Assembly: GCA_029260495.1 (NCBI GenBank)
Contig: JAJDDD010000009.1
Span: 310,001 to 374,000 of the forward strand
Direction of reading: 5' to 3'
Source: Phycisphaerales bacterium
GTDB taxonomy: Bacteria > Planctomycetota > Phycisphaerae > Phycisphaerales > UBA1924
DNA: 64,000 nt
Position 1 is the first letter of the stretch, and every line of letters begins with the position of its first letter. The translations under genes and the position numbers were made by a program. Shown in pieces: positions 1-64,000 of the stretch. Below the pieces are notes generated by a model. That model did no database searches and was not told the DNA's origin. It worked only from the letters and a program-made list of their open reading frames with translations.

Positions 1-67
1 CGGATTCGATCATCCGGCGGATAGCCCGGCGCATAAACCCTGAATCATCAACGATTAACACGCGCAA
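1..67 (-). CDS. response regulator receiver domain, 5' end only (CheB- or CheY-like)
   Basis: Reading leftwards from a TTG at 67, the window edge holds about 22 codons giving LRVLIVDDSGFMRR followed by AIRRMIES. This is the beta1-alpha1 start of a receiver domain, with the paired acidic residues (DD) that bind magnesium. An AGGAGG ribosome binding site lies 9 bases upstream of the TTG, which fixes the start. The 'DDSGFMRRAIRRMIES' pattern resembles CheB and PilG/CheY-type chemotaxis regulators, but the effector part, if any, lies outside the window, so CheB and CheY cannot be told apart. Confidence 0.7.
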   Translation of the reverse strand, partial: MRVLIVDDSGFMRRAIRRMIES

Positions 68-358
68 CGGTCTCTGCCTCCTGCGGGGCCGGGGAAATGG
101 GCCGGCTCGCTTGCTCACCATCGGCTCGCTGCTCGCGGTGATGCACCGGGCTCTGGAATGCGTTGTAAACGCTTTATGTGAAGATATTTGCGCTTCGGTA
201 TCGCGGCGGGTGGATGGCTCTGACCTGTCGGGGTTATGGCCCCGATCTACGGGTCGTTTGGGGCGTTTGGGGCCGAATAATGGGGTTTATGACCCAAAAT
301 GCCGGGTTTACCCAGATTGCCGGATCGGCGCCGCCGGGCATCCCCCGCTGGATTGATC

Positions 359-386
359 TTGCCTCCCGCTGCGGTTCCGGTATACT
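359..386 (+). promoter_or_regulatory. sigma70-like promoter with no gene behind it
   Basis: TTGCCT at 359-364 and TATACT at 381-386 are separated by 16 bases. A transcript would begin near 393 and meet the terminator at 413-446, giving an RNA of only about 50 nucleotides. Inferred from sequence only. Confidence 0.4.
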
Positions 387-412
387 TCCAGCGACGTGTT
401 TCTTCCCTCCTA

Positions 413-446
413 CCCACCATGCTTCCCCCGGTATGGTGGGTTTTTT
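413..446 (+). terminator. Rho-independent terminator
   Basis: A perfect 8-bp stem CCCACCAT/ATGGTGGG (413-420 and 433-440) around a 12-base loop is followed at once by six T residues (441-446). The T-run is only on the plus strand. It is the best intrinsic terminator in the window, yet no plus-strand coding gene ends in front of it. Confidence 0.75.
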
Positions 447-783
447 CATGCGCACACAGCGGGCGCATTGCGATTTTGATCGGACGTTCTCGCACGAACT
501 GATCAAAGCACACCCGCAGGATTTGTGCGCATAAAAGCGACTTCGATTGACCACCTCTGTGCGCGATTTGCGACTTTGTGTGCGCACCACACATGGACCT
601 GCGACACAAATTTGCGCAAATAGAGCGTTGATGTGAAAACGCAGTGGTCTTATCAAATTGGCGCCACTCCCGATTGGCGATAACGCTCGTCAGGGTTGAT
701 AGGGCTACGGATTGGCGCCGCTCACCGCGACAGAACCGCCTGATATGATTGGCGTTGAAGCTCATTTGGAAAAAGGCAATAGA

Positions 784-1341
784 ATGCGCCGTGCATTAAC
801 GCGACATCTTTATACATGCTTTGAGCGTGTGCTTCGGGAGGAGTGTCCGGAGTACGAAATTAGCCGTTTAAAGGTTGAAGGCCCAATGACGCTCATGCTA
901 AAACCTCAGTGTGAATGCGCACTCTGTTTTTTTGTATCACCAAGCCCGCGCAGGTATAGCGATGAGTTCACGATTGACATCGTGTGGAGCGCAGACGGGG
1001 AACTTCCTTTAGGCATGGCTTGCATAATGTCTCCATTTGTTGAAGAAACACGCCGATTTGAGTTGCCTTCTGATGGTCGTTTCGCCGGCCGGATCGGTGG
1101 TTTTACAGTTACAGAAAAGGAATGCGTGTGGACCATCTCGCCCGCTCCGGCAGATGTCGTTGACTGGGACAAGGTGCTGGAAAGTGATGTAGATAATGCT
1201 TGGGAGCAACTTAAGGCAGTAGAAGAACCCATATCAGTCTGCAAAGAACGGGTCGAACCTCTCGTGCGCGAGGCGATTCAGTTTTCACTTGTATATTTGC
1301 GGCCGTACTTTGAGTTTGTGAAAGAGGCGCACTGCAAATAG
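784..1341 (+). CDS. hypothetical protein (185 aa)
   Basis: I do not recognise this family. The protein starts MRRALTRHLYTCF and is acidic in its second half, with no signal peptide or membrane segment, so it is probably cytosolic. The start at 784 is chosen because AAAAAGG lies 7 bases upstream; in-frame ATGs at 712 and 745 have no ribosome binding site. Its base composition is visibly AT-richer than the housekeeping genes nearby. It runs convergent to the FGE-like gene, leaving 29 bases between them. Confidence 0.6.
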   Translation: MRRALTRHLYTCFERVLREECPEYEISRLKVEGPMTLMLKPQCECALCFFVSPSPRRYSDEFTIDIVWSADGELPLGMACIMSPFVEETRRFELPSDGRFAGRIGGFTVTEKECVWTISPAPADVVDWDKVLESDVDNAWEQLKAVEEPISVCKERVEPLVREAIQFSLVYLRPYFEFVKEAHCK

Positions 1342-1370
1342 GGAGATGCTTCGCCTTTGCTTGGCGCGTC

Positions 1371-2429
1371 TCATCGTTTCCTCCTTGTGAAATAAGAGAA
1401 TCCCACCATCATGATGGGGATCGTTCCGATTGACGGCACAGCCGCTGCAAGTCTGAGGCCCCAAATTGTGCGAACGCCGCCAGAGCGGCCGGAACCAACA
1501 ATGTCGTTTGGGAAGATCGGGTCGCCGAAGGTAGCATTGGTCCAGCGCGTGCCGTGAATCAGCCTGCGCTGTGGCCGCATTTTGCTGGATATAGTTTCTG
1601 ACCATTCACTCTCACCCCCCGCCAGATCAAAGAGCCCCCACGGACTCTGAATATCTGTAAATGAGCCCACGTCGAGCGGGAAGATTCCGCCACTTGGTCC
1701 TGCGTTTCGCTCGCCGCCCTCTTCCGGGAGAAGCCCGGGAATGCTCTCGGTGTCCGAACTGTTGGGGAAGAGCCAGTAGCCGCCTTTGCCATCGTCCTTA
1801 TTTGGATCCCAGTAGCCGGCTTTGATCCATTCATCTTGCGTTGGAATCCAGAGCCGCGCGTCGGATGCATGCGTCGCTTGATGATTGAATGTGCCATCGG
1901 GGTTTTCTGTGAAGGTGCTGGTGTCGTAGACGCCTGCGTCAAAGGCCCAGGCTTGATTCACCTTGTCGTTGTGGAGCCAGTTCACATAGCGGGCGGCGTA
2001 TTCCCAGCTCATGTTCGCGGCGCTGTTGGGTGAGATGCCAGGACGTATAAACGCACCGCCGAGATTGGTCGCGATGCCAAGTCCTGTGAAGTCCGAGTTG
2101 CCGAGAACTCTGCCAGTTCTCTTGAAATCAAGTGGAAAGTACGCATCTACGAATTCGAAATACTGTCCGATCGTCACTTCTGTCCGCGCGATGCGGTATT
2201 CGTAATCGACCGCCCCTCTCGGCAGATGCTGGTCGGCAAAGATCGGATTGCCCTCCTCCGGCCTGGTGGGGCGGTTGCCGGGGTCGCCGATGGTGACAAA
2301 CTCCATGCCGTATTCGGTTGTGAAATCAAGCTGAACGCCGGCAGTGGATAATGCTGACATGCTCCATGCGCTGATGGCGATACACACGGCGCGGGTCAGT
2401 TGAACGATGGGTTTGTGGCTGTTCATCAT
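1371..2429 (-). CDS. FGE-sulfatase (SUMF1-fold) domain protein with PEP-CTERM-like tail
   Basis: A signal peptide (residues 1-31, ending LSTAG) is followed by a formylglycine-generating-enzyme-like fold: 'RTEVTIGQYFEFVDAYFP' near residue 84, 'WEYAARYVNWLH', 'ARLWIPTQDEWIKAGYW' and 'PWGLFDLAGGESEWSE'. The C-terminus, AAVPSIGTIPIMMVG plus FTRRKR, fits a short hydrophobic sorting segment with a basic end, as in PEP-CTERM proteins. True formylglycine-generating enzymes use cysteines near the C-terminus; the only Cys here lies in the signal peptide. A binding or structural role outside the cytosol is therefore likelier than catalysis. AGGAG 8 bases before the first of two ATGs supports the start. 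Confidence 0.85.
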   Translation of the reverse strand: MMNSHKPIVQLTRAVCIAISAWSMSALSTAGVQLDFTTEYGMEFVTIGDPGNRPTRPEEGNPIFADQHLPRGAVDYEYRIARTEVTIGQYFEFVDAYFPLDFKRTGRVLGNSDFTGLGIATNLGGAFIRPGISPNSAANMSWEYAARYVNWLHNDKVNQAWAFDAGVYDTSTFTENPDGTFNHQATHASDARLWIPTQDEWIKAGYWDPNKDDGKGGYWLFPNSSDTESIPGLLPEEGGERNAGPSGGIFPLDVGSFTDIQSPWGLFDLAGGESEWSETISSKMRPQRRLIHGTRWTNATFGDPIFPNDIVGSGRSGGVRTIWGLRLAAAVPSIGTIPIMMVGFSYFTRRKR

Positions 2430-3085
2430 CGTTGACGCTCCTGGTCACCCGGGCGGTTCATGGGGTGCAGGGAGTCGAGTAGTTGGAGATGCGCATGAGG
2501 AAGCCCGGTGTTCCCTGCGCTCGGCGATATCTCACAACTTGGAATCAAATTCATCGGGTTCGACGACCACGTTGTGTTGAAACGCAGGGCGAACAACGCA
2601 TGCGGCATCTTTGGGAAACGCCCCCTGTGGTGGCGGCGGTTTGGCTAGGCGCCAACGCAATAGCGACCGCGCAGCGGCGCGGGGCAAATCGATTAATCAA
2701 CATTTTGCAGCACCTCACCCTGGCGTTTGGTTTGGCGTTTTATTCTGACTCGGCGAAGAGTATACAACGGTTCGGGTCAACGGGAGTAGCTTGGCAAAGT
2801 CTCATGTAGATCCTGTGCCGAAGTGGTGGCTTCACTAGAAGAGTTGAATTTTTTACACTTACATCATTGCACAGCAAGAGGAAAGTAGTTATTGTCACTC
2901 GTCCCTTAGCGGGGATAGGCAGGTTGGAGTCAGAATCCCAATCAAACATAAGGGCGTAGTCGAAGGTCAGCCGTTGAGTGCACACTCTGCGCGCTGCGAT
3001 TTGTCAGCACGCTTTTCATTTGCGCCTGCGCATGAGCGCGGGCGCTATTTGCCACCCATAACTTCAATGCACAGGGAGTTTGAGC
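2430..3085. other. 656-bp gap between divergent PEP-CTERM genes
   Basis: Nothing protein-coding is convincing here. The region separates the leftward FGE-like gene from the rightward PEP-CTERM gene, so it must hold promoters for both, but I do not see a clear -35/-10 pair. It contains the first copy of a 41-bp direct repeat at 2726-2766, whose second copy lies at 4169-4209. Confidence 0.5.
2726..2766 (+). repeat. 41-bp direct repeat, copy A
   Basis: Begins TTTGGTTTGGCG, continues through TTTATTCTGACTCG and ends GTATACA. It matches 4169-4209 without gaps at 36 of 41 positions. The two copies have the same orientation and flank the PEP-CTERM gene at 3086-3898. Confidence 0.75.
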
Positions 3086-3898
3086 ATGCAAGATCATTCA
3101 TTCACATTTTGTAGTGCGACGCTATTGATCGCCATACTGGGAACACTTGCAACGCCGGCTTCGGCTGATATCACCGGATTTCCGATTCCCGGCTGGCAGG
3201 TGAATCAGTGGGACTCGGCGCCGCTCTCACCGGTTGATCCGCCAAACTCGATCACCCTCACGACAACGACAGCGGGGCAATCACGCAGCGCATTCCACGA
3301 AATCACACAGGGCATCTCCCAGTTCCAAGTTGGATTCACCTATCAGTTCAGTGGCACACAGCAAAACATTATGGGAGCAGCCTTTGTATTGCACAACAGG
3401 CCTGCGGGCGCGAATGCCGTCGCAACAGGCTCAGCTAGCGGGGTCAATACCAACTTTGGGTACAGCGATCTCTTTGGTGCGTTTAATGGCCCAAGCATTG
3501 CTGTCTCGATGCAGTCCAATTACCTTGCACCCAACTCATCGAGCACGGGTGTCTATACAGGTGGCGGCTTTGGTGGCGGTTCCACGAGCACCGGCCCGCT
3601 CAATTTTTTCTCGGGCAACCCGATCGATATCGCAATCAACTATAACGGTGTGCTACTGTCGATGACCGCGCTGGACACCATAACCGGCGAGAGCTTCGCA
3701 TCCTCTGCTGTGCAGATCGATATTCCAGCAGTGATGGGCGGCTCGCTCGCGTATGTTGGGTTTACAGGATCGACCAACAACAATATTGACACAACCCAGA
3801 CTTTCTCAAACTTCCGCTACACAGCAGTGCCCGCACCAGGATCAATGGGGCTACTGACGGCGGGACTCTGCGCAATGTCGCGCAGACGTAGGCACTAA
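3086..3898 (+). CDS. secreted PEP-CTERM-like protein (270 aa)
   Basis: A signal peptide (residues 1-27, cleavage ASA-D) leads into a Gly/Ser/Thr/Asn-rich beta-sandwich-like region without cysteines. The C-terminus is VPAPGSMGLLTAGLCAMS followed by RRRRH: a short Pro-containing motif, a hydrophobic stretch and a basic end, the planctomycete form of PEP-CTERM. An export and surface-anchoring role is inferred; the specific function is unknown. ATG 3086 is preferred over TTG 3080 because AGGGAG sits 7 bases before the ATG but only 1 base before the TTG. A strong hairpin follows at 3921-3953. Confidence 0.8.
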   Translation: MQDHSFTFCSATLLIAILGTLATPASADITGFPIPGWQVNQWDSAPLSPVDPPNSITLTTTTAGQSRSAFHEITQGISQFQVGFTYQFSGTQQNIMGAAFVLHNRPAGANAVATGSASGVNTNFGYSDLFGAFNGPSIAVSMQSNYLAPNSSSTGVYTGGGFGGGSTSTGPLNFFSGNPIDIAINYNGVLLSMTALDTITGESFASSAVQIDIPAVMGGSLAYVGFTGSTNNNIDTTQTFSNFRYTAVPAPGSMGLLTAGLCAMSRRRRH

Positions 3899-3920
3899 AA
3901 ACCTTCCAAACATGATTACC

Positions 3921-3953
3921 CAGCAGGCTCGGGATGAACCCCCGAGCCTGCTG
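3921..3953 (+). terminator. strong hairpin after the PEP-CTERM gene
   Basis: A perfect 13-bp stem CAGCAGGCTCGGG/CCCGAGCCTGCTG with a 7-base loop starts 22 bases after the stop codon. The following T-run is weak (CAATTTG), so termination by this hairpin is likely but not textbook; it could also protect the 3' end. Confidence 0.6.
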
Positions 3954-4168
3954 CAATTTGAAAAATGAAAAGCCGGAGCCCTACTTCACAGGTACGGATG
4001 GTCGAAATTGAACCGGTTCTCTATTTGTAACAATATTTATAAGTGCAGCGTATTTTCTTCTTCCGCCACACGCGCACGTAGCTACACATAGCGAGACTGT
4101 GTTTATGCACAATCCTGTGCAAATCGCAGGATAAGCTATTGGCGTTATCCGGGCAGCCGACTCTGACA

Positions 4169-4209
4169 TTTGGTTTGGCGGTTTATTCTGACTCGCTGGA
4201 CAGTATACA
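4169..4209 (+). repeat. 41-bp direct repeat, copy B
   Basis: Same element as 2726-2766. Differences are one base after TTTGGTTTGGCG and four bases in the 7-base stretch before GTATACA. It ends just before the terminator of the leftward lipoprotein gene. Confidence 0.75.
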
Positions 4210-4230
4210 GGCGGCGGGGCGGGGGATGTC

Positions 4231-4252
4231 AAAACGCTCGTTAAAGGAGCGT
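4231..4252 (-). terminator. terminator of the leftward lipoprotein gene
   Basis: On the minus strand, ACGCTC-ctttaac-GAGCGT is followed by TTTGAC, so the T-run starts within the stem end. The hairpin includes the TAA stop codon at 4241-4243. Confidence 0.5.
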
Positions 4253-4693
4253 CTCTCGTGGTTCGACGAGGATAAGTCGGCGGATCGTCTCGCCGGTTTG
4301 GAGTTCGGCGACGACGATGTCCTGGGGCGAGCGTGTGGCGAAGAAGCCGCCGGCGCGGAGGCGTTTGCCGAACTCGTCGCGGAAGTCGGCGAGTTGTAAG
4401 TGGATGGTTTCGCCGACGGCGAGTCCGGGGATTTCGTGGCTGAACCATCGGTTGAGCCAGATGCGGGAGGGGCCGAAGGTTTGGGCGGTTGTGTTTGTGA
4501 ACGTGAGCAATGTGGAATCGTCTTTGATAAGTGCCTGGATGTTGAGTGTGGGCATCTCCTGGTTGTTGTAGAGATGTGGATAGGGGAGGCCGGCGCGGAT
4601 GGGGGCTTTGGTGTTGGAGCAGGCTGATAGGGCCGCGATGGCGCCGGCAGCGAGGAGGATTGGGGCGAGAGAGCGTTTGGGTGTTGTGTTCAC
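4241..4693 (-). CDS. small lipoprotein of unknown function (150 aa)
   Basis: From a GTG at 4693 the product starts VNTTPKRSLAPILL and has a lipobox LSAC with the lipidated Cys at residue 25, followed by about 125 residues of mixed beta-like sequence. I do not recognise the family. An in-frame ATG at 4723 would add ten residues. Neither start has a clear ribosome binding site. The gene diverges from the dus gene, and the two 5' ends overlap if the long forms are used. The plus-strand -10 TATACT and a minus-strand TATACG share a palindromic GTATAC. Confidence 0.7.
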   Translation of the reverse strand: MNTTPKRSLAPILLAAGAIAALSACSNTKAPIRAGLPYPHLYNNQEMPTLNIQALIKDDSTLLTFTNTTAQTFGPSRIWLNRWFSHEIPGLAVGETIHLQLADFRDEFGKRLRAGGFFATRSPQDIVVAELQTGETIRRLILVEPRETLL

Positions 4694-4704
4694 GGGCGTA
4701 TACT
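4677..4704 (+). promoter_or_regulatory. promoter of dus, placed for a leaderless mRNA
   Basis: TTGGGT at 4677-4682, a 16-base spacer and TATACT at 4699-4704. The ATG at 4712 follows after 7 bases, where transcription should begin. Confidence 0.55.
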
Positions 4705-4711
4705 CGCTTCG

Positions 4712-5914
4712 ATGGCGTGTCATGGCAACAACGCGACGGCGCCGAGCCCGGGGCTGGCTCCGGGGGCGGGCGAAATAGACTGTGCTGCCTTTGCGCGCGG
4801 GTTTGAGATGGACGGGCGGATTGGGGAGATTGTGGCGGGGTTTGATGGTCCGTTTTTTCAGGCGGGGCTGGCGGGGTATTCGGATGCGGCGATGCGGATC
4901 GTGGCGCGGCGGCATGGGTGTCCGTATTGCGTGACGGAGGCGCTTTTGGATCGGACGCTGTTGGCGGGTGGGCGCGGGTTTGCGAAGGCGGATTTGGGAG
5001 AGCTGCACGACAACGTGCCGGGCGGGGCGGAGGATCATCCTCTTGCGGGGCAGATCATGGGGAGCGATCCTGATGAGATGGCGGCGGCGGTGCGGAAGAT
5101 GGTGGAGCGCAATGAGCGGGCGGATTATCCGACGGCGGGGTTCGCTGCGATTGATGTGAATCTGGCGTGCCCGGTGAAGAAGATTAAGCGCAAGGCGCGG
5201 GGCGGGCACTGGCTGCGCGAACCGGAGGGGGCGATTGAGATTTTGCGGGCGGTGCGGGAGGCGGCTCCGGAACATATGGCGGCGACGGTGAAGATGCGGC
5301 GATCGTTTGACGACACGCCGGAGATGTTGCGGAGCTTTGAGCGTGTTTTTGATGCGGCGTATGAGCTTGGGTATGCGTGGGTGACGGTGCACGCGCGGAC
5401 GGTGGAGCAGAAGTACATCGGGCCAAGCCGCTGGGATGTGTTGCGGGATTTGGTGGCGCGGCGGGGGGATCGGGTGATCTTTGGATCGGGGGATATCTGG
5501 AATGTTCACGATGTGTTTCGGATGCTGGCGTATACGGGAGTGAGCGGCGTGAGCATTGCGCGGGGTTGCATTGGGAACCCGTGGATATTTCGGCAGGCGC
5601 GGCAGATGTTGGCGGGGGAGGCGCCGACGAGGCCGACGATTATTGAGCAGCGGCGCGCGCTGGAAGAGCATTTTGAGATTTCAGTGGCGATTAATGGGGA
5701 GAAGCGGGCGTCGTTCATGATGCGGAAGTTTGGGATTCGGTTTTCGACGCATCATCCGCGGAGTGAAGATGTGCGGCGGGCGTTTATTGGGGTGAAGAGT
5801 TTGGATGAGTGGCGGGGGGTTTTGAATGCGTTTTATGGTGAGGCTGGGGAGGAGATGAGCGTGGCGGGCATCAGGGAGCGGCGTGGGGGTGAGTCAGTTA
5901 ATATGAGCGCATGA
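4712..5914 (+). CDS. dus: tRNA-dihydrouridine synthase
   Basis: FMN-dependent reductase that makes dihydrouridine in tRNA D-loops. The TIM-barrel opens with [20 protein letters not shown] (around residues 43-62, the family's usual LAPMAGVTD region). Catalytic Cys153 sits in NLACPVKK. The phosphate-binding end is GSGDIW...[15 protein letters not shown]. The start at 4712 is favoured because the -10 box is 7 bases upstream, but the conserved part begins only near a second ATG at 4808, so a shorter protein is possible. The stop overlaps the next start as ATGA, implying translational coupling to the epimerase. Confidence 0.9.
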
Positions 5915-6846
5915 ATACTGAAGCGCGAGATGCGAAGCGGGTTGTGATTGCAGGGGGGAGTGGGTTCTTAGGGCAAAATCTGGCGGAGCATTTGGTTGGG
6001 TTGGGGTATGACGTTGTTGTTTTGAGTCGGCGGTCAGCAGATGGCGGGCAGGTGGGGCGGTTTGCTGTATGGGATGGGCGGACAGTCGGGGAATGGGCGC
6101 GGGAGCTTGAGGGGGCGTTTGCGATTGTGAATCTGGTGGGGCGGACGGTGGATTGTGTGAAGACGCCGGACCATTGCGATGAGATTTTGCGATCGCGTGT
6201 TGAGGCGACGCGCGCACTTGGGGAGGCGGTGCGCGGTCTTGATGCGGCGCCGGGTGTGTGGGCGCAGATGAGCACGGCGCATATTTATGGCGACCCGCCG
6301 GAGCTTGTGTGTGATGAGGATTCAGCCTTTGGGTATGGGCTGGCGCCGACGGTGGGGAAGGCGTGGGAGGCGGCGTTTGCTGAGGCGGTTTTGCCAGGCA
6401 TGCGCGGTGTGATTTTGCGCACGAGTTTTGTTTTGGGAAAGGGTGGCGGGGCGTTAACGAGACTTGCCAAGCTGGCGCGGTTGGGGTTTGGCGGGAAGAT
6501 TGGGCATGGGAAGCAGGGGATGAGCTGGATTCATGAGCGCGACATGAGCCGGCTGTTTGAGCGGGCGATTGAGGATGAATCGATGGAGGGGGCGTACATC
6601 GCGACGGCGCCAAAGCCGGTTTCGAATGCGGAATTTATGCGCGCGCTGCGGAGGGCGGTGCGGGCGCCGATCGGTTTGCCGGCGGCGGGGTGGATGGTGC
6701 GGATTGGCGCGCCGCTCTTTTTGCGGACGGATGCGGAGCTTGCGCTGTATGGAAGGTATTGCGTTTCGAAGAGGCTGGAGGAGGAGGGGTTTCGGTTTGA
6801 GTTTGAAGAGTTGGGGGCGGCGCTGGGGAGTTTGTTTGGGAAGTGA
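5911..6846 (+). CDS. NAD-dependent epimerase-like protein, TIGR01777 family
   Basis: An extended short-chain dehydrogenase of 311 aa. The N-terminal Rossmann motif is [18 protein letters not shown]. The family signatures '[11 protein letters not shown]', '[10 protein letters not shown]' and the SWIHERDM stretch identify the YfcH/TIGR01777 group, whose substrate is unknown. It starts inside the dus stop codon (ATGA) and should be translated with it. It ends 35 bases from the convergent DUF481 gene. Confidence 0.88.
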
Positions 6847-6881
6847 GGGGCTGAGTTTATGAGTGAGTTGGAAACGCGCGT

Positions 6882-7871
6882 TTAAAACTCATAGACGAGT
6901 GTGGCGAAGTATCGGATGTCGTTGTTTTTGGCGTCGCCGGGGACTGAGAGGTATTCGTCTTCGATGCCGAGGTGGAGGAAGAGGCTGTTGTCTTCCATGA
7001 GGTCGATTTCGAGCGCAGTTCCGGCGCGGGCGCGGTATTCGCCGACGTTTCTGAACTCGGGGTAGTACTCGCCGAAGGCGGTCCATGTGAGGTGATCGTT
7101 GATGATGTGTCTGAGATCGAAGCCGAGGAAGCCTTCGGGGATGAGCTCTTCGCGTCCGCCTTGCTCGTATGAGAAGCCGAAGCCGGCGCGGCCAGTGAGT
7201 GTGGTGCGTTCGGTGTCGAAGAAGCGGTAGCCGAGACCGGCGGTGGCGGAGTAGCGGATGTTGTAATCCTTGAACTCGTCGATGTCGATATCGGCTTGAA
7301 TCCATTGTGTCCAGGGGGTTTCGGGTTCGAGCCATTCCTGGTGGGCGCGGGCGTGGAGTTTGTTCTGTGTGCGGTCGCCGCCATCGAAGCTGAGATAGTA
7401 CTCCGCGATGAAGTTGAAAATTTCGTTTTCGAGTTCGCGTTTGGCGGTGAACGCGAGGCGGGAGTCCGCACGTTCGGTGTTGCCTTCGGCGCCGGTGAGG
7501 CCGGCTTCGAAGCGGAGCTTCCAGTGTGACTCTTCGGGGAGATCGAGTGTTTTTTCTTGGGCTGGTGGTTCGGGTTGGGCAGCAGGTGGTTCCGGCTCCT
7601 GCTCGTACATCCGGGCTTGTTCGGGGGAGATATTGGTGAGGCTGCGGACGCGCGACATGGGGAGTGTGATGGCGCCGAGGATGGGATGGTCGATGGAGAC
7701 GAAGTCGTCTGAGCTGGAGAGAAGCTTGCCCATGATGATGTCGCCGGTGTCGAGGATGAGGCGTGTGTCGGGCGGGGCGGCTTCGTCCTGGGCTGTCGCG
7801 ATAGAGGCAAGAGAGAGTGTGCAGGCGAGGGCGGCGATCATGAATAGAAGTTTGTTCGTCCGGGTGAACAT
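6882..7871 (-). CDS. DUF481 outer-membrane protein
   Basis: A signal peptide (residues 1-27, ending IATAQ) is followed by a short soluble segment (LDTGDIIMGKL...) containing a Pro/Glu-rich linker at about 88-108. The remaining 220 residues show alternating beta-strand sequence ending in YFATLVYEF. A terminal Phe is the usual insertion signal for outer-membrane barrels. The family includes YdiY-like 'salt-induced outer membrane' proteins. GGAGGAG lies about 8 bases before the ATG. It is the second gene of an operon with the upstream secreted protein, 90 bases away. Confidence 0.82.
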   Translation of the reverse strand: MFTRTNKLLFMIAALACTLSLASIATAQDEAAPPDTRLILDTGDIIMGKLLSSSDDFVSIDHPILGAITLPMSRVRSLTNISPEQARMYEQEPEPPAAQPEPPAQEKTLDLPEESHWKLRFEAGLTGAEGNTERADSRLAFTAKRELENEIFNFIAEYYLSFDGGDRTQNKLHARAHQEWLEPETPWTQWIQADIDIDEFKDYNIRYSATAGLGYRFFDTERTTLTGRAGFGFSYEQGGREELIPEGFLGFDLRHIINDHLTWTAFGEYYPEFRNVGEYRARAGTALEIDLMEDNSLFLHLGIEDEYLSVPGDAKNNDIRYFATLVYEF

Positions 7872-7961
7872 GGTTCTCTCTCCTCCGTGAGCGTGACTCG
7901 TTTGGCGCGTCGGGTGGCGCCGGTTTGCGGGGCGGGATGATATCGCGGGAGAGGGTATTCG

Positions 7962-9455
7962 TTAAGGAGCGTTCTCCATAGTGGCGAGCCATTGGCGGTT
8001 TTGGGTGACGACGATGGGAGACCAGCCTCCGATGAGGAGCGGCGTGTTGTGAAAGGTGGCGAAACCCCATGCGGGGGCGCGGATGAGGCCGGTGGGTTCG
8101 AGCTTGAGGTAGCGGATGCCGGTGCTGACATCGCGGGCGAGGACTTCGGTGTAGTCGCTGATGAGTGAGTCGAGATCGCTGGCGGAGGCTTGCTGGTTGG
8201 CGGCGGGCCAGTGTTCGACGTAGAGGGTGGTGAGGCCGGGGATGGCGGCGATGGGGGCGGGTGAATCAGAGAGAACGAGCCAGGGTTTGAGGCGTGCGGT
8301 AAAGCGGCGGAGTTTGGCGCCATTGCGGCGGCGCCACTGGTTGATTGTGTCGCGGCGCTCCTGGAGATCGGGGTCGCGGCCGAAGGCTTCGATGAGGTTG
8401 AAGGTGACGTTGAGCCAGTCGGTCCAGTCGACGCGCATGGCGATGGCGTAGGAGCCGGGAGGTGGGGGGAGTGCGAGTTGGCGGTCGGGCCAGGCGGGTT
8501 CGCTGACAGCGATGCGGCGGACAGAGCCGGGTTTGTCTGCGCGGGAGGACCATGTGGCGTCGAGGGCGATGAGCGCGGCGGCGTCAGCATTTTGTTGGCG
8601 AACCCAGCGGCCGTGAAGCATAAAGTCGCGCGCGTTGTCTAGCTTGAGCGCGGCGAAGATGCGCTGGGCGCGGCCGACGGAGAAGGCTTCGGGGAAGCCT
8701 CGGCGGAGGCCGTCTATTTCGAGATAGGCTTCGAAGAATGTTTCGCCGTGGTCGGTGTTGTGCGCGGTGATGTTTTGGTGGGCGCGCCAGAGAGGTTTGT
8801 GATTGTTGGCTGGAGTTGGTTTGACGGCGCGGAACTCGAGCCAACGTTCGAGTGAGCCGCGACCGAGACCGACGAGGAATGTGTTTTCAGTTGAGGCCCA
8901 TGAGACTTCGCGCCACTCTTCCCAGTCAGGTTCGCGGTAGGCAACGCCTTTGACGCCGGCGGGGAGTTTGAGTGCGCGTTGGGCGCCGTGCCCGGCGTTG
9001 TCGCGTTCATCGCGGGAGCGTTCTGCGTCGATGAGAATTGCTTTGAGTGTGCGCAGGTGGGCGGTGTGGTCGCCTTTGGTTTGGAGTTCGAGGACCATCT
9101 GGAGACGGTGGATATCCATGCCGTCGCCGTCGGGTGGTCGGTCGGCGGCGAAGTCGAGGACGCAGAGCGTGTGTGGGGCGGCGCCGACTTCTGATGCGGC
9201 GAGGAGTCCTTCGACGATGGCAGCGGTGGAGTCCTTGTCAACGACGCCGGAAGCGACGAGGGCGCGGAGCATGATTGTCATGGCGGCGCGTTCGGCGGCG
9301 GCCTGGCGTTGGGAGTCGAATCCGGTGGGATCGAATCGCCACCATGCGATGGAGTTTGGAGGGATGGAAGGGGCGTTGGTTTGGGCGCGGCTCGCGGCGG
9401 TGCAGAAAAGGAGTGCGGCGGAGGCGAGGGCGATGAGAAAGGATCGATAGTGCAT
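7962..9455 (-). CDS. secreted protein of unknown function (497 aa)
   Basis: The product begins MHYRSFLIALASAALLFCTA and has a signal peptide cleaved near AASRAQ. The rest is soluble, with many Trp residues and regularly spaced helices such as FDSQRQAAAERAAM. I do not recognise a domain; the length and Trp-rich strands resemble DUF3352-like secreted proteins only loosely. The ATG at 9455 has a TAGGCT box 7 bases upstream, while an in-frame ATG at 9461 would lie between box and start. It leads the operon with the DUF481 barrel, so a cell-envelope role is inferred. Confidence 0.72.
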   Translation of the reverse strand: MHYRSFLIALASAALLFCTAASRAQTNAPSIPPNSIAWWRFDPTGFDSQRQAAAERAAMTIMLRALVASGVVDKDSTAAIVEGLLAASEVGAAPHTLCVLDFAADRPPDGDGMDIHRLQMVLELQTKGDHTAHLRTLKAILIDAERSRDERDNAGHGAQRALKLPAGVKGVAYREPDWEEWREVSWASTENTFLVGLGRGSLERWLEFRAVKPTPANNHKPLWRAHQNITAHNTDHGETFFEAYLEIDGLRRGFPEAFSVGRAQRIFAALKLDNARDFMLHGRWVRQQNADAAALIALDATWSSRADKPGSVRRIAVSEPAWPDRQLALPPPPGSYAIAMRVDWTDWLNVTFNLIEAFGRDPDLQERRDTINQWRRRNGAKLRRFTARLKPWLVLSDSPAPIAAIPGLTTLYVEHWPAANQQASASDLDSLISDYTEVLARDVSTGIRYLKLEPTGLIRAPAWGFATFHNTPLLIGGWSPIVVTQNRQWLATMENAP

Positions 9456-9555
9456 CACCATAAGCCTACCGGCTGGGTGTATGTGTGGGGGGGCGGGGTC
9501 GCTGGGAGATTGGCGGAAGGCTAGACTTGGGGTCCAGGGGAAATGAGGGTGTTTT

Positions 9556-10572
9556 ATGGCGACGACGTATCAGCTTCCGTTTGAGAAGAGTGTGGTGGAG
9601 ATAGAGGCGCAGCTTGAGCGGCTGGGGGCTGACGTTTTGCGCGCTGAAGGAGATGGGGAACCGCCGAAGAAAGAACAGACTGCCGAGATCAAGAAGCTGG
9701 AGCGGGAGCGCAAGCGCGTGTTGAAACGCGCGTATGGTGAGTTATCGCCTTGGGACACGGTGCGTGTGGCGCGGCACCCGAAGCGGCCGCAGATGCGGGA
9801 TTACATCGATCTGATTTTCAAGGATTTTTGTGAGTTGCACGGGGATCGGCGTTTTGGTGAGGATCCGGCGCTGGTGACTGGCTTTGCGCGGCTGGGGTCA
9901 ATCAAGTGTTTGGTGGTGGGGCATCACAAGGGGCGGACGACAGAGGAGAAGCTGGCGTGTCACTTTGGGTGCGCGCATCCGGAGGGGTATCGCAAGGCGC
10001 TGGCGAAGATGAAGTTGGCGGAGAAGTTTGGGCTGCCGATTGTGACGCTGGTGGATACGCCGGGCGCGTATCCGGGAATGGGAGCGGAGCAGCGCGGGCA
10101 GGCGGAGGCGATCGCGGTGAATCTTCGTGAGATGAGCCGGCTGAAGACGCCGATCGTGAGCGTGATTATTGGAGAGGGTGGATCAGGTGGGGCGCTTGGG
10201 ATCGCGGTGGCGGATCGGGTGGCGATGCTGGAACATGCGTGGTACTCGGTGATCAGCCCGGAGGGTTGCGCGGCAATTCTCTGGAAAACAGCCAACGAGG
10301 AAAACAATCAGGCGGCGGCGGTGGCTTTGAGTTTGACGGCGAAGGACAATCTGCGGTTGAAGATTGTGGATGCAATCATCGCTGAGCCGGTGGGGGGGGC
10401 GCATCGTGATGCAGCGGGGGCGGCGGAGGGGCTGCGCAAGTGGCTGACGGAGCGGCTGCGAGAGTTGAAGCGGTTCAAGCCTGAGAATCTGCCGCGGAGG
10501 AGGTACGAGCGATTTCGGCGGCTGGGTGAGTTTGAGGAGGTGGCTGCGGCGGAAGCGAGCGACGGGGGATAA
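9556..10572 (+). CDS. accA: acetyl-CoA carboxylase carboxyltransferase subunit alpha
   Basis: Transfers the carboxyl group from biotin to acetyl-CoA to make malonyl-CoA, together with AccB, AccC and AccD. At 338 aa it has the usual length. Motifs include RHPKRPQMRDYIDLIF, FCELHGDRRF, VTLVDTPGAYPGMGAEQRGQ and IGEGGSGGALGIAVAD, the crotonase-like CoA-binding turn. GAGGGTG precedes the ATG, and a TAGACT box is seen at 9522-9527. accD is not in the window. Confidence 0.96.
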   Translation: MATTYQLPFEKSVVEIEAQLERLGADVLRAEGDGEPPKKEQTAEIKKLERERKRVLKRAYGELSPWDTVRVARHPKRPQMRDYIDLIFKDFCELHGDRRFGEDPALVTGFARLGSIKCLVVGHHKGRTTEEKLACHFGCAHPEGYRKALAKMKLAEKFGLPIVTLVDTPGAYPGMGAEQRGQAEAIAVNLREMSRLKTPIVSVIIGEGGSGGALGIAVADRVAMLEHAWYSVISPEGCAAILWKTANEENNQAAAVALSLTAKDNLRLKIVDAIIAEPVGGAHRDAAGAAEGLRKWLTERLRELKRFKPENLPRRRYERFRRLGEFEEVAAAEASDGG

Positions 10573-10639
10573 CGGGGACGTGAGGCGGGAAATGGGGAGT
10601 TGCGGGATCGGCTGCTCGGGGAATATGGCGGAGGGGCAA

Positions 10640-10668
10640 TTGACCGGTGGGAGGTGTTGAGCTAGCCT
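10640..10668 (+). promoter_or_regulatory. promoter of the H1/DksA-like gene
   Basis: TTGACC at 10640-10645, a 17-base spacer and TAGCCT at 10663-10668. The leader would be about 78 bases and carries GGAGGG before the GTG start. Confidence 0.6.
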
Positions 10669-10752
10669 CACCGATTCGTCGATACGCGCCGTGTAAGCGC
10701 TGATGCGGCGATGTGCGCGACTCCTGCGGGAGCGCGACGGAGGGATGGCTCC

Positions 10753-11643
10753 GTGGCAAAAAAGAAATCTGCCTCCGGAACCAAAAAACGGGCGAGCGGT
10801 GGCGGCGCGACTCGGAAGAAGTCGAGCAAGAAGGCTGCGCGCAAGGCGGCGGTGAAGAAGCCGGCGGCGAAAAAGAAGCCAACTGCGAAAAAGGCTGCGG
10901 TAAAGAAGAAGTCTGCAAAGAAAAGCCCGGCGAAGAAAAAAACTGCAGCTCCCAAGAAGGCGGCAACCAAGACAGCTGCGGTGAAGAAGAAAGCGCCGGC
11001 TTCGAAAAAGACAACTCCGAAGGTTGCTGCTTCGGCAAAGAAAAAGACGGCGGCTTCCGTTTCAAAGAAGAAGGTTGCGAGTGCGGCTGCTTCGCGTTCG
11101 CGGTCGAAGCCGAAAGCGAAGACGCCGGAGCCTCGCCCTGAGCAAAGCTTGAAGGACGCGAGGAAGGCTGCGGCGTCGCTTGCTGCTGCGGCGGGATTGC
11201 GCCCGGTGCAGAAACTTGCGAGCAATGGCGAAGCGGAAGTGAAGCAGCGGCGGAAGCTGACAAAGTCGCCGCTGAGTGCTGCGGAGCTTGAGCGTTTCCG
11301 CGCGTTGCTGCTTGAAAAGCGCACAGAGGTTGCGGGTGATGTTTCGACGATGGAGTCTGAGGCGCTGGGCGGGAAGAGCGGATCGTTGAGTTCGCTGCCT
11401 CAACATATGGCCGATCAGGGTTCAGATGAATATGAGCAATCGCTGTCGCTGGATTTGGCGGCGAGCCAGCGCAAGCTTTTAGTTGAGATTGATGCGGCGC
11501 TGGAGCGAATCGAAGGCGGCGTGTACGGGATTTGCGAGTCGATGAGCGCGCCGATTCGCAAGGCTCGGCTTGAGGCGACGCCCTGGGCGCGGTTCAGCCT
11601 GGAGGGGGCGCAGCAGCTCGATAAGTTTGGTCGGCAGCATTGA
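10753..11643 (+). CDS. histone-H1-like tail fused to a degenerate DksA/TraR domain
   Basis: Residues 1 to about 125 are almost only Lys, Ala, Ser, Thr and Pro (blocks such as KKAARKAAVKKPAAKKK), like eukaryotic H1 tails, and should bind DNA. The last 130 residues follow the DksA/TraR coiled-coil pattern: LSAAELERFRALLLEKR, HMADQGSDEYEQSL, IDAALERIEGGVYGICES. The four-Cys zinc site is reduced to the Cys of YGIC; the other three positions are Met, Ser and Gly. The GTG start at 10753 is set by GGAGGG 8 bases upstream. It could be a nucleoid protein or a RNA-polymerase-binding regulator. The TGA overlaps a possible TTG start of lspA. Confidence 0.85.
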   Translation: MAKKKSASGTKKRASGGGATRKKSSKKAARKAAVKKPAAKKKPTAKKAAVKKKSAKKSPAKKKTAAPKKAATKTAAVKKKAPASKKTTPKVAASAKKKTAASVSKKKVASAAASRSRSKPKAKTPEPRPEQSLKDARKAAASLAAAAGLRPVQKLASNGEAEVKQRRKLTKSPLSAAELERFRALLLEKRTEVAGDVSTMESEALGGKSGSLSSLPQHMADQGSDEYEQSLSLDLAASQRKLLVEIDAALERIEGGVYGICESMSAPIRKARLEATPWARFSLEGAQQLDKFGRQH

Positions 11644-12317
11644 GCGCTGGTGTGGAGTCGGACAGAGACGAAACGGGGAACGCGGCGCTGAAGAATGAGC
11701 CGATGTTGGCGTGGCGATCGCCATGGGCGTGGGCGACGCTGGGCGTGAGCACGTTGCTGGTGGCGGCGGCGGATTTACTGACAAAATGGCTTGCGTTCCA
11801 GAACGTGGCGGGCGCGCCGGTGGCGCTGGATCGTCATGCCGTACTGGCGGCGGCGCCTGATCGATTGGGATTGCTGATTCCGCAGCACGAAGCTGTGATG
11901 GTCTTGCCGCGGGTGCTTGAGCTGCAGTTGGTGTTGAACCCGGGCGCGGTGTTTGGTGTTGGGGCGGGCAAGCGGTGGTTTTTTATCGCGTTTACGTTGC
12001 TGGCGATGGGTGTGGGCGTGTGGGTGTTTGCGCGGTGGACGCATGCGCGGAGCCGGTGGGCCCATGTAGCGCTGGGGTTGGTGTTGGGTGGCGGGCTTGG
12101 GAACTTGTACGATCGTGTGCAGCTGGCGTGTGTGCGGGATTTTTTGCATCCACTGCCAGACGTTCACTTGCCCTTCGGGCTGAGCTGGCTGAACGGCTCG
12201 ACGGAGGTGTGGCCCTGGGTGAGCAATGTCGCGGACGCGACGCTGTTGATTGGGATTGGGATTTTGATTGTGGGGTTGTGGCGATCGGGGAATGGGGAGA
12301 AGGAAGCGGGGGAGTGA
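11640..12317 (+). CDS. lspA: lipoprotein signal peptidase (signal peptidase II)
   Basis: Membrane aspartyl protease that cleaves the signal peptide of prolipoproteins. Family motifs are ADLLTKWLAF in the first helix, LNPGAVFG, the first catalytic Asp in GNLYDRV and the second in WVSNVADATL. Four membrane helices are visible. At 225 aa it is longer than most because of a loop after residue 45. The start is uncertain: TTG 11640 overlaps the previous stop, and GTG 11652 or ATG 11703 are alternatives, the last giving a more usual N-terminus. Confidence 0.92.
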   Translation: MSAGVESDRDETGNAALKNEPMLAWRSPWAWATLGVSTLLVAAADLLTKWLAFQNVAGAPVALDRHAVLAAAPDRLGLLIPQHEAVMVLPRVLELQLVLNPGAVFGVGAGKRWFFIAFTLLAMGVGVWVFARWTHARSRWAHVALGLVLGGGLGNLYDRVQLACVRDFLHPLPDVHLPFGLSWLNGSTEVWPWVSNVADATLLIGIGILIVGLWRSGNGEKEAGE

Positions 12318-12349
12318 GAGGGCGGCGAATACGCTCCTCTCATCTGCGG

Positions 12350-12661
12350 TTATTGATCTCCATCGGGATCGTTCTCGTCTAAATTATCCTTAGAAAATTC
12401 GCCCGTGCAATAACGTGCACGCCGCCGACTGGATGAATATTTTTCATCAAACTCATCCCAATCGTCACAGCCTGTGTCCGCCATAGTCAAAATTCTGCCC
12501 ACTTCTTTGATGTCCATTCCAAATAGAATATGAATTGCATCCATTATTTCTAGTCTTGGGATATTCTCCTCTTCCATCAAAGTGCATATTGTCGTGGCGC
12601 ATTTGTCGCGCATGAGTCGGTATTTTTTTCTTGGAACGAAATTGTCAAGATTCTGAGTCAT
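12350..12661 (-). CDS. hypothetical protein (103 aa)
   Basis: Starts MTQNLDNFVPRKKYRL. It is rich in Asp and Glu at its C-terminus (DNLDENDPDGDQ), with no membrane segment and no recognised domain. It begins 18 bases after the stop of the upstream membrane-anchored gene, so it is probably the last gene of that transcript. Base composition is clearly AT-richer than its neighbours, suggesting a later arrival. Confidence 0.55.
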   Translation of the reverse strand: MTQNLDNFVPRKKYRLMRDKCATTICTLMEEENIPRLEIMDAIHILFGMDIKEVGRILTMADTGCDDWDEFDEKYSSSRRRARYCTGEFSKDNLDENDPDGDQ

Positions 12662-12679
12662 GGCGGTATCCAAGCACAA

Positions 12680-13675
12680 CTAAAGCGGCGGTTCCGGCGC
12701 GGTGGCGCGGGAGGCGCTGCTCATGGTTGCAGCTTTGGTGCGGAGCATGTCGATCATGCTGCGCACTTCCTCTGACATGCGGGTGTTGGGGAACTCCGCG
12801 ATGATGCGCTCGCCGACATCAAGGGCGCCGACCCAGTTTCGGTCTTGGATGGCGAGCTTGAAGCGGACGCCGAGATTGTCACGGGCTTTGCCGATGACGC
12901 CGCGCGCGACTTCGCGGAACTGTTCGGATTCGTCTTCGGTGAGGTAGCTGTCGAGCTCTTTCATGAGCCCCATGGCGTCGTCGATTTCATCGCGTTCAGC
13001 GGCGTGCAGGAAGCGGCGTTCGAGATCGAGCTTGTACCGATTGCGGGCTTCCTCAACATGAGCGTGGAGCCCTTCGACGCGGGGAGACTCGGGGAAAAGC
13101 CTTGAAATGCGTCCGGCTTCGGCGAAGGCGTCGGCCCAGCGGTGATCGCTGACGAGGGCGCCGAGATTGTTGATGGCGTCATGGACGGTGCGCTCCATGG
13201 ACTGGGCCCGCTGGGCTTCGACGCGGGCGCGGAACTGTTCCGCGTCGGCGCGGTAGCCGAACCGCTCGGCGAGCTCGCGAACGAGAACCATCGCAGCGTC
13301 CCAGTCTTCGTCAGCGATGTCGCGTTCAATTTCAGTGCAAAGAAGATCGCGCTCCTCGCGGCGATGGAGAACACGTTTGGCGGCTTCGGAGAGGCCGGCT
13401 TCGCGCGTCATGACTTCGATGGAGCCAGCGAGGCGGTCGAGGCGGTCGGAGAGCTCGGTGTCAATGGCGGATTGTTCGCTTTGGCTGGTGGCGCGGAGGC
13501 CGATGGGAAGCGCGGCGAGTGTGATGATGAGCCCGAGGAATGCTTCCTTGCGAAACTGCGGCTGGAAGACCATGAAGGCGAGGCAGCCGATGCCGAGCAA
13601 GACGTAGAGGCCGAGCCAGAGCATGTCTGTCTGTGCTGGGGCGAGGTCAGACTGTTTTCTTGGTTTGGTTGCCAT
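12680..13675 (-). CDS. membrane-anchored helical-repeat protein (331 aa)
   Basis: Two membrane helices near residues 19-37 and 43-60 (LGLYVLLGIGCLAFMVF and AFLGLIITLAALPIGL) are followed by about 260 residues of charged helices. Repeated units such as 'DWDAAMVLVRELAERF', 'RWADAFAEAGRISRLFPESP' and 'NWVGALDVGERIIAEFPNT' look like divergent TPR repeats. GGAG 6 bases before the ATG supports the start. It is the middle gene of cupin - this - small protein. A scaffold in the membrane is inferred. Confidence 0.72.
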   Translation of the reverse strand: MATKPRKQSDLAPAQTDMLWLGLYVLLGIGCLAFMVFQPQFRKEAFLGLIITLAALPIGLRATSQSEQSAIDTELSDRLDRLAGSIEVMTREAGLSEAAKRVLHRREERDLLCTEIERDIADEDWDAAMVLVRELAERFGYRADAEQFRARVEAQRAQSMERTVHDAINNLGALVSDHRWADAFAEAGRISRLFPESPRVEGLHAHVEEARNRYKLDLERRFLHAAERDEIDDAMGLMKELDSYLTEDESEQFREVARGVIGKARDNLGVRFKLAIQDRNWVGALDVGERIIAEFPNTRMSEEVRSMIDMLRTKAATMSSASRATAPEPPL

Positions 13676-13710
13676 AGGACGCTCCTTGCCCTCTTTTGTT
13701 TCGAGGCGGA

Positions 13711-14082
13711 TCAGCCGCTACCGGGGGTTGGCTCTCCGCAGTTTCGGCTGATTGGGACCAGACAGAGGAAACGAAGCGGGGAAGTGGGGGTGGACTTGAA
13801 CTGATGCTCTTCGTTGGCGGGGACATAAACGACATCGCCGGCGCCGATGGGGTGGGTGGCGCCATCGAGGAAGAGCGTTCCTTCGCCATCGACGATGAAG
13901 ACTTCATGTTCGTAGTCGTGGGAATGGCGGGGCGAATGCCCGCCGGGAGCGACGGTGAAATGGCGCAGCGCGAAGTTGGGAGCGCCATCGGTGCGGCCGA
14001 CCATGACCGCCATTGAGACATCGGAAGCGCCATCCATCTCGACGGGCTTGGAATCCACCGTATTGATATTGCGGATGATCAC
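13711..14082 (-). CDS. cupin-domain protein (123 aa)
   Basis: A small single-domain cupin. The first motif, GGHSPRHSHDYEHEVFIVDGEG, supplies two His and a Glu as metal ligands; the second, GDVVYVPANEEHQF, supplies the last His. The start is GTG at 14082. The usual roles of such proteins (dioxygenase, isomerase or sensor) cannot be told apart here. It leads a three-gene leftward operon with 35 bases to the next start. Its 5' end faces the MBL gene. Confidence 0.85.
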   Translation of the reverse strand: MIIRNINTVDSKPVEMDGASDVSMAVMVGRTDGAPNFALRHFTVAPGGHSPRHSHDYEHEVFIVDGEGTLFLDGATHPIGAGDVVYVPANEEHQFKSTPTSPLRFLCLVPISRNCGEPTPGSG

Positions 14083-14172
14083 GCTGGGAGGCTCCGGGTC
14101 GGGTGAAGATCTTTGGCGTGGAAGGGCTCTCGGAAGGCTGCATGGTGAACTCGAAGATTCTACAGTGAAACG

Positions 14173-14835
14173 ATGACTGAACCTACAGGAACGCCGCTGA
14201 TTGAGGGGTACACACTTGGGCCATTTGCAACGAACTGCTTTATCGTGCGTGAGCCGGGGCTGGAGGCCTGCTGGATTGTGGATGCGGGATTCAGGCCTGA
14301 AGTGATGATCGAACGGGTGCGGGCGCTGGGTCTGACGCCCTCAGCGATTCTGCTGACCCATGCTCATGCGGACCACATCGCGGGGCTGGAGGTTGTGAAG
14401 GGGGCGTTTCCTGAGGCGCCAATCCTGATCCACGCTGCGGAGCGGGAGTGGCTGCAGACGCCGGAGTTGAACCTCAGCGCGGGGCTGGGAACGCCGTTGG
14501 TGGCGCCGGCGGCGGATGGGACGCTGGAAGATGGGCAGAAGCTCATGCTGGGTGAGAGCGCTTGGCGTGTGATTCACACGCCGGGGCATTCCCCGGGTGG
14601 CGTGACGCTGTATTGCGAGTCGGCGCCCATCGCGCTGGTGGGGGATACGCTTTTTGCGGGTTCGATCGGGAGGTATGACTTTCCGACCAGCGACGGGCCG
14701 GTGTTGTTTGCGAGCATTCGTGAGAAGCTGTACACGCTGCCTGACGCGACGATTGTGCATCCAGGGCATGGGCCGGCGACGACGATCGGGAGTGAGAAGG
14801 GAACGAATCCGTATGTGCGGGCGGAGGCGGTGTGA
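14173..14835 (+). CDS. MBL-fold hydrolase, glyoxalase II-like
   Basis: Zinc-dependent hydrolase of 220 aa. Metal ligands are visible in order: THAHADHIAGLE (HxHxDH) near residue 63, HTPGHSPGG, VGDTLFAGSIGR (bridging Asp) and the final VHPGHGP. Proteins of this size are commonly annotated as hydroxyacylglutathione-hydrolase-like, acting on thioesters. A TACAGT box lies at 14161-14166, 6 bases before the ATG, with no Shine-Dalgarno, so a leaderless mRNA is likely. Confidence 0.88.
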   Translation: MTEPTGTPLIEGYTLGPFATNCFIVREPGLEACWIVDAGFRPEVMIERVRALGLTPSAILLTHAHADHIAGLEVVKGAFPEAPILIHAAEREWLQTPELNLSAGLGTPLVAPAADGTLEDGQKLMLGESAWRVIHTPGHSPGGVTLYCESAPIALVGDTLFAGSIGRYDFPTSDGPVLFASIREKLYTLPDATIVHPGHGPATTIGSEKGTNPYVRAEAV

Positions 14836-14893
14836 TAATCGGACGTAGGGCGTTGCCTTAACTTGGCCGGTCTCGCGGACGAAGAGGGGGACT

Positions 14894-15547
14894 ATGAATA
14901 AGCCTCAGCCGTCCGCGTGTTTTCCGAAGACGAACCCAAAGACCAAAAGGTGTTCAGGGCTCGATCTTGGGAGTCGGGGCCTTGACGCGCTTGTTGACGA
15001 GTATGTGGATGTGATTCGTCCTCAGGTTCAACAGGAGATCGGCCGGTTTAAAGACATGCCGGATCTCAAGACGGCTATTAACCAAGCAGCATTGGCCCGA
15101 AATAAAGATGGAAAATGTGACTCACACCAGCGTCGAGTTGGCTTGAAAAAACTCGGAGTGTTTGAAAAGGTATTGCAAAAGCACATCTGTGACATCGCAG
15201 CCTGTACGACGTTTGATGAGCTCCATACTCTCATCGCTGGCTATAAGACGGACGGTGTTGGCGAACTGACCATCTACGACACCGCCGTACGGATCGGATA
15301 TTATATCGGGCTGTCGCCTGGCAGTGTTTACCTCCACGCAGGCACGCGAGTTGGCGCCCGCAACTTCGGTCTGGTTTCCCGCGACGGAAGAATCTCGAAA
15401 GAGAATTTGCCTGATATTCTTCGTCGGCTGTCGGCCCGTGAAGTAGAGGACTTTCTTTGTATTTACAAGGATGGAAACCTGCGGTTTTTTGGGTGTGGAA
15501 TCGCTGGGTCGAAGTGCACCAGCGGCAACGTGGGCGGTGTTTGCTGA
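14894..15547 (+). CDS. conserved hypothetical protein (217 aa)
   Basis: Features include IRPQVQQEIGRFKDMPDL, DGKCDSHQRRVG, 'TFDELHTLI', 'LTIYDTAVRIGYYIGL' and 'EVEDFLCIYKDG'. I recall similar proteins with the SHQRR and YDTA.RIG patterns in many unrelated bacteria, without a defined function. No membrane segment is seen. A GAGGGGGAC stretch lies directly before the ATG. It is AT-richer than the flanking genes. Confidence 0.65.
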   Translation: MNKPQPSACFPKTNPKTKRCSGLDLGSRGLDALVDEYVDVIRPQVQQEIGRFKDMPDLKTAINQAALARNKDGKCDSHQRRVGLKKLGVFEKVLQKHICDIAACTTFDELHTLIAGYKTDGVGELTIYDTAVRIGYYIGLSPGSVYLHAGTRVGARNFGLVSRDGRISKENLPDILRRLSAREVEDFLCIYKDGNLRFFGCGIAGSKCTSGNVGGVC

Positions 15548-15590
15548 CAGTTCTTTACTTCATTCTTTATCGTATTCTGGTCGCGTGCAA

Positions 15591-16358
15591 TCAGTCGATG
15601 ACGGCGGAGGCGACCATGCTTCGGCGTCCGATGCGGCGTTTGGCTTCTTCGGCGGCGGCTCGCGTCGTGAAGCGGCCGACCTGAACGAGGAAGAGGTTTC
15701 TGCCGTCACGAGGCGCCGTCGGGATGACGCGCGGGGGGTCGTAGCCGAGACCGACGACGAAGGCGCGAATTTGCTGGGCGGCGACGTCAGCGTTGTGGCG
15801 CGTGCGGAAGGCGCCGACCTGGACGGCGTAGCCGGTGCGATTGAGTTGCGCAAGAAGTTCAGCGCCGAGGGCAGGGTCTTGAGCGGCGGCATGGGCGATG
15901 GAAAACTGAACGCGAGCCTGCTGGGGGCGGCCGAGATGGAGGAAGGCTTCTCCTGCGTGAAGACCAGCGCGGGCGGCTTCATCGCCGTTGAGTCGGGTAG
16001 CGGCTTGGGAGAGGAGGGCGGCGGCTTGCTGATATTGATTTTGTTCGGCGCGGATGAGGCCGAGCGCCGCGGAGGCACGGCCGGAGATTTCGGCGTTCGA
16101 GTTCGAAGTGAGCGGGGAGAGCCAGCGGTCGGCTTCGGCGTAATCGCGGAGGGCGTGGGCAGCGAGGCCTGCTGTGAGTGCGGCTTGCTCGCGGCGGGGG
16201 CCGGTGTGTTTGGAGGCAGTATCGACCGCAGCGCGATGGGCCTGCGCATAGCGACCGGCTTGATAGTCGGCGAGGAAATCGGCGCGATTGGCGGTTGAGC
16301 ACGCGCTGAGCGTAGCGGCGAAGACTGCGACAGTGAGGAGCAGAATGGGTCGGAGCAT
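15591..16358 (-). CDS. lipoprotein with TPR-like and SPOR domains (255 aa)
   Basis: The start at 16358 gives MLRPILLLTVAVFAATLSAC, a lipoprotein signal with lipobox LSAC. The middle (about 30-160) is Ala-rich helical repeats with TPR spacing such as YAEADRWLSPL and YQQAAALLSQA. The last 75 residues form a SPOR domain (GYAVQVGAFRTRHNADVAAQQI ... NLFLVQVGRFTTRAAAEEA), which binds glycan strands lacking stem peptides at division sites. A role in envelope or septum maintenance is inferred. A GATAGC element 6 bases before the ATG may be its -10 box. Confidence 0.82.
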   Translation of the reverse strand: MLRPILLLTVAVFAATLSACSTANRADFLADYQAGRYAQAHRAAVDTASKHTGPRREQAALTAGLAAHALRDYAEADRWLSPLTSNSNAEISGRASAALGLIRAEQNQYQQAAALLSQAATRLNGDEAARAGLHAGEAFLHLGRPQQARVQFSIAHAAAQDPALGAELLAQLNRTGYAVQVGAFRTRHNADVAAQQIRAFVVGLGYDPPRVIPTAPRDGRNLFLVQVGRFTTRAAAEEAKRRIGRRSMVASAVID

Positions 16359-16494
16359 GGGATAGCTATCGTCTTCGATGGCCGGGCGACTGCAATCGTG
16401 AGCGGGCGACGTGGCGAACACCCCGCGGGCTGTGCTGCGGTACATTCGGCGAGTTGTCCGGTTTCGGTAGTCGGGGAGTGTGGAGTTCGCAGCG

Positions 16495-17994
16495 ATGAGT
16501 GTTCACTGGCCGATTTTTCGGAGTTGCCTTGGGTCGCCTGGGCGAGTGCGCGTGGTCGATCATCAGCGCACGTGGTCTGGCGCATCTTTGGTTGCGGGTT
16601 CGCAGCATGTGGCGGCGAAGATTCGGCAACTGACTGCTGCGAAGCACATTGGGGTCATGCTGCCGCCGGCGGGAGTGTTTCCGATGGCGGCGCTGGGAGT
16701 GTGGTCGCTGGGGCGGACGGTTGTGCCGTTGAATTTTTTACTCAAGCGTGAAGAGTTTGATTATGTGGTGAAGGACTCAGAGATTGACCTGGTGGTGACA
16801 TCGCGCGCGGTGCTTGATGCGATTGATTGCGAGCCGCGCGGGGTGGGTCTGTTGTGTCTGGAGGATGTTTCGTTTGCGGGGATGCCGGATGTTTTTTGGC
16901 CGGCGCTGGCGACGGATGAGGACTTGGCAGTCATTTTGTACACCTCAGGCACGAGCGGCCGGCCGAAGGGGGTGATGCTGACGCACGGAGCGCTGTCAGC
17001 GAATGTGCAGCAGTGCATTGAATGGGTGAAGCTCTCGCGGCGGGATGTTTTGGTGGGAATTTTACCGCAGTTTCATAGCTTCGGGCTGACGGTGCTGACA
17101 TTGCTTCCGCTGACATGTGGGGCGAAAGTTGTGTATGCCCCGCGCTTTGTGCCGCAGCGCATTGTGAAGATGTTTCGCGAGCATCGGCCGACGTTTTTTG
17201 TTGGGTTGCCTTCGATGTACAACGCATTGCTTTCGGTGAAGAAGGCTGATGCGAGTGATTTTGAATCATTGCGGTATGCGGTTTCGGGTGGGGAGCCGCT
17301 CCCTCGGGCAGTGTTCGAGAGTTTTCGCGAGCGATTTGAGGTGACGATTTGTGAGGGGTATGGGCTTACAGAGACGGCGCCGGTCACGAACTGGCTTCGA
17401 CTTGAAGATTTTCGTTTGGGATCCGTGGGGCGGCCGCTGCCTGGCGTGACAGAGCGGATTGTTGATGCGGGATCAGGCCGGAACTTGCCAGCCGGCGAAG
17501 AAGGGGAGATTCGGATCGCGGGGCCGAACGTCATGCGCGGGTATTTCAAGCTGCCGGAGCTAACGAAGGCCGTCTTTGATGAAGATGGATTCTTCCGCAC
17601 GGGTGATATCGGAAAGCTTGATGATGAGGGATATCTTTACATCACCGGGCGGCTGAAGGAGATGATGATAATTGGCGGGGAGAATGTATTTCCTCGGGAA
17701 ATTGAGGAGGTTTTGAACCAGCACGCCAGCGTGCGGGAGACGGGGGTGATTGGCGTTGCAGATGACATGCGCGGGGAAGTTCCGGTTGCATTCGTCGAGC
17801 TTGAGGAGGGAGTGGTGTTTGATGAGCCCGAGTTGCGGAGCTTTTGTCGGGAGCGGCTGGCGGGGTACAAGGTTCCTCGGCGCGTGATCGCGGTTGAGGC
17901 GCTGCCTCGGAACCCGACGGGGAAGATTCTTCGGCGGGAGCTCGGTGCGATGTTGGCGGAGGTTGAAGAGATCGCGAACGATCCAGCAGAGTAA
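16495..17994 (+). CDS. AMP-dependent acyl-CoA (or acyl-ACP) synthetase
   Basis: Activates a carboxylic acid as acyl-AMP and then a thioester. ANL-family motifs are all present: ILYTSGTSGRPKGVMLTHG, PQFHSFGLTV, YGLTETAPV, FFRTGDIGKLDDEGYLYITGR, GENVFPREIEE and the C-terminal lysine in PRNPTGKILRRE. At 499 aa it is on the short side with a compact N-terminus, like long-chain acyl-CoA/acyl-ACP synthetases. The exact chain length is unknown. ATG 16495 is preferred over GTG 16480 because GTGGAG lies 9 bases upstream. Confidence 0.9.
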   Translation: MSVHWPIFRSCLGSPGRVRVVDHQRTWSGASLVAGSQHVAAKIRQLTAAKHIGVMLPPAGVFPMAALGVWSLGRTVVPLNFLLKREEFDYVVKDSEIDLVVTSRAVLDAIDCEPRGVGLLCLEDVSFAGMPDVFWPALATDEDLAVILYTSGTSGRPKGVMLTHGALSANVQQCIEWVKLSRRDVLVGILPQFHSFGLTVLTLLPLTCGAKVVYAPRFVPQRIVKMFREHRPTFFVGLPSMYNALLSVKKADASDFESLRYAVSGGEPLPRAVFESFRERFEVTICEGYGLTETAPVTNWLRLEDFRLGSVGRPLPGVTERIVDAGSGRNLPAGEEGEIRIAGPNVMRGYFKLPELTKAVFDEDGFFRTGDIGKLDDEGYLYITGRLKEMMIIGGENVFPREIEEVLNQHASVRETGVIGVADDMRGEVPVAFVELEEGVVFDEPELRSFCRERLAGYKVPRRVIAVEALPRNPTGKILRRELGAMLAEVEEIANDPAE

Positions 17995-18006
17995 GGGAAT
18001 GGTTGA

Positions 18007-18035
18007 TTGACGGTGGCACGGCGCTTGCGGATAGT
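18007..18035 (+). promoter_or_regulatory. sigma70 promoter for a leaderless mRNA
   Basis: TTGACG at 18007-18012, a 17-base spacer and GATAGT at 18030-18035. The ATG follows 6 bases later at 18042. The TTG at 18003, which would extend the reading frame, lies at the edge of the -35 box and should not be transcribed. Confidence 0.65.
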
Positions 18036-18041
18036 GCAGCG

Positions 18042-19451
18042 ATGCAGATGGGACATGTGGCGCTCAGGCGTTGGTGGCGATGGCGGGTGTATATCTTGCC
18101 GGCGCTTTTGGTGGTGGCGCTGACGCTGCCGAGCTTGCCGGGGGGGGACTATCGGGTTGATACAGGGCGATATGCCGCGACGGCGCTGCATGCGTATCAG
18201 GAAGGTACATTTTGGACATTGGAGCGCGCGGGGGCGCTGAACTTCGCCAAGCCCCCGCTTGTGTTTTGGATTCACGGGCTCTTGCTGATTGTGACGGGGC
18301 CCGCACTGTGGGCGGTGCGGCTGCCTGTGATGCTCGCGGCGGTCGGGGCGGTGTGTGTGACGGTTGACGCGACGCGGCGAGTCGCTGGGACGCGGGCGGG
18401 ACTGTTGAGCGGGATAGTCTTGGCGACGACGATTGAGTTCTTCCGACATACGCGGCAAATGTCATTGGATATCTGGCAAACTCTTTTTCTGATGATCGCG
18501 GCGTGGTGCGTTCTCGTCGGATGGAAGTGGGATCGCATTGGGCTTGTGGTCTTGAGCGGCGTGGGGATTGGGCTCGCATTGATGACAAAGCCGTTTCATG
18601 TCGCGATTGCAATTCCGATCTTTGCGGGGTGGTTGATGTGGATGCAAAGGCCTCGATTGGCGATGGGGATGGTCGGCGCGACGGGGGTTGCGCTGGCGGT
18701 GGCGGGGCCATGGCATCTGAGTATGTGGATCCAGCATGGCGATGCGTTTGTCGATCAGTATATTTTGCACCAAAGCCTCGAGCGGGCGATTGGCCAGGCG
18801 GAGTTTGAGTGGTTTCCGTGGTGGTGGTACGCCCGGCCTCTTTTACAAAACTACTGGCCGTGGCTGATCGCGTTTGCTGGCGCGGTTGTGATGTGGATTC
18901 GCGGAAGATGCAACGAGCGGGATCGCGCGGCGATTCGAATGGGACTACTCTGGGTTGGCGTGTGGCTTGTGGTGATGTCAGCGTTCGCGGATAAGCGGGC
19001 GCGCTATATCATTTTGCTGTATCCGTTCATGGCGATGGTCTGCGGCGTGTGGCTGGCGCGGGTCATGCCGGCGAAGATGGCGCGCACGGGGCGGGTGCGA
19101 ATGGACCTTGCGATTGTCATTGCTACGATTGTTGGAATTGCGCTGCCTATCGCAGGTGTGCGGCTGCATCGCGCGCCGGATGGTGATGAAGATGGGTTGG
19201 TTGCGTTCTTGCAAGAGAAACAAGGGGAAGAAGTGTGGGGGATGAAGCTGGACACAGGGCGTGGAGGGGTCGTCTACCTGAAGACGAAGATTTGGCCGAT
19301 CCACCCGAAGGAAGGCGGACCGACGCCGGGCGCTGGAGCGCTGCTTATTTATGACACGAGGCTTGGCGCGCCAGCAAGTGATGGGGGAGAGATCATGTAC
19401 CGGGATGAGGTGTACGTTGTTGTGCGCGGAGAGAATGGCGCGCACCGTTAA
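18042..19451 (+). CDS. GT39-type membrane glycosyltransferase (ArnT/PMT-like)
   Basis: A polytopic membrane protein with about ten helices. The first periplasmic loop carries the family's acidic motif (DYRVDTGRYAATAL), followed by NFAKPPLVFWIHG, the KPPL..W motif of ArnT-like enzymes, and FRHTRQMSLDIWQTLF. Such enzymes use polyprenyl-phosphate sugars to glycosylate lipids or proteins outside the membrane. The acceptor is unknown. The short soluble C-terminus (about 90 residues) is typical. The start is fixed by the promoter at 18007-18035. Confidence 0.85.
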   Translation: MQMGHVALRRWWRWRVYILPALLVVALTLPSLPGGDYRVDTGRYAATALHAYQEGTFWTLERAGALNFAKPPLVFWIHGLLLIVTGPALWAVRLPVMLAAVGAVCVTVDATRRVAGTRAGLLSGIVLATTIEFFRHTRQMSLDIWQTLFLMIAAWCVLVGWKWDRIGLVVLSGVGIGLALMTKPFHVAIAIPIFAGWLMWMQRPRLAMGMVGATGVALAVAGPWHLSMWIQHGDAFVDQYILHQSLERAIGQAEFEWFPWWWYARPLLQNYWPWLIAFAGAVVMWIRGRCNERDRAAIRMGLLWVGVWLVVMSAFADKRARYIILLYPFMAMVCGVWLARVMPAKMARTGRVRMDLAIVIATIVGIALPIAGVRLHRAPDGDEDGLVAFLQEKQGEEVWGMKLDTGRGGVVYLKTKIWPIHPKEGGPTPGAGALLIYDTRLGAPASDGGEIMYRDEVYVVVRGENGAHR

Positions 19452-19477
19452 TAGGTGAATCCACAGGGCGTCATGTT

Positions 19478-19885
19478 ATGAGCAAGTCAACGCCAAATCG
19501 CAGGAATAGATGGGCTGTTCGATTGGCTGGCGCGATCGGTTTGCTGCTGGTGGTCTTGCTTTTGGTTTTCATGCTTATCCTATCAGGCAAAGAGCATGGT
19601 GATTCTCTCATACATGCACGGATGGCTGTCGAAGAGGCTCAAGCAATTTCGGCATCGCATATTTTGCCGGGTATGTCCTTTGACGAAGCAAAGCGAGCGG
19701 CGGAATCAGTGGGGTGGGGTATTTCTACGACACAACCCAATGATGATGGTGAGATGCTCAGTATAATGCGAGAAGAACCGCATTTTTCTGCACTTGTATT
19801 GCATTCATTGCAGTTGCAAGTTCAATTTGACTCTGATTCTCGGGTTGAGTCGGTGACATGTCATCATTTTTACACCTGGCTATAA
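19478..19885 (+). CDS. single-pass membrane protein of unknown function (135 aa)
   Basis: A basic start (MSKSTPNRRNRWAVR) and one membrane helix (about residues 16-37, LAGAIGLLLVVLLLVFML) are followed by an external domain of about 95 residues. 'ILPGMSFDEAKRAAESVGW' recalls small SmpA/BamE- or PASTA-like folds, but I cannot assign it. It lies 26 bases after the glycosyltransferase and may share its transcript. AT-richer than neighbours. Confidence 0.6.
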   Translation: MSKSTPNRRNRWAVRLAGAIGLLLVVLLLVFMLILSGKEHGDSLIHARMAVEEAQAISASHILPGMSFDEAKRAAESVGWGISTTQPNDDGEMLSIMREEPHFSALVLHSLQLQVQFDSDSRVESVTCHHFYTWL

Positions 19886-19932
19886 ATTGGCCCTCGAAAG
19901 ACACTGATTTTCCATGTTCGCAAATGCGCAAG

Positions 19933-22692
19933 TCATTCACTGATGGCTGCCTGCGCAGCGGCGAGCCTGGCGATTGGAACACGGAAAGGTGAGCAACTGA
20001 CATAATCCATGCCGGCGTTGTGACAGAAGATAATGCTGGCGGGGTCGCCGCCGTGTTCGCCGCAGATGCCGATTTTGAGATCAGGTTTAACTGATCGGCC
20101 CTTCTCGATTCCCATCTCTACAAGCACACCGACGCCTGCTTGATCGAGCGTTTGGAAGGGGTCTTTTTCGAGGATTTCCTGTTTGAGATAGTCGGGAAGG
20201 AAGGTGTTGATGTCGTCGCGGGAGTAGCCGAAGGTAAGCTGGGTGAGGTCGTTGGTGCCGAAGGAGAAAAAGTCCGCAGCGTCGGCGATTTTGTCAGCAG
20301 TGAGCGCGGCGCGGGGGATTTCGATCATCGTGCCAATGGGAATGTTGAGCTTGCGTGACAACCCTTTTTCCTTGCGCACAGTTTGCAGTGTCTGCTCAGC
20401 CAGCTCGCGCAATATGGTGACTTCCTTGGTGGTTCCGACGAGCGGGATCATGATCTCAGGCTTGGCGCGGACGCCATCTTCAAGGCAGGCGATGGTCGCT
20501 TCAGCGATGGCGCGGATCTGCATGACAAGGATTTCGGGATAGGTGATAGCGAGCCGGCAGCCGCGGTGGCCGAGCATGGGGTTGGCTTCGTGAAGCATGC
20601 TGACGCGCCAGCGAACGGCTTCGAACTGAGCACCCATGGCGCTCGCCATCTCGCGCTGAACGTTTTCTTCATGGGGAAGAAACTCGTGCAACGGGGGATC
20701 GAGCAGGCGGATGGTGACGGGGAGATTGTCCATCGCTGTGAAGATGCCGATGAAATCTTCACGCTGATAGGGAAGAAGTTTGGCGAGGGCTATTTCGCGA
20801 TGGCTGCGCTCTTCAGCCATAATCATTTCGCGCATCGCAGCAATGCGATCACCTTCAAAGAACATATGTTCGGTTCTGCACAGGCCGATGCCCTGGGCGC
20901 CGAACTCACGCGCCCGCCTGGCGTCGGCGGGGGTGTCAGCGTTGGTGCGGACCTTCATAGTCCGTCGTTTGTCCGCCCAGCCCATGAGCGTGCGAAAATC
21001 AGCAGAAAGCTCGGGCTCAACAGTGGGAACTTCACCCGCCATGACCTCTCCCGTTGCGCCATCGAGAGCAATGGTGTCGTTGCGTCCGAAAGTGCGTCCT
21101 GCGACGTGAAACTCACCTTTGCCAGGGTCGATTTTAATTTCACCAGCGCCAGCGACGCAGCACTTTCCCCATCCGCGCGCGACGACGGCGGCGTGTGAAG
21201 TCATGCCGCCCGTGCTGGTGAGGATGCCGACAGCAGTGTGCATGCCGTCAATGTCTTCGGGTGATGTTTCCTTACGGACAAGGAGAACACTTTCGCCTGC
21301 GCCAGCGCGCTCGACTGCTTCGGCGGCGGTGAACGCGGGCTTGCCGACCGCGACACCTGGCGATGCGGGCAGGCCTGTGGTCAGAACATCCGCTTTCTCC
21401 TTGGCTTTGGGGTCGAAACTGGGGAGGAGGAGTTGGATGAGATCATTGGCCGGCACGCGAAGGAGGGCAGTGTCCCGGTCGATCAGGCGTTCCTTTGCCA
21501 TATCGCAGGCGATTGTGACCGCGGCGCCCCCCGTGCGTTTGCCGTTGCGCGTCTGGAGCATGAAGAGTTTGCCGCGCTCGATAGTGAACTCGATGTCCTG
21601 CATATCGCGGTAATGTTTTTCAAGTTTGGTTTTGATCGCGAGCAGTTGTTTGTAGACCTTGTTGTTCCACTTCTTCATCTCACTCACAGGGCGCGGTGTG
21701 CGAATGCCAGCGACGACATCTTCACCCTGGGCGTTGATGAGAAACTCGCCGAAAAACTCATTCTTGCCTGTTGAGGGATTGCGCGTGAAGGCGACGCCCG
21801 TGCCGGAGTCATCGCCCATGTTGCCGTAGGCCATGGATTGAATATTGACCGCGGTTCCGCAGAGACCGTGAATATCATTTATTTGCCTGTATTTAGCTGC
21901 GCGGGGGATGTTCCAGCTCTTAAAGACGGCTTCGATGGCGTAGCGGAGTTGCTTCAGCGGATCCTGGGGAAAGTTCTTCCCCACATGAGACTTGTAGACT
22001 GCCTTGTAGCGATTGCAGAGTTCGACGAGGCCTTCCTCAGGAACTTCAGCGTCGGTTGCAGCGTTGTGCTCGCGTTTGACGTCGTCGAATGCGGCCTCGA
22101 AGTGCTCGTGATCGACGCCCATAACAACATCGCCGAACATATTGATGAGCCGGCGGTAGGCGTCATACGCGAAACGCCGATTGGACGTAAGCGCTGCGAG
22201 GCCCTCGGCGACCTGATCGTTGATCCCGAGGTTGAGGACGGTGTCCATCATGCCGGGCATGGAGATGGCGGCGCCGGAGCGCACGGAGACGAGCAGGGGA
22301 TTGCTGGCATCGCCGAACTTCTTTTTCGTTTCACGCTCAAGTGCGCAAATGTTCTTTTCTACCTCCTCCATCAGGCCTGTTGGCATTTTTCTACTGCGTT
22401 CATAGTATTTTGCGCACGTTTCCGTCGTAATGGTAAATCCCGGGGGAACAGGCAGTCCGATTGTCGTCATTTGTGCGAGGTTGGCGCCTTTGCCGCCGAG
22501 CAGCGATTTCAGTGAGCTGTCGCCTTCCGTCTTGGCGCTGCCGAAGTAGTAGATCATCTTTGTAGATCGAACGCTGGCGGCGCGTGTTGCAGTGCGTTTC
22601 GTGGCGCTGGTTGTGCGACGGGAGGCGCTGGTCTGACGCTTGCGCTTTGTTTGATTTTTGGAGTTCGTCCGTGAAGTTGAGCGCTTTGCCAT
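19933..22692 (-). CDS. ppdK: pyruvate phosphate dikinase with basic N-terminal tail
   Basis: Interconverts pyruvate, ATP and phosphate with phosphoenolpyruvate, AMP and pyrophosphate. The conserved enzyme begins at about residue 46 (MIYYFGSAKTEGD..LLGGKGANLAQM). The phospho-carrier His lies in TSTGGMTSHAAVVARGWGKC. The C-terminal PEP-binding part ends near KIGICGEHGGDP with the catalytic Cys. Residues 1-45 are nearly all Lys, Arg, Ser and Thr and are not part of the usual enzyme of roughly 880 aa. A start at 22557 would remove the tail, but neither start has a strong ribosome binding site. Confidence 0.95.
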   Translation of the reverse strand: MAKRSTSRTNSKNQTKRKRQTSASRRTTSATKRTATRAASVRSTKMIYYFGSAKTEGDSSLKSLLGGKGANLAQMTTIGLPVPPGFTITTETCAKYYERSRKMPTGLMEEVEKNICALERETKKKFGDASNPLLVSVRSGAAISMPGMMDTVLNLGINDQVAEGLAALTSNRRFAYDAYRRLINMFGDVVMGVDHEHFEAAFDDVKREHNAATDAEVPEEGLVELCNRYKAVYKSHVGKNFPQDPLKQLRYAIEAVFKSWNIPRAAKYRQINDIHGLCGTAVNIQSMAYGNMGDDSGTGVAFTRNPSTGKNEFFGEFLINAQGEDVVAGIRTPRPVSEMKKWNNKVYKQLLAIKTKLEKHYRDMQDIEFTIERGKLFMLQTRNGKRTGGAAVTIACDMAKERLIDRDTALLRVPANDLIQLLLPSFDPKAKEKADVLTTGLPASPGVAVGKPAFTAAEAVERAGAGESVLLVRKETSPEDIDGMHTAVGILTSTGGMTSHAAVVARGWGKCCVAGAGEIKIDPGKGEFHVAGRTFGRNDTIALDGATGEVMAGEVPTVEPELSADFRTLMGWADKRRTMKVRTNADTPADARRAREFGAQGIGLCRTEHMFFEGDRIAAMREMIMAEERSHREIALAKLLPYQREDFIGIFTAMDNLPVTIRLLDPPLHEFLPHEENVQREMASAMGAQFEAVRWRVSMLHEANPMLGHRGCRLAITYPEILVMQIRAIAEATIACLEDGVRAKPEIMIPLVGTTKEVTILRELAEQTLQTVRKEKGLSRKLNIPIGTMIEIPRAALTADKIADAADFFSFGTNDLTQLTFGYSRDDINTFLPDYLKQEILEKDPFQTLDQAGVGVLVEMGIEKGRSVKPDLKIGICGEHGGDPASIIFCHNAGMDYVSCSPFRVPIARLAAAQAAISE

Positions 22693-22890
22693 AACAGGGT
22701 TGATCTCGCGGAGTGCGGTGATTTGACATCGTCATGATGCTGAGTTGCCCGGTTTCGCTCGTCAGGCGCCAATCGGGCAGAACCAATGTGAAAGAAAGTG
22801 TACCGTCCAGCGTGGCGGCACTGGGGCGCGGAGCGTGGGAACCGTGCAGCGGACAGTGTGACGCGGGCGGCGGCTATGATCGGGCAACGA

Positions 22891-24273
22891 ATGAGTAAGA
22901 CTGCAGGATATGAAGTGCGCGGGCTTGAGTGGCGGTTTTCGCCGGTAGAGTTGGTGCGTGCCTGGCCCGCGGATCGTCGACTCGCGGCTTTGGTGTCGGC
23001 TGAGAGCGAGTCGGAGTGGTCGCGGTGGTCTATTCTGGCGGCGCCGGCGGAGGAGGTGGCGCTCGGCGGGCAAGAAGCACTGGATTGGCTTGGGTCGCGG
23101 CGATTTTCTCAGCATGCGACGGCGGGCCCGCCTTTCGTTGGCGGGTGGATCGGGCATTTTGAGTATGAGCTTGGGGGGGCGATCGAGCCGGCGGTTGGGC
23201 TCGTGGGTGCGGGCCGCCGATCGGTGTGGCTGCGGTGTCCGGGAGCGTATGTCTTTGATCATTCAGCACAGCGATGGATGGTGGTTGGGGATGGGGCAGC
23301 GCTTCCCGGGATTGACGAGTTGGAAGCGGCGGCGCATGCAGCGCGACGGCGCCACGGAGGGGCGCTTGAAGTCGGGCCGATGCGATCGCGCACACGGCGC
23401 GAAGAATATGAGCGAGCCGTGGCGCGGGCAGTGGAGCTCATTCACGCTGGCGATGTCTTTCAAGTGAATCTTTCACACGAGCTGGCAGCGGAATTTTCAG
23501 GTTCGCATCGGGAACTGTTTGTGCGCGCGCACGCAGCGACGGCGCCCTGGTTCGGCGCCTTGCTTGAATCGGAGGCGGCGGGCGGGGCGGTGATGTCGCT
23601 GAGCCCGGAGCTATTTCTTGATGTTGATATGGCGCAGCAAAAATTGATAACCCGGCCGATCAAGGGTACGCGGCCGGCACGCGCTGGGGCTGAGGCGGAA
23701 CTGCTCGCAAGCGCGAAGGATGCTGCCGAGCTGGCGATGATTGTGGATCTCATGCGCAACGACCTGGGGCGAATCGCGGAGCCCGGCGCGGTGCGCGTAG
23801 ATCGCGGGTTCGAGGTTGAGCAGCACGGCGGCGCGAACCAATATGCAAAAAGTGGTGTATTGCATGGCGTAGCGACGGTCTCTGCGAAGCTTCGGGAGGG
23901 CGCCACGCTTGAAGATATTGTCAAAGCTACCTTTCCCGCGGGTTCAATTACCGGGGCGCCAAAAGTTCGGGCGATGCAGATTATTAATGAGCTCGAAGAG
24001 CGCCGGCGCGGCGTGTATACGGGGGCAATCGGGTTTCTCTCAGATCACGGAGCGGCCCGGCTCAGCGTGGCGATCCGGACAGCGACGATTGCCGGAAAGT
24101 TCGTGCATGGGCGATTTGATGAGATGACCGGGGAGTTGCGTTATCCGGTGGGGGCGGGGATTGTGGCTGAGAGTGAGCCGGCGCGGGAGTATGAGGAAAC
24201 GATGCACAAAGCCCGGACGTTTCTGCGCGTTGTGCGCGCAGAGAGCGATGCTTGCGTAGTGGAGCGCACATGA
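22891..24273 (+). CDS. pabB: aminodeoxychorismate synthase component I
   Basis: Forms 4-amino-4-deoxychorismate from chorismate for folate. Chorismate-binding motifs are ARAVELIHAGDVFQVNLSHE, TRPIKGTRPARA (the Lys of PIKGT is typical of PabB), DLMRNDLGRIAEPGAV, TFPAGSITGAPKVRAM and YTGAIGF. No pabA or pabC domain is fused. Among several possible starts (22798, 22876, 22891) I choose ATG 22891. A TATGAT box lies 10 bases before it, so the leader would be only a few bases. The stop overlaps the NUDIX start as ATGA. Confidence 0.9.
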   Translation: MSKTAGYEVRGLEWRFSPVELVRAWPADRRLAALVSAESESEWSRWSILAAPAEEVALGGQEALDWLGSRRFSQHATAGPPFVGGWIGHFEYELGGAIEPAVGLVGAGRRSVWLRCPGAYVFDHSAQRWMVVGDGAALPGIDELEAAAHAARRRHGGALEVGPMRSRTRREEYERAVARAVELIHAGDVFQVNLSHELAAEFSGSHRELFVRAHAATAPWFGALLESEAAGGAVMSLSPELFLDVDMAQQKLITRPIKGTRPARAGAEAELLASAKDAAELAMIVDLMRNDLGRIAEPGAVRVDRGFEVEQHGGANQYAKSGVLHGVATVSAKLREGATLEDIVKATFPAGSITGAPKVRAMQIINELEERRRGVYTGAIGFLSDHGAARLSVAIRTATIAGKFVHGRFDEMTGELRYPVGAGIVAESEPAREYEETMHKARTFLRVVRAESDACVVERT

Positions 24274-24815
24274 GCGGAGCAGTGAACAATCAGCCCGGGT
24301 ATCGGCTCGCGCCGGCGGGCGGGCCGAGCCTGCGCACAGACATTGTTGATGTGTATGTATTTCGTCGAGACGAGCATGGAGCGATTTCATTCCTCCAGCT
24401 TCGGCGCGCCGCGGAGCCGCTCGCCGAGACTTGGCATCCGATCATGGGGCATGTTGAAACCAGCGAGACAGCGATCCAGTGCGCCGCGCGGGAGCTTTCG
24501 GAGGAGGTTGGTCTGGTCGTCGAAAGCGACGTTGTTCTTGGCGCGTGGGCGCTGGAGCAGGTGCATCCGTATTTCGTGGCGGAGATTGACGTGATTGTGC
24601 TGGGGCCTCGATTTGCGGTGGAGGTGGCGTTTGATTGGTCGCCGACGTTGAATGAGGAGCACAGTGAAGCGCGGTGGGTGGAGGAAGGGGAAGCTCGCTC
24701 GCGGTTCTTGTGGCCAGGTCAACGGGCGGCGGCGGCTGAGATTCACTCGGTGATCGTGCCGGGCGGCGAGACAGCCGAGCACCTGCGGATCAGCTGGCGC
24801 CAGTCATCTGTGTGA
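24270..24815 (+). CDS. NUDIX hydrolase, possibly dihydroneopterin triphosphate diphosphatase
   Basis: A single NUDIX domain of 181 aa. The box G-x5-E-x7-REL-SEEVG is complete (GHVETSETAIQCAARELSEEVGL, metal-binding Glu residues present). It is translationally coupled to pabB through ATGA. Local resemblance to NudB ('W.PIMG.VE..ETA' and the C-terminal EEHSEARWVEEGEA pattern) and the pabB link suggest it removes pyrophosphate from dihydroneopterin triphosphate in folate synthesis. This substrate is an inference; a general nucleotide-cleaning role is the alternative. Confidence 0.85.
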   Translation: MSGAVNNQPGYRLAPAGGPSLRTDIVDVYVFRRDEHGAISFLQLRRAAEPLAETWHPIMGHVETSETAIQCAARELSEEVGLVVESDVVLGAWALEQVHPYFVAEIDVIVLGPRFAVEVAFDWSPTLNEEHSEARWVEEGEARSRFLWPGQRAAAAEIHSVIVPGGETAEHLRISWRQSSV

Positions 24816-24879
24816 TGAAGCGCATGAAAAACGCCCGCTTGTTATGAGCGGACGCTTGTCATGTTTTCCCTGATGAATG

Positions 24880-24961
24880 CCCAGGAGAGGACTCGAACCT
24901 CCACCCCGTTACCGGGACTAGCACCTCAAGCTAGCGCGTCTGCCAGTTCCGCCACCTGGGC
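24880..24961 (-). tRNA. tRNA-Leu (GAG)
   Basis: Class II tRNA with acceptor stem GCCCAGG/CCTGGGC, D-arm GCG...CGC, anticodon stem CTAGC/GCTAG around TTGAGGT (anticodon GAG), a long variable arm (CCCGGTAACGGG) and T-arm GGTTCGAGTCC. The discriminator base is A; CCA is not encoded. Confidence 0.95.
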
Positions 24962-24999
24962 GATGGTCGCCTGCTCACTCCGAGCGGGCGGGGGGGGTG

Positions 25000-25027
25000 A
25001 GTATAGCTGGCGCTCGGGCGGTGTCGA
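25000..25027 (-). promoter_or_regulatory. promoter of tRNA-Leu
   Basis: On the minus strand TCGACA (25022-25027), a 16-base spacer and TATACT (25000-25005). Transcription would start about 30 bases before the tRNA 5' end. Confidence 0.6.
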
Positions 25028-25081
25028 GCGTTGTGGGTGCTGGCAGAGCTCGCGGGAGAGAGCGATGGGGGGATGGCGTCC

Positions 25082-25843
25082 CTACGCGAGCCATCGTCCG
25101 CCATCGACGCGCACGATTTGGCCGGTGAGGTAGCTGGCGTCAAGAGCAAGCCAGCGGACGACTTCAGCAGCCTCCTCGGGCGTGCCGGCGCGATTGAGGG
25201 GGACGCGCGAGAGGTAGGTCGCCTGGGATTTCGGATCGGACTCGTGGCCGGACTCCGGGAACGCGACGACGCCGGGCGCGACGCCATTCACACGGATGTT
25301 GGGGGCGAGTTCCCGTGCGAGCGTGTGCACCATTTCGGTCAGAGCTGCTTTGGAGAGCGAGTAGGCGGTGAAGTCTGTGCGCGGGCGTCCGAGGACGTGC
25401 ACATCACACATCGCGACGACCGCGCCTCCCGCAGGAAGAGCGGATGCTCGAAGCAGGGGTGTGAGTTCCTTGGTGAGCAGCAACGGTGCGAGAGCGTTGA
25501 TCCTGAAATGGGCAAGGGCTGCCTCCGCGGTGAGCTCTTTAAGGGGCGTGCGTTGATAGAGGGAGGCGTTGTGAACGAGAACATCAAGGCGCGGGAGAGA
25601 TTGGCGAAGGGCGGCGCCGAGGCGGGAGACAACGTCCAGGTCGGCGAGATCGAGTTGCTGAAGCTGGCAAGCGGCGCCGTGATCGGAAAGTTCATCGCGG
25701 AGTGAATGCGCCTCATCGTCGCTGGTGCGGTAGGTGGCGATGATGTCACACCCGGCTCGGGCGAGTGCGAGCGAGGTTGCTCGACCCACACGCCGGGCGG
25801 CGCCGGTGATGAGTGCAATGGGGCGCTCGCCGGTGATATTCAT
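25082..25843 (-). CDS. folM: SDR-family pteridine reductase-like protein
   Basis: A short-chain dehydrogenase of 253 aa. The cofactor motif is ITGAARRVGRATSLALA; the TGxxxRxG form with Arg is characteristic of PTR1/FolM pteridine reductases, which reduce dihydrobiopterin, dihydromonapterin or dihydrofolate with NADPH. The catalytic Tyr and Lys are in FTAYSLSKAALTEM, and GVAPGVVAFPES follows. The start overlaps the stop of the upstream small membrane gene (ATGA). The nearby pabB and NUDIX genes support a pterin role. The gene name is a family-level assignment. Confidence 0.82.
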   Translation of the reverse strand: MNITGERPIALITGAARRVGRATSLALARAGCDIIATYRTSDDEAHSLRDELSDHGAACQLQQLDLADLDVVSRLGAALRQSLPRLDVLVHNASLYQRTPLKELTAEAALAHFRINALAPLLLTKELTPLLRASALPAGGAVVAMCDVHVLGRPRTDFTAYSLSKAALTEMVHTLARELAPNIRVNGVAPGVVAFPESGHESDPKSQATYLSRVPLNRAGTPEEAAEVVRWLALDASYLTGQIVRVDGGRWLA

Positions 25844-26169
25844 AATGGATCGTTCCGGCGTGGGGGGTGGCCGTTCGTGGGCGGCTCGTGTGGCGGGTCA
25901 TCTTCATCATCGTTCGCGGGATTCTCTTGGCGAGGTTCTGGAGCAGCCCGGCGGCCGGCTTCGACCCAGGGGTCCAGCGGGGGTGGAACATTGACGGTCC
26001 TGGTCCAAGCGGCCTGACGGAGGCGGGAGCGGCGAAGAGCAAAAAGAGCAAGAAGCCCGATGAGCCCCAGCAGGAGCACACCGGAGATGGTCCATATGAC
26101 CCTGATGAAGGTCTGGGAACCCGCGGGAATGGGTGGTGTGGCATCAGAAATGAGGAAAAGATGAATCAC
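25840..26169 (-). CDS. small single-pass membrane protein (109 aa)
   Basis: From GTG 26169 the product is VIHLFLISDATPPIPAGSQ, a membrane helix (IWTISGVLLLGLIGLLALFAL) and a Pro/Arg/Asp-rich tail predicted to be disordered. Function unknown. It is translationally coupled to the pteridine reductase gene through ATGA. The GTG is chosen because a full promoter ends 6 bases upstream; the TTG at 26205 lies inside its -35 box. Confidence 0.6.
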   Translation of the reverse strand: MIHLFLISDATPPIPAGSQTFIRVIWTISGVLLLGLIGLLALFALRRSRLRQAAWTRTVNVPPPLDPWVEAGRRAAPEPRQENPANDDEDDPPHEPPTNGHPPRRNDPL

Positions 26170-26175
26170 GGGGAA

Positions 26176-26205
26176 AGAATAGGTGTGACGAGCCCCCGTG
26201 CCCAA
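26176..26205 (-). promoter_or_regulatory. promoter for a leaderless GTG start
   Basis: Minus strand TTGGGC (26200-26205), an 18-base spacer and TATTCT (26176-26181), then 6 bases and the GTG at 26169. Confidence 0.6.
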
Positions 26206-26439
26206 TAATCTAAGTGAGGAACAGATAAGAAGGCTGGGTGGGGAGTCGAATTTGGCAACGTTGCATCCTCACGGGTGGGTCAGCCGAATAATCTGAGCGG
26301 ATCATGCCGGCTCTGTTGGTGTGGGGCTGCTCTGGAAGCTCACCGATGCCCCCCGCTTGGGCCGATTCCCCTGTTGCTGCCTGACATTTGCCGGGCGGGC
26401 GTCAGGATTAACTGAGACTGGTTCTCTTCAGGAGACGCT

Positions 26440-28650
26440 ATGGACCTTCAACGCATGTGGATCACACGGACATTCCTGGCTGGCGCGATTTCGTCGAGCT
26501 TATTGGCTGGGGCTGCGGGCGCGGGCGAGTTGTCTGCCGCTGAGTTTGCAAGCAACGTGTGGACGCAGGCGCTCGATGGAAATGCGGCAGAAGCGCTCGC
26601 GTTGATCTCCGAGCTTCCCGCGGACGACGCCTCGCTGGCTTCGATTCGTGATCTGCAGGCGATGTCGAAGATGCGCGCACAGCATCTTTCCGAGGCTGAT
26701 GCGGCGCGGCTAGCGCGGCTCGATGAGGCGCGCGAAGAGATGCGCACAGCGATGGAAGAGGGTGATCTTCCTACAGCGCTTGGCTTTGCAGTTGAGATGA
26801 ACACGCTTGCCAGGGCAGAAGCGAAAGCTGCGGTTCTCAATGAGCCGGAGGTGCGTGCGTTGCTGGCTCGGGCCGAAGTGGCTGCACGGGATGCCGAGGA
26901 TGCAAACGACTGGCTGGAATCGCAATCATTGTACTACCGGATGAATCTGCTGTTTGAGCAGGACGCTCGATACAAAGCAGATGTTGAGCGAGTGGGGCAT
27001 CGGCTGATGGCGCTCAGGTTGTATACGCCGGAGCGGTTGTACGAAATGCGCAACGATCAGCGCAAGCGTGACGGTGAGGATGAGCTGCCGCCCTTCAACT
27101 CCATTGGCGAAAGTTGGAATGAGCGTCTTTCGGGGATTTCGCAGGACATGGTTGTGCGTTCGCTCAATACAGCGCACAGCGAGCATGTTGATGACGCGGA
27201 TATGGCTGAAATGCTGATTGGCGGGCTTGAGGCGTTGCGAACGATCGTGACGACCGAAGCTCTGGTCAAGGCGTTCCCCACGTTGGCGAATGCGGAGAAT
27301 CGGGGGCGATTCCTTAAGGCGATTGATGACGAAACGGCGCGGCTGCGCACTCGAGTCGGGCGGGCGGGGTTCTTTGAGCTTCGGCGTGCGCTCAATGGCA
27401 TTATGCAGGTGAACAATCGCACCATCCGGCTGCCGGAATCAGTGCTTCTGCACGAGTTCGGCAATGGCGCGATGGGTGAGCTCGATCCGTTCAGCGCAAT
27501 TATTTGGCCCGATGAGATTCGCCGCTTTGAGCGGACAACGATGGGCAAATTCACAGGTGTCGGAATTCAGATTCAGATGGATGACGCGACACAGATTGTG
27601 GTGGTGACGCCCCTTGAAGGAACGCCGGCGCAGCGTGCGGGTATCCGGAAGGGGGACATCATCCGCGAGGTTGATGGTGAGGCGACCCTTGGGATTTCAC
27701 TTTCGCAAGCGGTTGATCGCATCACCGGCGCAAAGGGAACGCATGTCACGCTGGGCGTGGAGCGCAAGGGTGAGGAAGACCTCCTGCAGTACGACATCGT
27801 GCGCGATGAGATTCCGATTTTCAGTGTGAAGGGCTGGCGCCGCACGGGCGCGCGCGAAAACGACTGGGATTGGTTCATCGATCGTGAGAATAAGATCGGG
27901 TACATCAGGCTGTCGCAGTTCACCGAGCAGACAACGCGCGAGATGGTCGGGGCTGTTCAGAGCATGAAAGCCGATGGCGGCGTCAACGGGTTGATCCTGG
28001 ACCTTCGCTTCAATCCGGGCGGCCTGCTGAGTGAGGCTGTGAACATCTCGAATCTGTTTGTGAGCAATGGTGTGATCGTGAGTCAGCATGATGCTGCGGG
28101 GATCATGCGCGAGGCCCAGCGAGCCCGGCCGAACATGGCGCTCCTGCAGGATCTGCCGGTGGCGCTGCTCATCAATGAAGGCTCAGCCTCCGCGAGCGAG
28201 ATCGTCGCTGGCTGCTTGCAGGACTACGGGAAAGCGATCCTCATCGGTGATCGAAGCTTCGGGAAGGGGAGCGTGCAGAACGTGTATCCACTCGCTCGCG
28301 GCGCTGCTGCCTTGAAGCTGACAACACAGTATTACCGGCTTCCCAACGGACGGCTGATTCACCGGCGCGAGGGCGCGCGAGAGTGGGGCGTTGAGCCTGA
28401 TGTTGTGGTTTCGATGACGCCGCAACAGATCAATGATTCGATTGTTCTGCGCATGGATGCCGACGTGATGCCCACGGATGAGAATGGACACGCCGACGGT
28501 GAAGGCGAGATCGTTAACCCGGATCGGCTCATCACGGAGGGGATCGATCTTCAGCTAGAGACCGCGCTCCTGCTCATGCGCACACAAACACTACCGCGCA
28601 CGACGGAACACGCGCGGATTGATGAGCCTTTGATTCGAACTGGTTCGTGA
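26440..28650 (+). CDS. S41 (CtpA-like) protease with PDZ domain
   Basis: A secreted carboxyl-terminal processing protease of 736 aa. Signal peptide residues 1-29, then about 330 residues of helices found only in some members. The PDZ domain (TPLEGTPAQRAGIRKGDIIREVDG) lies near residue 390. The protease core follows, with catalytic Ser in NEGSASASE and Lys in DRSFGKGSVQ. It probably degrades or trims periplasmic proteins. The long N-terminal helical part sets it apart from the usual 400-450 aa enzymes. CAGGAG 6 bases before the ATG sets the start. It converges with rplU. Confidence 0.92.
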   Translation: MDLQRMWITRTFLAGAISSSLLAGAAGAGELSAAEFASNVWTQALDGNAAEALALISELPADDASLASIRDLQAMSKMRAQHLSEADAARLARLDEAREEMRTAMEEGDLPTALGFAVEMNTLARAEAKAAVLNEPEVRALLARAEVAARDAEDANDWLESQSLYYRMNLLFEQDARYKADVERVGHRLMALRLYTPERLYEMRNDQRKRDGEDELPPFNSIGESWNERLSGISQDMVVRSLNTAHSEHVDDADMAEMLIGGLEALRTIVTTEALVKAFPTLANAENRGRFLKAIDDETARLRTRVGRAGFFELRRALNGIMQVNNRTIRLPESVLLHEFGNGAMGELDPFSAIIWPDEIRRFERTTMGKFTGVGIQIQMDDATQIVVVTPLEGTPAQRAGIRKGDIIREVDGEATLGISLSQAVDRITGAKGTHVTLGVERKGEEDLLQYDIVRDEIPIFSVKGWRRTGARENDWDWFIDRENKIGYIRLSQFTEQTTREMVGAVQSMKADGGVNGLILDLRFNPGGLLSEAVNISNLFVSNGVIVSQHDAAGIMREAQRARPNMALLQDLPVALLINEGSASASEIVAGCLQDYGKAILIGDRSFGKGSVQNVYPLARGAAALKLTTQYYRLPNGRLIHRREGAREWGVEPDVVVSMTPQQINDSIVLRMDADVMPTDENGHADGEGEIVNPDRLITEGIDLQLETALLLMRTQTLPRTTEHARIDEPLIRTGS

Positions 28651-28687
28651 AGGGTACGGATCCCGACGTCTGAAACGCCGGGATGAC

Positions 28688-29005
28688 TCAGCCCGCGATG
28701 GACTTGATCCGGACCTTCATGTAGCGCTGGCGGTGGCCCTGCTTGCGGCGGTAGCCCTTGCGGCGCTTGAACTTGATGACATCGATCTTCTTATCCTTGA
28801 AGTCTTCGACAAGGATATCTGCGGTGACCGAAGCGCCATCGACATAAGGCTGGCCGATCGTGGCGTCGCCTTGCCCGCCGAGCAGGAGCACTTTGTCAAA
28901 GGTGACGCTCTTGGCGTTGTCAGCCAGCGTGCGCAAATCGATCGTGACCACGTCGCCTTCTGCGACCTTCATCTGGCTGCCGCTGTCTTCAATGATCGCG
29001 TACAT
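28688..29005 (-). CDS. rplU: 50S ribosomal protein L21
   Basis: At 105 aa it has the usual length: MYAIIEDSGSQMKVAEGDVV, 'KVLLLGG', 'VTADILVEDFKDKKI' and the basic end FKRRKGYRRKQGHRQRY, which binds 23S rRNA. AGGA about 9 bases upstream supports the ATG at 29005; the longer in-frame extension to 29422 is not coding-like. Unusually, rpmA does not follow: the next gene in that direction is the convergent protease. Confidence 0.95.
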   Translation of the reverse strand: MYAIIEDSGSQMKVAEGDVVTIDLRTLADNAKSVTFDKVLLLGGQGDATIGQPYVDGASVTADILVEDFKDKKIDVIKFKRRKGYRRKQGHRQRYMKVRIKSIAG

Positions 29006-29084
29006 CGCGTCTAGTCCTGTCTTGGGGTGAAATCTGATGAGCCGAGCAGTGTAGCAGCGCCGGATGGCGAGGCAAGCGGCCGAC

Positions 29085-29753
29085 CTACGGCTTGGGCTTG
29101 ACGCGGGGGGCTTGGCGTGGGCGGACCACCGGCGCCGCCAAAGCTGGAGGCTGATCAGAAAGGTGAGCGAGCCATCGCTGGCAGGGTGGACAGGCGCCAC
29201 AGCCCGGAAAGCTGGTGTGGCTGCGGGTCGTCGTCGGCCGAGGGGGGTCGCCCTCTTCCTGGCACCACCAGGCGCCTTGCAGCGGGGCGTCAAGATCGTG
29301 GGCGAGGTCAGCAATCTGAGCCCGCGTGAGATCAAGAAGCGGAGTCGTGAGCTGCGGACGCTCCTGGCGCGGCACTTCCAGACCAAGAAGCCTCTCGATG
29401 CAAGCGGCGTGCTCGGCAGCACTTGCAGCGGCGTCTAGATCGTCTCCCAGGCTGACAGGCCAGACCAGTCGCCGGCAGCCGAGCTCGATCGCGGTGTGGC
29501 AGGAATGAAGAAGTCGCGTGGAGATCGGCAGCTCGGGCGGGGGAGGGGCTGTCTCGATGAGCTCAGGAAGATCGTACAGCTCGATCAGCCGCTGGCAGGC
29601 GCGGCGGCGGGACTTGGGCGCGGGTCGGGAGCCGGGCTCGAAGCGCAGAAAAACCGTATTTGCAGCTTCCTCAATAGCGAGGAGAGTCGCGACGAGGGCC
29701 GGGAGAGAGCCGTCGGTGAGAACCAGGATTCGGGTCGGACCCGGGGTTGGCAT
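29085..29753 (-). CDS. QueC-like protein without the ATP-binding loop
   Basis: The C-terminus carries the zinc-knuckle pattern of 7-cyano-7-deazaguanine synthase (QueC): a Cys in WWCQEEG, then PGCGACPPCQRW (C-x-n-CGxCxxC). The middle 'HTAIELGCRRLVWPVSLGDD' also fits. However, the N-terminal PP-loop SGGxDS is replaced by LTDGSLPALVAT, so ATP activation seems lost. It may be a degenerate paralogue with another role, or a pseudo-enzyme. GGAGG 7 bases before the ATG sets the start. It reads toward rplU, 79 bases away, and may share its mRNA. Confidence 0.65.
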   Translation of the reverse strand: MPTPGPTRILVLTDGSLPALVATLLAIEEAANTVFLRFEPGSRPAPKSRRRACQRLIELYDLPELIETAPPPPELPISTRLLHSCHTAIELGCRRLVWPVSLGDDLDAAASAAEHAACIERLLGLEVPRQERPQLTTPLLDLTRAQIADLAHDLDAPLQGAWWCQEEGDPPRPTTTRSHTSFPGCGACPPCQRWLAHLSDQPPALAAPVVRPRQAPRVKPKP

Positions 29754-29878
29754 GTACAGGCCTCCGGTGATCGCGTCACGGCGTGATTATGGCCTCTTCG
29801 GCGATTGAGGGGAAGCGACGCTAGAGAGGATACCGGTGAAAACAGCAATGATGGCGTTGGTTGTCGTATCCTGTGGGG

Positions 29879-30652
29879 ATGAATGAAAGGCTGCGAATTG
29901 CTCAGAACTGGTTGCCGCGCTACACGGGGATGCCCGTTGAGGCGTTCGGCGACTACATCCTGCTGACGAACTTTCGGTACTACGTTGAACTCTTCGCTGA
30001 GCGGTTTAAGTGCAAGATCCAGGGGCGCGACCGGGCGATGCAGGCGGCGACGAACGATGACGGGCTCACCATCATCAACTTCGGGATGGGGTCTGCCAAC
30101 GCAGCGACGATTATGGACTTGCTCATGGCGCGCTCCCCGAAAGGGGTTCTCTTCCTTGGCAAGTGCGGCGGGCTGAAACTTTCGTCGGAAATCGGACATT
30201 TTATTTTGCCGATCGCTGCGATTCGCGGCGAGGGGACGAGTGACGATTATTTCCCGCCGCAGGTTCCCGCCTTGCCGTCGTTCAAACTGCACAAGTTTGT
30301 TTCAGACAAGATCGCCGAGCGCGGGCTGGAATATCGCACAGGTGTTGTGTACACGACGAACCGGCGTGTGTGGGAGCACGATCTGGTGTTCCAGCAGCGG
30401 CTTGACGATATGACCTGCATCGCGATTGATATGGAGACCGCGACGATCTTCATTGTCGGGCATCACAATCAGATTGCGCGCGGCGCGCTGCTTTTGGTTT
30501 CAGATGTGCCGATTACGCCTGAGGGCGTGAAGACTGAGGAAAGCGATGCGCAGGTGACGCGGGACTGGACGGATGTGCATCTGGATCTTGGGATCGAAGC
30601 CATGACGGATCTTGAGGCCAAAGGCGAGCAGATCAAGCATTTTCGATACTGA
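29879..30652 (+). CDS. amn: AMP nucleosidase
   Basis: A phosphorylase-superfamily protein of 257 aa. Motifs are TIINFGMGSANAATIMDLL, GVLFLGKCGGL, IRGEGTSDDYFPPQVPALPS and the base-binding 'IAIDMETATIF'. This short form, without the N-terminal domain of E. coli Amn, is the one found in Bacteroidetes and relatives and should hydrolyse AMP to adenine and ribose 5-phosphate. ATG 29879 is favoured: a TATCCT box lies 6 bases upstream and there is no ribosome binding site. Confidence 0.88.
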   Translation: MNERLRIAQNWLPRYTGMPVEAFGDYILLTNFRYYVELFAERFKCKIQGRDRAMQAATNDDGLTIINFGMGSANAATIMDLLMARSPKGVLFLGKCGGLKLSSEIGHFILPIAAIRGEGTSDDYFPPQVPALPSFKLHKFVSDKIAERGLEYRTGVVYTTNRRVWEHDLVFQQRLDDMTCIAIDMETATIFIVGHHNQIARGALLLVSDVPITPEGVKTEESDAQVTRDWTDVHLDLGIEAMTDLEAKGEQIKHFRY

Positions 30653-30761
30653 GGAAGCTTGGCAGGTTGGGGGAAATCCCCGGGGAATCGCAGCGGAGAG
30701 GATGATTGCGAACTTCAAGCCGATCCGTGCGTAGGATTCTGTGCTTGAAGGAGTGCATTCG

Positions 30762-31175
30762 ATGCGAGCGATGCCGAAGTTGAATCTGTTGCCACTGGCG
30801 CTAGTGGCACTGGTGATCACGGTGGTCCTTGGGTTGCCTGCAATCTACACGTTCAGGATAGTTGACAGCTTCAGACAAGAAAGTTCCTTCACGTCGGAAA
30901 ATATTAATGAGGCAGAGGCTCAGGGACGAATGATCGTCGCAGCGATTAATGAGTATCACGATTCCACCGGGTCGTATCCGGAGTCGCTGAAAGTTCTTGT
31001 CGAGCAATCGCTTTTGGATGAGGTTCCTACTCCTCCACTTGGAAATCATCGGTGGGAGTACAAGCTCCTTTACCCGGACGTCGGGGGTATATTTAAGCTT
31101 CAGGCATGTACAGACGATCATTATCCTTGTGTCTATTATTCGTTTGAAGAAGAAAAATGGCGTATTGATATGTAG
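30762..31175 (+). CDS. membrane-anchored protein with pseudopilin-like end (137 aa)
   Basis: One N-terminal membrane helix (about residues 9-31, LPLALVALVITVVLGLPAIY) is followed by an outside domain. 'AINEYHDSTGSYPESLKVLV...LDEVPTPPLGNHRWEYKLL' closely follows the pattern of the soluble part of type II secretion pseudopilins (GspG-like), but the FTLIE processing site is absent. GAAGGAG 8 bases before the ATG sets the start. AT-richer than neighbours. Confidence 0.65.
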   Translation: MRAMPKLNLLPLALVALVITVVLGLPAIYTFRIVDSFRQESSFTSENINEAEAQGRMIVAAINEYHDSTGSYPESLKVLVEQSLLDEVPTPPLGNHRWEYKLLYPDVGGIFKLQACTDDHYPCVYYSFEEEKWRIDM

Positions 31176-31265
31176 TTTGATGAATTTTGCTTGAACACAA
31201 CCTTTGGAGCGCGGAAGTCGGTCTACTGACCAAGCCTGCTGAAGAGCAACGTTAAAGGGTATTTT

Positions 31266-32333
31266 ATGGCTGTTTGCCTGCGAACATCTTTGCTGCACTG
31301 CTCAACATTTGTTGGTGTCGCTGCACTTGCTGCTTCGATCACTGTCTCCGCAGGTTCCGATGGCCCGACCGCAATGGACCGGGCGTTTCCTGAAGGCGCC
31401 CCGGCGTGGGCGGCGTATCTGGTTCCTGATCCCAATGATCCCGCGCTCATCGCTTACCGCGAGCAACAGAAACATCGCGTCGAGGTTGAGCGCGAGCTCA
31501 ACAAGATTCGATCTCGCCATTTTGGCTCCATGCGCAATGAAGAAGTTCGGCAGGCGGGGCTTTTTAAACTGCGCAAATTCGCCGACGATGTCGCGATCTA
31601 CCCCACGCTGCTGAAAGTGTTCAATAAGCGTGAAAAGATGGATGTGCGCGGCGTCGTGCTGGACATTTTTGCTGAACATGAAGGTGAAGAAGGCGCCGCG
31701 ATGCTGGCGTGGGCAGCGGTCTTCGATGATGACGAGGAGTTTCGAGCTGAAGCGACGAGTCGGATACAGGCGCGGATTGAGGACCGCGGGTTTACGCCTG
31801 AGCGCGTGAAGCTTGTCATCGATCATGCTCTGCGCGGGCAGAAGGATCGTCCTGCAGTTGCAGCGGCGCAGCTCGTGCGCACGCTCAGCTTATGGGAAGC
31901 GATTCCCCGGCTCATCACAGCCCAGGTGAGCACGCCGCCGACGGGAACGGGATCCGATGGCGATGCTGCCTTCATTATGATCGCGACGCAGCGATCCTTT
32001 GTTTCAGACCTCAATCCGGTTGTGGGGACGAACTCCGTCGCGTTTGATCCGCAACTCAGCACGCTGACAACGGGCACGGTGCTGCGCGTGATTGACGCGA
32101 TGGTGATTACCTATCGCACGGAGATTCACCGTGTGCTGGTGAGTATGACGAGCGACCTGTCTGAGCAGGACACCGCATGGCTGGGGTGGGATATTCCAAA
32201 GTGGCGCGAGCACTGGAAGGCGGAGTTCAAGCCGCTCGCCGAAGCGCGGATGGCGAAACGGCACGAGCAGTTTGCCGACGAAACACTGGACCCATTTCCT
32301 GGAAATGAAGAAGACGAAAGCGCAGGCGAATAA
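31266..32333 (+). CDS. secreted HEAT-repeat-like protein (355 aa)
   Basis: A signal peptide (about residues 1-29) is followed by a charged helical region. 'EEVRQAGLFKLRKFAD', 'DVRGVVLDIFAEHEGEEGAAML' and 'PAVAAAQLVRTLSLWEAIPRLI' have the length and pattern of HEAT repeats, which act as protein-binding scaffolds. The last 120 residues are Thr-rich, then charged and acidic (EEDESAGE). The function is unknown. AAAGGG 6 bases before the ATG sets the start. Confidence 0.72.
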   Translation: MAVCLRTSLLHCSTFVGVAALAASITVSAGSDGPTAMDRAFPEGAPAWAAYLVPDPNDPALIAYREQQKHRVEVERELNKIRSRHFGSMRNEEVRQAGLFKLRKFADDVAIYPTLLKVFNKREKMDVRGVVLDIFAEHEGEEGAAMLAWAAVFDDDEEFRAEATSRIQARIEDRGFTPERVKLVIDHALRGQKDRPAVAAAQLVRTLSLWEAIPRLITAQVSTPPTGTGSDGDAAFIMIATQRSFVSDLNPVVGTNSVAFDPQLSTLTTGTVLRVIDAMVITYRTEIHRVLVSMTSDLSEQDTAWLGWDIPKWREHWKAEFKPLAEARMAKRHEQFADETLDPFPGNEEDESAGE

Positions 32334-32358
32334 AGGGAAGTTTGCCGGGCGACCAACA

Positions 32359-32745
32359 CTATTTCACATAGCGCGGAACAGCGGGATCGGTTGATTGGGA
32401 CCACAGGTCGATCCCCCCAGCAAGGGACCATGTGTCCTCGAAGCCCTGGGCCCGCAAAAACGCTGTGACTTGAATTGACCGAATGCCATGATGGCAGAAG
32501 ATGATGATTTGCTTGTCTTCATATTCTTCGAGTTCTTCAGCAAGGTCAGCGAGCTGGGACATGGGCGCGTGAATGCTTCCAGCGATGTCCGCCTGCTCGC
32601 GTTCCCACTCAGTGCGACAGTCGAGCAGGACGGCGCTCTCATCCGCGGAGTCGATCATCTGCTTGAGTGTCGCGGGCGCGATTTCCCACTCCGGTTTAAA
32701 TGGATAGCGCTGTGGAAGCCCTCGCAGATCGAAATCGCTATTCAT
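32359..32745 (-). CDS. rhodanese-like domain protein
   Basis: A single-domain sulfurtransferase of 128 aa. The hallmark pattern is present: VLLDCRTEWEREQADIAGSIHAPMSQL, then the active-site loop FCHHGIRS with the sulfur-carrying Cys, and GFEDTWSLAGGIDLW. The start overlaps the stop of the upstream lipoprotein gene (ATGA), so both are translated together. Soluble; substrate unknown. Confidence 0.92.
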   Translation of the reverse strand: MNSDFDLRGLPQRYPFKPEWEIAPATLKQMIDSADESAVLLDCRTEWEREQADIAGSIHAPMSQLADLAEELEEYEDKQIIIFCHHGIRSIQVTAFLRAQGFEDTWSLAGGIDLWSQSTDPAVPRYVK

Positions 32746-33278
32746 GGCGCGTCGGCGTCAGCCGGCGCATTTCCTTCAGAGCCCGCGATGGTGGTTGTGT
32801 GTCGCGGGACGCGCTGGCGATTAGCGATGAGCTGGCTGTGTGACGCAGCGCGACCGTGGGCAAAAGCGTCGATAACAAGACCGATCACCTCGCCCGAGGC
32901 TTCAATCGGGGCAATCGCAGTTCGCAGTGGGGCTGGTTCGGCATCGCGCGGCGAGATTGCTGTGGTGGCAAGCGGATAACGCGCGGCTTGTTCGCTGACA
33001 GCGTCGGCTGCAATGGAAGTGTTCCGAGGACCATCAAAAGAAGCAGGCTGATCGAGCGGGACGAGAAAATCTAAAGTCGGCCAGTTAGAGCGATCGAGCG
33101 ATGAAAGGGCAGCAGCGGGATCATCTATCGCGATGGGATTGGCTGCGAGCGCCTGCAGCGTCACCACACCACCGAGCGAGAGGTCACCATCAACGGTGTG
33201 ATGGGCGCAGGATGGAATAAACAACGCGAATACCAACCCCGCAGCGCACGTCCAAAGTTGTTGTTCTTGACTATTCAT
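32742..33278 (-). CDS. lipoprotein of unknown function (178 aa)
   Basis: Starts MNSQEQQLWTCAAGLVFAL and has a lipobox-like IPSC (lipidated Cys near residue 24). The rest is Ala/Pro/Asp-rich and partly disordered, with no recognised domain. The start at 33278 follows AAGAAATAGG; the frame could extend to 33329 into the citrate synthase end, without support. Coupled to the rhodanese gene by ATGA and located 39 bases after the citrate synthase stop on the same strand. Confidence 0.6.
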   Translation of the reverse strand: MNSQEQQLWTCAAGLVFALFIPSCAHHTVDGDLSLGGVVTLQALAANPIAIDDPAAALSSLDRSNWPTLDFLVPLDQPASFDGPRNTSIAADAVSEQAARYPLATTAISPRDAEPAPLRTAIAPIEASGEVIGLVIDAFAHGRAASHSQLIANRQRVPRHTTTIAGSEGNAPADADAP

Positions 33279-33316
33279 CCTATTTCTTCCCAAGACACGG
33301 CGACTGTATTGCGCAC

Positions 33317-34441
33317 TCAACCATTCCACTTGCGCTCGGTCGGGCCGGTGTAGCTGCTGAGCGGGCGGATGAGCTTGCGGTCAGCATGCTGTTCGATGAC
33401 GTGCGCGCACCAGCCGGTGATGCGGGAGGCGACGAAGATGGGCGTGTACTGGGGCACGGGGATTCCCATGACGAAGTAGGTCATGCCGCAGGGGAAGTCC
33501 ACATTCGGCAGGATGTTCTTCTCATCGCGCATGATCTTCTGCACGCGCTCGCCGATGTCGAACCATTTGACGGCGTCGCCACCCTTCTTTTCAGCGTATG
33601 CCCGGCCGAGTTTGTGAAGGATGTCGGCCCGATGGTCGCCGTTCTTGTAGACGCGGTGGCCGAAACCCATGATCTTGCGCTTGGTGGCAAACGCCTGCTG
33701 CATGAAGGATTCAACGTTGTCGAGCGTGCCGATTTCTTTAAGCATTTCCATCGCAGCTTCATTGGCGCCACCGTGAAGGGGGCCTTTGAGCGCTGCGATT
33801 GCGCCGGTGATTGCGCCGTGAAGATCCGAGAGCGTTCCCGCGATAACGCGACCCGTAAAGGTGCTCGCATTGAAGTCGTGCTCAGCGTAGAGAATGAGCG
33901 AGACATCAACGATGTGCTCTTCTTCTGCGGTGGGCTTCTCGCCTCTCATCATGTAAAGCAGATTGGCTGCGTATGAAAGCGAAGGATCGGGAGCGACAAT
34001 ATCGCGTCCGTCGATCGCGTTCTGCATGTGCCCGATGATGGTTCCGATTTGCGCCGTGAGGCGCTTGGCTTTGCGCACCTCCGCTTCAGCGGAGATGTCC
34101 TGACAGTCCGGATCGAAATGCGCCAGGTAGCTGACGACCGTGCGCAGCGCGTCCATCGGATGGGTATAGGGCGCGGTGGCGCATTCTTTGATCAGATTGA
34201 CAACATCCTGCGGGAGCGATCGCGCTTCAGCGAGTTCTTTCTTGAAGGCTGAGAGCTGGCCAGCGGTGGGCTTGTCCCCCAGAATAAGGAGGTAGGCGAC
34301 TTCTTCGAAGGTGGCGTTTTCTGCAAGATCGTGTATTTCGTATCCGCGATAGATGAGCTTGCCCTGCTCAACAGAGCAGACGGCGCTCTCTCCTGCGATG
34401 ATGCCTGCTAGACCCTGACTGGCGACGGCGGTGGCGTTCAC
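33317..34441 (-). CDS. citrate synthase (2-methylcitrate synthase-like type)
   Basis: Condenses oxaloacetate with acetyl-CoA (or propionyl-CoA). At 374 aa it belongs to the short dimeric class. Motifs are GLAGIIAGESAVCSVEQG, LIYRGYEIHDLAENATFEEV, GPLHGGANEAAMEML (His) and GFGHRVYKNGDHRAD (His), and the final PLSSYTGP. This group includes CitZ and PrpC and sequence alone does not separate them; no prpB or prpD is in the window, so the TCA-cycle role is favoured. The GTG start at 34441 has AAGGAG 9 bases upstream. Confidence 0.9.
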   Translation of the reverse strand: MNATAVASQGLAGIIAGESAVCSVEQGKLIYRGYEIHDLAENATFEEVAYLLILGDKPTAGQLSAFKKELAEARSLPQDVVNLIKECATAPYTHPMDALRTVVSYLAHFDPDCQDISAEAEVRKAKRLTAQIGTIIGHMQNAIDGRDIVAPDPSLSYAANLLYMMRGEKPTAEEEHIVDVSLILYAEHDFNASTFTGRVIAGTLSDLHGAITGAIAALKGPLHGGANEAAMEMLKEIGTLDNVESFMQQAFATKRKIMGFGHRVYKNGDHRADILHKLGRAYAEKKGGDAVKWFDIGERVQKIMRDEKNILPNVDFPCGMTYFVMGIPVPQYTPIFVASRITGWCAHVIEQHADRKLIRPLSSYTGPTERKWNG

Positions 34442-34493
34442 TGTGGATCGCTCCTTGGAGACGGGGAAGGGTTGTGTGGCGCTCTTGATATAG

Positions 34494-34521
34494 AGATTAG
34501 GACGCCGAACAGCTCAATCAA
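34494..34521 (-). promoter_or_regulatory. promoter of citrate synthase
   Basis: Minus strand TTGATT (34516-34521), a 16-base spacer and TAATCT (34494-34499). The leader of about 45 bases contains the AAGGAG ribosome binding site. Confidence 0.55.
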
Positions 34522-34653
34522 GGGGGGGCACAAAGGTCGAAACCTGTGATTTCACCTGCGGGACGGAGCTGGCGCGCCCTCGCACGAAGGCAGTTATACC
34601 GCGTTTTCAGGTTCCACGAAAGGCCGCGCGGTCGATAGCCTGCCTGATGTCGT

Positions 34654-34659
34654 TAGAAT
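34654..34659 (+). promoter_or_regulatory. -10 box TAGAAT of the next rightward gene
   Basis: TAGAAT fits the consensus well; no good -35 is seen. The start of transcription near 34666 excludes the ATG at 34663 and supports the ATG at 34708. Confidence 0.45.
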
Positions 34660-34707
34660 CAGATGTCCGTCAACTCACCGGCTGGTCTTGATAGGGAGGC
34701 GATTGCT

Positions 34708-35436
34708 ATGGGTCAGGTTCATGGCGCGAGCGAGTCGCACGATGTGCGGCTGTATGACGATGAAGGGGAACTCTTGATGTCCGCCGCGCAAGCTGGGGAT
34801 CATGTCACATTGCTCCCCCCGGGCTTTGCGCGGGAGGATCACCATGAGCGGCTGCGCATCATGTGGGGGCAGGACATGCTGCGCGATGTCATCAGCGGCC
34901 GGCGCTATCGCGCGGTTGTGTGCGGCGTGAACACGGAAGACAACAGTCACGGCATTATCTCCCAGATTGCAAATATGACGACCGCGAGCCAGTGGACCGC
35001 GGATTCGATCACCTCCTTTGCGAAGATGTTTGAGCAGTCCGTCGGGATTCACGCGAAGAACGATCGTGAGCCCTACATTCTGAAGTACGACTTGGACAGC
35101 GTCTTGGTTTTAGCGTTGTTGCGTCCGAAGGGGCATGACCTGACGCTGGAGAATCTCTCGCGCGGATTCCAGACGGTGACAAAGATGCTCAAGGGACGGC
35201 GTGAACGTTTGCCGGTGGCGAGTGTCTCGTTCCTTGGGGCGCGTTCGAATCGTCTTGTCGATGAGCGCACAGGCGCCGAGCCAAGCTTTGAGGGTGTGTT
35301 GCGAACCATGTTTGAAGCAGGATTTCGCGGGGATGTCTATCCGTCGCCGCAAATGTGGCAGCATGGAGATGTTGGCGTATTTCCGAGCTACCCCTTCCCG
35401 GAAGGGCTCGAGCGCATGCGGGCAGGTGGGTTTTAG
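34708..35436 (+). CDS. hypothetical protein (242 aa)
   Basis: Starts MGQVHGASESHDVRLYDDEG. 'YRAVVCGVNTEDNSHGIISQIANMTTASQW' and 'YILKYDLDSVLVLALLRPKG' look well conserved in character, but I do not recognise the family. No signal peptide or membrane helix. The ATG at 34708 is chosen because GGGAGG lies 8 bases upstream. It may be cotranscribed with the DinB-like gene 47 bases downstream. Confidence 0.7.
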   Translation: MGQVHGASESHDVRLYDDEGELLMSAAQAGDHVTLLPPGFAREDHHERLRIMWGQDMLRDVISGRRYRAVVCGVNTEDNSHGIISQIANMTTASQWTADSITSFAKMFEQSVGIHAKNDREPYILKYDLDSVLVLALLRPKGHDLTLENLSRGFQTVTKMLKGRRERLPVASVSFLGARSNRLVDERTGAEPSFEGVLRTMFEAGFRGDVYPSPQMWQHGDVGVFPSYPFPEGLERMRAGGF

Positions 35437-35483
35437 TGAAGCACGGGCGCTGGTGAGCGGCGCCTCGCGGTTGGAGGCGCCCT

Positions 35484-36002
35484 GTGAATCTGAACGCGAT
35501 TGTTTCACGCATGCGCGGGTTTCCAGCAGTGATAGAAGGACTGGCCGGCGGATTGTCCATTGAATATGCCAGGTGGCGTCCTTCTGACGGCGCCTGGTCC
35601 GTGCTGGAGATCGTCAATCATCTCGCGGATGAAGAGGCCGAGGATTTTCGGCTCAGGCTGCAATCAACACTGGCGGACGCGAGCAAAGCGTGGCCGGGGA
35701 TTGATCCTGAAGGTGTCGCGAGCAAACGTGAATACAACAAGCGCGAGCTTGGGGAATCGCTGGCGCGTTTTCGTGCTGAACGTGAGGCTTCGATTGCGTG
35801 GTTGGAAACACTCGGCTCGCCGGATTGGCGCGTTGCGCATCGCCATCCCAAGCTGGGTGAGATGAGCGCCGGAGTCTTGCTCGCATCATGGGCAGCACAC
35901 GACGCCCTGCATGTCCGGCAGATCGCCAAGCGTCTCTTTCAACTCGTCGAACGCGATGCAGCAGGTTTCAGCACAAGATACGCCGGAGAGTGGCGGGCGT
36001 GA
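35484..36002 (+). CDS. DinB-like protein
   Basis: A four-helix-bundle protein of 172 aa of the DinB/YfiT superfamily. 'PSDGAWSVLEIVNHLADEEAEDF' carries the first metal-ligand His, and the C-terminal 'LASWAAHDALHVRQIAKRL' supplies two more (HxxxH). Family members are putative metal-dependent thiol S-transferases. The GTG start at 35484 has GGAGG 6 bases upstream. Confidence 0.85.
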   Translation: MNLNAIVSRMRGFPAVIEGLAGGLSIEYARWRPSDGAWSVLEIVNHLADEEAEDFRLRLQSTLADASKAWPGIDPEGVASKREYNKRELGESLARFRAEREASIAWLETLGSPDWRVAHRHPKLGEMSAGVLLASWAAHDALHVRQIAKRLFQLVERDAAGFSTRYAGEWRA

Positions 36003-36026
36003 GCGCATCATGACGAGGAGTGAGGC

Positions 36027-36917
36027 ATGAAGTCTCGCCGAATATTCCTATGGATGTTGATCACGAGCGTGGTTATGACAGCCCTCTTGGGAACAGCGGC
36101 TGCCATGGGTTTATTCACCTTTATTGAGTGGGAGATAATTGGGACAGCTATTACGGTGGCGTTGTTCAGCGTTGGAGCGCTGATTTCCGGGCATTTCATT
36201 GAGAGTCATCGAAGCCCACGGCTGGCGCGAGCAGCGCTGGGTGTCGGCGCGGCGGCAACCAGCGCCATGCTCGTCGTGACATGGGCTCCAAGCTCCCTCC
36301 AATGGGAGTATGAAGAATGGCTAGGGATGGTTGCTTTCTCGCTCCTGACGGTGTCGCTGTACTTGCTGACGCTTGCGTTTGTCACCAGCGAGCCAGTCTT
36401 GACGGCCATCGCAGGACTCGCACGCTTGGGCACCATTGTCTGCGGAACGATTGGCGTTTTGATATTGCTCGGTTTGCTCGTAGCGGAGGCCTATGACATT
36501 GGTGACTGGAGGACGCAAGCGGTGTTCGGTCGGGCGGTTTTCTTCTGCATTTTGTTAGGATTAGCGGGAACAGCTCTCCTCCCAATTCTTGGCAGGCTCT
36601 CTCGCGCCAACACTGAATCCCAGCATGAGAAAACACTTGGCGAGCGCACGCCGATCCGCATTGCCTGTCCGCGTTGCGATCAGGAGCAGTCAGTCCAAGC
36701 AGGCGCCTCAAAGTGCAACGGGTGCGGGCTGCGGTTTACGATTGACTTTGAAGAGCCGCGCTGTGCGTGCGGCTATCTGCTCTACGGCCTGCGCAGCGAA
36801 ACCTGCCCCGAGTGCGGGCAGAATATCACGCAGTCGCAACGGTGGGACGGAGCGAGCGCGGAACCTGAGAACGGGAGCTCGAGCGCGGCGGAGCAGGATT
36901 CTTCTGAATTTCCCTGA
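36027..36917 (+). CDS. six-helix membrane protein with C-terminal double zinc ribbon
   Basis: Six membrane helices fill residues 7-195. A cytosolic tail then has two Cys pairs, CPRC and CNGC, followed by CACGYLLYGL...ETCPECG, the short zinc ribbon very common at the ends of planctomycete membrane proteins. Function unknown; the ribbons suggest binding of a protein or nucleic acid at the inner face. GAGGAG 6 bases before the ATG sets the start. The last 92 bases overlap the 3' end of the convergent DNA methyltransferase gene. Confidence 0.78.
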   Translation: MKSRRIFLWMLITSVVMTALLGTAAAMGLFTFIEWEIIGTAITVALFSVGALISGHFIESHRSPRLARAALGVGAAATSAMLVVTWAPSSLQWEYEEWLGMVAFSLLTVSLYLLTLAFVTSEPVLTAIAGLARLGTIVCGTIGVLILLGLLVAEAYDIGDWRTQAVFGRAVFFCILLGLAGTALLPILGRLSRANTESQHEKTLGERTPIRIACPRCDQEQSVQAGASKCNGCGLRFTIDFEEPRCACGYLLYGLRSETCPECGQNITQSQRWDGASAEPENGSSSAAEQDSSEFP

Positions 36918-37674
36918 GCCGCCGGCTGGCGATGTCAACGGCCCGGGGATCGATATCCGCGCCAACAGCGCCGCGATCAGACTCGACAGCAGCCAGAAGC
37001 GTCGTGCCCGAACCGCAGCACGGATCGAGGACGGTTCCACCTCGCGGGCAGCAGGCATTCACGAGCAAATTGAGCAGAGCGAGCGGCTTCTGCGTAGGCC
37101 ACCCGACCCGTTCATGGGCCATGTTGTTAATCGCGGGAATATCCAAAACATCAGTAGCCTTTTTCAACTGCCCCTCCAGACGCCGGCTGGTCGCGGGGAT
37201 CATCGGCGGCTCAAAGTGATAGCGATCGGGATCGACACAGTAAAAGAGAATGTCATCGTGCTTGCGGGCGAAGCGCCGCTGAGAGGACCCCCCCAGCCCG
37301 TAGGACCAGATGAGATGGTTGACGAAACGGTCGGCGCCGAGCAGTTCGTCGAGGATCACGCGGGCGTGGTGCACGGTGCGCCAGTCAAGATGAAGAAGCA
37401 GGCACCCGGTGGGCTTGAGAAGGGAAATCGTGGCCCCAAGACGCTCCCTCAGCCAGTCGAGATAGTGATCGAGTGTGAGCCAGGCGTCCTGATACTCCCC
37501 GGCGGCCCCCGATTGTGTCCTGCCTGTGTTGAAGGGCGGGTCGGCGTAGAAAAGATCAATGGAACCCGCTGGGAGTAAGCCCGCGACACGAAGCCAGTCA
37601 GCTTGAGCGAGCTTGACGCTGGGCGCCGGCGACTGCCAATCAATGCTCGGCTGCGTAGGGGGCACATGGGCCAT
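36826..37674 (-). CDS. orphan DNA methyltransferase (N6-adenine or N4-cytosine)
   Basis: A class beta enzyme: the catalytic motif IV DPPFNT comes first (near residue 45), the SAM-binding motif I DPCCGSGTTLLAA near residue 216. DPPF/DPPY fits adenine-N6 or cytosine-N4 amino methylation. At 282 aa it is compact, without a clear separate target-recognition domain; the stretch between 'SYGLGGSSQRRFARKHDDILFY' and 'WPTQKPLALLNLLV' is family-typical. No restriction gene is nearby, so it is likely regulatory or protective. The C-terminal 25 residues are basic and encoded by the part overlapping the zinc-ribbon gene. Confidence 0.88.
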   Translation of the reverse strand: MAHVPPTQPSIDWQSPAPSVKLAQADWLRVAGLLPAGSIDLFYADPPFNTGRTQSGAAGEYQDAWLTLDHYLDWLRERLGATISLLKPTGCLLLHLDWRTVHHARVILDELLGADRFVNHLIWSYGLGGSSQRRFARKHDDILFYCVDPDRYHFEPPMIPATSRRLEGQLKKATDVLDIPAINNMAHERVGWPTQKPLALLNLLVNACCPRGGTVLDPCCGSGTTLLAAVESDRGAVGADIDPRAVDIASRRLREIQKNPAPPRSSSRSQVPRSLRPTVATA

Positions 37675-37768
37675 GCGCGATGGATCGGCTGGTTGGCGGG
37701 CGCGAGGTCAGAAAAAATGGAATATGCACATGCGGCGACGGCGACCCTCATTCACTACACTTTCGCCC

Positions 37769-38638
37769 ATGAGCACAACCGCAAGCAAAAGTGTCGCCTC
37801 CAAGAGCGCGAGCAAACGTCGGCAGAAGCGCAAAGATGAACGTGGGCCCACCATGGCTGAGCAGGCCGATCGGCACGTTCTCTATCAAAAATCCGTGCAG
37901 GACGTTGAATCCGAAATCGACTTCATCGACGAACGATTCCAGGCCCTCCGCGGGAGGAAGGCGATTCTCCTGCGCGAGGATTTCTGCGGAACCGCCAACA
38001 CCACCTGTGAATGGGTCAAGCGACACAAAACAAGTCGCGGTGTTGCGGTTGATCTCGACGGCGAGGTGCTCCAGTGGGGGCGGGATCACAACGTCGGCTC
38101 TCTCGATGCTGACCAGAAAAAGCGCATCGATCTTGTTGAAGATGACGTGCTCAAAGTGAAAACAGAACGCGCCGATGTCGTCCTCGCGATGAACTTCAGC
38201 TACTGGCTCTTCCGCGAGCGATCACAGATGATCGGCTACTTCAAAAAGGTGCGCGAGGCGCTCGTGGATGAAGGCGTCTTCTTCCTCGATGCCTACGGCG
38301 GCTGGGAAGCCCATCAGGAAATCGAGGAAGAACGCGAGTGCGACGGATTTGACTACATCTGGGATCAGGCTGAGTTCGACCCGATCTCCGGCCGCATGCA
38401 GTGCTACATCCACTTCAAGTTTCCGGATCGCTCGCGCATAGATCGAGCGTTCAGCTATGTCTGGCGTCTGTGGAGCCTGCCTGAGATTCGAGAGATGCTC
38501 ACTGAGGCAGGCTTCAGCAAATCGACCATCTACTGGGAAGGCGCCGACGAGGATGGCGACGGCAACGGAGAGTTCGAGCCCGTAGAAGTCGCCGAAAGCG
38601 ACCCGGGATGGATCTGCTACATCGTCGCCGAGAAGTGA
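37769..38638 (+). CDS. SAM-dependent methyltransferase (class I)
   Basis: A basic, Ser/Lys-rich N-terminus (about 28 residues) precedes MAEQADRHVLYQKSVQDVESE. The Rossmann SAM site is 'AILLREDFCGTANTTCEW', followed by GVAVDLDGEVLQWGRDH and 'ADVVLAMNFSYWLFRERSQMIGYFKKV'. The substrate is unknown. ATG 37769 is chosen because a TACACT box lies 7 bases upstream with no ribosome binding site. An alternative start at 37854 would remove the basic tail. Confidence 0.85.
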   Translation: MSTTASKSVASKSASKRRQKRKDERGPTMAEQADRHVLYQKSVQDVESEIDFIDERFQALRGRKAILLREDFCGTANTTCEWVKRHKTSRGVAVDLDGEVLQWGRDHNVGSLDADQKKRIDLVEDDVLKVKTERADVVLAMNFSYWLFRERSQMIGYFKKVREALVDEGVFFLDAYGGWEAHQEIEEERECDGFDYIWDQAEFDPISGRMQCYIHFKFPDRSRIDRAFSYVWRLWSLPEIREMLTEAGFSKSTIYWEGADEDGDGNGEFEPVEVAESDPGWICYIVAEK

Positions 38639-38737
38639 TCGAAAGGTGGATGTTAAATTCGCACATGTGTTTGTCTCTTCACATGGTTTGCCACCTAGGA
38701 TTCGTCGGCGATCAACCTGACGCCGGAGAGCTTCATC

Positions 38738-39766
38738 ATGCCTGCCGCCGCGACGCTTCTTGAGATTGCCCATGTCGAGGGCTCGCTCGCGAACGCTCTT
38801 TCCAGCAAATTAATCCAGGTTGCAGCCAGGATCGACAAACAGGTGCGATCAGACCTGCCGCCAGTGCAGGACTTGTGCCTGCATGTCGAGCGCTATCGCG
38901 GGAAGATGATGCGCCCCACACTCACGATGCTCGCTGGGCTCGCTGTGACGGGCCGCGATGATGCAGAGGCGCTGTCAGCTAATCATGTGATGATCGGCGC
39001 CGTGGTGGAGTTGATTCACCTCGCCACACTTGTTCATGATGATGTGCTCGATGAGGCGGACACCCGCCGACGCGGAGCAACGATCAACAGCTTGCGCGGC
39101 AATGAAATTGCTGTCATTCTCGGCGACTATCTCATTTCCAAAGCGTTTCATCTCTGCTCACACATCGATAACCAACAGGTCGCTCTCCGCATCGGCGCCA
39201 TCACAAATCGCGTTTGCGAAGGTGAGCTGTTGCAATTGCACCATCGGAATAACTTTTCGCTGGATGAACCGACGTATTACGAGATCATCGAGCGAAAGAC
39301 CGCGAGCTTGATTGGCGTCGCGTGCGAGCTGGGCGCCGAATGTGCAGGCGCTTCCGGCGAGCTGAGCTCGCGATTCCGTGAATATGGCGTAAAGTTGGGC
39401 GTCGCTTTCCAAATTCGTGATGATCTGCTCGACATCACCGGCGCAGAGAGCGTCGTCGGCAAGTCGCTCGGAAAAGACCTTGAAAAAGGGAAGCTTACGC
39501 TTCCTTTGATTCATCACCTCTCGACAGCCACCGCCTCCCAGCGCGGCCGGACGTTGATCGAGTTGGAAGGCGCCTGCGCAGGCGAGCCAACCCGCGATGG
39601 GAGCATTCGCGCAGCCCTCGAGGAAACAGGGTCGATTCAATACGCAGAGAACCAGTCAGAACGGCTGGCTGGCGAAGCGCGACACGCCATCGATGACTTG
39701 CCCGAATCCGCCGCCCGCGACCTGCTGTTTCGTCTGGCCCATCTCGTGCTCACCCGGCAGCACTGA
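38738..39766 (+). CDS. ispB: trans-polyprenyl diphosphate synthase
   Basis: Elongates allylic diphosphates with isopentenyl diphosphate, probably for the quinone side chain. Both aspartate-rich motifs are present: LATLVHDDVLDEADTRRRG (DDxxD) near residue 97 and FQIRDDLLDITG. Also YRGKMMRPTLTML and GKSLGKDLEKGKLTLPLI. At 342 aa the length fits octaprenyl to decaprenyl synthases; the chain length is inferred. GGAGAG 7 bases before the ATG. A possible -10 TAGGAT lies about 45 bases upstream. Confidence 0.88.
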   Translation: MPAAATLLEIAHVEGSLANALSSKLIQVAARIDKQVRSDLPPVQDLCLHVERYRGKMMRPTLTMLAGLAVTGRDDAEALSANHVMIGAVVELIHLATLVHDDVLDEADTRRRGATINSLRGNEIAVILGDYLISKAFHLCSHIDNQQVALRIGAITNRVCEGELLQLHHRNNFSLDEPTYYEIIERKTASLIGVACELGAECAGASGELSSRFREYGVKLGVAFQIRDDLLDITGAESVVGKSLGKDLEKGKLTLPLIHHLSTATASQRGRTLIELEGACAGEPTRDGSIRAALEETGSIQYAENQSERLAGEARHAIDDLPESAARDLLFRLAHLVLTRQH

Positions 39767-39784
39767 GCTCTCCATCAAACAATC

Positions 39785-40120
39785 TCAGGCGTCGATCCGG
39801 CTTGTCACATGCTCGATGAACTGTTCCAGATACTTTTCAACAAACGCCTCCACCGCAGCGATTGTTGATTCGTGATCCATGCCCCAGCAACTTGCAACAA
39901 GATCGTCATATTCCAGATCAAGCTGGACCATGAGAATGTCGTCAACAACAAAGGCGCTGTCGAGCTTGTCAGCCAGATACGCTGCAAAGGCATTAACGCC
40001 CGGCCCGCCAATGCTGATCGAAGGGCAACTCGCGAGAGAGTTGTCATTCAGCCGCCACACGTCTGAGCAGATCAGCACATCAAAGGGATGCGTATCGCCA
40101 TGGCGCTCATTGAGATACAC
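39785..40120 (-). CDS. hypothetical protein; true start probably upstream and non-canonical
   Basis: From GTG 40120 the product is 111 aa, ending EQFIEHVTSRIDA. The open frame continues another 45 codons upstream with coding-like sequence (ERRIDVERLLLIVTGAHLRAEQ, then ADRPLAQRLRDQII) but contains no ATG, GTG or TTG. GGAG at 40265-40268 lies 9 bases before an ATC at 40255, right at the stop codon of the dehydratase gene, so translation may begin there (156 aa). No domain is recognised. It follows the NAD(P)HX dehydratase gene directly. Confidence 0.65.
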   Translation of the reverse strand: MYLNERHGDTHPFDVLICSDVWRLNDNSLASCPSISIGGPGVNAFAAYLADKLDSAFVVDDILMVQLDLEYDDLVASCWGMDHESTIAAVEAFVEKYLEQFIEHVTSRIDA

Positions 40121-40260
40121 AATGATCTGATCACGAAGCCTCTGCGCCAGAGGGCGATCCGCCTGCTCGGCGCGCAGGTGAGCCCCCGTGACAATCAGCA
40201 GCAGGCGTTCGACATCAATCCGGCGTTCAGTGAGTTTGAGGTTGCTTGTTGCGATAGCGT

Positions 40261-41169
40261 TTAGCTCCGGCCTCTGAGTGTCTCAAGTGTTTGCGGGATG
40301 CGATCTGCGAGCTCCATCGCGTGCATCCCAGCTTGGGCGTTGACGTCTTCCATCCAGAGTTCACTCGCGACCGCGTGGGCCCAGACGGCGGCGCGGGCGC
40401 TATCGTAGAGATCGAGCAGCATCTTGTCGCTGGAAAACTGCGCAATGAGCCCCGCGATCACGCCCGTCAGAACATCGCCCGTCCCCGCGGTCGCCAGAGC
40501 ATTGGCGCCGCGATCGTTGACCCATGTGCGAGCCCCATCGGAAACAACAGTCCCGGAGCCCTTGAGCACGACAACGCACGCGAGCGCGTCCGCCAGTGCG
40601 CCCGCAGCTTCATAGCGTTCACTTTCGCTCATCGGGTTGGGGTTGAGCCCAAGCGAGGCGGCAAGCCGTCGAAACTCACCCGGGTGCGGAGTCACAATCG
40701 CGTTCGCAGCGGTGAAACGAGTTTGAAGATCCTCAAACTCCGCCAAATTGTTGAGGGCGTCGGCGTCAATGACGACGGGCGTGTCGGCCTGCGCCGCCGC
40801 GAGAGCAGCCTCTGCAGGGCCGGCCCCGACACCAAGCCCCGGGCCGATCGCAAGACAGTCTGACTGCCGCGCGATCGTGCGAATCGTCACCGCCGCTGCG
40901 TTTCCGATGATTTCGTGCTCGTGATCGATTTCCAGTTCAACACCGGTCGCCGAGGGCGCGATCGTGAGCCCCGCTGAGAGGATCGGCGCCGGCATCACGA
41001 GCCGGACAAGCCCCGCCCCCGCGCGGAGGCAGGCGATAGCGCTCAGGCACGGGCCGCCAATCATCCTCACGCCGCCGTGCGCACACCCGCCGACGACACT
41101 GACCACGCCAAAGGTTCCTTTGTGGCCAGCAGGATCACGAGGTGGGAGCGTGACCGGCGCCTTCGTCAC
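40261..41169 (-). CDS. nnrD: ADP-dependent NAD(P)H-hydrate dehydratase
   Basis: Repairs hydrated NADH and NADPH. It is the C-terminal YjeF (ribokinase-fold) domain only, at 302 aa, without the epimerase half. Motifs are KGTFGVVSVVGGCAHGGV, RAGAGLVRLVMP, AIGPGLG, VIDADALNNLAE, VTPHPGEFRRL, VVVLKGSGTVV and NALATAGTGDVLTGVIAG with the catalytic Asp. Its start overlaps the WHy lipoprotein stop (41166-41169, ATGA). Confidence 0.92.
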   Translation of the reverse strand: MTKAPVTLPPRDPAGHKGTFGVVSVVGGCAHGGVRMIGGPCLSAIACLRAGAGLVRLVMPAPILSAGLTIAPSATGVELEIDHEHEIIGNAAAVTIRTIARQSDCLAIGPGLGVGAGPAEAALAAAQADTPVVIDADALNNLAEFEDLQTRFTAANAIVTPHPGEFRRLAASLGLNPNPMSESERYEAAGALADALACVVVLKGSGTVVSDGARTWVNDRGANALATAGTGDVLTGVIAGLIAQFSSDKMLLDLYDSARAAVWAHAVASELWMEDVNAQAGMHAMELADRIPQTLETLRGRS

Positions 41170-41783
41170 TCGCTGCCCTCCGGATCACTTGTCGTTCGGG
41201 CTTCAGACGGCTTGTCAGTCGTAATGACCGGAGCAGAAAAGACGTCACCAACGTGTAGTGCGCCGCTCGCCGCGAGGCTGACGCTGGGCTTGCGCACGCC
41301 AACATCAAAGAGAATCTCCGCGAGCGTTCCCGGCGTCAGGTACACCATCGTCGCAGTCAGGCGGTAAGGAGTCTCCGCGGTAGCCTTCGCAGGGGACCAG
41401 CGATCAGTTGGAATCGCAGCCGGAAGGTGAACGCGCTGGACGCCGTTGCTCGGAAGCGTCGCTTCTGCGAGGCGCTCGCCAACGAAGACGCGTTTACCAT
41501 CAAGCGACAACGCGTAGTTGACATGGACCAGCGGAAGCTCAAATGAATTTGGATTTTCTCCCTCGACCGTGAAAGCGATCACAACGCCGGCGTCGGTGCG
41601 TTCGGTCACTTCAGCATCGACAACGCGCAGTGTCGGCGCGCGATACTGAAGACTGCACCCGCCCAGCGTGCAGAAGAGAGCCAGCGCCGCGAGCGCGAAC
41701 CATCGAGGGGGCGTGGCGGCCGGCCCGAGTTGGGGTGTTTGAGGTGAGGCGCCAAGGCGCACGACTTCCGCTTCCTGCGTCAT
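41166..41783 (-). CDS. lipoprotein with LEA14/WHy-like domain
   Basis: An N-terminal cytosolic segment of about 27 residues, then a signal helix ending LFCTLGGCSLQ (lipobox GGC). The 'LRVVDAEVTERTDAGVVIAFTVEGENPNSFELPLVHVNYALSLDG' region has the alternating strands and NPN motif of WHy/LEA14 domains. The function in bacteria is unknown; stress-related envelope roles are proposed for the family. ATG 41783 has a TACCGT box 7 bases upstream. Coupled to nnrD. Confidence 0.72.
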   Translation of the reverse strand: MTQEAEVVRLGASPQTPQLGPAATPPRWFALAALALFCTLGGCSLQYRAPTLRVVDAEVTERTDAGVVIAFTVEGENPNSFELPLVHVNYALSLDGKRVFVGERLAEATLPSNGVQRVHLPAAIPTDRWSPAKATAETPYRLTATMVYLTPGTLAEILFDVGVRKPSVSLAASGALHVGDVFSAPVITTDKPSEARTTSDPEGSE

Positions 41784-41849
41784 GACGGCAACGGTACCAA
41801 GGTGGGCCTGGCGTCGCGTGATGTGCAAGTGAACGCTAACCTTGGAAAC

Positions 41850-42602
41850 ATGGAGAACCCGGGCGTCATCATCGTGGTTGGTGTGGTCGCAGCCCTGATT
41901 TGGGCGGCGGCGGCTCGGTGGCTGCTGGCCTTCTCACCTCGGGGGGATGTTTATGCGGGAGTAGTGCGGGCCCTGGTCGTCGTGTATGTGCGCGTGGCGC
42001 ATCGAATTCGTGTGAAGGGAGCGGAAAATATCCCTGCAGGCCGGCATCCGGGGCCGTTGATCGTCGTCGCCAACCACACCGCCGGTCTCGATCCGATGTT
42101 GATTCAGGCAGCCTGCCCCTTTGAGATTCGATGGATGATGGCGGCGGACATGCGGGTGCAATCGCTGGATGTCCTGTGGAAATGGCTCAATGTGATTTTT
42201 GTGGATCGACAGAATGGGAATGCCTCAGGATCATCGGGCGCGATTCGGGAAGCGATCTCGCATCTCAAGAGCGGGGGCGCCCTGGGGGTTTTTCCCGAAG
42301 GGGTGATCGAGCGCCCGCCTGAACGGATCTTCCCTTTTCAGGATGGAATCACGCTCCTGGCGCGACGGTCGAAAGCGCGTGTGCTGCCGGTGGTTATCGA
42401 CGGAACTCCCGCAGCCCAGACGGCGTGGGGCAGTTTGCTGCGCACGAGCCGGGCGCGTGTGCGATTCATGCCGATCATGGATGGGCCAACAGATCGAGAG
42501 GCCGCGGCGTCATTTGCAGATGAGTTGCGAGCGCGGTATTTGGAATGGACGGGGTGGCCGGCGGCGGAGGCGGTGTCCGAAGGCGGCGAGCAGACCAGTT
42601 GA
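41850..42602 (+). CDS. plsC: 1-acyl-sn-glycerol-3-phosphate acyltransferase-like protein
   Basis: Adds the second acyl chain in phospholipid synthesis. An N-terminal membrane helix (about 5-27) is followed by the acyltransferase boxes VVANHTAGLDPML (HxxxxD), 'WLNVIFVDRQNG', GGALGVFPEGVIE (FPEG) and 'ARVLPVVIDG'. 250 aa is usual. ATG 41850 has a TAACCT box 7 bases upstream and no ribosome binding site. It diverges from the WHy lipoprotein, and the two -10 boxes lie only 41 bases apart. Confidence 0.88.
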   Translation: MENPGVIIVVGVVAALIWAAAARWLLAFSPRGDVYAGVVRALVVVYVRVAHRIRVKGAENIPAGRHPGPLIVVANHTAGLDPMLIQAACPFEIRWMMAADMRVQSLDVLWKWLNVIFVDRQNGNASGSSGAIREAISHLKSGGALGVFPEGVIERPPERIFPFQDGITLLARRSKARVLPVVIDGTPAAQTAWGSLLRTSRARVRFMPIMDGPTDREAAASFADELRARYLEWTGWPAAEAVSEGGEQTS

Positions 42603-42987
42603 TGCGCGCGCTCCTATAACCTTTGGCAAGCGCATGTTGTCAGAACGGACTGTGTGAACAATCAAATTCTCGGACTGTGCGTACACCAAGATCAATGAAG
42701 AAGCTGGACGCCGGCGTGTGATGTGTCATGTTCAAGACATCGTCGCGATGCAGACGCCGGTTGTTTGACAGAAAACGTCTTTACTGAACTGGAGAATAGA
42801 CTATTCTTGGGCCACGGCGCTCATTTTTTGAGCGCTTCATGCGAGTTGAAGTCTTCCAAGTTTGCTTGGTTTTGGCTGAGTGTCATGGAAGATTTTGGCG
42901 CGAGAGAGTTTCGGGTGGGCGTGAGTGTGCCGCCTACTCGTGACTTATTTGATTGACTCAACCGTACACAGGGAAGAGCAGGGATGA
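42603..42987. other. 385-bp gap with hairpin and odd palindrome
   Basis: No convincing gene; a frame at 42723-42956 lacks a ribosome binding site and domain features. A perfect 7-bp hairpin GCGCTCA-ttttt-TGAGCGC is at 42817-42835, and GAATAG-a-CTATTC, a 13-base odd palindrome, at 42794-42806, which could be an operator or part of a promoter for the protease gene. The stretch is AT-richer than its flanks. Confidence 0.4.
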
Positions 42988-44463
42988 ATGTGTAAGCGTT
43001 GCAGCCTGGTGTTCTGGTGTGCGCTTGCGCTGTTGGCGGCAGCGGGGGGATCCGCGCGCGAGTTTGTGCGCACAGACATTGAAACTGTGCGCACGAATTT
43101 TGAGATTTTGCTCACAGATGGCGCACCTCCGGCGGCGGATTTGGCAGGGATTGCCTGTGTTCTGTTGGCTCCTGATGCGCCCGCCGAGCTTGTTGCGCGC
43201 ATGGCGGAGTTCACGCAGGGCGGGGTGAGTTCTCGATTTAGCTTGGGACAAACGTGGTTCGCCGTGCCGAATGCGGGCGGAGAGTTGACGTATAGCTTTC
43301 CGCCGGACGGGTACTTTGTGGAGGGGGCGCTGGCGGGCGAGCCTGACGGGTTTAATGTGCTGCACGCGGAGTTGAACGGGGATTTCTCCGAGTTTGGCGG
43401 GCAGGAGACGTGGAAGGATCTATTTCGACAGGTCTTTGCGCGGTGGGGAGAGTTCAACGGGATCGACTACACAGAGATTGGTGATGACAGCGGCGCCTGG
43501 GGGTCGAATGGGAACGAGAATCGGGGCGATATTCGCATTGTGATGAAGGTGATTGACGGACCCGGCGGCGTCCTGGCGTACAACGAGTTTCCGAAGAATG
43601 GCGACATGGTGCTGGATGTCGCCGAGAACTGGGCCAACACGAGTCAGAACTTTATTACGCTGCGAAATGTGGTGAGCCATGAGCATGGGCACGGGCTTGG
43701 TCTGTTTCATCGGTGCCCGATCAACTCGTCGAAGCTGATGGAGCCATTTCTCTCAGCGTCGATTGATGGCCCGCAGCATGACGAGATTCGGGGCGTGCAA
43801 TCCAAGTATGGCGATCGGTATGAGCCGAACTCGAGCAGCGGGACGGCGACGGATCTGGGGCAGATCATCTCGACGCCGGATGGCGTGACGACGGTGACGA
43901 TTGATGAAGTGAGCGTGCGCAACTTCTCTGACAATGACTGGTATGAGTTTGAGATTACGGAGGCAGGGTCGGCGGTGTTTCTTACGGTGACGCCGGTGGG
44001 GTTCATGTATGAGGAGGTGGATCAACTCTCCAGCGGGGCGTGTCCTTCATCAGCTTCGACGACGGATTCGAGCGGCGTGGGAAATCTTCGGTTCGAGCTG
44101 TTCGATTCAACGCTGATTCCGATTCAAACGGTGGACAATGAAGGTGCGGCAGCTGGTGGCGTTGGAGGCGCAGAATCGACGGTGCGGTTGCTCGATCCGG
44201 GGGGGTATTTTGTGAAGGTTTCGGCGCCGGGCTCGCAGGCGCCGCAAATGTATGAGCTTGAGATTGCGCATCAGGGCGCCACAGGTCCGGCGTTGTGCCC
44301 GGCGGATCTGAATGGGGATGGCGTGGTGAACGCGATTGATTTGAGCCAGTTCTTGGGGGCGTGGACGCAGGCGCCGGCGGTGGCGGACCTTTCGGGCAAT
44401 GGCGTGGTGAATGGGCAGGACCTGGCGCTATTGCTCGGTGCGTGGGGGATGTGCCCCGGGTGA
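42988..44463 (+). CDS. secreted matrixin-like metalloprotease with dockerin-like end
   Basis: A signal peptide (residues 1-23) precedes a propeptide-like region. The catalytic zinc motif SHEHGHGLGLFH (HExxHxxGxxH) near residue 231, then a Met-turn candidate SSKLMEPF, places it in the metzincin/matrixin clan (M10-like). A PPC-like beta domain follows (GDRYEPNSSSGTATDLGQI ... GGYFVKVSAPGS). The C-terminus holds two EF-hand-like repeats (ADLNGDGVVNAIDLSQFLGAW and DLSGNGVVNGQDLALLLGAW), the planctomycete dockerin-like module. AGGG lies close before the ATG at 42988, whose neighbouring ATG 42984 opens only a three-codon frame. Confidence 0.87.
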   Translation: MCKRCSLVFWCALALLAAAGGSAREFVRTDIETVRTNFEILLTDGAPPAADLAGIACVLLAPDAPAELVARMAEFTQGGVSSRFSLGQTWFAVPNAGGELTYSFPPDGYFVEGALAGEPDGFNVLHAELNGDFSEFGGQETWKDLFRQVFARWGEFNGIDYTEIGDDSGAWGSNGNENRGDIRIVMKVIDGPGGVLAYNEFPKNGDMVLDVAENWANTSQNFITLRNVVSHEHGHGLGLFHRCPINSSKLMEPFLSASIDGPQHDEIRGVQSKYGDRYEPNSSSGTATDLGQIISTPDGVTTVTIDEVSVRNFSDNDWYEFEITEAGSAVFLTVTPVGFMYEEVDQLSSGACPSSASTTDSSGVGNLRFELFDSTLIPIQTVDNEGAAAGGVGGAESTVRLLDPGGYFVKVSAPGSQAPQMYELEIAHQGATGPALCPADLNGDGVVNAIDLSQFLGAWTQAPAVADLSGNGVVNGQDLALLLGAWGMCPG

Positions 44464-44513
44464 GGGGCAGGAGAGCCCCTGATGCTGGGGGGGTGTTTGG
44501 GTCGGTGTATCAT

Positions 44514-44542
44514 TTGAGACGGCTGGCGGGCCGATCTACACT
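44514..44542 (+). promoter_or_regulatory. promoter of the pyruvate dehydrogenase operon
   Basis: TTGAGA at 44514-44519, a 17-base spacer and TACACT at 44537-44542. The resulting leader before pdhA is about 207 bases and could carry regulation. Confidence 0.6.
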
Positions 44543-44756
44543 TCGGATGCGCCCTTTCTCGACCCCGTTGTTCAAGAGATGAGGCAGGACCGGCAAGACA
44601 GGCCGCTGCGAAGGCGCGGTGGCTGTGTCCGGCGGTGGGCGCAGTGATTGGCGAGCAGGCAGACCACGACCCCCGCGACGACGGCATTCCGGATTCCGAC
44701 CTCGGAACTTTATTTTGAACAGAAGCTCGAACACACGATCGAAGACAAGGCAGATT

Positions 44757-45896
44757 ATGGCGACCGCGACAAGCTCAAAGAGTCAACGGAATGACAAGAA
44801 ACCTGATGAGAAAGGCGGGCGGCTCGCTGACGAGTTGAGCGACGAGACGCTGATCGGGTGGCTGCGCGACATGATGCTGATTCGCGAGTTTGAGACGCGG
44901 ACGATGCAGGCGTATTCCAATGCGCACATCGGGGGGTTCTGTCATGTGTATTCAGGACAGGAGGCGTGCGCGGTGGGGACGCTGGCGTGCGTCGAGCATG
45001 CGGACCCGGTGATCACTGCGTATCGAGATCATGGGCATGCTTTGGCGCGGGGGATGGACCCGAAGCACTGCATGGCGGAGATGTACGGGAAGATCACAGG
45101 GTGCGCGAAAGGGAAGGGCGGGTCGATGCACATGTTCGACAAGCCCAATAACATGTTCGGTGGGCATGGGATCGTAGGGGCGCAGACGCCATTGGGCGCC
45201 GGTCTTGCGTTTGCGGCGAAGTATGAGCGCAATGTCTTGAACAAGGGCAAGGGGCCGAAGAGGGTTTCGCTGTGCTACCTGGGTGATGGGGCGCTGAACC
45301 AGGGGGCGCTGCACGAGGCGATGAACCTGGCGGGGATTTTGGACCTGCCTGTGATTTATATCGTGGAGAACAATGGGTATTCGATGGGGACGTCGATCGA
45401 GCGCGGGACGACGATGGCGGATCATCTTGAAGCCAAGGCGGCGGCGTATGGGATTGAGGGGTTGACGGTTGATGGGATGAATGTGCGCAAGTTGTACGAC
45501 CGGTTCAAGCCCTTCGCGGATGAATGTCGAGAAAAGTCGCGGCCGGGGTTCGTGAATGTGCTGACGTATCGGTATTACGGGCACTCGATGTCAGACCCGC
45601 AGAAGTATCGCACGAAGGACGAGGTTGAGCTTTGGAAGGATCGGGACTGCATCGACAATCTGGCGCATCATCTGATGGCGGAGCGGAAGTGTTTCTCTGA
45701 GGATGAGCACAAGGCGATGCAGAAGGAGCTTAAACTTCAAGTGCGGGATGCGGTGAAGTTTGCGGAGGAGTCGGCTGAGCCGGATCCGGCGAAGGAGTTG
45801 TACTCGGATGTGTTGGTGAATCCGGAGAAGGGGATGAGCCCGCATGGTGAGTATGTTGAGGGGGCGAAGAATTCGCTGCTCGATGGGAGTGAGTGA
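44757..45896 (+). CDS. pdhA: pyruvate dehydrogenase E1 component, alpha subunit
   Basis: Thiamine-diphosphate-dependent decarboxylase subunit of 379 aa. Motifs are MMLIREFETRTMQAYSN, GFCHVYSGQEACAVGT, 'AYRDHGHAL', KGKGGSMHMF, the ThDP/Mg site SLCYLGDGALNQGALHEAMN...VENNGYSMGTS, and the phosphorylation-loop region YRYYGHSMSDP. The ATG at 44757 has AAGG 6 bases upstream; the in-frame extension to 44619 is not coding-like. First gene of the operon. Confidence 0.95.
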   Translation: MATATSSKSQRNDKKPDEKGGRLADELSDETLIGWLRDMMLIREFETRTMQAYSNAHIGGFCHVYSGQEACAVGTLACVEHADPVITAYRDHGHALARGMDPKHCMAEMYGKITGCAKGKGGSMHMFDKPNNMFGGHGIVGAQTPLGAGLAFAAKYERNVLNKGKGPKRVSLCYLGDGALNQGALHEAMNLAGILDLPVIYIVENNGYSMGTSIERGTTMADHLEAKAAAYGIEGLTVDGMNVRKLYDRFKPFADECREKSRPGFVNVLTYRYYGHSMSDPQKYRTKDEVELWKDRDCIDNLAHHLMAERKCFSEDEHKAMQKELKLQVRDAVKFAEESAEPDPAKELYSDVLVNPEKGMSPHGEYVEGAKNSLLDGSE

Positions 45897-45944
45897 CTGG
45901 GGCGATTATCGCCGAAGGCGCTGGAGTTTCATTGTGGTGTCGTT

Positions 45945-46343
45945 ATGACGGAGAGTAAGCACGAGATTTTGGTTGAGGGGACGCGCGAGGCTGAGATTGC
46001 GCGGTTGGAGAAGAAATCTTGGAGATTATTTTGGATCATGATGGCTTTGAACGCGCCGTTGTTGCTTGTCATAATTTTTGGTCGGACACAGCCAATTTGG
46101 CTTGGTATCGCCATGATTCCGGCCATGATCGCTGTTATTTTTGCCATTCGATTCATCATGCTGCGCGTGCGCATGGTGGCGATTGCCTGGGAAAATGAAT
46201 CAGGCGTGTTCGGATTTCTTGCCAAGCGTCGGCGGTTGTATGGTTGGGGTGAAGATGGTGGGCGGGGCTCTGATCAAGGCGGGGTTTCTTCCGGCGGCAA
46301 TGACAGTGTTTTAATCAATGATCTCAATGGCGGGACGGCTTAA
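45945..46343 (+). CDS. small two-helix membrane protein inside the pdh operon (132 aa)
   Basis: An N-terminal charged helix (HEILVEGTREAEIARLEKK) is followed by two membrane helices (LFWIMMALNAPLLLVIIF and IWLGIAMIPAMIAVIFAI) and a Gly/Ser/Asp-rich tail. No family recognised. It sits 48 bases after pdhA and 24 bases before pdhB on the same strand and is AT-richer than both. It is probably cotranscribed; a link to pyruvate dehydrogenase is only positional. Confidence 0.6.
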   Translation: MTESKHEILVEGTREAEIARLEKKSWRLFWIMMALNAPLLLVIIFGRTQPIWLGIAMIPAMIAVIFAIRFIMLRVRMVAIAWENESGVFGFLAKRRRLYGWGEDGGRGSDQGGVSSGGNDSVLINDLNGGTA

Positions 46344-46367
46344 GCGCTCGCCGATGGAATATGACAT

Positions 46368-47411
46368 ATGCCACAGATTCTTGAACAGACGGAGTTGCAT
46401 GAAGATCTTGCGGGGCTGCCGTCGCGTGTTGGCGGGCGGGAGATTCAGTTTCGTGAGGCGCTGCGCGAAGCGATGGAGGAGGAGATGCGCGAGGATGAGC
46501 GCATCTTCCTGATAGGTGAAGAGGTCGCGGAGTACAACGGTGCGTACAAGGTGAGCCAGGGGATGCTCGATGAGTTTGGGGCGGAGCGGATTATTGATAC
46601 GCCGATTAGTGAGAATGGGTTTTCGGGGCTGGGCATTGCGGCGGCGATGTATGGGCTGCGTCCGATCGTTGAGTTTATGAGCTGGTCGTTTTCGCTGGTG
46701 GCGGCGGATCAGATTCTGAACAACGCGCCGAAGATGTTGTACATGTCGGGCGGTCAGTGGGGGTGTCCGATTGTTTTTCGTGGAAATGACGGGGCTGGGG
46801 GGCAGCTCGGATCGACGCATTCGTGGTGCGTGGAAGCGATGTTCTCGAATGTGCCGGGCGTGAAGATTGTGATTCCTTCGTGCGCGTATGATGCGAAGGG
46901 GCTGTTGAAGACGGCGATTCGAGATGATGATCCGGTATTTTTTCTAGAATCGGAGCGGATGCTCGGAGACAGGGCGCATGTGCCGGAGGAAGAGTATGTG
47001 ATTCCGTTTGGCCGGGCGGCGCGGCTGCGTGAGGGGGGCGATTGCACGCTGGTGAGCTTTGGCAGGCCGGTGAACTTTTGTCTGGAGGCGTGCGACGAAC
47101 TTGAAGGTGAAGGAATTTCGTGCGATTTGCTCGACATGCGCACGATTCGGCCGCTTGATTTTGATGCGATTGAGGCGAGTTTGAAGAAGACGAATCGGAT
47201 TGTGGTGGTGGATCAGAGTTGGCCGTTTGGCGCGATTTCGAGCGAGGTGATTACGCAGGTGGTGGAGCGATGCTTTGACCATCTGGATCATCAGCCGGTG
47301 CGAGTGAATAGTGACGATGTGCCGGCGCCGTACTCGAAGGTGTTGGAGCAGGCGTTTTTGCCGCACACGGGGAAGATTGTTGAAGCCGTGCGGAAGACTG
47401 TGCGGGGTTGA
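46368..47411 (+). CDS. pdhB: pyruvate dehydrogenase E1 component, beta subunit
   Basis: Partner of the alpha subunit, 347 aa. REALREAMEEEMREDERIFLIGEEVAEYNGAYKVSQG, 'RIIDTPISENGFSGLGIAAA', 'GGQLGSTHS' and 'PVFFLESERML' are diagnostic. The transketolase C-terminal domain includes 'DLLDMRTIRPLDFDAI'. The first 20 residues form a short extra leader. Precedes pdhC by 52 bases. Confidence 0.95.
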   Translation: MPQILEQTELHEDLAGLPSRVGGREIQFREALREAMEEEMREDERIFLIGEEVAEYNGAYKVSQGMLDEFGAERIIDTPISENGFSGLGIAAAMYGLRPIVEFMSWSFSLVAADQILNNAPKMLYMSGGQWGCPIVFRGNDGAGGQLGSTHSWCVEAMFSNVPGVKIVIPSCAYDAKGLLKTAIRDDDPVFFLESERMLGDRAHVPEEEYVIPFGRAARLREGGDCTLVSFGRPVNFCLEACDELEGEGISCDLLDMRTIRPLDFDAIEASLKKTNRIVVVDQSWPFGAISSEVITQVVERCFDHLDHQPVRVNSDDVPAPYSKVLEQAFLPHTGKIVEAVRKTVRG

Positions 47412-47463
47412 AGCGGGCTTGAAATTGAGTTTGTGAGCTGTCAGGTACGAAGGACGGAATCTC

Positions 47464-48813
47464 ATGCCGATCGAAATCACAATGCCGCGGTTGTCTGACA
47501 CGATGGAGACGGGGACGGTTATTAAGTGGAACGTTGCGGAGGGGGATGAGGTTTCGTCGGGGGATGCGCTTGCTGATATTGAAACAGACAAGGCGACGAT
47601 GGAGCTCGAGTCTTATGACGACGGGGTGGTGGCGAAAATTGTGCTGGGGGAGGGACAGGTGGCGGCGGTTGGGGCGACGATTCTGGTGCTGGCTGAGGAA
47701 GGCGAGGACGTGGACGAGGTGCGGTCGAGCGCTGGGGCGGAGGGGAATCGCGAGAGTGTGAAACAGGCTGGCGGCGAGGAAATGAAGAGCGGCGGGACAG
47801 CGGTTGCGGAGCCGCCTGAAGCAAAAATTTCAACGAGGACTGCGGACGCGGATGCGATTTCGGAGGCGGAGACGAATGGGCATCGTATTTTTGTGAGCCC
47901 GTTGGCGAGAAAGATCGCAGAAGAGACTGGGGTCGATCTTTCAGCGATCAAGGGGAGCGGGCCATCAGGGCGGATTGTGCGCAAGGATGTTGAACAGGCG
48001 GCGTCCGGGGAGGGCGCCAGTGCTGCCGCGCCTGGGGTTGCAAGTCAGGCAGCGGCTCGCGCGACGACTCCAGCGCCCGCGGCGCCTCGAATGAAGCTTG
48101 AGGCGAAGAAGGTTGTGCTCTCGAACATGCGGCAGACGATCGCACGGCGGTTGGTGGAGTCCAAGACGACGATTCCGCATTATCAGGTGACTGTGTCCGT
48201 GAGAATGGACGCGATTCTTGCGCTGCGGAAACAGATTAATGAGCAGCTCAGCGATCAGGGCGTAAAGCTCAGCGTCAATGATTTTCTTGTCCGCGCCTGT
48301 GGGTTGGGGATGCACGAGCACCCGTTTGTGAACAGCCGTTGGGTCGATCGCAACGGACAGGGGGAGATTGAAATAATTGGTGATGTGAATGTTGGGGTTG
48401 CGATTGCGCTGCCTGCGGAGCGAGGCGGGGGGCTTGTTGTCGCGACATTGCGCCATGCGGATCAGCTGAGCCTGCGCGATATTTCCGCGCAGACGAAGGA
48501 GCTTGCAGAGAAGGCGCGGACGCGGGGGCTGACCATTGATGAGATGTCGGATTCGACCTTCACGATTTCGAATCTTGGGATGTTCGGGGTGGAGCATTTT
48601 ACAGCGATCATCAATCCGCCAAACGCTGCGATCCTTGCAGTCGGGGCAGCAGTGAAGAAGCCGGTGGTCGGTGAAGACGGCGGACTTGCTGTGGGTGTTG
48701 AGATGTCGATGACGATGTCGAGCGACCATCGGATTGTGGATGGCGCGATGGCGGCGCAGTATCTGGGGACGGTGAAGCGACTCCTGGAAGCGCCAACGTC
48801 GATGCTGGTGTGA
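47464..48813 (+). CDS. pdhC: dihydrolipoamide acetyltransferase (E2)
   Basis: Core of the pyruvate dehydrogenase complex, 449 aa. One lipoyl domain (lysine in ETDKATMELE), a linker of about 60 residues, the subunit-binding domain (FVSPLARKIAEETGVDLSAIKGSGPSGRIVRKDV), an Ala/Pro-rich linker, and the catalytic domain ending with SSDHRIVDGAMAAQYL (His, Asp). No E3 dihydrolipoamide dehydrogenase gene follows. Confidence 0.95.
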   Translation: MPIEITMPRLSDTMETGTVIKWNVAEGDEVSSGDALADIETDKATMELESYDDGVVAKIVLGEGQVAAVGATILVLAEEGEDVDEVRSSAGAEGNRESVKQAGGEEMKSGGTAVAEPPEAKISTRTADADAISEAETNGHRIFVSPLARKIAEETGVDLSAIKGSGPSGRIVRKDVEQAASGEGASAAAPGVASQAAARATTPAPAAPRMKLEAKKVVLSNMRQTIARRLVESKTTIPHYQVTVSVRMDAILALRKQINEQLSDQGVKLSVNDFLVRACGLGMHEHPFVNSRWVDRNGQGEIEIIGDVNVGVAIALPAERGGGLVVATLRHADQLSLRDISAQTKELAEKARTRGLTIDEMSDSTFTISNLGMFGVEHFTAIINPPNAAILAVGAAVKKPVVGEDGGLAVGVEMSMTMSSDHRIVDGAMAAQYLGTVKRLLEAPTSMLV

Positions 48814-48827
48814 CACTTGCCGTCGGT

Positions 48828-50777
48828 TTAGGCGTCGAGAGAGGTGTTAACGATCGGCAGCGTGACGACGACTTTGGGCGGCGCGTCGTCGGTTGGCTCC
48901 TGCGGCAGAGTGAGTGGAAACGTCAGGGTGCAACTGAATCCGCTGGAGTTGTATTGTGTATCGAGTTTGCCGTGCAGGTCAGTGCGCGCCAGTTGCTGGA
49001 TGAGTTCGGCGCCGAAGCCAAGCTTGGTTGGGGTGGTGACTGGCGGGCCGTTTTCTTCGCGCCAGTAAAGCTCAAAGCGTTGGCCTTCAGCCGATTCGAT
49101 GCGCTGAGCGCGGACTACAACGCGTCCGTTGGGCGTAGTGAGGGCGCCATGCTTGACGGCGTTGACACCGAGTTCGTGGGCGAAGAGCGTGAGTGTAAAG
49201 ACCTGCTTTTCATCGAGTTGAGTGTCGTCGGCGTTGATGGTGAGGCCTCTTGAAATGACGAGATCTTCAAGGGCCAGGTGGAGAACCCGGGCTGCGTATG
49301 CGCTTCGACGGGAGCGCGGCGCGACGATGCCGGTTGTGCGGCACATGGCTTTGACGAGGCTGAGGAAGTTGTTGTTGAAGTCAAGCAGCGTGTCGCTGTT
49401 GCCGGCGATGCGGGTAGCGAGGGCGTGGATTTTTGCGAGATTGTTCTTGACACGGTGGTTGAGTTCTCGATTGAGCAGCTGGAGTTGCTCTTCGTCGATT
49501 TTTTGCTGCGTGACGTCTTCGACAATGATGGCGAAGCGGATGGCGCCACACTCGCGTTGCTCGATTTCGCAAATTGTGGCGGCGAGCCAGTGTTTGGTGG
49601 CTTCGGACTGGTATTCAAATCGGACGGGTTTTCCGGTATGTGCACAGGCGTTGTAGTTCTGAAGCCAAAGTGTGCGCATGGCTTGGGCGATGCCGAGTTC
49701 GACGGATGTCTTGCCTTCAATTGCTTTTCGAGGATGCTTGAAGAATGTTGCGAGACGATCATTGACAATAATGAACCGCTGACTTTCGTTTTTGACTTCG
49801 GTGACGCCCATCATCATGGCGTCAGCATTGAAGAAGGCGCGGAGTTGTCTTTCGCGTTCCTGCGTGGCGAGTTCGGCGAGGCGCCGGGCAGTGATGTCAA
49901 GAACGACGCCCTGTATACAGACCACACAATCCGCGCATTCTCCTTCGCACATGACGGGGGTTGCCTCATCGCGCACCCAGCGGAGTTCGCCGTCGCGTGT
50001 GCGCACACGGTATTCTCGAGCAAAAGGTTGTCCCTGGTCGAGAGTTTTCTTATAGGCGTTGAGGACATCATCACGGTCGTCGGGATGTATGCACCGGCTC
50101 CAGAGGTCAGGGTCTTCAAGCCATTCCTCCGGGGTGTAGCCCATCATCTGCTCGATTTGAGGGCTGATGTAGACCGTCTGATGTGACTCATCGTCGTTGG
50201 CGACATAAATGATCGCGGGGACCTGTTCAATGAGGTTTTTAAACCTGGCTTTGTCCTCTTTATGGGAGTGCTCACGGTCGACCTGATCGGTGATGTCGCT
50301 GGCGGTGTAAAGAATGGAGCTGACGGGGCTCTGGGAATCCATGCGGAAGGGAAGGGCGTGGGCTTCGATCCACCGAACGTCTTCAGTAGCGGTGATGATG
50401 CGGGCGCGGAAGCGCTGGGGGCGGTTCTGGAGCATTTCCTTGAGATGGCCGCGGACGGTCTCACGGTCGTCGGGATGGGAGACGCTCTCGAGGGCGCCGC
50501 CTTGTTGGAGGTTGATTCGCGTGGAGTCGAGTAGGGAGCGCATCGCCTGATTGCCCCAGGAGAAGGTGCAGCGTCCTTCGGTGTCGACGGTGTCGATGCC
50601 GAGGTAGTCGGAGGTGAGGTCGGCGAAGGCGGCGAAGTGCTGTCTATCCGCGATGAGGAGCTTGAACCGGCGCCGCTGAGCCTGAAGGCGCCTGCGTGCG
50701 ATCAGGGCGACACCGCCGGCGCCGAGCCCGAAGGCGAGCAGGAGAAGCGCCATTGCGGGCAGAGAGTCAAACATCAT
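48828..50777 (-). CDS. membrane-anchored PAS sensor kinase of the HWE/HisKA_2 type
   Basis: One N-terminal membrane helix (about 7-27) and three PAS/PAC regions (about 45-165, 170-290 and 300-430; for example 'QTVYISPQIEQMMGYTPEEW') lead into the kinase. The phospho-acceptor His is in LLNRELNHRVKNNLAKIH. The ATPase part has LFAHELGVNAVKHGAL (N box) and KLGFGAELIQQLA. No receiver domain is attached. GGAG lies just before the double ATG. Its partner is unknown; the PAS-LuxR gene beyond the tRNAs is the nearest regulator. Confidence 0.88.
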   Translation of the reverse strand: MMFDSLPAMALLLLAFGLGAGGVALIARRRLQAQRRRFKLLIADRQHFAAFADLTSDYLGIDTVDTEGRCTFSWGNQAMRSLLDSTRINLQQGGALESVSHPDDRETVRGHLKEMLQNRPQRFRARIITATEDVRWIEAHALPFRMDSQSPVSSILYTASDITDQVDREHSHKEDKARFKNLIEQVPAIIYVANDDESHQTVYISPQIEQMMGYTPEEWLEDPDLWSRCIHPDDRDDVLNAYKKTLDQGQPFAREYRVRTRDGELRWVRDEATPVMCEGECADCVVCIQGVVLDITARRLAELATQERERQLRAFFNADAMMMGVTEVKNESQRFIIVNDRLATFFKHPRKAIEGKTSVELGIAQAMRTLWLQNYNACAHTGKPVRFEYQSEATKHWLAATICEIEQRECGAIRFAIIVEDVTQQKIDEEQLQLLNRELNHRVKNNLAKIHALATRIAGNSDTLLDFNNNFLSLVKAMCRTTGIVAPRSRRSAYAARVLHLALEDLVISRGLTINADDTQLDEKQVFTLTLFAHELGVNAVKHGALTTPNGRVVVRAQRIESAEGQRFELYWREENGPPVTTPTKLGFGAELIQQLARTDLHGKLDTQYNSSGFSCTLTFPLTLPQEPTDDAPPKVVVTLPIVNTSLDA

Positions 50778-50823
50778 CGCTCCAAACCAGTGGGCCGCGT
50801 CGCATGAAAGAGGTGGTTCGGTT

Positions 50824-50829
50824 TATAAT
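50824..50829 (+). promoter_or_regulatory. consensus -10 box for the tRNA-Thr transcript
   Basis: A perfect TATAAT, about 77 bases before the tRNA-Thr 5' end; the -35 region is weak. The primary transcript would be trimmed by RNase P. Confidence 0.45.
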
Positions 50830-50905
50830 GTAGCGAGGAATGCCGAAAAGCCTGTCTGTTTCTCGCCGAGTTTGTTGAGGGTGGGGCAGGATCAGGCGTG
50901 TGCTG

Positions 50906-50978
50906 GCCGCTGTAGCTCAACTGGTAGAGCGCGTGATTTGTAATCTCGAGGTTGGGGGTTCAAGTCCCCCTGGCGGCT
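50906..50978 (+). tRNA. tRNA-Thr (TGT)
   Basis: Acceptor GCCGCTG/TGGCGGC, D-arm GCTC...GAGC, anticodon stem CGTGA/TCTCG with one T-T mismatch around TTTGTAA (anticodon TGT), T-arm GGGGGTTCAAGTCCCCC. Discriminator T; CCA not encoded. Confidence 0.95.
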
Positions 50979-51141
50979 CTTTTAATTCCTGGTAGGCGTG
51001 ATATGGCGCCGATTCTGACGGAGAGTCGTTGGCGTTCGTCGGGTTTCGGTGTGATGTTGATGCGGGGGGGCTGGCTGGCTATCGTCTCCGCTCGCGATCG
51101 CGCTTGGGAGTTGGGTTGGCAGGCGGCGCGGAGAAATAAGC

Positions 51142-51224
51142 GGGCGGTTGCCGGAGTGGTCAAACGGAGCGGGCTGTAAACCCGTTGGCTTACGCCTTCA
51201 CAGGTTCGAATCCTGTACCGCCCA
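51142..51224 (+). tRNA. tRNA-Tyr (GTA)
   Basis: Class II tRNA: acceptor GGGCGGT/ACCGCCC, D-arm CCG...CGG, anticodon stem GCGGG/CCCGT around CTGTAAA (anticodon GTA), long variable arm, T-arm ACAGGTTCGAATCCTGT, discriminator A. It is followed by TTTTTC. It lies 163 bases after tRNA-Thr. Confidence 0.96.
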
Positions 51225-51591
51225 TTTTTCGAGTCGCGCATGAGATGATTGCGTCGGGGTATTGATGGAATCGTGCTTTTTTTGGAGGTGCTTCTGGCGC
51301 CGGCGGAGGAGAATCTGCGCCTGTCACTGGAAGCGGGTCAACCATGGAGGGCGCATGCGGTAGCAGTGTGGTGTAGGGGCGCTTCCGCGGGCGGCCTTTT
51401 GTTCTCGGACTGATGCGTTTTCGACAGGGGTATACCCCTGTTCTCGCTACTGGTATGCGACCCGGGCGGATCACCCGGCCCTATTTTCCGAACAACATGA
51501 CAGCGGAGCCTTGGTCCGCGCGTCGTGGAGACGTGGGTCTGGTGAGTTTTTCGGGCGTAATCCGGGGGAGATGTTTCGGAGAAGGCTCGAG
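51225..51591. other. 367-bp regulatory region before the PAS-LuxR gene
   Basis: No gene is seen. It holds an 18-bp perfect palindrome at 51424-51441 and a weaker inverted repeat CCGGG-cggatca-CCCGG just downstream. Confidence 0.5.
51424..51441. promoter_or_regulatory. 18-bp perfect palindrome, candidate operator
   Basis: ACAGGGGTATACCCCTGT reads the same on both strands. The centre, TATACC, could serve as a -10 box. Located about 150 bases upstream of a helix-turn-helix regulator gene, it is a natural candidate for autoregulation. Confidence 0.55.
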
Positions 51592-52269
51592 ATGAGGGAA
51601 AGCGATATCCCCCGGACGTCATTTGACGGCCCCGGGCGGGACATGCAGGCGGTCTGGGATGCTCTGGTGCATGACGCCAAGGTATTTCTGGCTGTGGTGA
51701 GCAGAGCTGGGACGCTGTTGTTCGTCAATGGTCGAGCGGCACGGGAGCTCGGGGCCAGTCGAAGTTCGCTGGTAGGGCGCTCTCTTTCGGAGTTTTTTCC
51801 GGACGACTGGTTCGCTGAGCGACTTGAGTTCATCAATAAAGCGCTGGAAACGGGCGAGCCTGTGATTGTCAAAGGTATGCGGGGCGGTTCGTGGACACGA
51901 ACGACCTTCCGTGCGATGCCTGGAGAAACAGATGAGAGTCAGGAGCAGGTTCTGATTGTCTGCCGGCCCTCATCGGAGCTTGATCCCGAGCATCGACGCG
52001 CTGGCGAGACAGGGGTGTTTCTCGCGAAGTGCCAGACAAAGGGGCAGCTCGACTCGCTGACGCAGCGAGAGCTTGAACTGCTGCGTTATATCGGACAAGG
52101 ATTCTCGACTGCGGAGATTGCAAAGCGGCTGCACCGGAGTGTGAAGACCATCGAATGGCATCGTGTGTCGCTAGGAAGCAAGCTTGGGGTGAGCAATCGT
52201 GTTGAGCTTGCGCGGATTGCGATCCAGTCCGGCTTGTGCAACCTGGACGACACAGCCTGTCCGGCGTGA
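51592..52269 (+). CDS. PAS-LuxR type transcription regulator (225 aa)
   Basis: A PAS domain (about residues 20-125: FLAVVSRAGTLLFVNGRAARELG ... VGRSLSEFFPDDW) is joined to a C-terminal LuxR/FixJ helix-turn-helix (SLTQRELELLRYIGQGFSTAEIAKRLHRSVKTIEWHR). There is no phospho-receiver domain, so signal sensing probably occurs through the PAS domain itself. ATG 51592 has GAAGG 6 bases upstream; the in-frame starts at 51511 and 51571 lack spacing. A palindrome lies in its promoter region. Confidence 0.85.
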   Translation: MRESDIPRTSFDGPGRDMQAVWDALVHDAKVFLAVVSRAGTLLFVNGRAARELGASRSSLVGRSLSEFFPDDWFAERLEFINKALETGEPVIVKGMRGGSWTRTTFRAMPGETDESQEQVLIVCRPSSELDPEHRRAGETGVFLAKCQTKGQLDSLTQRELELLRYIGQGFSTAEIAKRLHRSVKTIEWHRVSLGSKLGVSNRVELARIAIQSGLCNLDDTACPA

Positions 52270-52465
52270 AGCTGGGCGGGGGGCGCCAGCTGTGCGGTTC
52301 GGTGGACGGCACGAGGCTCTCGCGATGAATCTATCGGGCAGTTTGTGGTCCATAAGTCCTTTCGTAGCAATAACTTCGTTGCTGAAAGCCGTTCGGTCGA
52401 GTAGAGTATTGGCTCATGAGCCCAGCCATTTGGATTGAGTGATCCTCCCATCGTGAGTCCACATC

Positions 52466-54640
52466 TTGTCGCGTGTGTCGCCTTCTTTTTGTTTGAACCT
52501 TCGCCGTTTGCGTAGCGCTGCGGTTGTTGTGTGTGCGTGCGCATTTGTGGCGGGCTCGGGTGTGGCGCAGCATGAGGTTGGGGGTCATCAAGAGGGTGTC
52601 ACCGAGTTGGAGGCGGGCAGGCCTGTCGGGGCTGAGAGCGATGCGCGAGTAGATCCGCGCGTCGGGTTTTTCAGTGGATTAAATCCCGGCGACGGACAGC
52701 GCGACGGCGATGGTGGAGGAGGGGCGGTCGGGCACACCGATCAGCGCGGGGCGCGCGGCGGAGTAGAGCGTCTTCTTTTCGAGCAGCGCGTCATCGAGCA
52801 TAATTTTGGCGTTGGGCCCAACGGTCTGCTCGCGGTGGCGACGAGCTGTGTGTTTCGCGCGACAGCTGCGGACGACTTCACGCTTGATGGCGCCGCGATG
52901 CTCGCACGGATTGAGTGGGAAGGCGTGTACTTCGGAGCGGCATTTGACAATCCTGGGCCAGACCTTGATTTTCGGATCACGCTGTATGAAGACAGCGGCG
53001 CGGGTAATGTTGGTGCGATCGTAGCGGACATTGGCAGCTTCACGCTGACAAAGTCGCTACATCCGCGGGATCCGCTGCTTGCTGTGGCGCCGGTGTATAC
53101 ATACTCAGCAGAGCTTGATGAACCGATTGCGCTGGCGGGGGGCGTGCGGTATTGGCTGTCGATCAACGTGAATCCATCGGGGCCCTTTGGTCCATCGTTT
53201 GGATGGGCGGTGAGCGATGATGGGAATGCCGCCGACACGCTGGAGACGGATCAGCCGTTGCAGAATCAGTCGGTTGCTTGTTTGGAGTTGCCCACGGGGA
53301 CGTTTATTCCCGGGGGGAGCGTGGGGCTTGACGCGGATCTGGCCTTCAGACTTTTCGCACAGTGCGCGGCAGATGACTGCAACTGCAACGGGACGCCGGA
53401 CGCGGATGAGCTTGCGAGCGGCGCCGCAGCAGACTGCAATGACAACGGGATCCCCGATGACTGCGATGTTTTGCTTGGGCTCGCGACGGACTGCGACGGT
53501 GACGGCATTCTTGATTTGTGCCAATCGGAAGTGAGCTATTCAGACAGCGCCGAACACGACGGGCCATTCGGGACGGGCGCTGCAGCGACATTGTCCTTTG
53601 CTTCGCCGCCGCTCGCGGGAAGCGATGTCGCGGTGACGATCGACGTGCGTGGGGACTTTAACGCGGCTGACGAAACCCTGCGTGTGCTCCTTAATGGTGA
53701 GGATCTGGGTTTTTTCCTTATCGAGAATGGCAGAGATTGTCCGGCTGCGGCGCAACAAATCGAGCTGACGTTATCAGAAGCGGAATACAACGCGCTGGTG
53801 AAAGGGACGGATGCGGTGTTTGTGCTCGCTCCGAGTTCGCAGGTGCGGGTTGATTTTTGCAATGAAGAGACGCTGGCGCGTGTGTCGATTGCATATGACC
53901 TGCTCAACACGACGGATTGCAACAAGAACGGTGTTTTCGACGCGTGCGACATCACCGCGGGAACTTCACTGGATTGCAATGGCGATGGCGTGCCGGATGA
54001 ATGCCAGCTTGATGCGCTGTTCATTGAGACATCGCCGTTGATGGGCCCGGTCGATGGTGCGCAGGATTTGGAGTATGTGGTGCAGGGGGCGCCGGGGGCG
54101 ATGGGCGTGGTGCATTTGTTCTTCAGCGCGCGGGCGGATTTGAGCGCACAGTTCGAGTACATCGATGTGTATGCGAATAATGTGTTCGTCGGGTCTGTGT
54201 TTGTCTCCGGTGCGAATGACTGTCCGGGGCAGCCGGACACGGATCAGCTGAATATTGACCCTGTAGCGTTCAATGCGCTGCTGGAGGAGGACTTGCGGTT
54301 CCGGCTTGACCCGACAGCGCCGGTTGGCGGCGATCTGTGTGAGAATGGGGGGTCGATCGAGTTTTCGTTGCAGTACGATGCTGACGGCGGTTTCGATTGC
54401 AACTTCAACGGCATTCTGGACTCATGCGAGATCAAGAATCCAGATTTTGATCTGAACGGGAACAGCATTCCTGATGACTGCGAGACGCTTGGGGACATCA
54501 ACGGCGATGGCGTCGTGAATTCAGCCGATATGGCGGCGCTGCTGGGGGCGTGGGCTTCAGACGACTCGGTTTCAGACCTGAACCACGACGGCGTTGTGAA
54601 CGCGCTGGATCTGGCGTTTCTTCTCAGCTTGTTCACCTAA
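52466..54640 (+). CDS. large secreted protein with calcium-binding-like repeats and dockerin-like end
   Basis: A signal peptide (about residues 1-34) is followed by a beta-rich N-terminal domain (residues 100-305). Then two sets of Asp/Cys-rich repeats, such as DCNCNGTPDADELASGAAADCNDNGIPDDCD, resembling thrombospondin type 3 calcium loops, separate two further beta domains with the shared core 'NGEDLGFFLIENGRDCP' / 'NNVFVGSVFVSGANDCP'. The end is a dockerin-like pair (GDINGDGVVNSADMAALLGAW; DLNHDGVVNALDLAFLL). Function unknown, extracellular. The start is uncertain: TTG 52466 or GTG 52475, neither with a good ribosome binding site. Confidence 0.78.
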   Translation: MSRVSPSFCLNLRRLRSAAVVVCACAFVAGSGVAQHEVGGHQEGVTELEAGRPVGAESDARVDPRVGFFSGLNPGDGQRDGDGGGGAVGHTDQRGARGGVERLLFEQRVIEHNFGVGPNGLLAVATSCVFRATAADDFTLDGAAMLARIEWEGVYFGAAFDNPGPDLDFRITLYEDSGAGNVGAIVADIGSFTLTKSLHPRDPLLAVAPVYTYSAELDEPIALAGGVRYWLSINVNPSGPFGPSFGWAVSDDGNAADTLETDQPLQNQSVACLELPTGTFIPGGSVGLDADLAFRLFAQCAADDCNCNGTPDADELASGAAADCNDNGIPDDCDVLLGLATDCDGDGILDLCQSEVSYSDSAEHDGPFGTGAAATLSFASPPLAGSDVAVTIDVRGDFNAADETLRVLLNGEDLGFFLIENGRDCPAAAQQIELTLSEAEYNALVKGTDAVFVLAPSSQVRVDFCNEETLARVSIAYDLLNTTDCNKNGVFDACDITAGTSLDCNGDGVPDECQLDALFIETSPLMGPVDGAQDLEYVVQGAPGAMGVVHLFFSARADLSAQFEYIDVYANNVFVGSVFVSGANDCPGQPDTDQLNIDPVAFNALLEEDLRFRLDPTAPVGGDLCENGGSIEFSLQYDADGGFDCNFNGILDSCEIKNPDFDLNGNSIPDDCETLGDINGDGVVNSADMAALLGAWASDDSVSDLNHDGVVNALDLAFLLSLFT

Positions 54641-54710
54641 GAAAAGAGACTGCAAGGAAGCAGGAGTGTGGGGTGAGCGCCGGTGGGCGTGTGCGGGTAC
54701 GATGCGCCTT

Positions 54711-55553
54711 ATGCGAATCTTGCTGACCAACGACGATGGTGTACGCGCGCCGGGGATCCGCGCGATGTACGAAGCGTTGATTGACGCTGATGGCGATCTG
54801 GGCGGGGCTCTGGCGGAGACGGTGTTGGTGTGCGCCCCGCTTACGGTGCAATCTGCGACGAGCCATGGGATTACGTTTGATCAGCCGCTGATGACAAGCG
54901 AGTTCATCGTGGATGATGCAATGCCTGTGCTGGCGGTAGATGGCAGGCCGGCGGACTGCGTGAAGCTGGCGCTGAGCAATCTTTGGCCGGAGCGTTTTGG
55001 TGAGGGGAGTCGGCCTGATCTGGTCATCAGCGGGATGAACGCTGGGGCCAATGTCGGGATCAACGTGATCTACTCAGGAACAGTGGCTGCGGCGCTGGAA
55101 GCGGCGTTCCTCGGTGTGCCTTCGATCGCGGTGAGCCTGCACCTGGGTCGAGGGAAACCTCGGTTTGATGTCGCGGCGAAGCATGCGCGCCAGGCGATTG
55201 ATCGGATACTGGAATCATGTGGTGAACAGAGGCAGTCGTTTGAATCGCACACCTGCTTGAATGTGGGTGTGCCTCAGACGGAGGAAGCTGGCCCGCTGCC
55301 TGAGATACGGGTGTGTCCGATGAATCGGCACGGGCATGAAGACGCGTATGAGCAGCGCGTAAGCCCAGGGGGCGACGTGTACTACTGGTCGTCGGGGGAC
55401 GGGCTTGGCTTTCGCGGGTTTGATGAGGGGGCGGATGTTGATCTGATGTGGAAGCAATGCATAACGGTGACGCCTCTGGAATACGATTTGACCAATCAAT
55501 CGCAGCTTGAGCTTTGGAAAGGGCGCGTGGAGGGGCAGCGCACGGGGGGATAG
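54711..55553 (+). CDS. surE: 5'-nucleotidase / stationary-phase survival protein SurE
   Basis: Metal-dependent phosphatase acting on nucleoside monophosphates. The start MRILLTNDDGVRAPGI carries the metal-binding DD, followed by VCAPLTVQSATSHGITF, 'VDGRPADCVKLAL', DLVISGMNAGANVGINVIYSGTVAAALEAAFLG (NxGxN and the SGTV metal/catalytic region). 280 aa is typical. ATG 54711 is chosen: a TACGAT box lies 7 bases upstream and the family starts exactly there. Confidence 0.94.
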   Translation: MRILLTNDDGVRAPGIRAMYEALIDADGDLGGALAETVLVCAPLTVQSATSHGITFDQPLMTSEFIVDDAMPVLAVDGRPADCVKLALSNLWPERFGEGSRPDLVISGMNAGANVGINVIYSGTVAAALEAAFLGVPSIAVSLHLGRGKPRFDVAAKHARQAIDRILESCGEQRQSFESHTCLNVGVPQTEEAGPLPEIRVCPMNRHGHEDAYEQRVSPGGDVYYWSSGDGLGFRGFDEGADVDLMWKQCITVTPLEYDLTNQSQLELWKGRVEGQRTGG

Positions 55554-55682
55554 CAACCATCAAAAACGCAGGCGACGCAACTCACGCTGCGCCGCCCGGA
55601 GGGAGAAAGAGAGTTTGCGACCTTGAAAAAGGGGTGAGGGGCTGCCTCCTTGCAGCCGCCGCCCCAGGTGTCTTGTGTGTGC

Positions 55683-56567
55683 TCAGCCGAGCAACTGATT
55701 GACCTCGTTGAGAGCGTCAGGCAGGCTGGTTGAGATATCGTTGATCTGCTTCTCAGTGAGTTTCAGTTCTTCGAGCACGTCAGCGGAGATTTCGAGGTCT
55801 TGTATGTCGAGTCGGAAGCCGGCGTTCATGCGCGCCGCGAGTTTGTCGCCGATGTGAACAATGCAGGGGAGCGCTCGGTTGCCTGAAGGGGCTTCGAGCG
55901 GGTTGTGGTGGAATCCGGTGACGAGTTTAAACGTCTGAGGGAACTTCCATTTGTCACAGAGGCCGGCGCCGAAGTGCTGATGATTGGCGCCAAAGACATT
56001 TTCTTCGATTTCGAGCATGGACTTCTGTGGCAGGCCTTCGCTGTCCAGGTCGAGTTGATCGAGGATTTCGATGAGTTTCTGGCGACTCGCCTGCATTTCG
56101 ACCATAACGCCGATGTCGTGGATGAGTCCGCCGAGGAACGCTTCGTCGGGGAGGCCGAGCTTGAGGCGGTCAGCGAGCATCTTGGCAGCGGTCGCGGTGG
56201 CGGTTGAGTGGTCCCAGAGTGTGCGCGCGGAGAAGTTCGGTGTGAGCTCGCCTCCGCGGAAGAGCTTGGCGAGGCTGGCAGCGATCGCGATGTTCTTGAC
56301 CGCGTTGAGCCCGAGGAGCACGATGGCGCGATTAATCGAGCCGATCTGTCCGGGCAAGCCGTAGAAGGCGGAGTTGACGACCTTCAGCAATCGCGAACAG
56401 AGCGCGGGGTCGTAGGAAATGACGTTGTGCAGATCCTGTGCTGTTGAGCTTGGATCTTCAACGAGTTCGATGATCTTCAGCGTGACTTCGGGAAGTGTCG
56501 CGATGTGGCTGATCTCTTGGATCGCACTGGCGACAACCTGGTCACGCTCTTGGGTGCTCACGCTCAT
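55683..56567 (-). CDS. HDOD-domain protein
   Basis: A single HDOD domain of 294 aa: LPEVTLKIIELVEDPSSTAQDLHNVISYDPALCSRLLKVVNSAFYGLPGQI near the start, LLGLNAVKNIAIAASL, 'LWDHSTATATAAKML', GGLIHDIGVMVEM and 'HFGAGLCDKWKFP'. HDOD proteins are signalling relatives of HD phosphohydrolases. No catalytic output domain is attached. ATG 56567 has GGAG 9 bases upstream; the long frame to 56759 is not coding-like. Confidence 0.92.
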   Translation of the reverse strand: MSVSTQERDQVVASAIQEISHIATLPEVTLKIIELVEDPSSTAQDLHNVISYDPALCSRLLKVVNSAFYGLPGQIGSINRAIVLLGLNAVKNIAIAASLAKLFRGGELTPNFSARTLWDHSTATATAAKMLADRLKLGLPDEAFLGGLIHDIGVMVEMQASRQKLIEILDQLDLDSEGLPQKSMLEIEENVFGANHQHFGAGLCDKWKFPQTFKLVTGFHHNPLEAPSGNRALPCIVHIGDKLAARMNAGFRLDIQDLEISADVLEELKLTEKQINDISTSLPDALNEVNQLLG

Positions 56568-56777
56568 CTTTTTGTTCTCCCAATTGGTCTGACGCCTCTT
56601 CTTGACGCGCCGTGTGGTCATGGTCCACATCGACTGTCCGCGCGGGCGACTTTGGGTCACTTTGCAGCTTGTGTGGATTTCGTTGAGCTGGCGGGCTGCG
56701 CCGCCCCTTGGAGCGGGGATCGAGTTTCCCGATAAGGGTGAAACGCTGAGGGGAGTCAAGCGGTATGTTGATGAGAT

Positions 56778-57635
56778 ATGGGACCTTATCGCCGAACCAG
56801 CGGATTCACGCTTGTTGAGTTGCTTGTTGTGATTTCGATCATCGCGGTGCTGCTTGGCATTACGATTCCCGCCTTGGCGGGGGCCCGGGAATCAGCCAAG
56901 GCGATCAAGTGTGGCGCCAATCTGCATCAACTCGGGGTCGCGGTGACGATGTACATCGGTGAGCACAAGGGCGAGCTGCCGCAGGTTCGCATTGACCAAT
57001 CGTCAGGGCAGGTTATGGAACGGCCGCTGGGGGACAACATCGGTTCGCTCTTTGGGGGGAAAAAGGGGACGCTGCCCGCGCTCCCCTCTTTGGGGATTGA
57101 TCTGGGAATTAATCGCATCGGCGCCGACCGGCGGCCGCTCAATGCATACATAGGAGACTTTGGCGAGGATGACGAGGTCGAGGTGTTTTCTGACCCGTCT
57201 GACAAAGGAACGACGGATCCTTCGCTGGCATTTCTGAGCCAGATTTCCGGCGTGCCGATCGACACAACGAGCATGTATGAGCTTCTGGGGACGAGCTACA
57301 ACCTGAACGATCACGCGCTGGACAGCGATCCCTCCGACGAGCCTTTTCCAACGCTCGTGCCGGAGCTTGGCGGGCGCATGCCGGAGGTTGATAATCCCTC
57401 GAAGACGTGGCTGATTGGAGACCAGCCGATCTATAACTTCGACGATGGCGGCGACCGCGGGCAGCGCTGGCACTTTGATCGCGTGCAGGCGGACCTTCTC
57501 TTTGTGGATACGCATGTTGAGGTTGGACTTGCGGTGCCGAACAGCTTGGCGCATACGACACCGGACTACACGTTCCTGCCTGCGTCGAGGTGGCTGGAGA
57601 GATTTGGCGTGGCTGAGGATGGCTCTGGCGGCTGA
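56778..57635 (+). CDS. prepilin-like protein (285 aa)
   Basis: The N-terminus RRTSGFTLVELLVVISIIAVLLGITIPAL is a classic type III prepilin peptidase site (cleavage after Gly, Glu at +5). The soluble part ends with a header motif 'FVDTHVEVGLAVPN', resembling the many planctomycete DUF1559-like pseudopilins. Probably a surface or secretion pseudopilin. A TATGTT box is 8 bases before the ATG, with no ribosome binding site. Convergent with the second pseudopilin gene. Confidence 0.85.
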   Translation: MGPYRRTSGFTLVELLVVISIIAVLLGITIPALAGARESAKAIKCGANLHQLGVAVTMYIGEHKGELPQVRIDQSSGQVMERPLGDNIGSLFGGKKGTLPALPSLGIDLGINRIGADRRPLNAYIGDFGEDDEVEVFSDPSDKGTTDPSLAFLSQISGVPIDTTSMYELLGTSYNLNDHALDSDPSDEPFPTLVPELGGRMPEVDNPSKTWLIGDQPIYNFDDGGDRGQRWHFDRVQADLLFVDTHVEVGLAVPNSLAHTTPDYTFLPASRWLERFGVAEDGSGG

Positions 57636-57654
57636 GCGAGCGGGACGTGATATT

Positions 57655-57978
57655 TTAATCAATAACAAGCGCGACTTCACCTGTCGCGGAGTCGTAGTTG
57701 AGGGAGTAGCCATCAGGCATGACCGGTGGCTCATTGCCCTGGAAGAGGTCGTCTGTGATCTCGGCGGGCCAGATTCCGTGATGCGACATGTAGACCTCAA
57801 CGGCCTTCTGGACAGCGGCATGGGTGCTGACAGCGGCGGCATCCTCGGCTTCACTGACGTGATGGGAGACGAGGGGGATCACAATCGCAGCAAGAATGCC
57901 GATAATGAGCACGACGATCATGATGTCGATCAGCGTAAATGCGTAGCGACGGAGCCTTGAGTGTGGAGGCGTGCGCAC
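57655..57978 (-). CDS. pseudopilin with unusual processing site (107 aa)
   Basis: RLRRYAFTLIDIMIVVLIIGILAAIVIPLV is a prepilin N-terminus, but the residue before Phe is Ala instead of Gly, and +5 is Asp instead of Glu. The soluble part (STHAAVQKAVEVYMSHHGIWPAE ... 'GYSLNYDSATGEVALV') resembles GspG-type major pseudopilins without the calcium loop. GTG 57978 has GAGGAG 8 bases upstream. It may form a short helical tip with other pseudopilins. 19 bases from the convergent prepilin gene. Confidence 0.78.
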   Translation of the reverse strand: MRTPPHSRLRRYAFTLIDIMIVVLIIGILAAIVIPLVSHHVSEAEDAAAVSTHAAVQKAVEVYMSHHGIWPAEITDDLFQGNEPPVMPDGYSLNYDSATGEVALVID

Positions 57979-58087
57979 GGTCGAATCTCCTCAAATGCCG
58001 AGACGGCGCCAAGGCGCTCTTCTGTGGGAGTATCGGCGTCGGTGGCGGAGTTCTTTATGAAGAGGGGGGCGTTTGAGCCCCGGGGGG

Positions 58088-59260
58088 TCAGGTCCGCTTG
58101 AGGTTCTCGCGCGAGATCATGAGTTCGAGCGTCTGGGAGACGAGGTCGCATTCGCGCTCCGTGAGGCGGTTATGGAAGGGGAGGGCGATGGTCCGCTGGC
58201 TGACGCGCTCCGCGATGGGAAAGTCGCCGGGCTTGTATCCGAAAAGCTCGCGGTAGAAGGGTTGAAGATGAATGCAGGGAAAGTAGGCGGCGGCGCCAAT
58301 ATCATGCCGACGCATGCCCATGATGACGCGATCGCGCTCATTGGCATTGAACTCCTCTGTCAGTCGCACAACGAACACGAACCAGCTCATGTCCACGGCT
58401 GGCTCAATAGTGGGGAGCACCAGAAATTCATTTCCCATGAGATGACGCATATACGTTTCTGCGACCTCGCGTCGACAATCAAGCAACTGGTCGAGGCGCT
58501 TCATCTGGCCGACGCCGATCGCGGCGGCGATTTCCGACAGACGATAATTGTAGCCAAGACGTTCGTGCGCAAGCCATGATCCTGCGTCAGTGGAATCATC
58601 AATCGTGGGTGTGCGGCGGCCCTGATTGCGAAGTGAACGGCAGAGATCGGCGAGTGTGTCGTCATCAGTGACGATCATGCCGCCTTCGCCGGTCGTGATT
58701 TGCTTGTTGGGATAGAAGCCAAAGACGGCGACCCGTCCGAATGAGCCGATGGGTCGGTCGCGCCACGCGCCGCCGAGCCCTTCGCATGCGTCTTCGATCA
58801 GGGGAATTTCGTGCTGGGCGGCGATGCGGCGGTAATCATCCATATGGGCGGGATTGCCGAAGGCTTCGACCGCGAGGATGGCCTTTGTTCTTGAAGTGAT
58901 GGCCGTCTGAAGTTTGGCGGGGTTCATGTTCAGCGATTGAGAGTCGATATCGACGAAGACAGGTTTAGCGCCAACGTAAAGGATGGCGTTGGCCGACGCG
59001 ATAAAGCTGAATGGGGTCGTGATGACTTCATCGCCGGGACCCACGCCGAGCGCGATCAAAGCGAGGTGAAGTCCGGCGGTGCCCGACGAGACGGCGACGG
59101 CGTGGGACCGACCGGTCCGGCGGGCGACCAACGACTCGAACTCTTCCTGCACGGGGCCGATTGAAAGGCGACCGGAGCGGAGAACATTGAGGACCGCTTC
59201 GACTTCGATTTCGGAGAGGTCAGGTCTGCTCAGGGGGATATCGTCGTTTTGCATACTCAT
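58088..59260 (-). CDS. DegT/DnrJ/EryC1-family aminotransferase
   Basis: PLP-dependent sugar aminotransferase of 390 aa. Motifs are VAVSSGTAGLHLALIALGVGPGDEVITTPFSFIASANAI, LIEDACEGLGGAW, the PLP lysine in FGFYPNKQITTGEGGMIVT, and 'LGYNYRLSEIAAAIGVGQMKRL'. It probably transfers an amino group to a nucleotide-linked keto sugar for surface polysaccharide. No other sugar genes are next to it. Start at 59260; the ATG at 59254 is equally possible. Confidence 0.92.
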   Translation of the reverse strand: MSMQNDDIPLSRPDLSEIEVEAVLNVLRSGRLSIGPVQEEFESLVARRTGRSHAVAVSSGTAGLHLALIALGVGPGDEVITTPFSFIASANAILYVGAKPVFVDIDSQSLNMNPAKLQTAITSRTKAILAVEAFGNPAHMDDYRRIAAQHEIPLIEDACEGLGGAWRDRPIGSFGRVAVFGFYPNKQITTGEGGMIVTDDDTLADLCRSLRNQGRRTPTIDDSTDAGSWLAHERLGYNYRLSEIAAAIGVGQMKRLDQLLDCRREVAETYMRHLMGNEFLVLPTIEPAVDMSWFVFVVRLTEEFNANERDRVIMGMRRHDIGAAAYFPCIHLQPFYRELFGYKPGDFPIAERVSQRTIALPFHNRLTERECDLVSQTLELMISRENLKRT

Positions 59261-59323
59261 TATCGAAGAGGGGAGAGGCCTTCGGTGATTGCGAGGAGGA
59301 TTGGCTGTAGCATTGCGGAAAGC

Positions 59324-60913
59324 CTAGCGGGATTCGTCGGCGGCCGCCGCCTGATTGACAGGACGCGGGGCGAGAAGGCTTGTGAGCGCAAGGCGGTGCT
59401 CATCATTGAGGCATAGAGAGAGCCAGGCGGCTTGAATGCGCATTTGAGGGGGGAGATTGGCGCGGCCGGCGGCGATGTGGGCGAGTTCGGCGGCGCGAGC
59501 CTTGGCGGGGAGTTGGTCTGACTCTGACTCTGACTCTGACTCTGGCTCTGCAGTTTGACGGGCTTGAAGCAGGTTCGCCATGGCGCGCGATTGGCGGCCC
59601 CGCCAGTCGATTTCTCTAAGGTCAACATCCTCCGGCACGCGCCCTTCGATACTGAGCGCGCTGGTGAGCAGCAGGTGCAGGAATGCTTCGGCGCGTTGAG
59701 TGGCGGCAGTGCGGAGGAGCTGTGAGAACTGGCTCGGGAACCTGCGGGCTAGTTCGCGGGCGGCGGCATGCTGAGCGCGGTTGAATCCGGCGTCGAAATA
59801 CATGACTCGGCGAGGCAATCCAAGAGCTGTCCGCAGCACCTGGACGGCGGCGGTGTCATCGAGTCGATGTGTCTCTTCAACTGCCCAGAGAGACGATTGC
59901 CAGTGGCCGTGTGCGATGAGTTCGACCAGGGCGTCGCCGGCGGCTGGGTCGTCGTTCGAAAGCGCGGCGCCTGCGCGGGCGATTGCGTTGAGCAGCGGAT
60001 GGTCGGCTGACGCGAGCGCGCGAAAGGCAGTTGCAGGAGTTTGGCTGTGAGATTGCATGACCGCTTGGGCGAGCAGGAGGCGCTCGGCGAGCTCGGTGGA
60101 GCCTTGCAATGCGTCCTCAAGCATCGCGACACCATGCTGAGGCATGATCGAGAGCATGGTGCGGATGGCGCCGTTGCGCAGCTCGAGATCGTCGGCATAC
60201 GTCTGGGCGATGCGATCAACAAAGCTGGTCGCAACGGTGAGGTGCTCGCGTTCGATATATGCGAGAAAGAGCTTGAGATGTCGGAATCGTTCCGGTTCGG
60301 GCCTGGTGAATATTTCATCGGCGCCTGCTTCGGAGAGTGGATGACTGAGATACTGCTCGGCGAGGAGGTTGACGAGCACGCGCACGCCGACCTGATCGCA
60401 ACTGGCGAGTTCCAGTAAACGATCTTCATTGATCTCGCCGGTGATGCGCGCGAGGCGCCCCATGGCCATCGCTTCAACGCCGGGAGGGCGATTGGCCCAT
60501 GTGAGTATCTCGCGGAGCGCGCGTTCAGTGACGAGGCCTTCTTCGAGTGCGAGCTCCAGGAGCCAGAGTTGTTCGACAGGGGAGTCGATCCGCGCCAGGA
60601 GCAGGGGGTCCATGCCGCCATCGAGCTCGGCGACGCCGAGAAAGCCTTCCTTTCGCAGCGCTGCGGATTCACTCTCAACAAGCTGTGCGAAGAGGGGGCG
60701 AAGGCGCTCATCTTGCAGGCGGCGCAGGGCAGCGATCTGGTTGGCACGCTCCGATGCGGCGGCAGGCTCGATGGCGAACTGGAGCTGTGCCGTGAGAGCC
60801 TGGCGACTCGGCGGTGCGGGGACGAGCTCCGGCATTTGCGCAGCAGCGAGCGTCGCCAGCATCATCGAGACAGCTGCCGCGGCGGAGTTCAATATGGATT
60901 GAATGCCCTGCAT
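59324..60913 (-). CDS. secreted helical-repeat protein (529 aa)
   Basis: A signal peptide (about 1-26, ending ATLAAAQ) precedes a largely helical protein with Leu/Ala-rich units of HEAT-like length ('LRPLFAQLVESESAALRKEGFLGVAELDGG', 'HLKLFLAYIEREHLTVATSF'). A stretch EPESESESESD near residue 455 is encoded by a hexanucleotide repeat. The function is unknown. A TAGACT box lies 9 bases before the ATG, so the leader would be very short. Confidence 0.72.
   Translation of the reverse strand: MQGIQSILNSAAAAVSMMLATLAAAQMPELVPAPPSRQALTAQLQFAIEPAAASERANQIAALRRLQDERLRPLFAQLVESESAALRKEGFLGVAELDGGMDPLLLARIDSPVEQLWLLELALEEGLVTERALREILTWANRPPGVEAMAMGRLARITGEINEDRLLELASCDQVGVRVLVNLLAEQYLSHPLSEAGADEIFTRPEPERFRHLKLFLAYIEREHLTVATSFVDRIAQTYADDLELRNGAIRTMLSIMPQHGVAMLEDALQGSTELAERLLLAQAVMQSHSQTPATAFRALASADHPLLNAIARAGAALSNDDPAAGDALVELIAHGHWQSSLWAVEETHRLDDTAAVQVLRTALGLPRRVMYFDAGFNRAQHAAARELARRFPSQFSQLLRTAATQRAEAFLHLLLTSALSIEGRVPEDVDLREIDWRGRQSRAMANLLQARQTAEPESESESESDQLPAKARAAELAHIAAGRANLPPQMRIQAAWLSLCLNDEHRLALTSLLAPRPVNQAAAADESR
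59517..59550. repeat. hexanucleotide tandem repeat (TCTGAC)n in a coding region
   Basis: Four perfect TCTGAC units (59517-59540), one TCTGGC and a partial unit. On the minus strand it encodes alternating Glu and Ser. Six-base steps keep the reading frame, so copy-number change would alter only the linker length. Confidence 0.85.
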
Positions 60914-61027
60914 GTGGCTCAGAGTCTAGGTCGGTCCATCGGCGCAATCGATGGGGGGATTTTCCGAAACTGTGTCAAACTGGGAAAGCGTGCCTGGCTG
61001 GCGCAATCAGTGGGAGGAGCACGCGGG

Positions 61028-61999
61028 TCAGTAGACCTCCATGAAGACTTTTCGGGTTGGCTTTAACTCGCGGTGGATCATTCGGCGGGTCCACGAATCA
61101 ACCTGCTCCAGAATGGGCGCCTCGCATTGCAGATACTGGCCGAGGGCGTCGTCGCCTTTGAGCAGGCGGGCTAGCTCCTGGAAAATTCCAAGCTCCATGC
61201 CGGCGATGCCGCAGATGTAGATGAGACTGCGACCGCTTGTCAGGAGTGGGAGGAGGGTTTCGCGATCTGATGGAATCCGTTGTTGAACGTACATGGGAGC
61301 CAGGCCGTCTTCCTGTGGCTGGCGGCTGAGCGCGGTGATGTAGGAGAAGTTGTCGTGCTTGAGCGCAAGGTCGGTGAAGAAATCGTGGTAGAGCAGATCG
61401 GTTGCATATGGGGAGCCCATGATGAGCGCGATACGGCTCCTGGTTTGGGATTGGAGCAGATCGAGCAGCATGCCGCGAAAGGGTGCGATGCCGGTGCCGG
61501 TGGCGATGAAGATGTAATCGTGAGTGTCAACATCAGCGGGGATGAGGAATCGCTTGCCGTTGGGGCCGCTGACCATAATTTCGTCGCCTGGCTGACAATC
61601 GCAGAGGTAGTTCGAGGCGACGCCGAGGAAGAGGCGATGGTCGTCCCAATGCTCATCAATCATGCGCTTGACAGTGGTGGAAAGGATGTTGTTGTCGCCG
61701 TTTTCACCAGAGGTGGGGGCGGCGATGGAGTAGAGGCGGACTTTGTGGGGCTTGCCCGCATCATCGACGCCGGGGGGGAGCACGCCGAACGATTGACCGG
61801 CGCGGAACTCGCCGGCGAGCGGAGTGCCGCTGACATCCACGTCGATATGGCGCACAAATCCAGCGGCTTTGCGCGAGGTGCACACGTCATTGCGCACAAC
61901 GACGGCGGTGACGGGGTCGGTGGGGCGGACGAGGTGCATTTTTACTTCGGGGAATTGTATATCGCTGCCTGGACTTGGTGTCTTTGTTGTGTTCGGCAC
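61028..61999 (-). CDS. plant-type ferredoxin-NADP(+) reductase
   Basis: A flavoprotein of 323 aa. FAD site: KVRLYSIAAPTSGENGDNN (RxYS). NADP site: FIATGTGIAPFRGMLLDLL and 'YICGIAGMELGIFQEL'. The chain ends KVFMEVY with the terminal aromatic Tyr that stacks on FAD, as in chloroplast and cyanobacterial FNR. The lysine-rich insert VKRMI...'SNYLCDCQPGDEIMVSGPNGKRFLIP' also matches. The GTG start at 61999 has AAGGGAG about 10 bases upstream. It would move electrons between NADPH and ferredoxin or flavodoxin. The organism is not expected to be photosynthetic. Confidence 0.9.
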   Translation of the reverse strand: MPNTTKTPSPGSDIQFPEVKMHLVRPTDPVTAVVVRNDVCTSRKAAGFVRHIDVDVSGTPLAGEFRAGQSFGVLPPGVDDAGKPHKVRLYSIAAPTSGENGDNNILSTTVKRMIDEHWDDHRLFLGVASNYLCDCQPGDEIMVSGPNGKRFLIPADVDTHDYIFIATGTGIAPFRGMLLDLLQSQTRSRIALIMGSPYATDLLYHDFFTDLALKHDNFSYITALSRQPQEDGLAPMYVQQRIPSDRETLLPLLTSGRSLIYICGIAGMELGIFQELARLLKGDDALGQYLQCEAPILEQVDSWTRRMIHRELKPTRKVFMEVY

Positions 62000-62073
62000 T
62001 GTTTAGGCGCTCCCTTCAGGCCCCGAGATGGTGTGAGAGTCGAACCATCTAGGATAGCACGTCGGGGGGAGGA

Positions 62074-63546
62074 TTACCCAGCCGCGTTGGCGGTTGAATC
62101 GAGGGCGGCGCCTTGCTGTTCGATTCGTGCAAAGTTTTCAAGTGGCGTGCTGGTTTCTGAGATAAGGTCAATGACGATGGGCGCTCCGGTTTCATCGACG
62201 GTGAATCGAAGAGGGCCTTTCATATCCATCGTGATGTGCGCATCCCACGGGCCGATCGTGATGAAAACGCCAGCATGCACCATCGATTGCACGGTGAGGT
62301 CAATCTCTGTGAACTCATCGAGCAGGCCCGTGAGTTGGCCTAGCCCGTTTTTGATTTTGGATGTCAAACCATCGAGGGTTGCAAGTGTGAACTCAAGCTC
62401 TGTCATTCGCTCTGCCTGAGCGGGCGTGAGTGAATTCACAGACTCCTTCATCTCGCTGTATTCAGATTCAAAGGTTTGGCGTTTGGCGATGATCTTCGGT
62501 AGGAGATCTGCTCCTGTGGCCTGGAGTTCGTTCACACCTTTGAGGCGGCCGACGGTGACGTGTGTTTGGCTGGCGCGTTCGCCGCCGATCGTATCAACCT
62601 GGCAGCGCCCGCAGACATGAACGTTGGCGCCGACAATGGAGCAGCGGTCAGCGATGAATTTTCCTTGCACGAGGATGTCGGCACAGACGATTTCATGTAA
62701 GACTTCGAGATTGCGAGCAACCGTGACCTGGGCCTTCTCAATATATCTTGTGCATAAGTCTCTACCGACTTCGATGACTGCTTTATCTCTTCCCGCGACG
62801 CCGCCTTCGAGGTTCGCATCGACACCAGCCTTGATCGTGGCAGCCTGGACAGCGCCGTGGACGTGGATGCTTCCGGTCGCTTCGATGATGAAACAGTCTT
62901 TGACGACCTTGTGAATCGTCACATCGCCATCGAACCGGATATTTCCTGTGTTGAAGTCAATGTCGGTCGCGATGGTAAGCGTATTCGTGACGCGCAGTGT
63001 CGAGCCAACATGCTCAAGAATGCCTGGGCGGCGGGCAATGATAAAGCCGTCAGGACGAATCTCAATGCTCTCATCGGTGTGCAAGCCAAGTGATTTACCG
63101 CGGCGGGCGGGGATGGTCTCACCGAGAACATTGACTCCATCTTCACCGTCGGTTGCGGGGATGAGTTTGCCGAGTTCATCGCCGGCAGCCACGGTCGGGA
63201 GCGCAGAGCATTCGTAGTAGCTAACAGCGCCGTCATCGGATTCCTGTACATCGTTGTCGTTGAGTTGGCTGAGTTCCAAGCGTTCCGGGTGGCCCGGGAT
63301 GGGTTCGCGCCCTTCGGCGACGACCATCTCATGAACCTCATCCGGATTCTTCCTGTGCAGTTCGACGAGCTCTGAGATGCATGCTTCAACGCTTGCGGAG
63401 AGCGAGACGCCGCGATCATGCAGGACAGCGATGCACAGAGCGTCCCCCTCGAGCGCCAGACTAGCGCCCGCGGGGATGTGCAGCGTTGCGCGCATGGCAT
63501 CGCGCGAGAGTTCCAGCTTGATATCCGGTTCATCTGCCGACGACAT
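62074..63546 (-). CDS. FapA/DUF342-family protein
   Basis: 490 aa. The family's right-handed beta-helix with repeated Gly/Asp turns occupies about residues 170-335 (FDGDVTIHKVVKDCFIIEATGSIHVHGAVQAATIKAGVDANLEGG), followed by a coiled coil (KRQTFESEYSEMKESVNSLTPAQAERMTELE) and a C-terminal beta region. DUF342 proteins often sit near flagellar or chemotaxis genes; here cheY is 39 bases upstream on the same strand. GAGGAG 8 bases before the ATG sets the start. Confidence 0.9.
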   Translation of the reverse strand: MSSADEPDIKLELSRDAMRATLHIPAGASLALEGDALCIAVLHDRGVSLSASVEACISELVELHRKNPDEVHEMVVAEGREPIPGHPERLELSQLNDNDVQESDDGAVSYYECSALPTVAAGDELGKLIPATDGEDGVNVLGETIPARRGKSLGLHTDESIEIRPDGFIIARRPGILEHVGSTLRVTNTLTIATDIDFNTGNIRFDGDVTIHKVVKDCFIIEATGSIHVHGAVQAATIKAGVDANLEGGVAGRDKAVIEVGRDLCTRYIEKAQVTVARNLEVLHEIVCADILVQGKFIADRCSIVGANVHVCGRCQVDTIGGERASQTHVTVGRLKGVNELQATGADLLPKIIAKRQTFESEYSEMKESVNSLTPAQAERMTELEFTLATLDGLTSKIKNGLGQLTGLLDEFTEIDLTVQSMVHAGVFITIGPWDAHITMDMKGPLRFTVDETGAPIVIDLISETSTPLENFARIEQQGAALDSTANAAG

Positions 63547-63585
63547 GGTCGGGACTCCTCGGTGAGGGCGTTTCTCGAACGCAGT

Positions 63586-63954
63586 TTATGCGGCTGCTTT
63601 ATCCATCGTCTCTGTGATGCGCTGGCTGAGAATGTCCGGCGTAAAGGGCTTGACGACGTAGTTATTGACACCTGCCTTGATAGCTTCAACAACGCGAGCC
63701 CGCTCACTTTCGGTTGTCACCATAATGACGGGCGTGGATTTGTCCGCCTGCCGAAATGTCTTGATGAACGTCAGGCCGTCCATGTTGGGCATATTCCAGT
63801 CGAGCAGGATGAGATCCGGCGCGAACGCAGCGACTTTGCTGAGGGCATCCTGGCCGTCGCAGGCTTCCGCGAGCTCCGTGTGTCCGAGCTGAGTCAGCAC
63901 GGACTTTTGGATATTTCGCATGGTCTTTGAGTCATCCACAAGCATGATTTTCAT
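63586..63954 (-). CDS. cheY: CheY-like single-domain response regulator
   Basis: A stand-alone receiver of 122 aa. Phosphorylation pocket: MLVDDSKTM (DD), the acceptor Asp in LILLDWNMPNMDG, Thr in VTTESERARV and Lys in YVVKPFTPD. No output domain. ATG 63954 has AAGGA about 9 bases upstream; the ATG at 63972 does not. It precedes the FapA gene in a two-gene unit. With the receiver at the other window edge it suggests chemotaxis or type IV pilus signalling nearby. Confidence 0.93.
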   Translation of the reverse strand: MKIMLVDDSKTMRNIQKSVLTQLGHTELAEACDGQDALSKVAAFAPDLILLDWNMPNMDGLTFIKTFRQADKSTPVIMVTTESERARVVEAIKAGVNNYVVKPFTPDILSQRITETMDKAAA

Positions 63955-64000
63955 TGGGCTGGTTCCTTCCATCTGGTCGTGAGTTCATGAAGGCGTAATG

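Follow-up and report, generated by a model that had tools for sequence, protein, structure and literature searches.

The proteins closest to the one described here belong to PF06508, whose cluster 1 is QueC, the 7-cyano-7-deazaguanine synthase. As far as the available text of a 2026 survey of PF06508 extends, QatC, Cap9, LarE, cluster 4, cluster 5 and the GMP synthase cluster each keep the SGGxDS ATP loop, and this loop is generally retained in the divergent lineages analysed; clusters 7, 8 and 10, together with the 1.5% of sequences beyond the ten largest clusters, receive no detailed analysis there (PMC13329287). The motifs YxQxHxxE, VPxRN and YPDC are used below as that text defines them (PMC13329287). 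According to the accessible part of Gao et al., the ATP phosphates in QatC are held by three residues of SGGxDS, namely the Asp and the Ser at either end, a Ser/Ser-to-Ala mutant of QatC abolishes defence, and in QueC and Cap9 deazaguanine is recognised by a Tyr and an Asp (PMC13279940).

The window analysed here is a 64,000-nucleotide stretch of a Phycisphaerales genome, in which the minus-strand gene at 29085..29753 encodes a catalytically degenerate QueC paralogue of 222 residues, as identified by ORF calling, Pfam QueC and a predicted model. The initial annotation had described a gene with a good ribosome binding site and no frameshift, and both descriptions are accurate: the ORF starts with ATG, runs to its full length with no internal stop, and is preceded on its own strand by GGAGG at 29761..29765 (plus-strand numbering), 7 nt 5′ of the ATG. 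With QueC the window protein shares the fold, the PLIxxT block and tree kinship, and it has four zinc-type cysteines in a wider spacing, but SGGxDS, YxQxHxxE, VPxRN, YPDC and the Tyr that follows the first zinc Cys are all replaced, the zinc site is lost in 35 of 61 relatives, and neither queD nor queE occurs among the ten window neighbours scanned. Cap9 of type IV CBASS is the best PDB match of a 29-member family profile (E 5.8e-6) and is close in fold (Z 16.9), yet in the available survey text it retains SGGxDS and most QueC motifs and adjoins a CD-NTase (PMC13329287), a gene not seen among the same ten neighbours. QatC, encoded in qatABCD, offers another likeness in its QueC scaffold, rebuilt substrate site and wide gap of C-x19-C (C-x20-C in the window protein), but that text describes a protein of about 400 aa, in a qat operon, that strictly keeps SGGxDS (PMC13329287). 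The LarE and GMP synthase clusters of PF06508 have the PP-loop fold (LarE Z 14.4) without the QueC zinc motif and, unlike the window protein, both keep SGGxDS in the same account (PMC13329287).

No word in the main text of the PF06508 survey begins with planctomycet, phycisphaer or pseudoenzyme (PMC13329287), and a literature search whose coverage excluded most subscription papers and preprints returned no description of a planctomycete QueC-family lineage without SGGxDS. Because clusters 7, 8 and 10 and the residual 1.5% lacked detailed analysis, a loop-less lineage may be hidden among them. Such a lineage, if selected, would serve as a natural experiment on the capabilities of the QueC scaffold in the absence of ATP chemistry.

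Profile and fold comparisons

Pfam QueC (PF06508) matches the window protein at 27.3 bits (cut-off 22), with the match confined to residues 129-193 (profile positions 148-201 of 210), and 14 of the 29 alignment members match it at E <= 0.01. The score against the QueC equivalog TIGR00364 is 17.7 bits, below the NCBI cut-off of 150.3. A single-sequence search of the PDB with the window protein found nothing. In the profile alignment to Cap9, the SGGMDS of Cap9 stands opposite DGslaS of the family, an N-terminal stretch that is weak when scored alone (9.3 bits), and the further PDB matches of the profile start only at E 0.06, are for the most part designed armadillo repeats and appear to be chance matches. 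Judged by these sequence scores, the QueC match is above chance.

An AlphaFold2 model of the window protein, made with an eight-sequence alignment, has a pLDDT of 78.3 and a pTM of 0.79. With this predicted model as query, Foldseek ranked B. subtilis QueC (3bl5) at the top with E 7.3e-7, followed by Cap9 at 1.1e-6, and VIA-align gave Z scores of 18.3 (178 residues aligned, rmsd 3.2) and 17.7 for QueC, then Cap9 and LarE at the values given above, with other PP-loop enzymes at 14.4 or less. The model of L107, a relative lacking the zinc cysteines, returned the same order (QueC 17.2 and 16.4, Cap9 15.4, LarE 13.2), and because of this agreement the predicted scaffold is QueC-like with or without those cysteines. 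The kinship with QueC that the initial annotation had claimed is borne out by profile, fold and tree evidence, and the HMM comparison and structure prediction that it had proposed lead to the same family, through Pfam QueC and the profile match to Cap9 in one case and through QueC as the best solved match in the other. The contrary outcome that it had envisaged, an unrelated zinc-finger protein with no PP-loop fold, did not occur in the fold searches and is ruled out by them, Foldseek and VIA-align both leading to QueC.

Residues lost and residues retained

Residues were tabulated for 102 non-identical sequences, which remained of 114 matched ORFs once 12 whose cores were identical had been removed ahead of alignment and tree building. 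The rows comprise 61 from Phycisphaerales, 17 degenerate ones from families f9, f11, f19 and f25, and 24 intact QueCs (21 canonical and three from f16). The 21 canonical QueCs, which include the window genome's own and of which 16 come from the order, were a non-random choice from the best-matching part of the match list, and the 20 loci from the class but outside the order likewise came, non-randomly, from high in the match list. Alignment A1 excludes L022, which is nearly a duplicate of L017, and has the first part of L023 manually trimmed.

As the initial annotation had noted, the ATP loop is missing. By alignment with canonical QueC, residues 13-20 of the window protein, TDGSLPAL (29694..29717, minus strand), occupy the SGGxDS position, with D14-G15-S16-L17-P18-A19 opposite S-G-G-L-D-S of the genome's own QueC, so that D14, P18 and A19 fall where the motif has its first Ser, its Asp and its last Ser. 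The complete set of these loop residues occurs in 0/61 family rows vs 24/24 intact QueCs. The loop Asp is kept in none of the 61 Phycisphaerales rows and none of the 17 other degenerate rows vs all 24 intact QueCs, and its position is taken in the 61 rows by Ala (22), Pro (21), Arg (7), Glu (4), Gly (4), Leu (2) and Ser (1). The last Ser persists in 36/61 Phycisphaerales and 15/17 other degenerate rows, the first Ser in 5/61 and 7/17, respectively. Because the last Ser is often kept and a Glu stands at the Asp position in 4/61, some phosphate or metal binding is possible.

The remaining QueC motifs divide in the same way. The Tyr of YxQxHxxE, the Tyr and Asp of YPDC, the Lys of PLIxxTK and the Tyr after the first zinc Cys are found in 0/61 Phycisphaerales rows vs 24/24 intact QueCs, as is the Arg of VPxRN together with its Asn, a lone Arg standing in that column in 10/61. 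The f25 row L069 retains the Tyr and Asp of YPDC. The window protein differs from YxQxHxxE, VPxRN and YPDC at every tabulated position. Since the contact residues described for QatC, QueC and Cap9 all differ in it, ATP-driven preQ0 synthesis by the window protein seems very unlikely.

The best conserved block common to the family and QueC is TPLLDLTRAQIA (residues 137-148; 29310..29345, minus strand; from the alignment), and the PL proline, P138 in the window protein, is present in 61/61 Phycisphaerales rows. The initial annotation's upstream Cys is also there: translation and pattern search place Cys 164, 185, 188 and 191 (29181..29264, minus strand) in a putative zinc site, C-x20-CxxCxxC, vs the canonical C(x)8CxxCxxC with its gap of about 8. 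This Cys4 site is kept in all 17 other degenerate rows and in 26/61 Phycisphaerales rows, and the minimum number of changes on the tree is three for the zinc state and one for the loop Asp. The view of the zinc site as a preserved functional part could not be sustained for the family, given its loss in the other 35 members and the purifying selection that still acts on zinc-less pairs.

Residues newly conserved in the family are D14, W98-P99, Q146, W162 and W163. W98 (87%) and P99 (89%; both weighted over 61 family rows) stand vs I and G in canonical QueC, and open the stretch WPVSLGDDLD (residues 98-107; 29433..29462, minus strand), whose WP is family-specific by conservation and whose DLD is placed by the model strand. 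The stretch comes after the fourth strand and immediately ahead of the position of QueC's YPDC substrate motif, the strand before W98 consisting of residues 95-97 in the predicted model. Mean conservation is 1.80 just after strand ends, 1.46 overall and 0.96 before strands, a hint of a retained pocket from what is a weak test, as 18 of 166 circular shifts reach the observed after-strand value.

Selection on relatives of the window gene

Relatives of the window gene are under purifying selection: Nei-Gojobori dN/dS ranges from 0.037 to 0.366 across 11 Phycisphaerales pairs, some of which share a member and several of which have saturated dS. The least saturated pair, L017/L022 (dS 0.46), gives 0.098, and zinc-less pairs are also constrained (L086/L130 0.037; L096/L131 0.101). 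Three canonical QueC pairs give 0.05 to 0.20. The window gene itself, compared with L085, has a dN/dS of 0.259 at saturated dS, the two sharing 42% over 186 codons; the initial annotation's phrase 'selected rather than decaying' is therefore supported through the relatives, the window gene being too distant for a clean test.

Distribution and coexistence with canonical QueC

A scan of the genome_contigs set with the single protein found no relative. Searched with a single sequence, the window genome and 60 relatives gave a match in 50 of the 61 genomes, and a profile search of the remaining 11 added one strong match (G020), with weak partial matches or none in the other ten. Among 298 genomes sampled from the class, strong matches were present in 27/27 genomes of the window's taxonomic family (E <= 1.2e-27) and in 18 of 38 other genomes of the order (E <= 3.4e-28); of the 20 order genomes without a strong match, 18 belong to family f2. 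In a second sample of the window's family, three of 37 genomes had at best a weak partial match. The phylum sample of 246 genomes yielded 13 matches at E <= 1e-12, 11 of them in the order and two outside the class (about 50 bits each).

Of the Phycisphaerales genomes sampled, 45 have a strong family match, and every one of these also has a Pfam QueC match at E <= 1.3e-64. The separate canonical queC that the initial annotation had recommended looking for is present in the window genome (239.8 bits), on a different contig from the QueC-like gene, and in six other genomes (f4, f6, f9, f11 twice and f19) a QueC of at least 243 bits lies away from the degenerate copy. Among f2 genomes a strong family match is found in 2/20 and a QueC match in 18/20. 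Since related planctomycetes keep the gene alongside a normal QueC, it probably does a job other than QueC's. For annotation this is a warning that a Pfam QueC match in these bacteria can represent a dead copy. TGT was found in 60/61 relatives.

Six f11 assemblies (G122, G143, G148, G164, G169 and G212) have only weaker QueC matches (best E 3.3e-11 to 2.4e-20) and could have the degenerate gene but no canonical QueC, although all but G122 are incomplete. Two more f11 assemblies have a QueC match at E 4.2e-4 (G179) or none (G196). Apart from G122 (96%), all of these f11 assemblies are less than 90% complete.

Tree and synteny evidence for descent

The 61 Phycisphaerales rows form one side of a branch with support of 100/99, and all 78 degenerate rows do so at 98/90 in the tree without outgroups, the bootstrap being not fully settled in either case. 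An outgroup tree included 25 of the 61 Phycisphaerales rows, 9 of the 21 canonical rows, 7 of the 10 f11 rows and seven QueCs from plasmids and phages. There the intact f16 QueCs and the degenerate family share one side of a branch (98/93), with an archaeal Halorubrum QueC as their nearest outsider (100/97), and the class's second QueC groups with the QueCs of Rhizobium and an Acinetobacter phage (95/82). The f16 QueCs adjoin the degenerate set, which is separated from them at 93/76, support that is not strong, and the root is uncertain because the outgroup does not form one side of any branch.

Upstream of these genes and on the same strand lie three genes that, from their sequences, we take to be murI, a HEAT-type lipoprotein gene and an MDR dehydrogenase gene. 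With several loci cut by contig ends, murI was counted in 3/3 (f16), 2/3 (f9), 4/10 (f11), 0/1 (f25) and 0/3 (f19) loci, the lipoprotein in 3/3, 2/3, 5/10, 1/1 and 0/3, and the dehydrogenase in 3/3, 1/3, 4/10, 1/1 and 0/3, in the same order of families. The f16 QueC at this locus has all canonical motifs in the three genomes examined of six sampled, and no second full-length QueC was found in these three, one assembly of which is 75% complete. Together, the trees and the partly conserved synteny suggest that the degenerate family descends from an older QueC at the murI-lipoprotein-dehydrogenase locus. From the same tree and synteny, the simplest story appears to be displacement of this older QueC by a second one, with catalysis lost afterwards. 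The f16 genomes, with the sister copy intact and apparently the sole QueC, would then provide a before-and-after pair.

The block of murI, lipoprotein and dehydrogenase genes recurs at L063, L066, L067, L069, L071, L074, L075, L076 and L082. The QueC-type gene adjoining it is intact in f16 and degenerate elsewhere, and no murI was found at L069, which lies on a short contig.

Possible roles of the QueC-like protein

We consider it reasonably likely that the window protein is a QueC-family pseudoenzyme, that is, a QueC that was displaced, lost its catalytic activity and persists as a non-catalytic binding protein. The older Phycisphaerae QueC would have sat at the locus of murI, the HEAT-type lipoprotein and the MDR dehydrogenase until an ordinary second QueC displaced it in most lineages; the old copy would then have lost the loop aspartate, for which a single change suffices on the tree, along with the substrate residues, and would have been retained under purifying selection. 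It would most likely act through binding, without catalysis, and might use the Rossmann-like pocket with the D-G loop, W98-P99, Q146 and W162-W163 to hold a partner protein or a small ligand. More tentatively, a class-wide QueC lineage could have dropped the ATP loop, in many members along with the zinc site, gained the DG loop, WP, Q and WW, and come to bind or transform a ligand, perhaps a nucleotide or deazapurine, by a mechanism outside those of the described QueC-family proteins.

The conserved family-specific residues absent from QueC, the purifying selection and the partial retention of the last loop Ser would also suit an enzyme with new chemistry, acting on a 7-deazapurine or other ligand either independently of ATP or with a different mode of activation, and the QueC scaffold has been repurposed elsewhere, as the available survey text describes (PMC13329287). 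We nevertheless regard such an enzyme as unlikely: the deazaguanine- and adenine-binding residues of QueC are gone, the zinc site is not a shared catalytic part, since 35/61 members lack it, no pathway gene turned up among the conserved neighbours in the order, and Rfam at the gathering threshold reported tRNAs alone in the window and seven loci. Of the initial annotation's proposal, a new member of the 7-deazaguanine family with another chemistry, the kinship thus stands and the other chemistry is not supported, the residues that in QueC hold the ATP phosphates, adenine and deazaguanine being replaced. The dead copy could instead pair with the active QueC or hold an intermediate and so tune preQ0 synthesis, a role that would fit the strong QueC match in all 45 genomes of the order that strongly match the family and the near-universal TGT of the relatives. 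It is made improbable by the placement of the two genes on separate contigs in the window genome and by the f2 genomes, where QueC seems independent of the family gene, and proximity to tgt (within 15 kb in 6/50 genomes) looks like regional synteny. Loss of the catalytic motifs, loss of the zinc site in many members and divergence as fast as that between the window gene and L085 could all mark a decaying pseudogene without function, but the low dN/dS of the 11 pairs opposes decay, as does the strong match in every same-family genome of the class sample, notwithstanding the three genomes with at best a weak partial match in the second sample, and we give this explanation scarcely any credence.

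Genomic neighbourhood

The next gene downstream of the QueC-like gene, after a gap of 70 nt, is rplU (28688..29014, minus strand), encoding ribosomal protein L21 (Pfam 116.4 bits), a neighbour that lies outside the proposed mechanism. Relatives of the ORF that holds it adjoin the QueC-like gene in loci L083, L085, L091 and L097. The gene rpmA usually adjoins rplU; here a convergent S41 peptidase gene comes after rplU, so rpmA does not adjoin it. On the other side, divergent from the QueC-like gene, is a PNP_UDP_1 gene of the nucleoside-phosphorylase superfamily (29861-30652, plus strand). Of the ten window neighbours scanned with Pfam, eight have ordinary matches and two have none, and clustering of neighbours across Phycisphaerales showed only local synteny (rplU and the S41 peptidase) and no conserved operon partner. 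Further away, at 22798-25843, the window encodes a chorismate-binding enzyme, a NUDIX protein and a short-chain dehydrogenase, which might, as a guess at their grouping, form a folate-type group.

Membership in a defence system was rejected, the window protein having no PADLOC match and the ten neighbours scanned including no defence-operon partner; the PADLOC QueC model is matched by three QueC-type relatives and by the genome's own QueC. Control by a preQ1 riboswitch was likewise rejected, as the Rfam search of the window and seven loci gave four tRNAs and nothing else. A functional link to tgt was also set aside, because in the few genomes where the two genes are close the intervening genes form a shared regional block. 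In L158-L163 the QueC-like gene, tgt and a large ORF, which we take to be SecD/SecF-like, lie in one block that we read as regional synteny.
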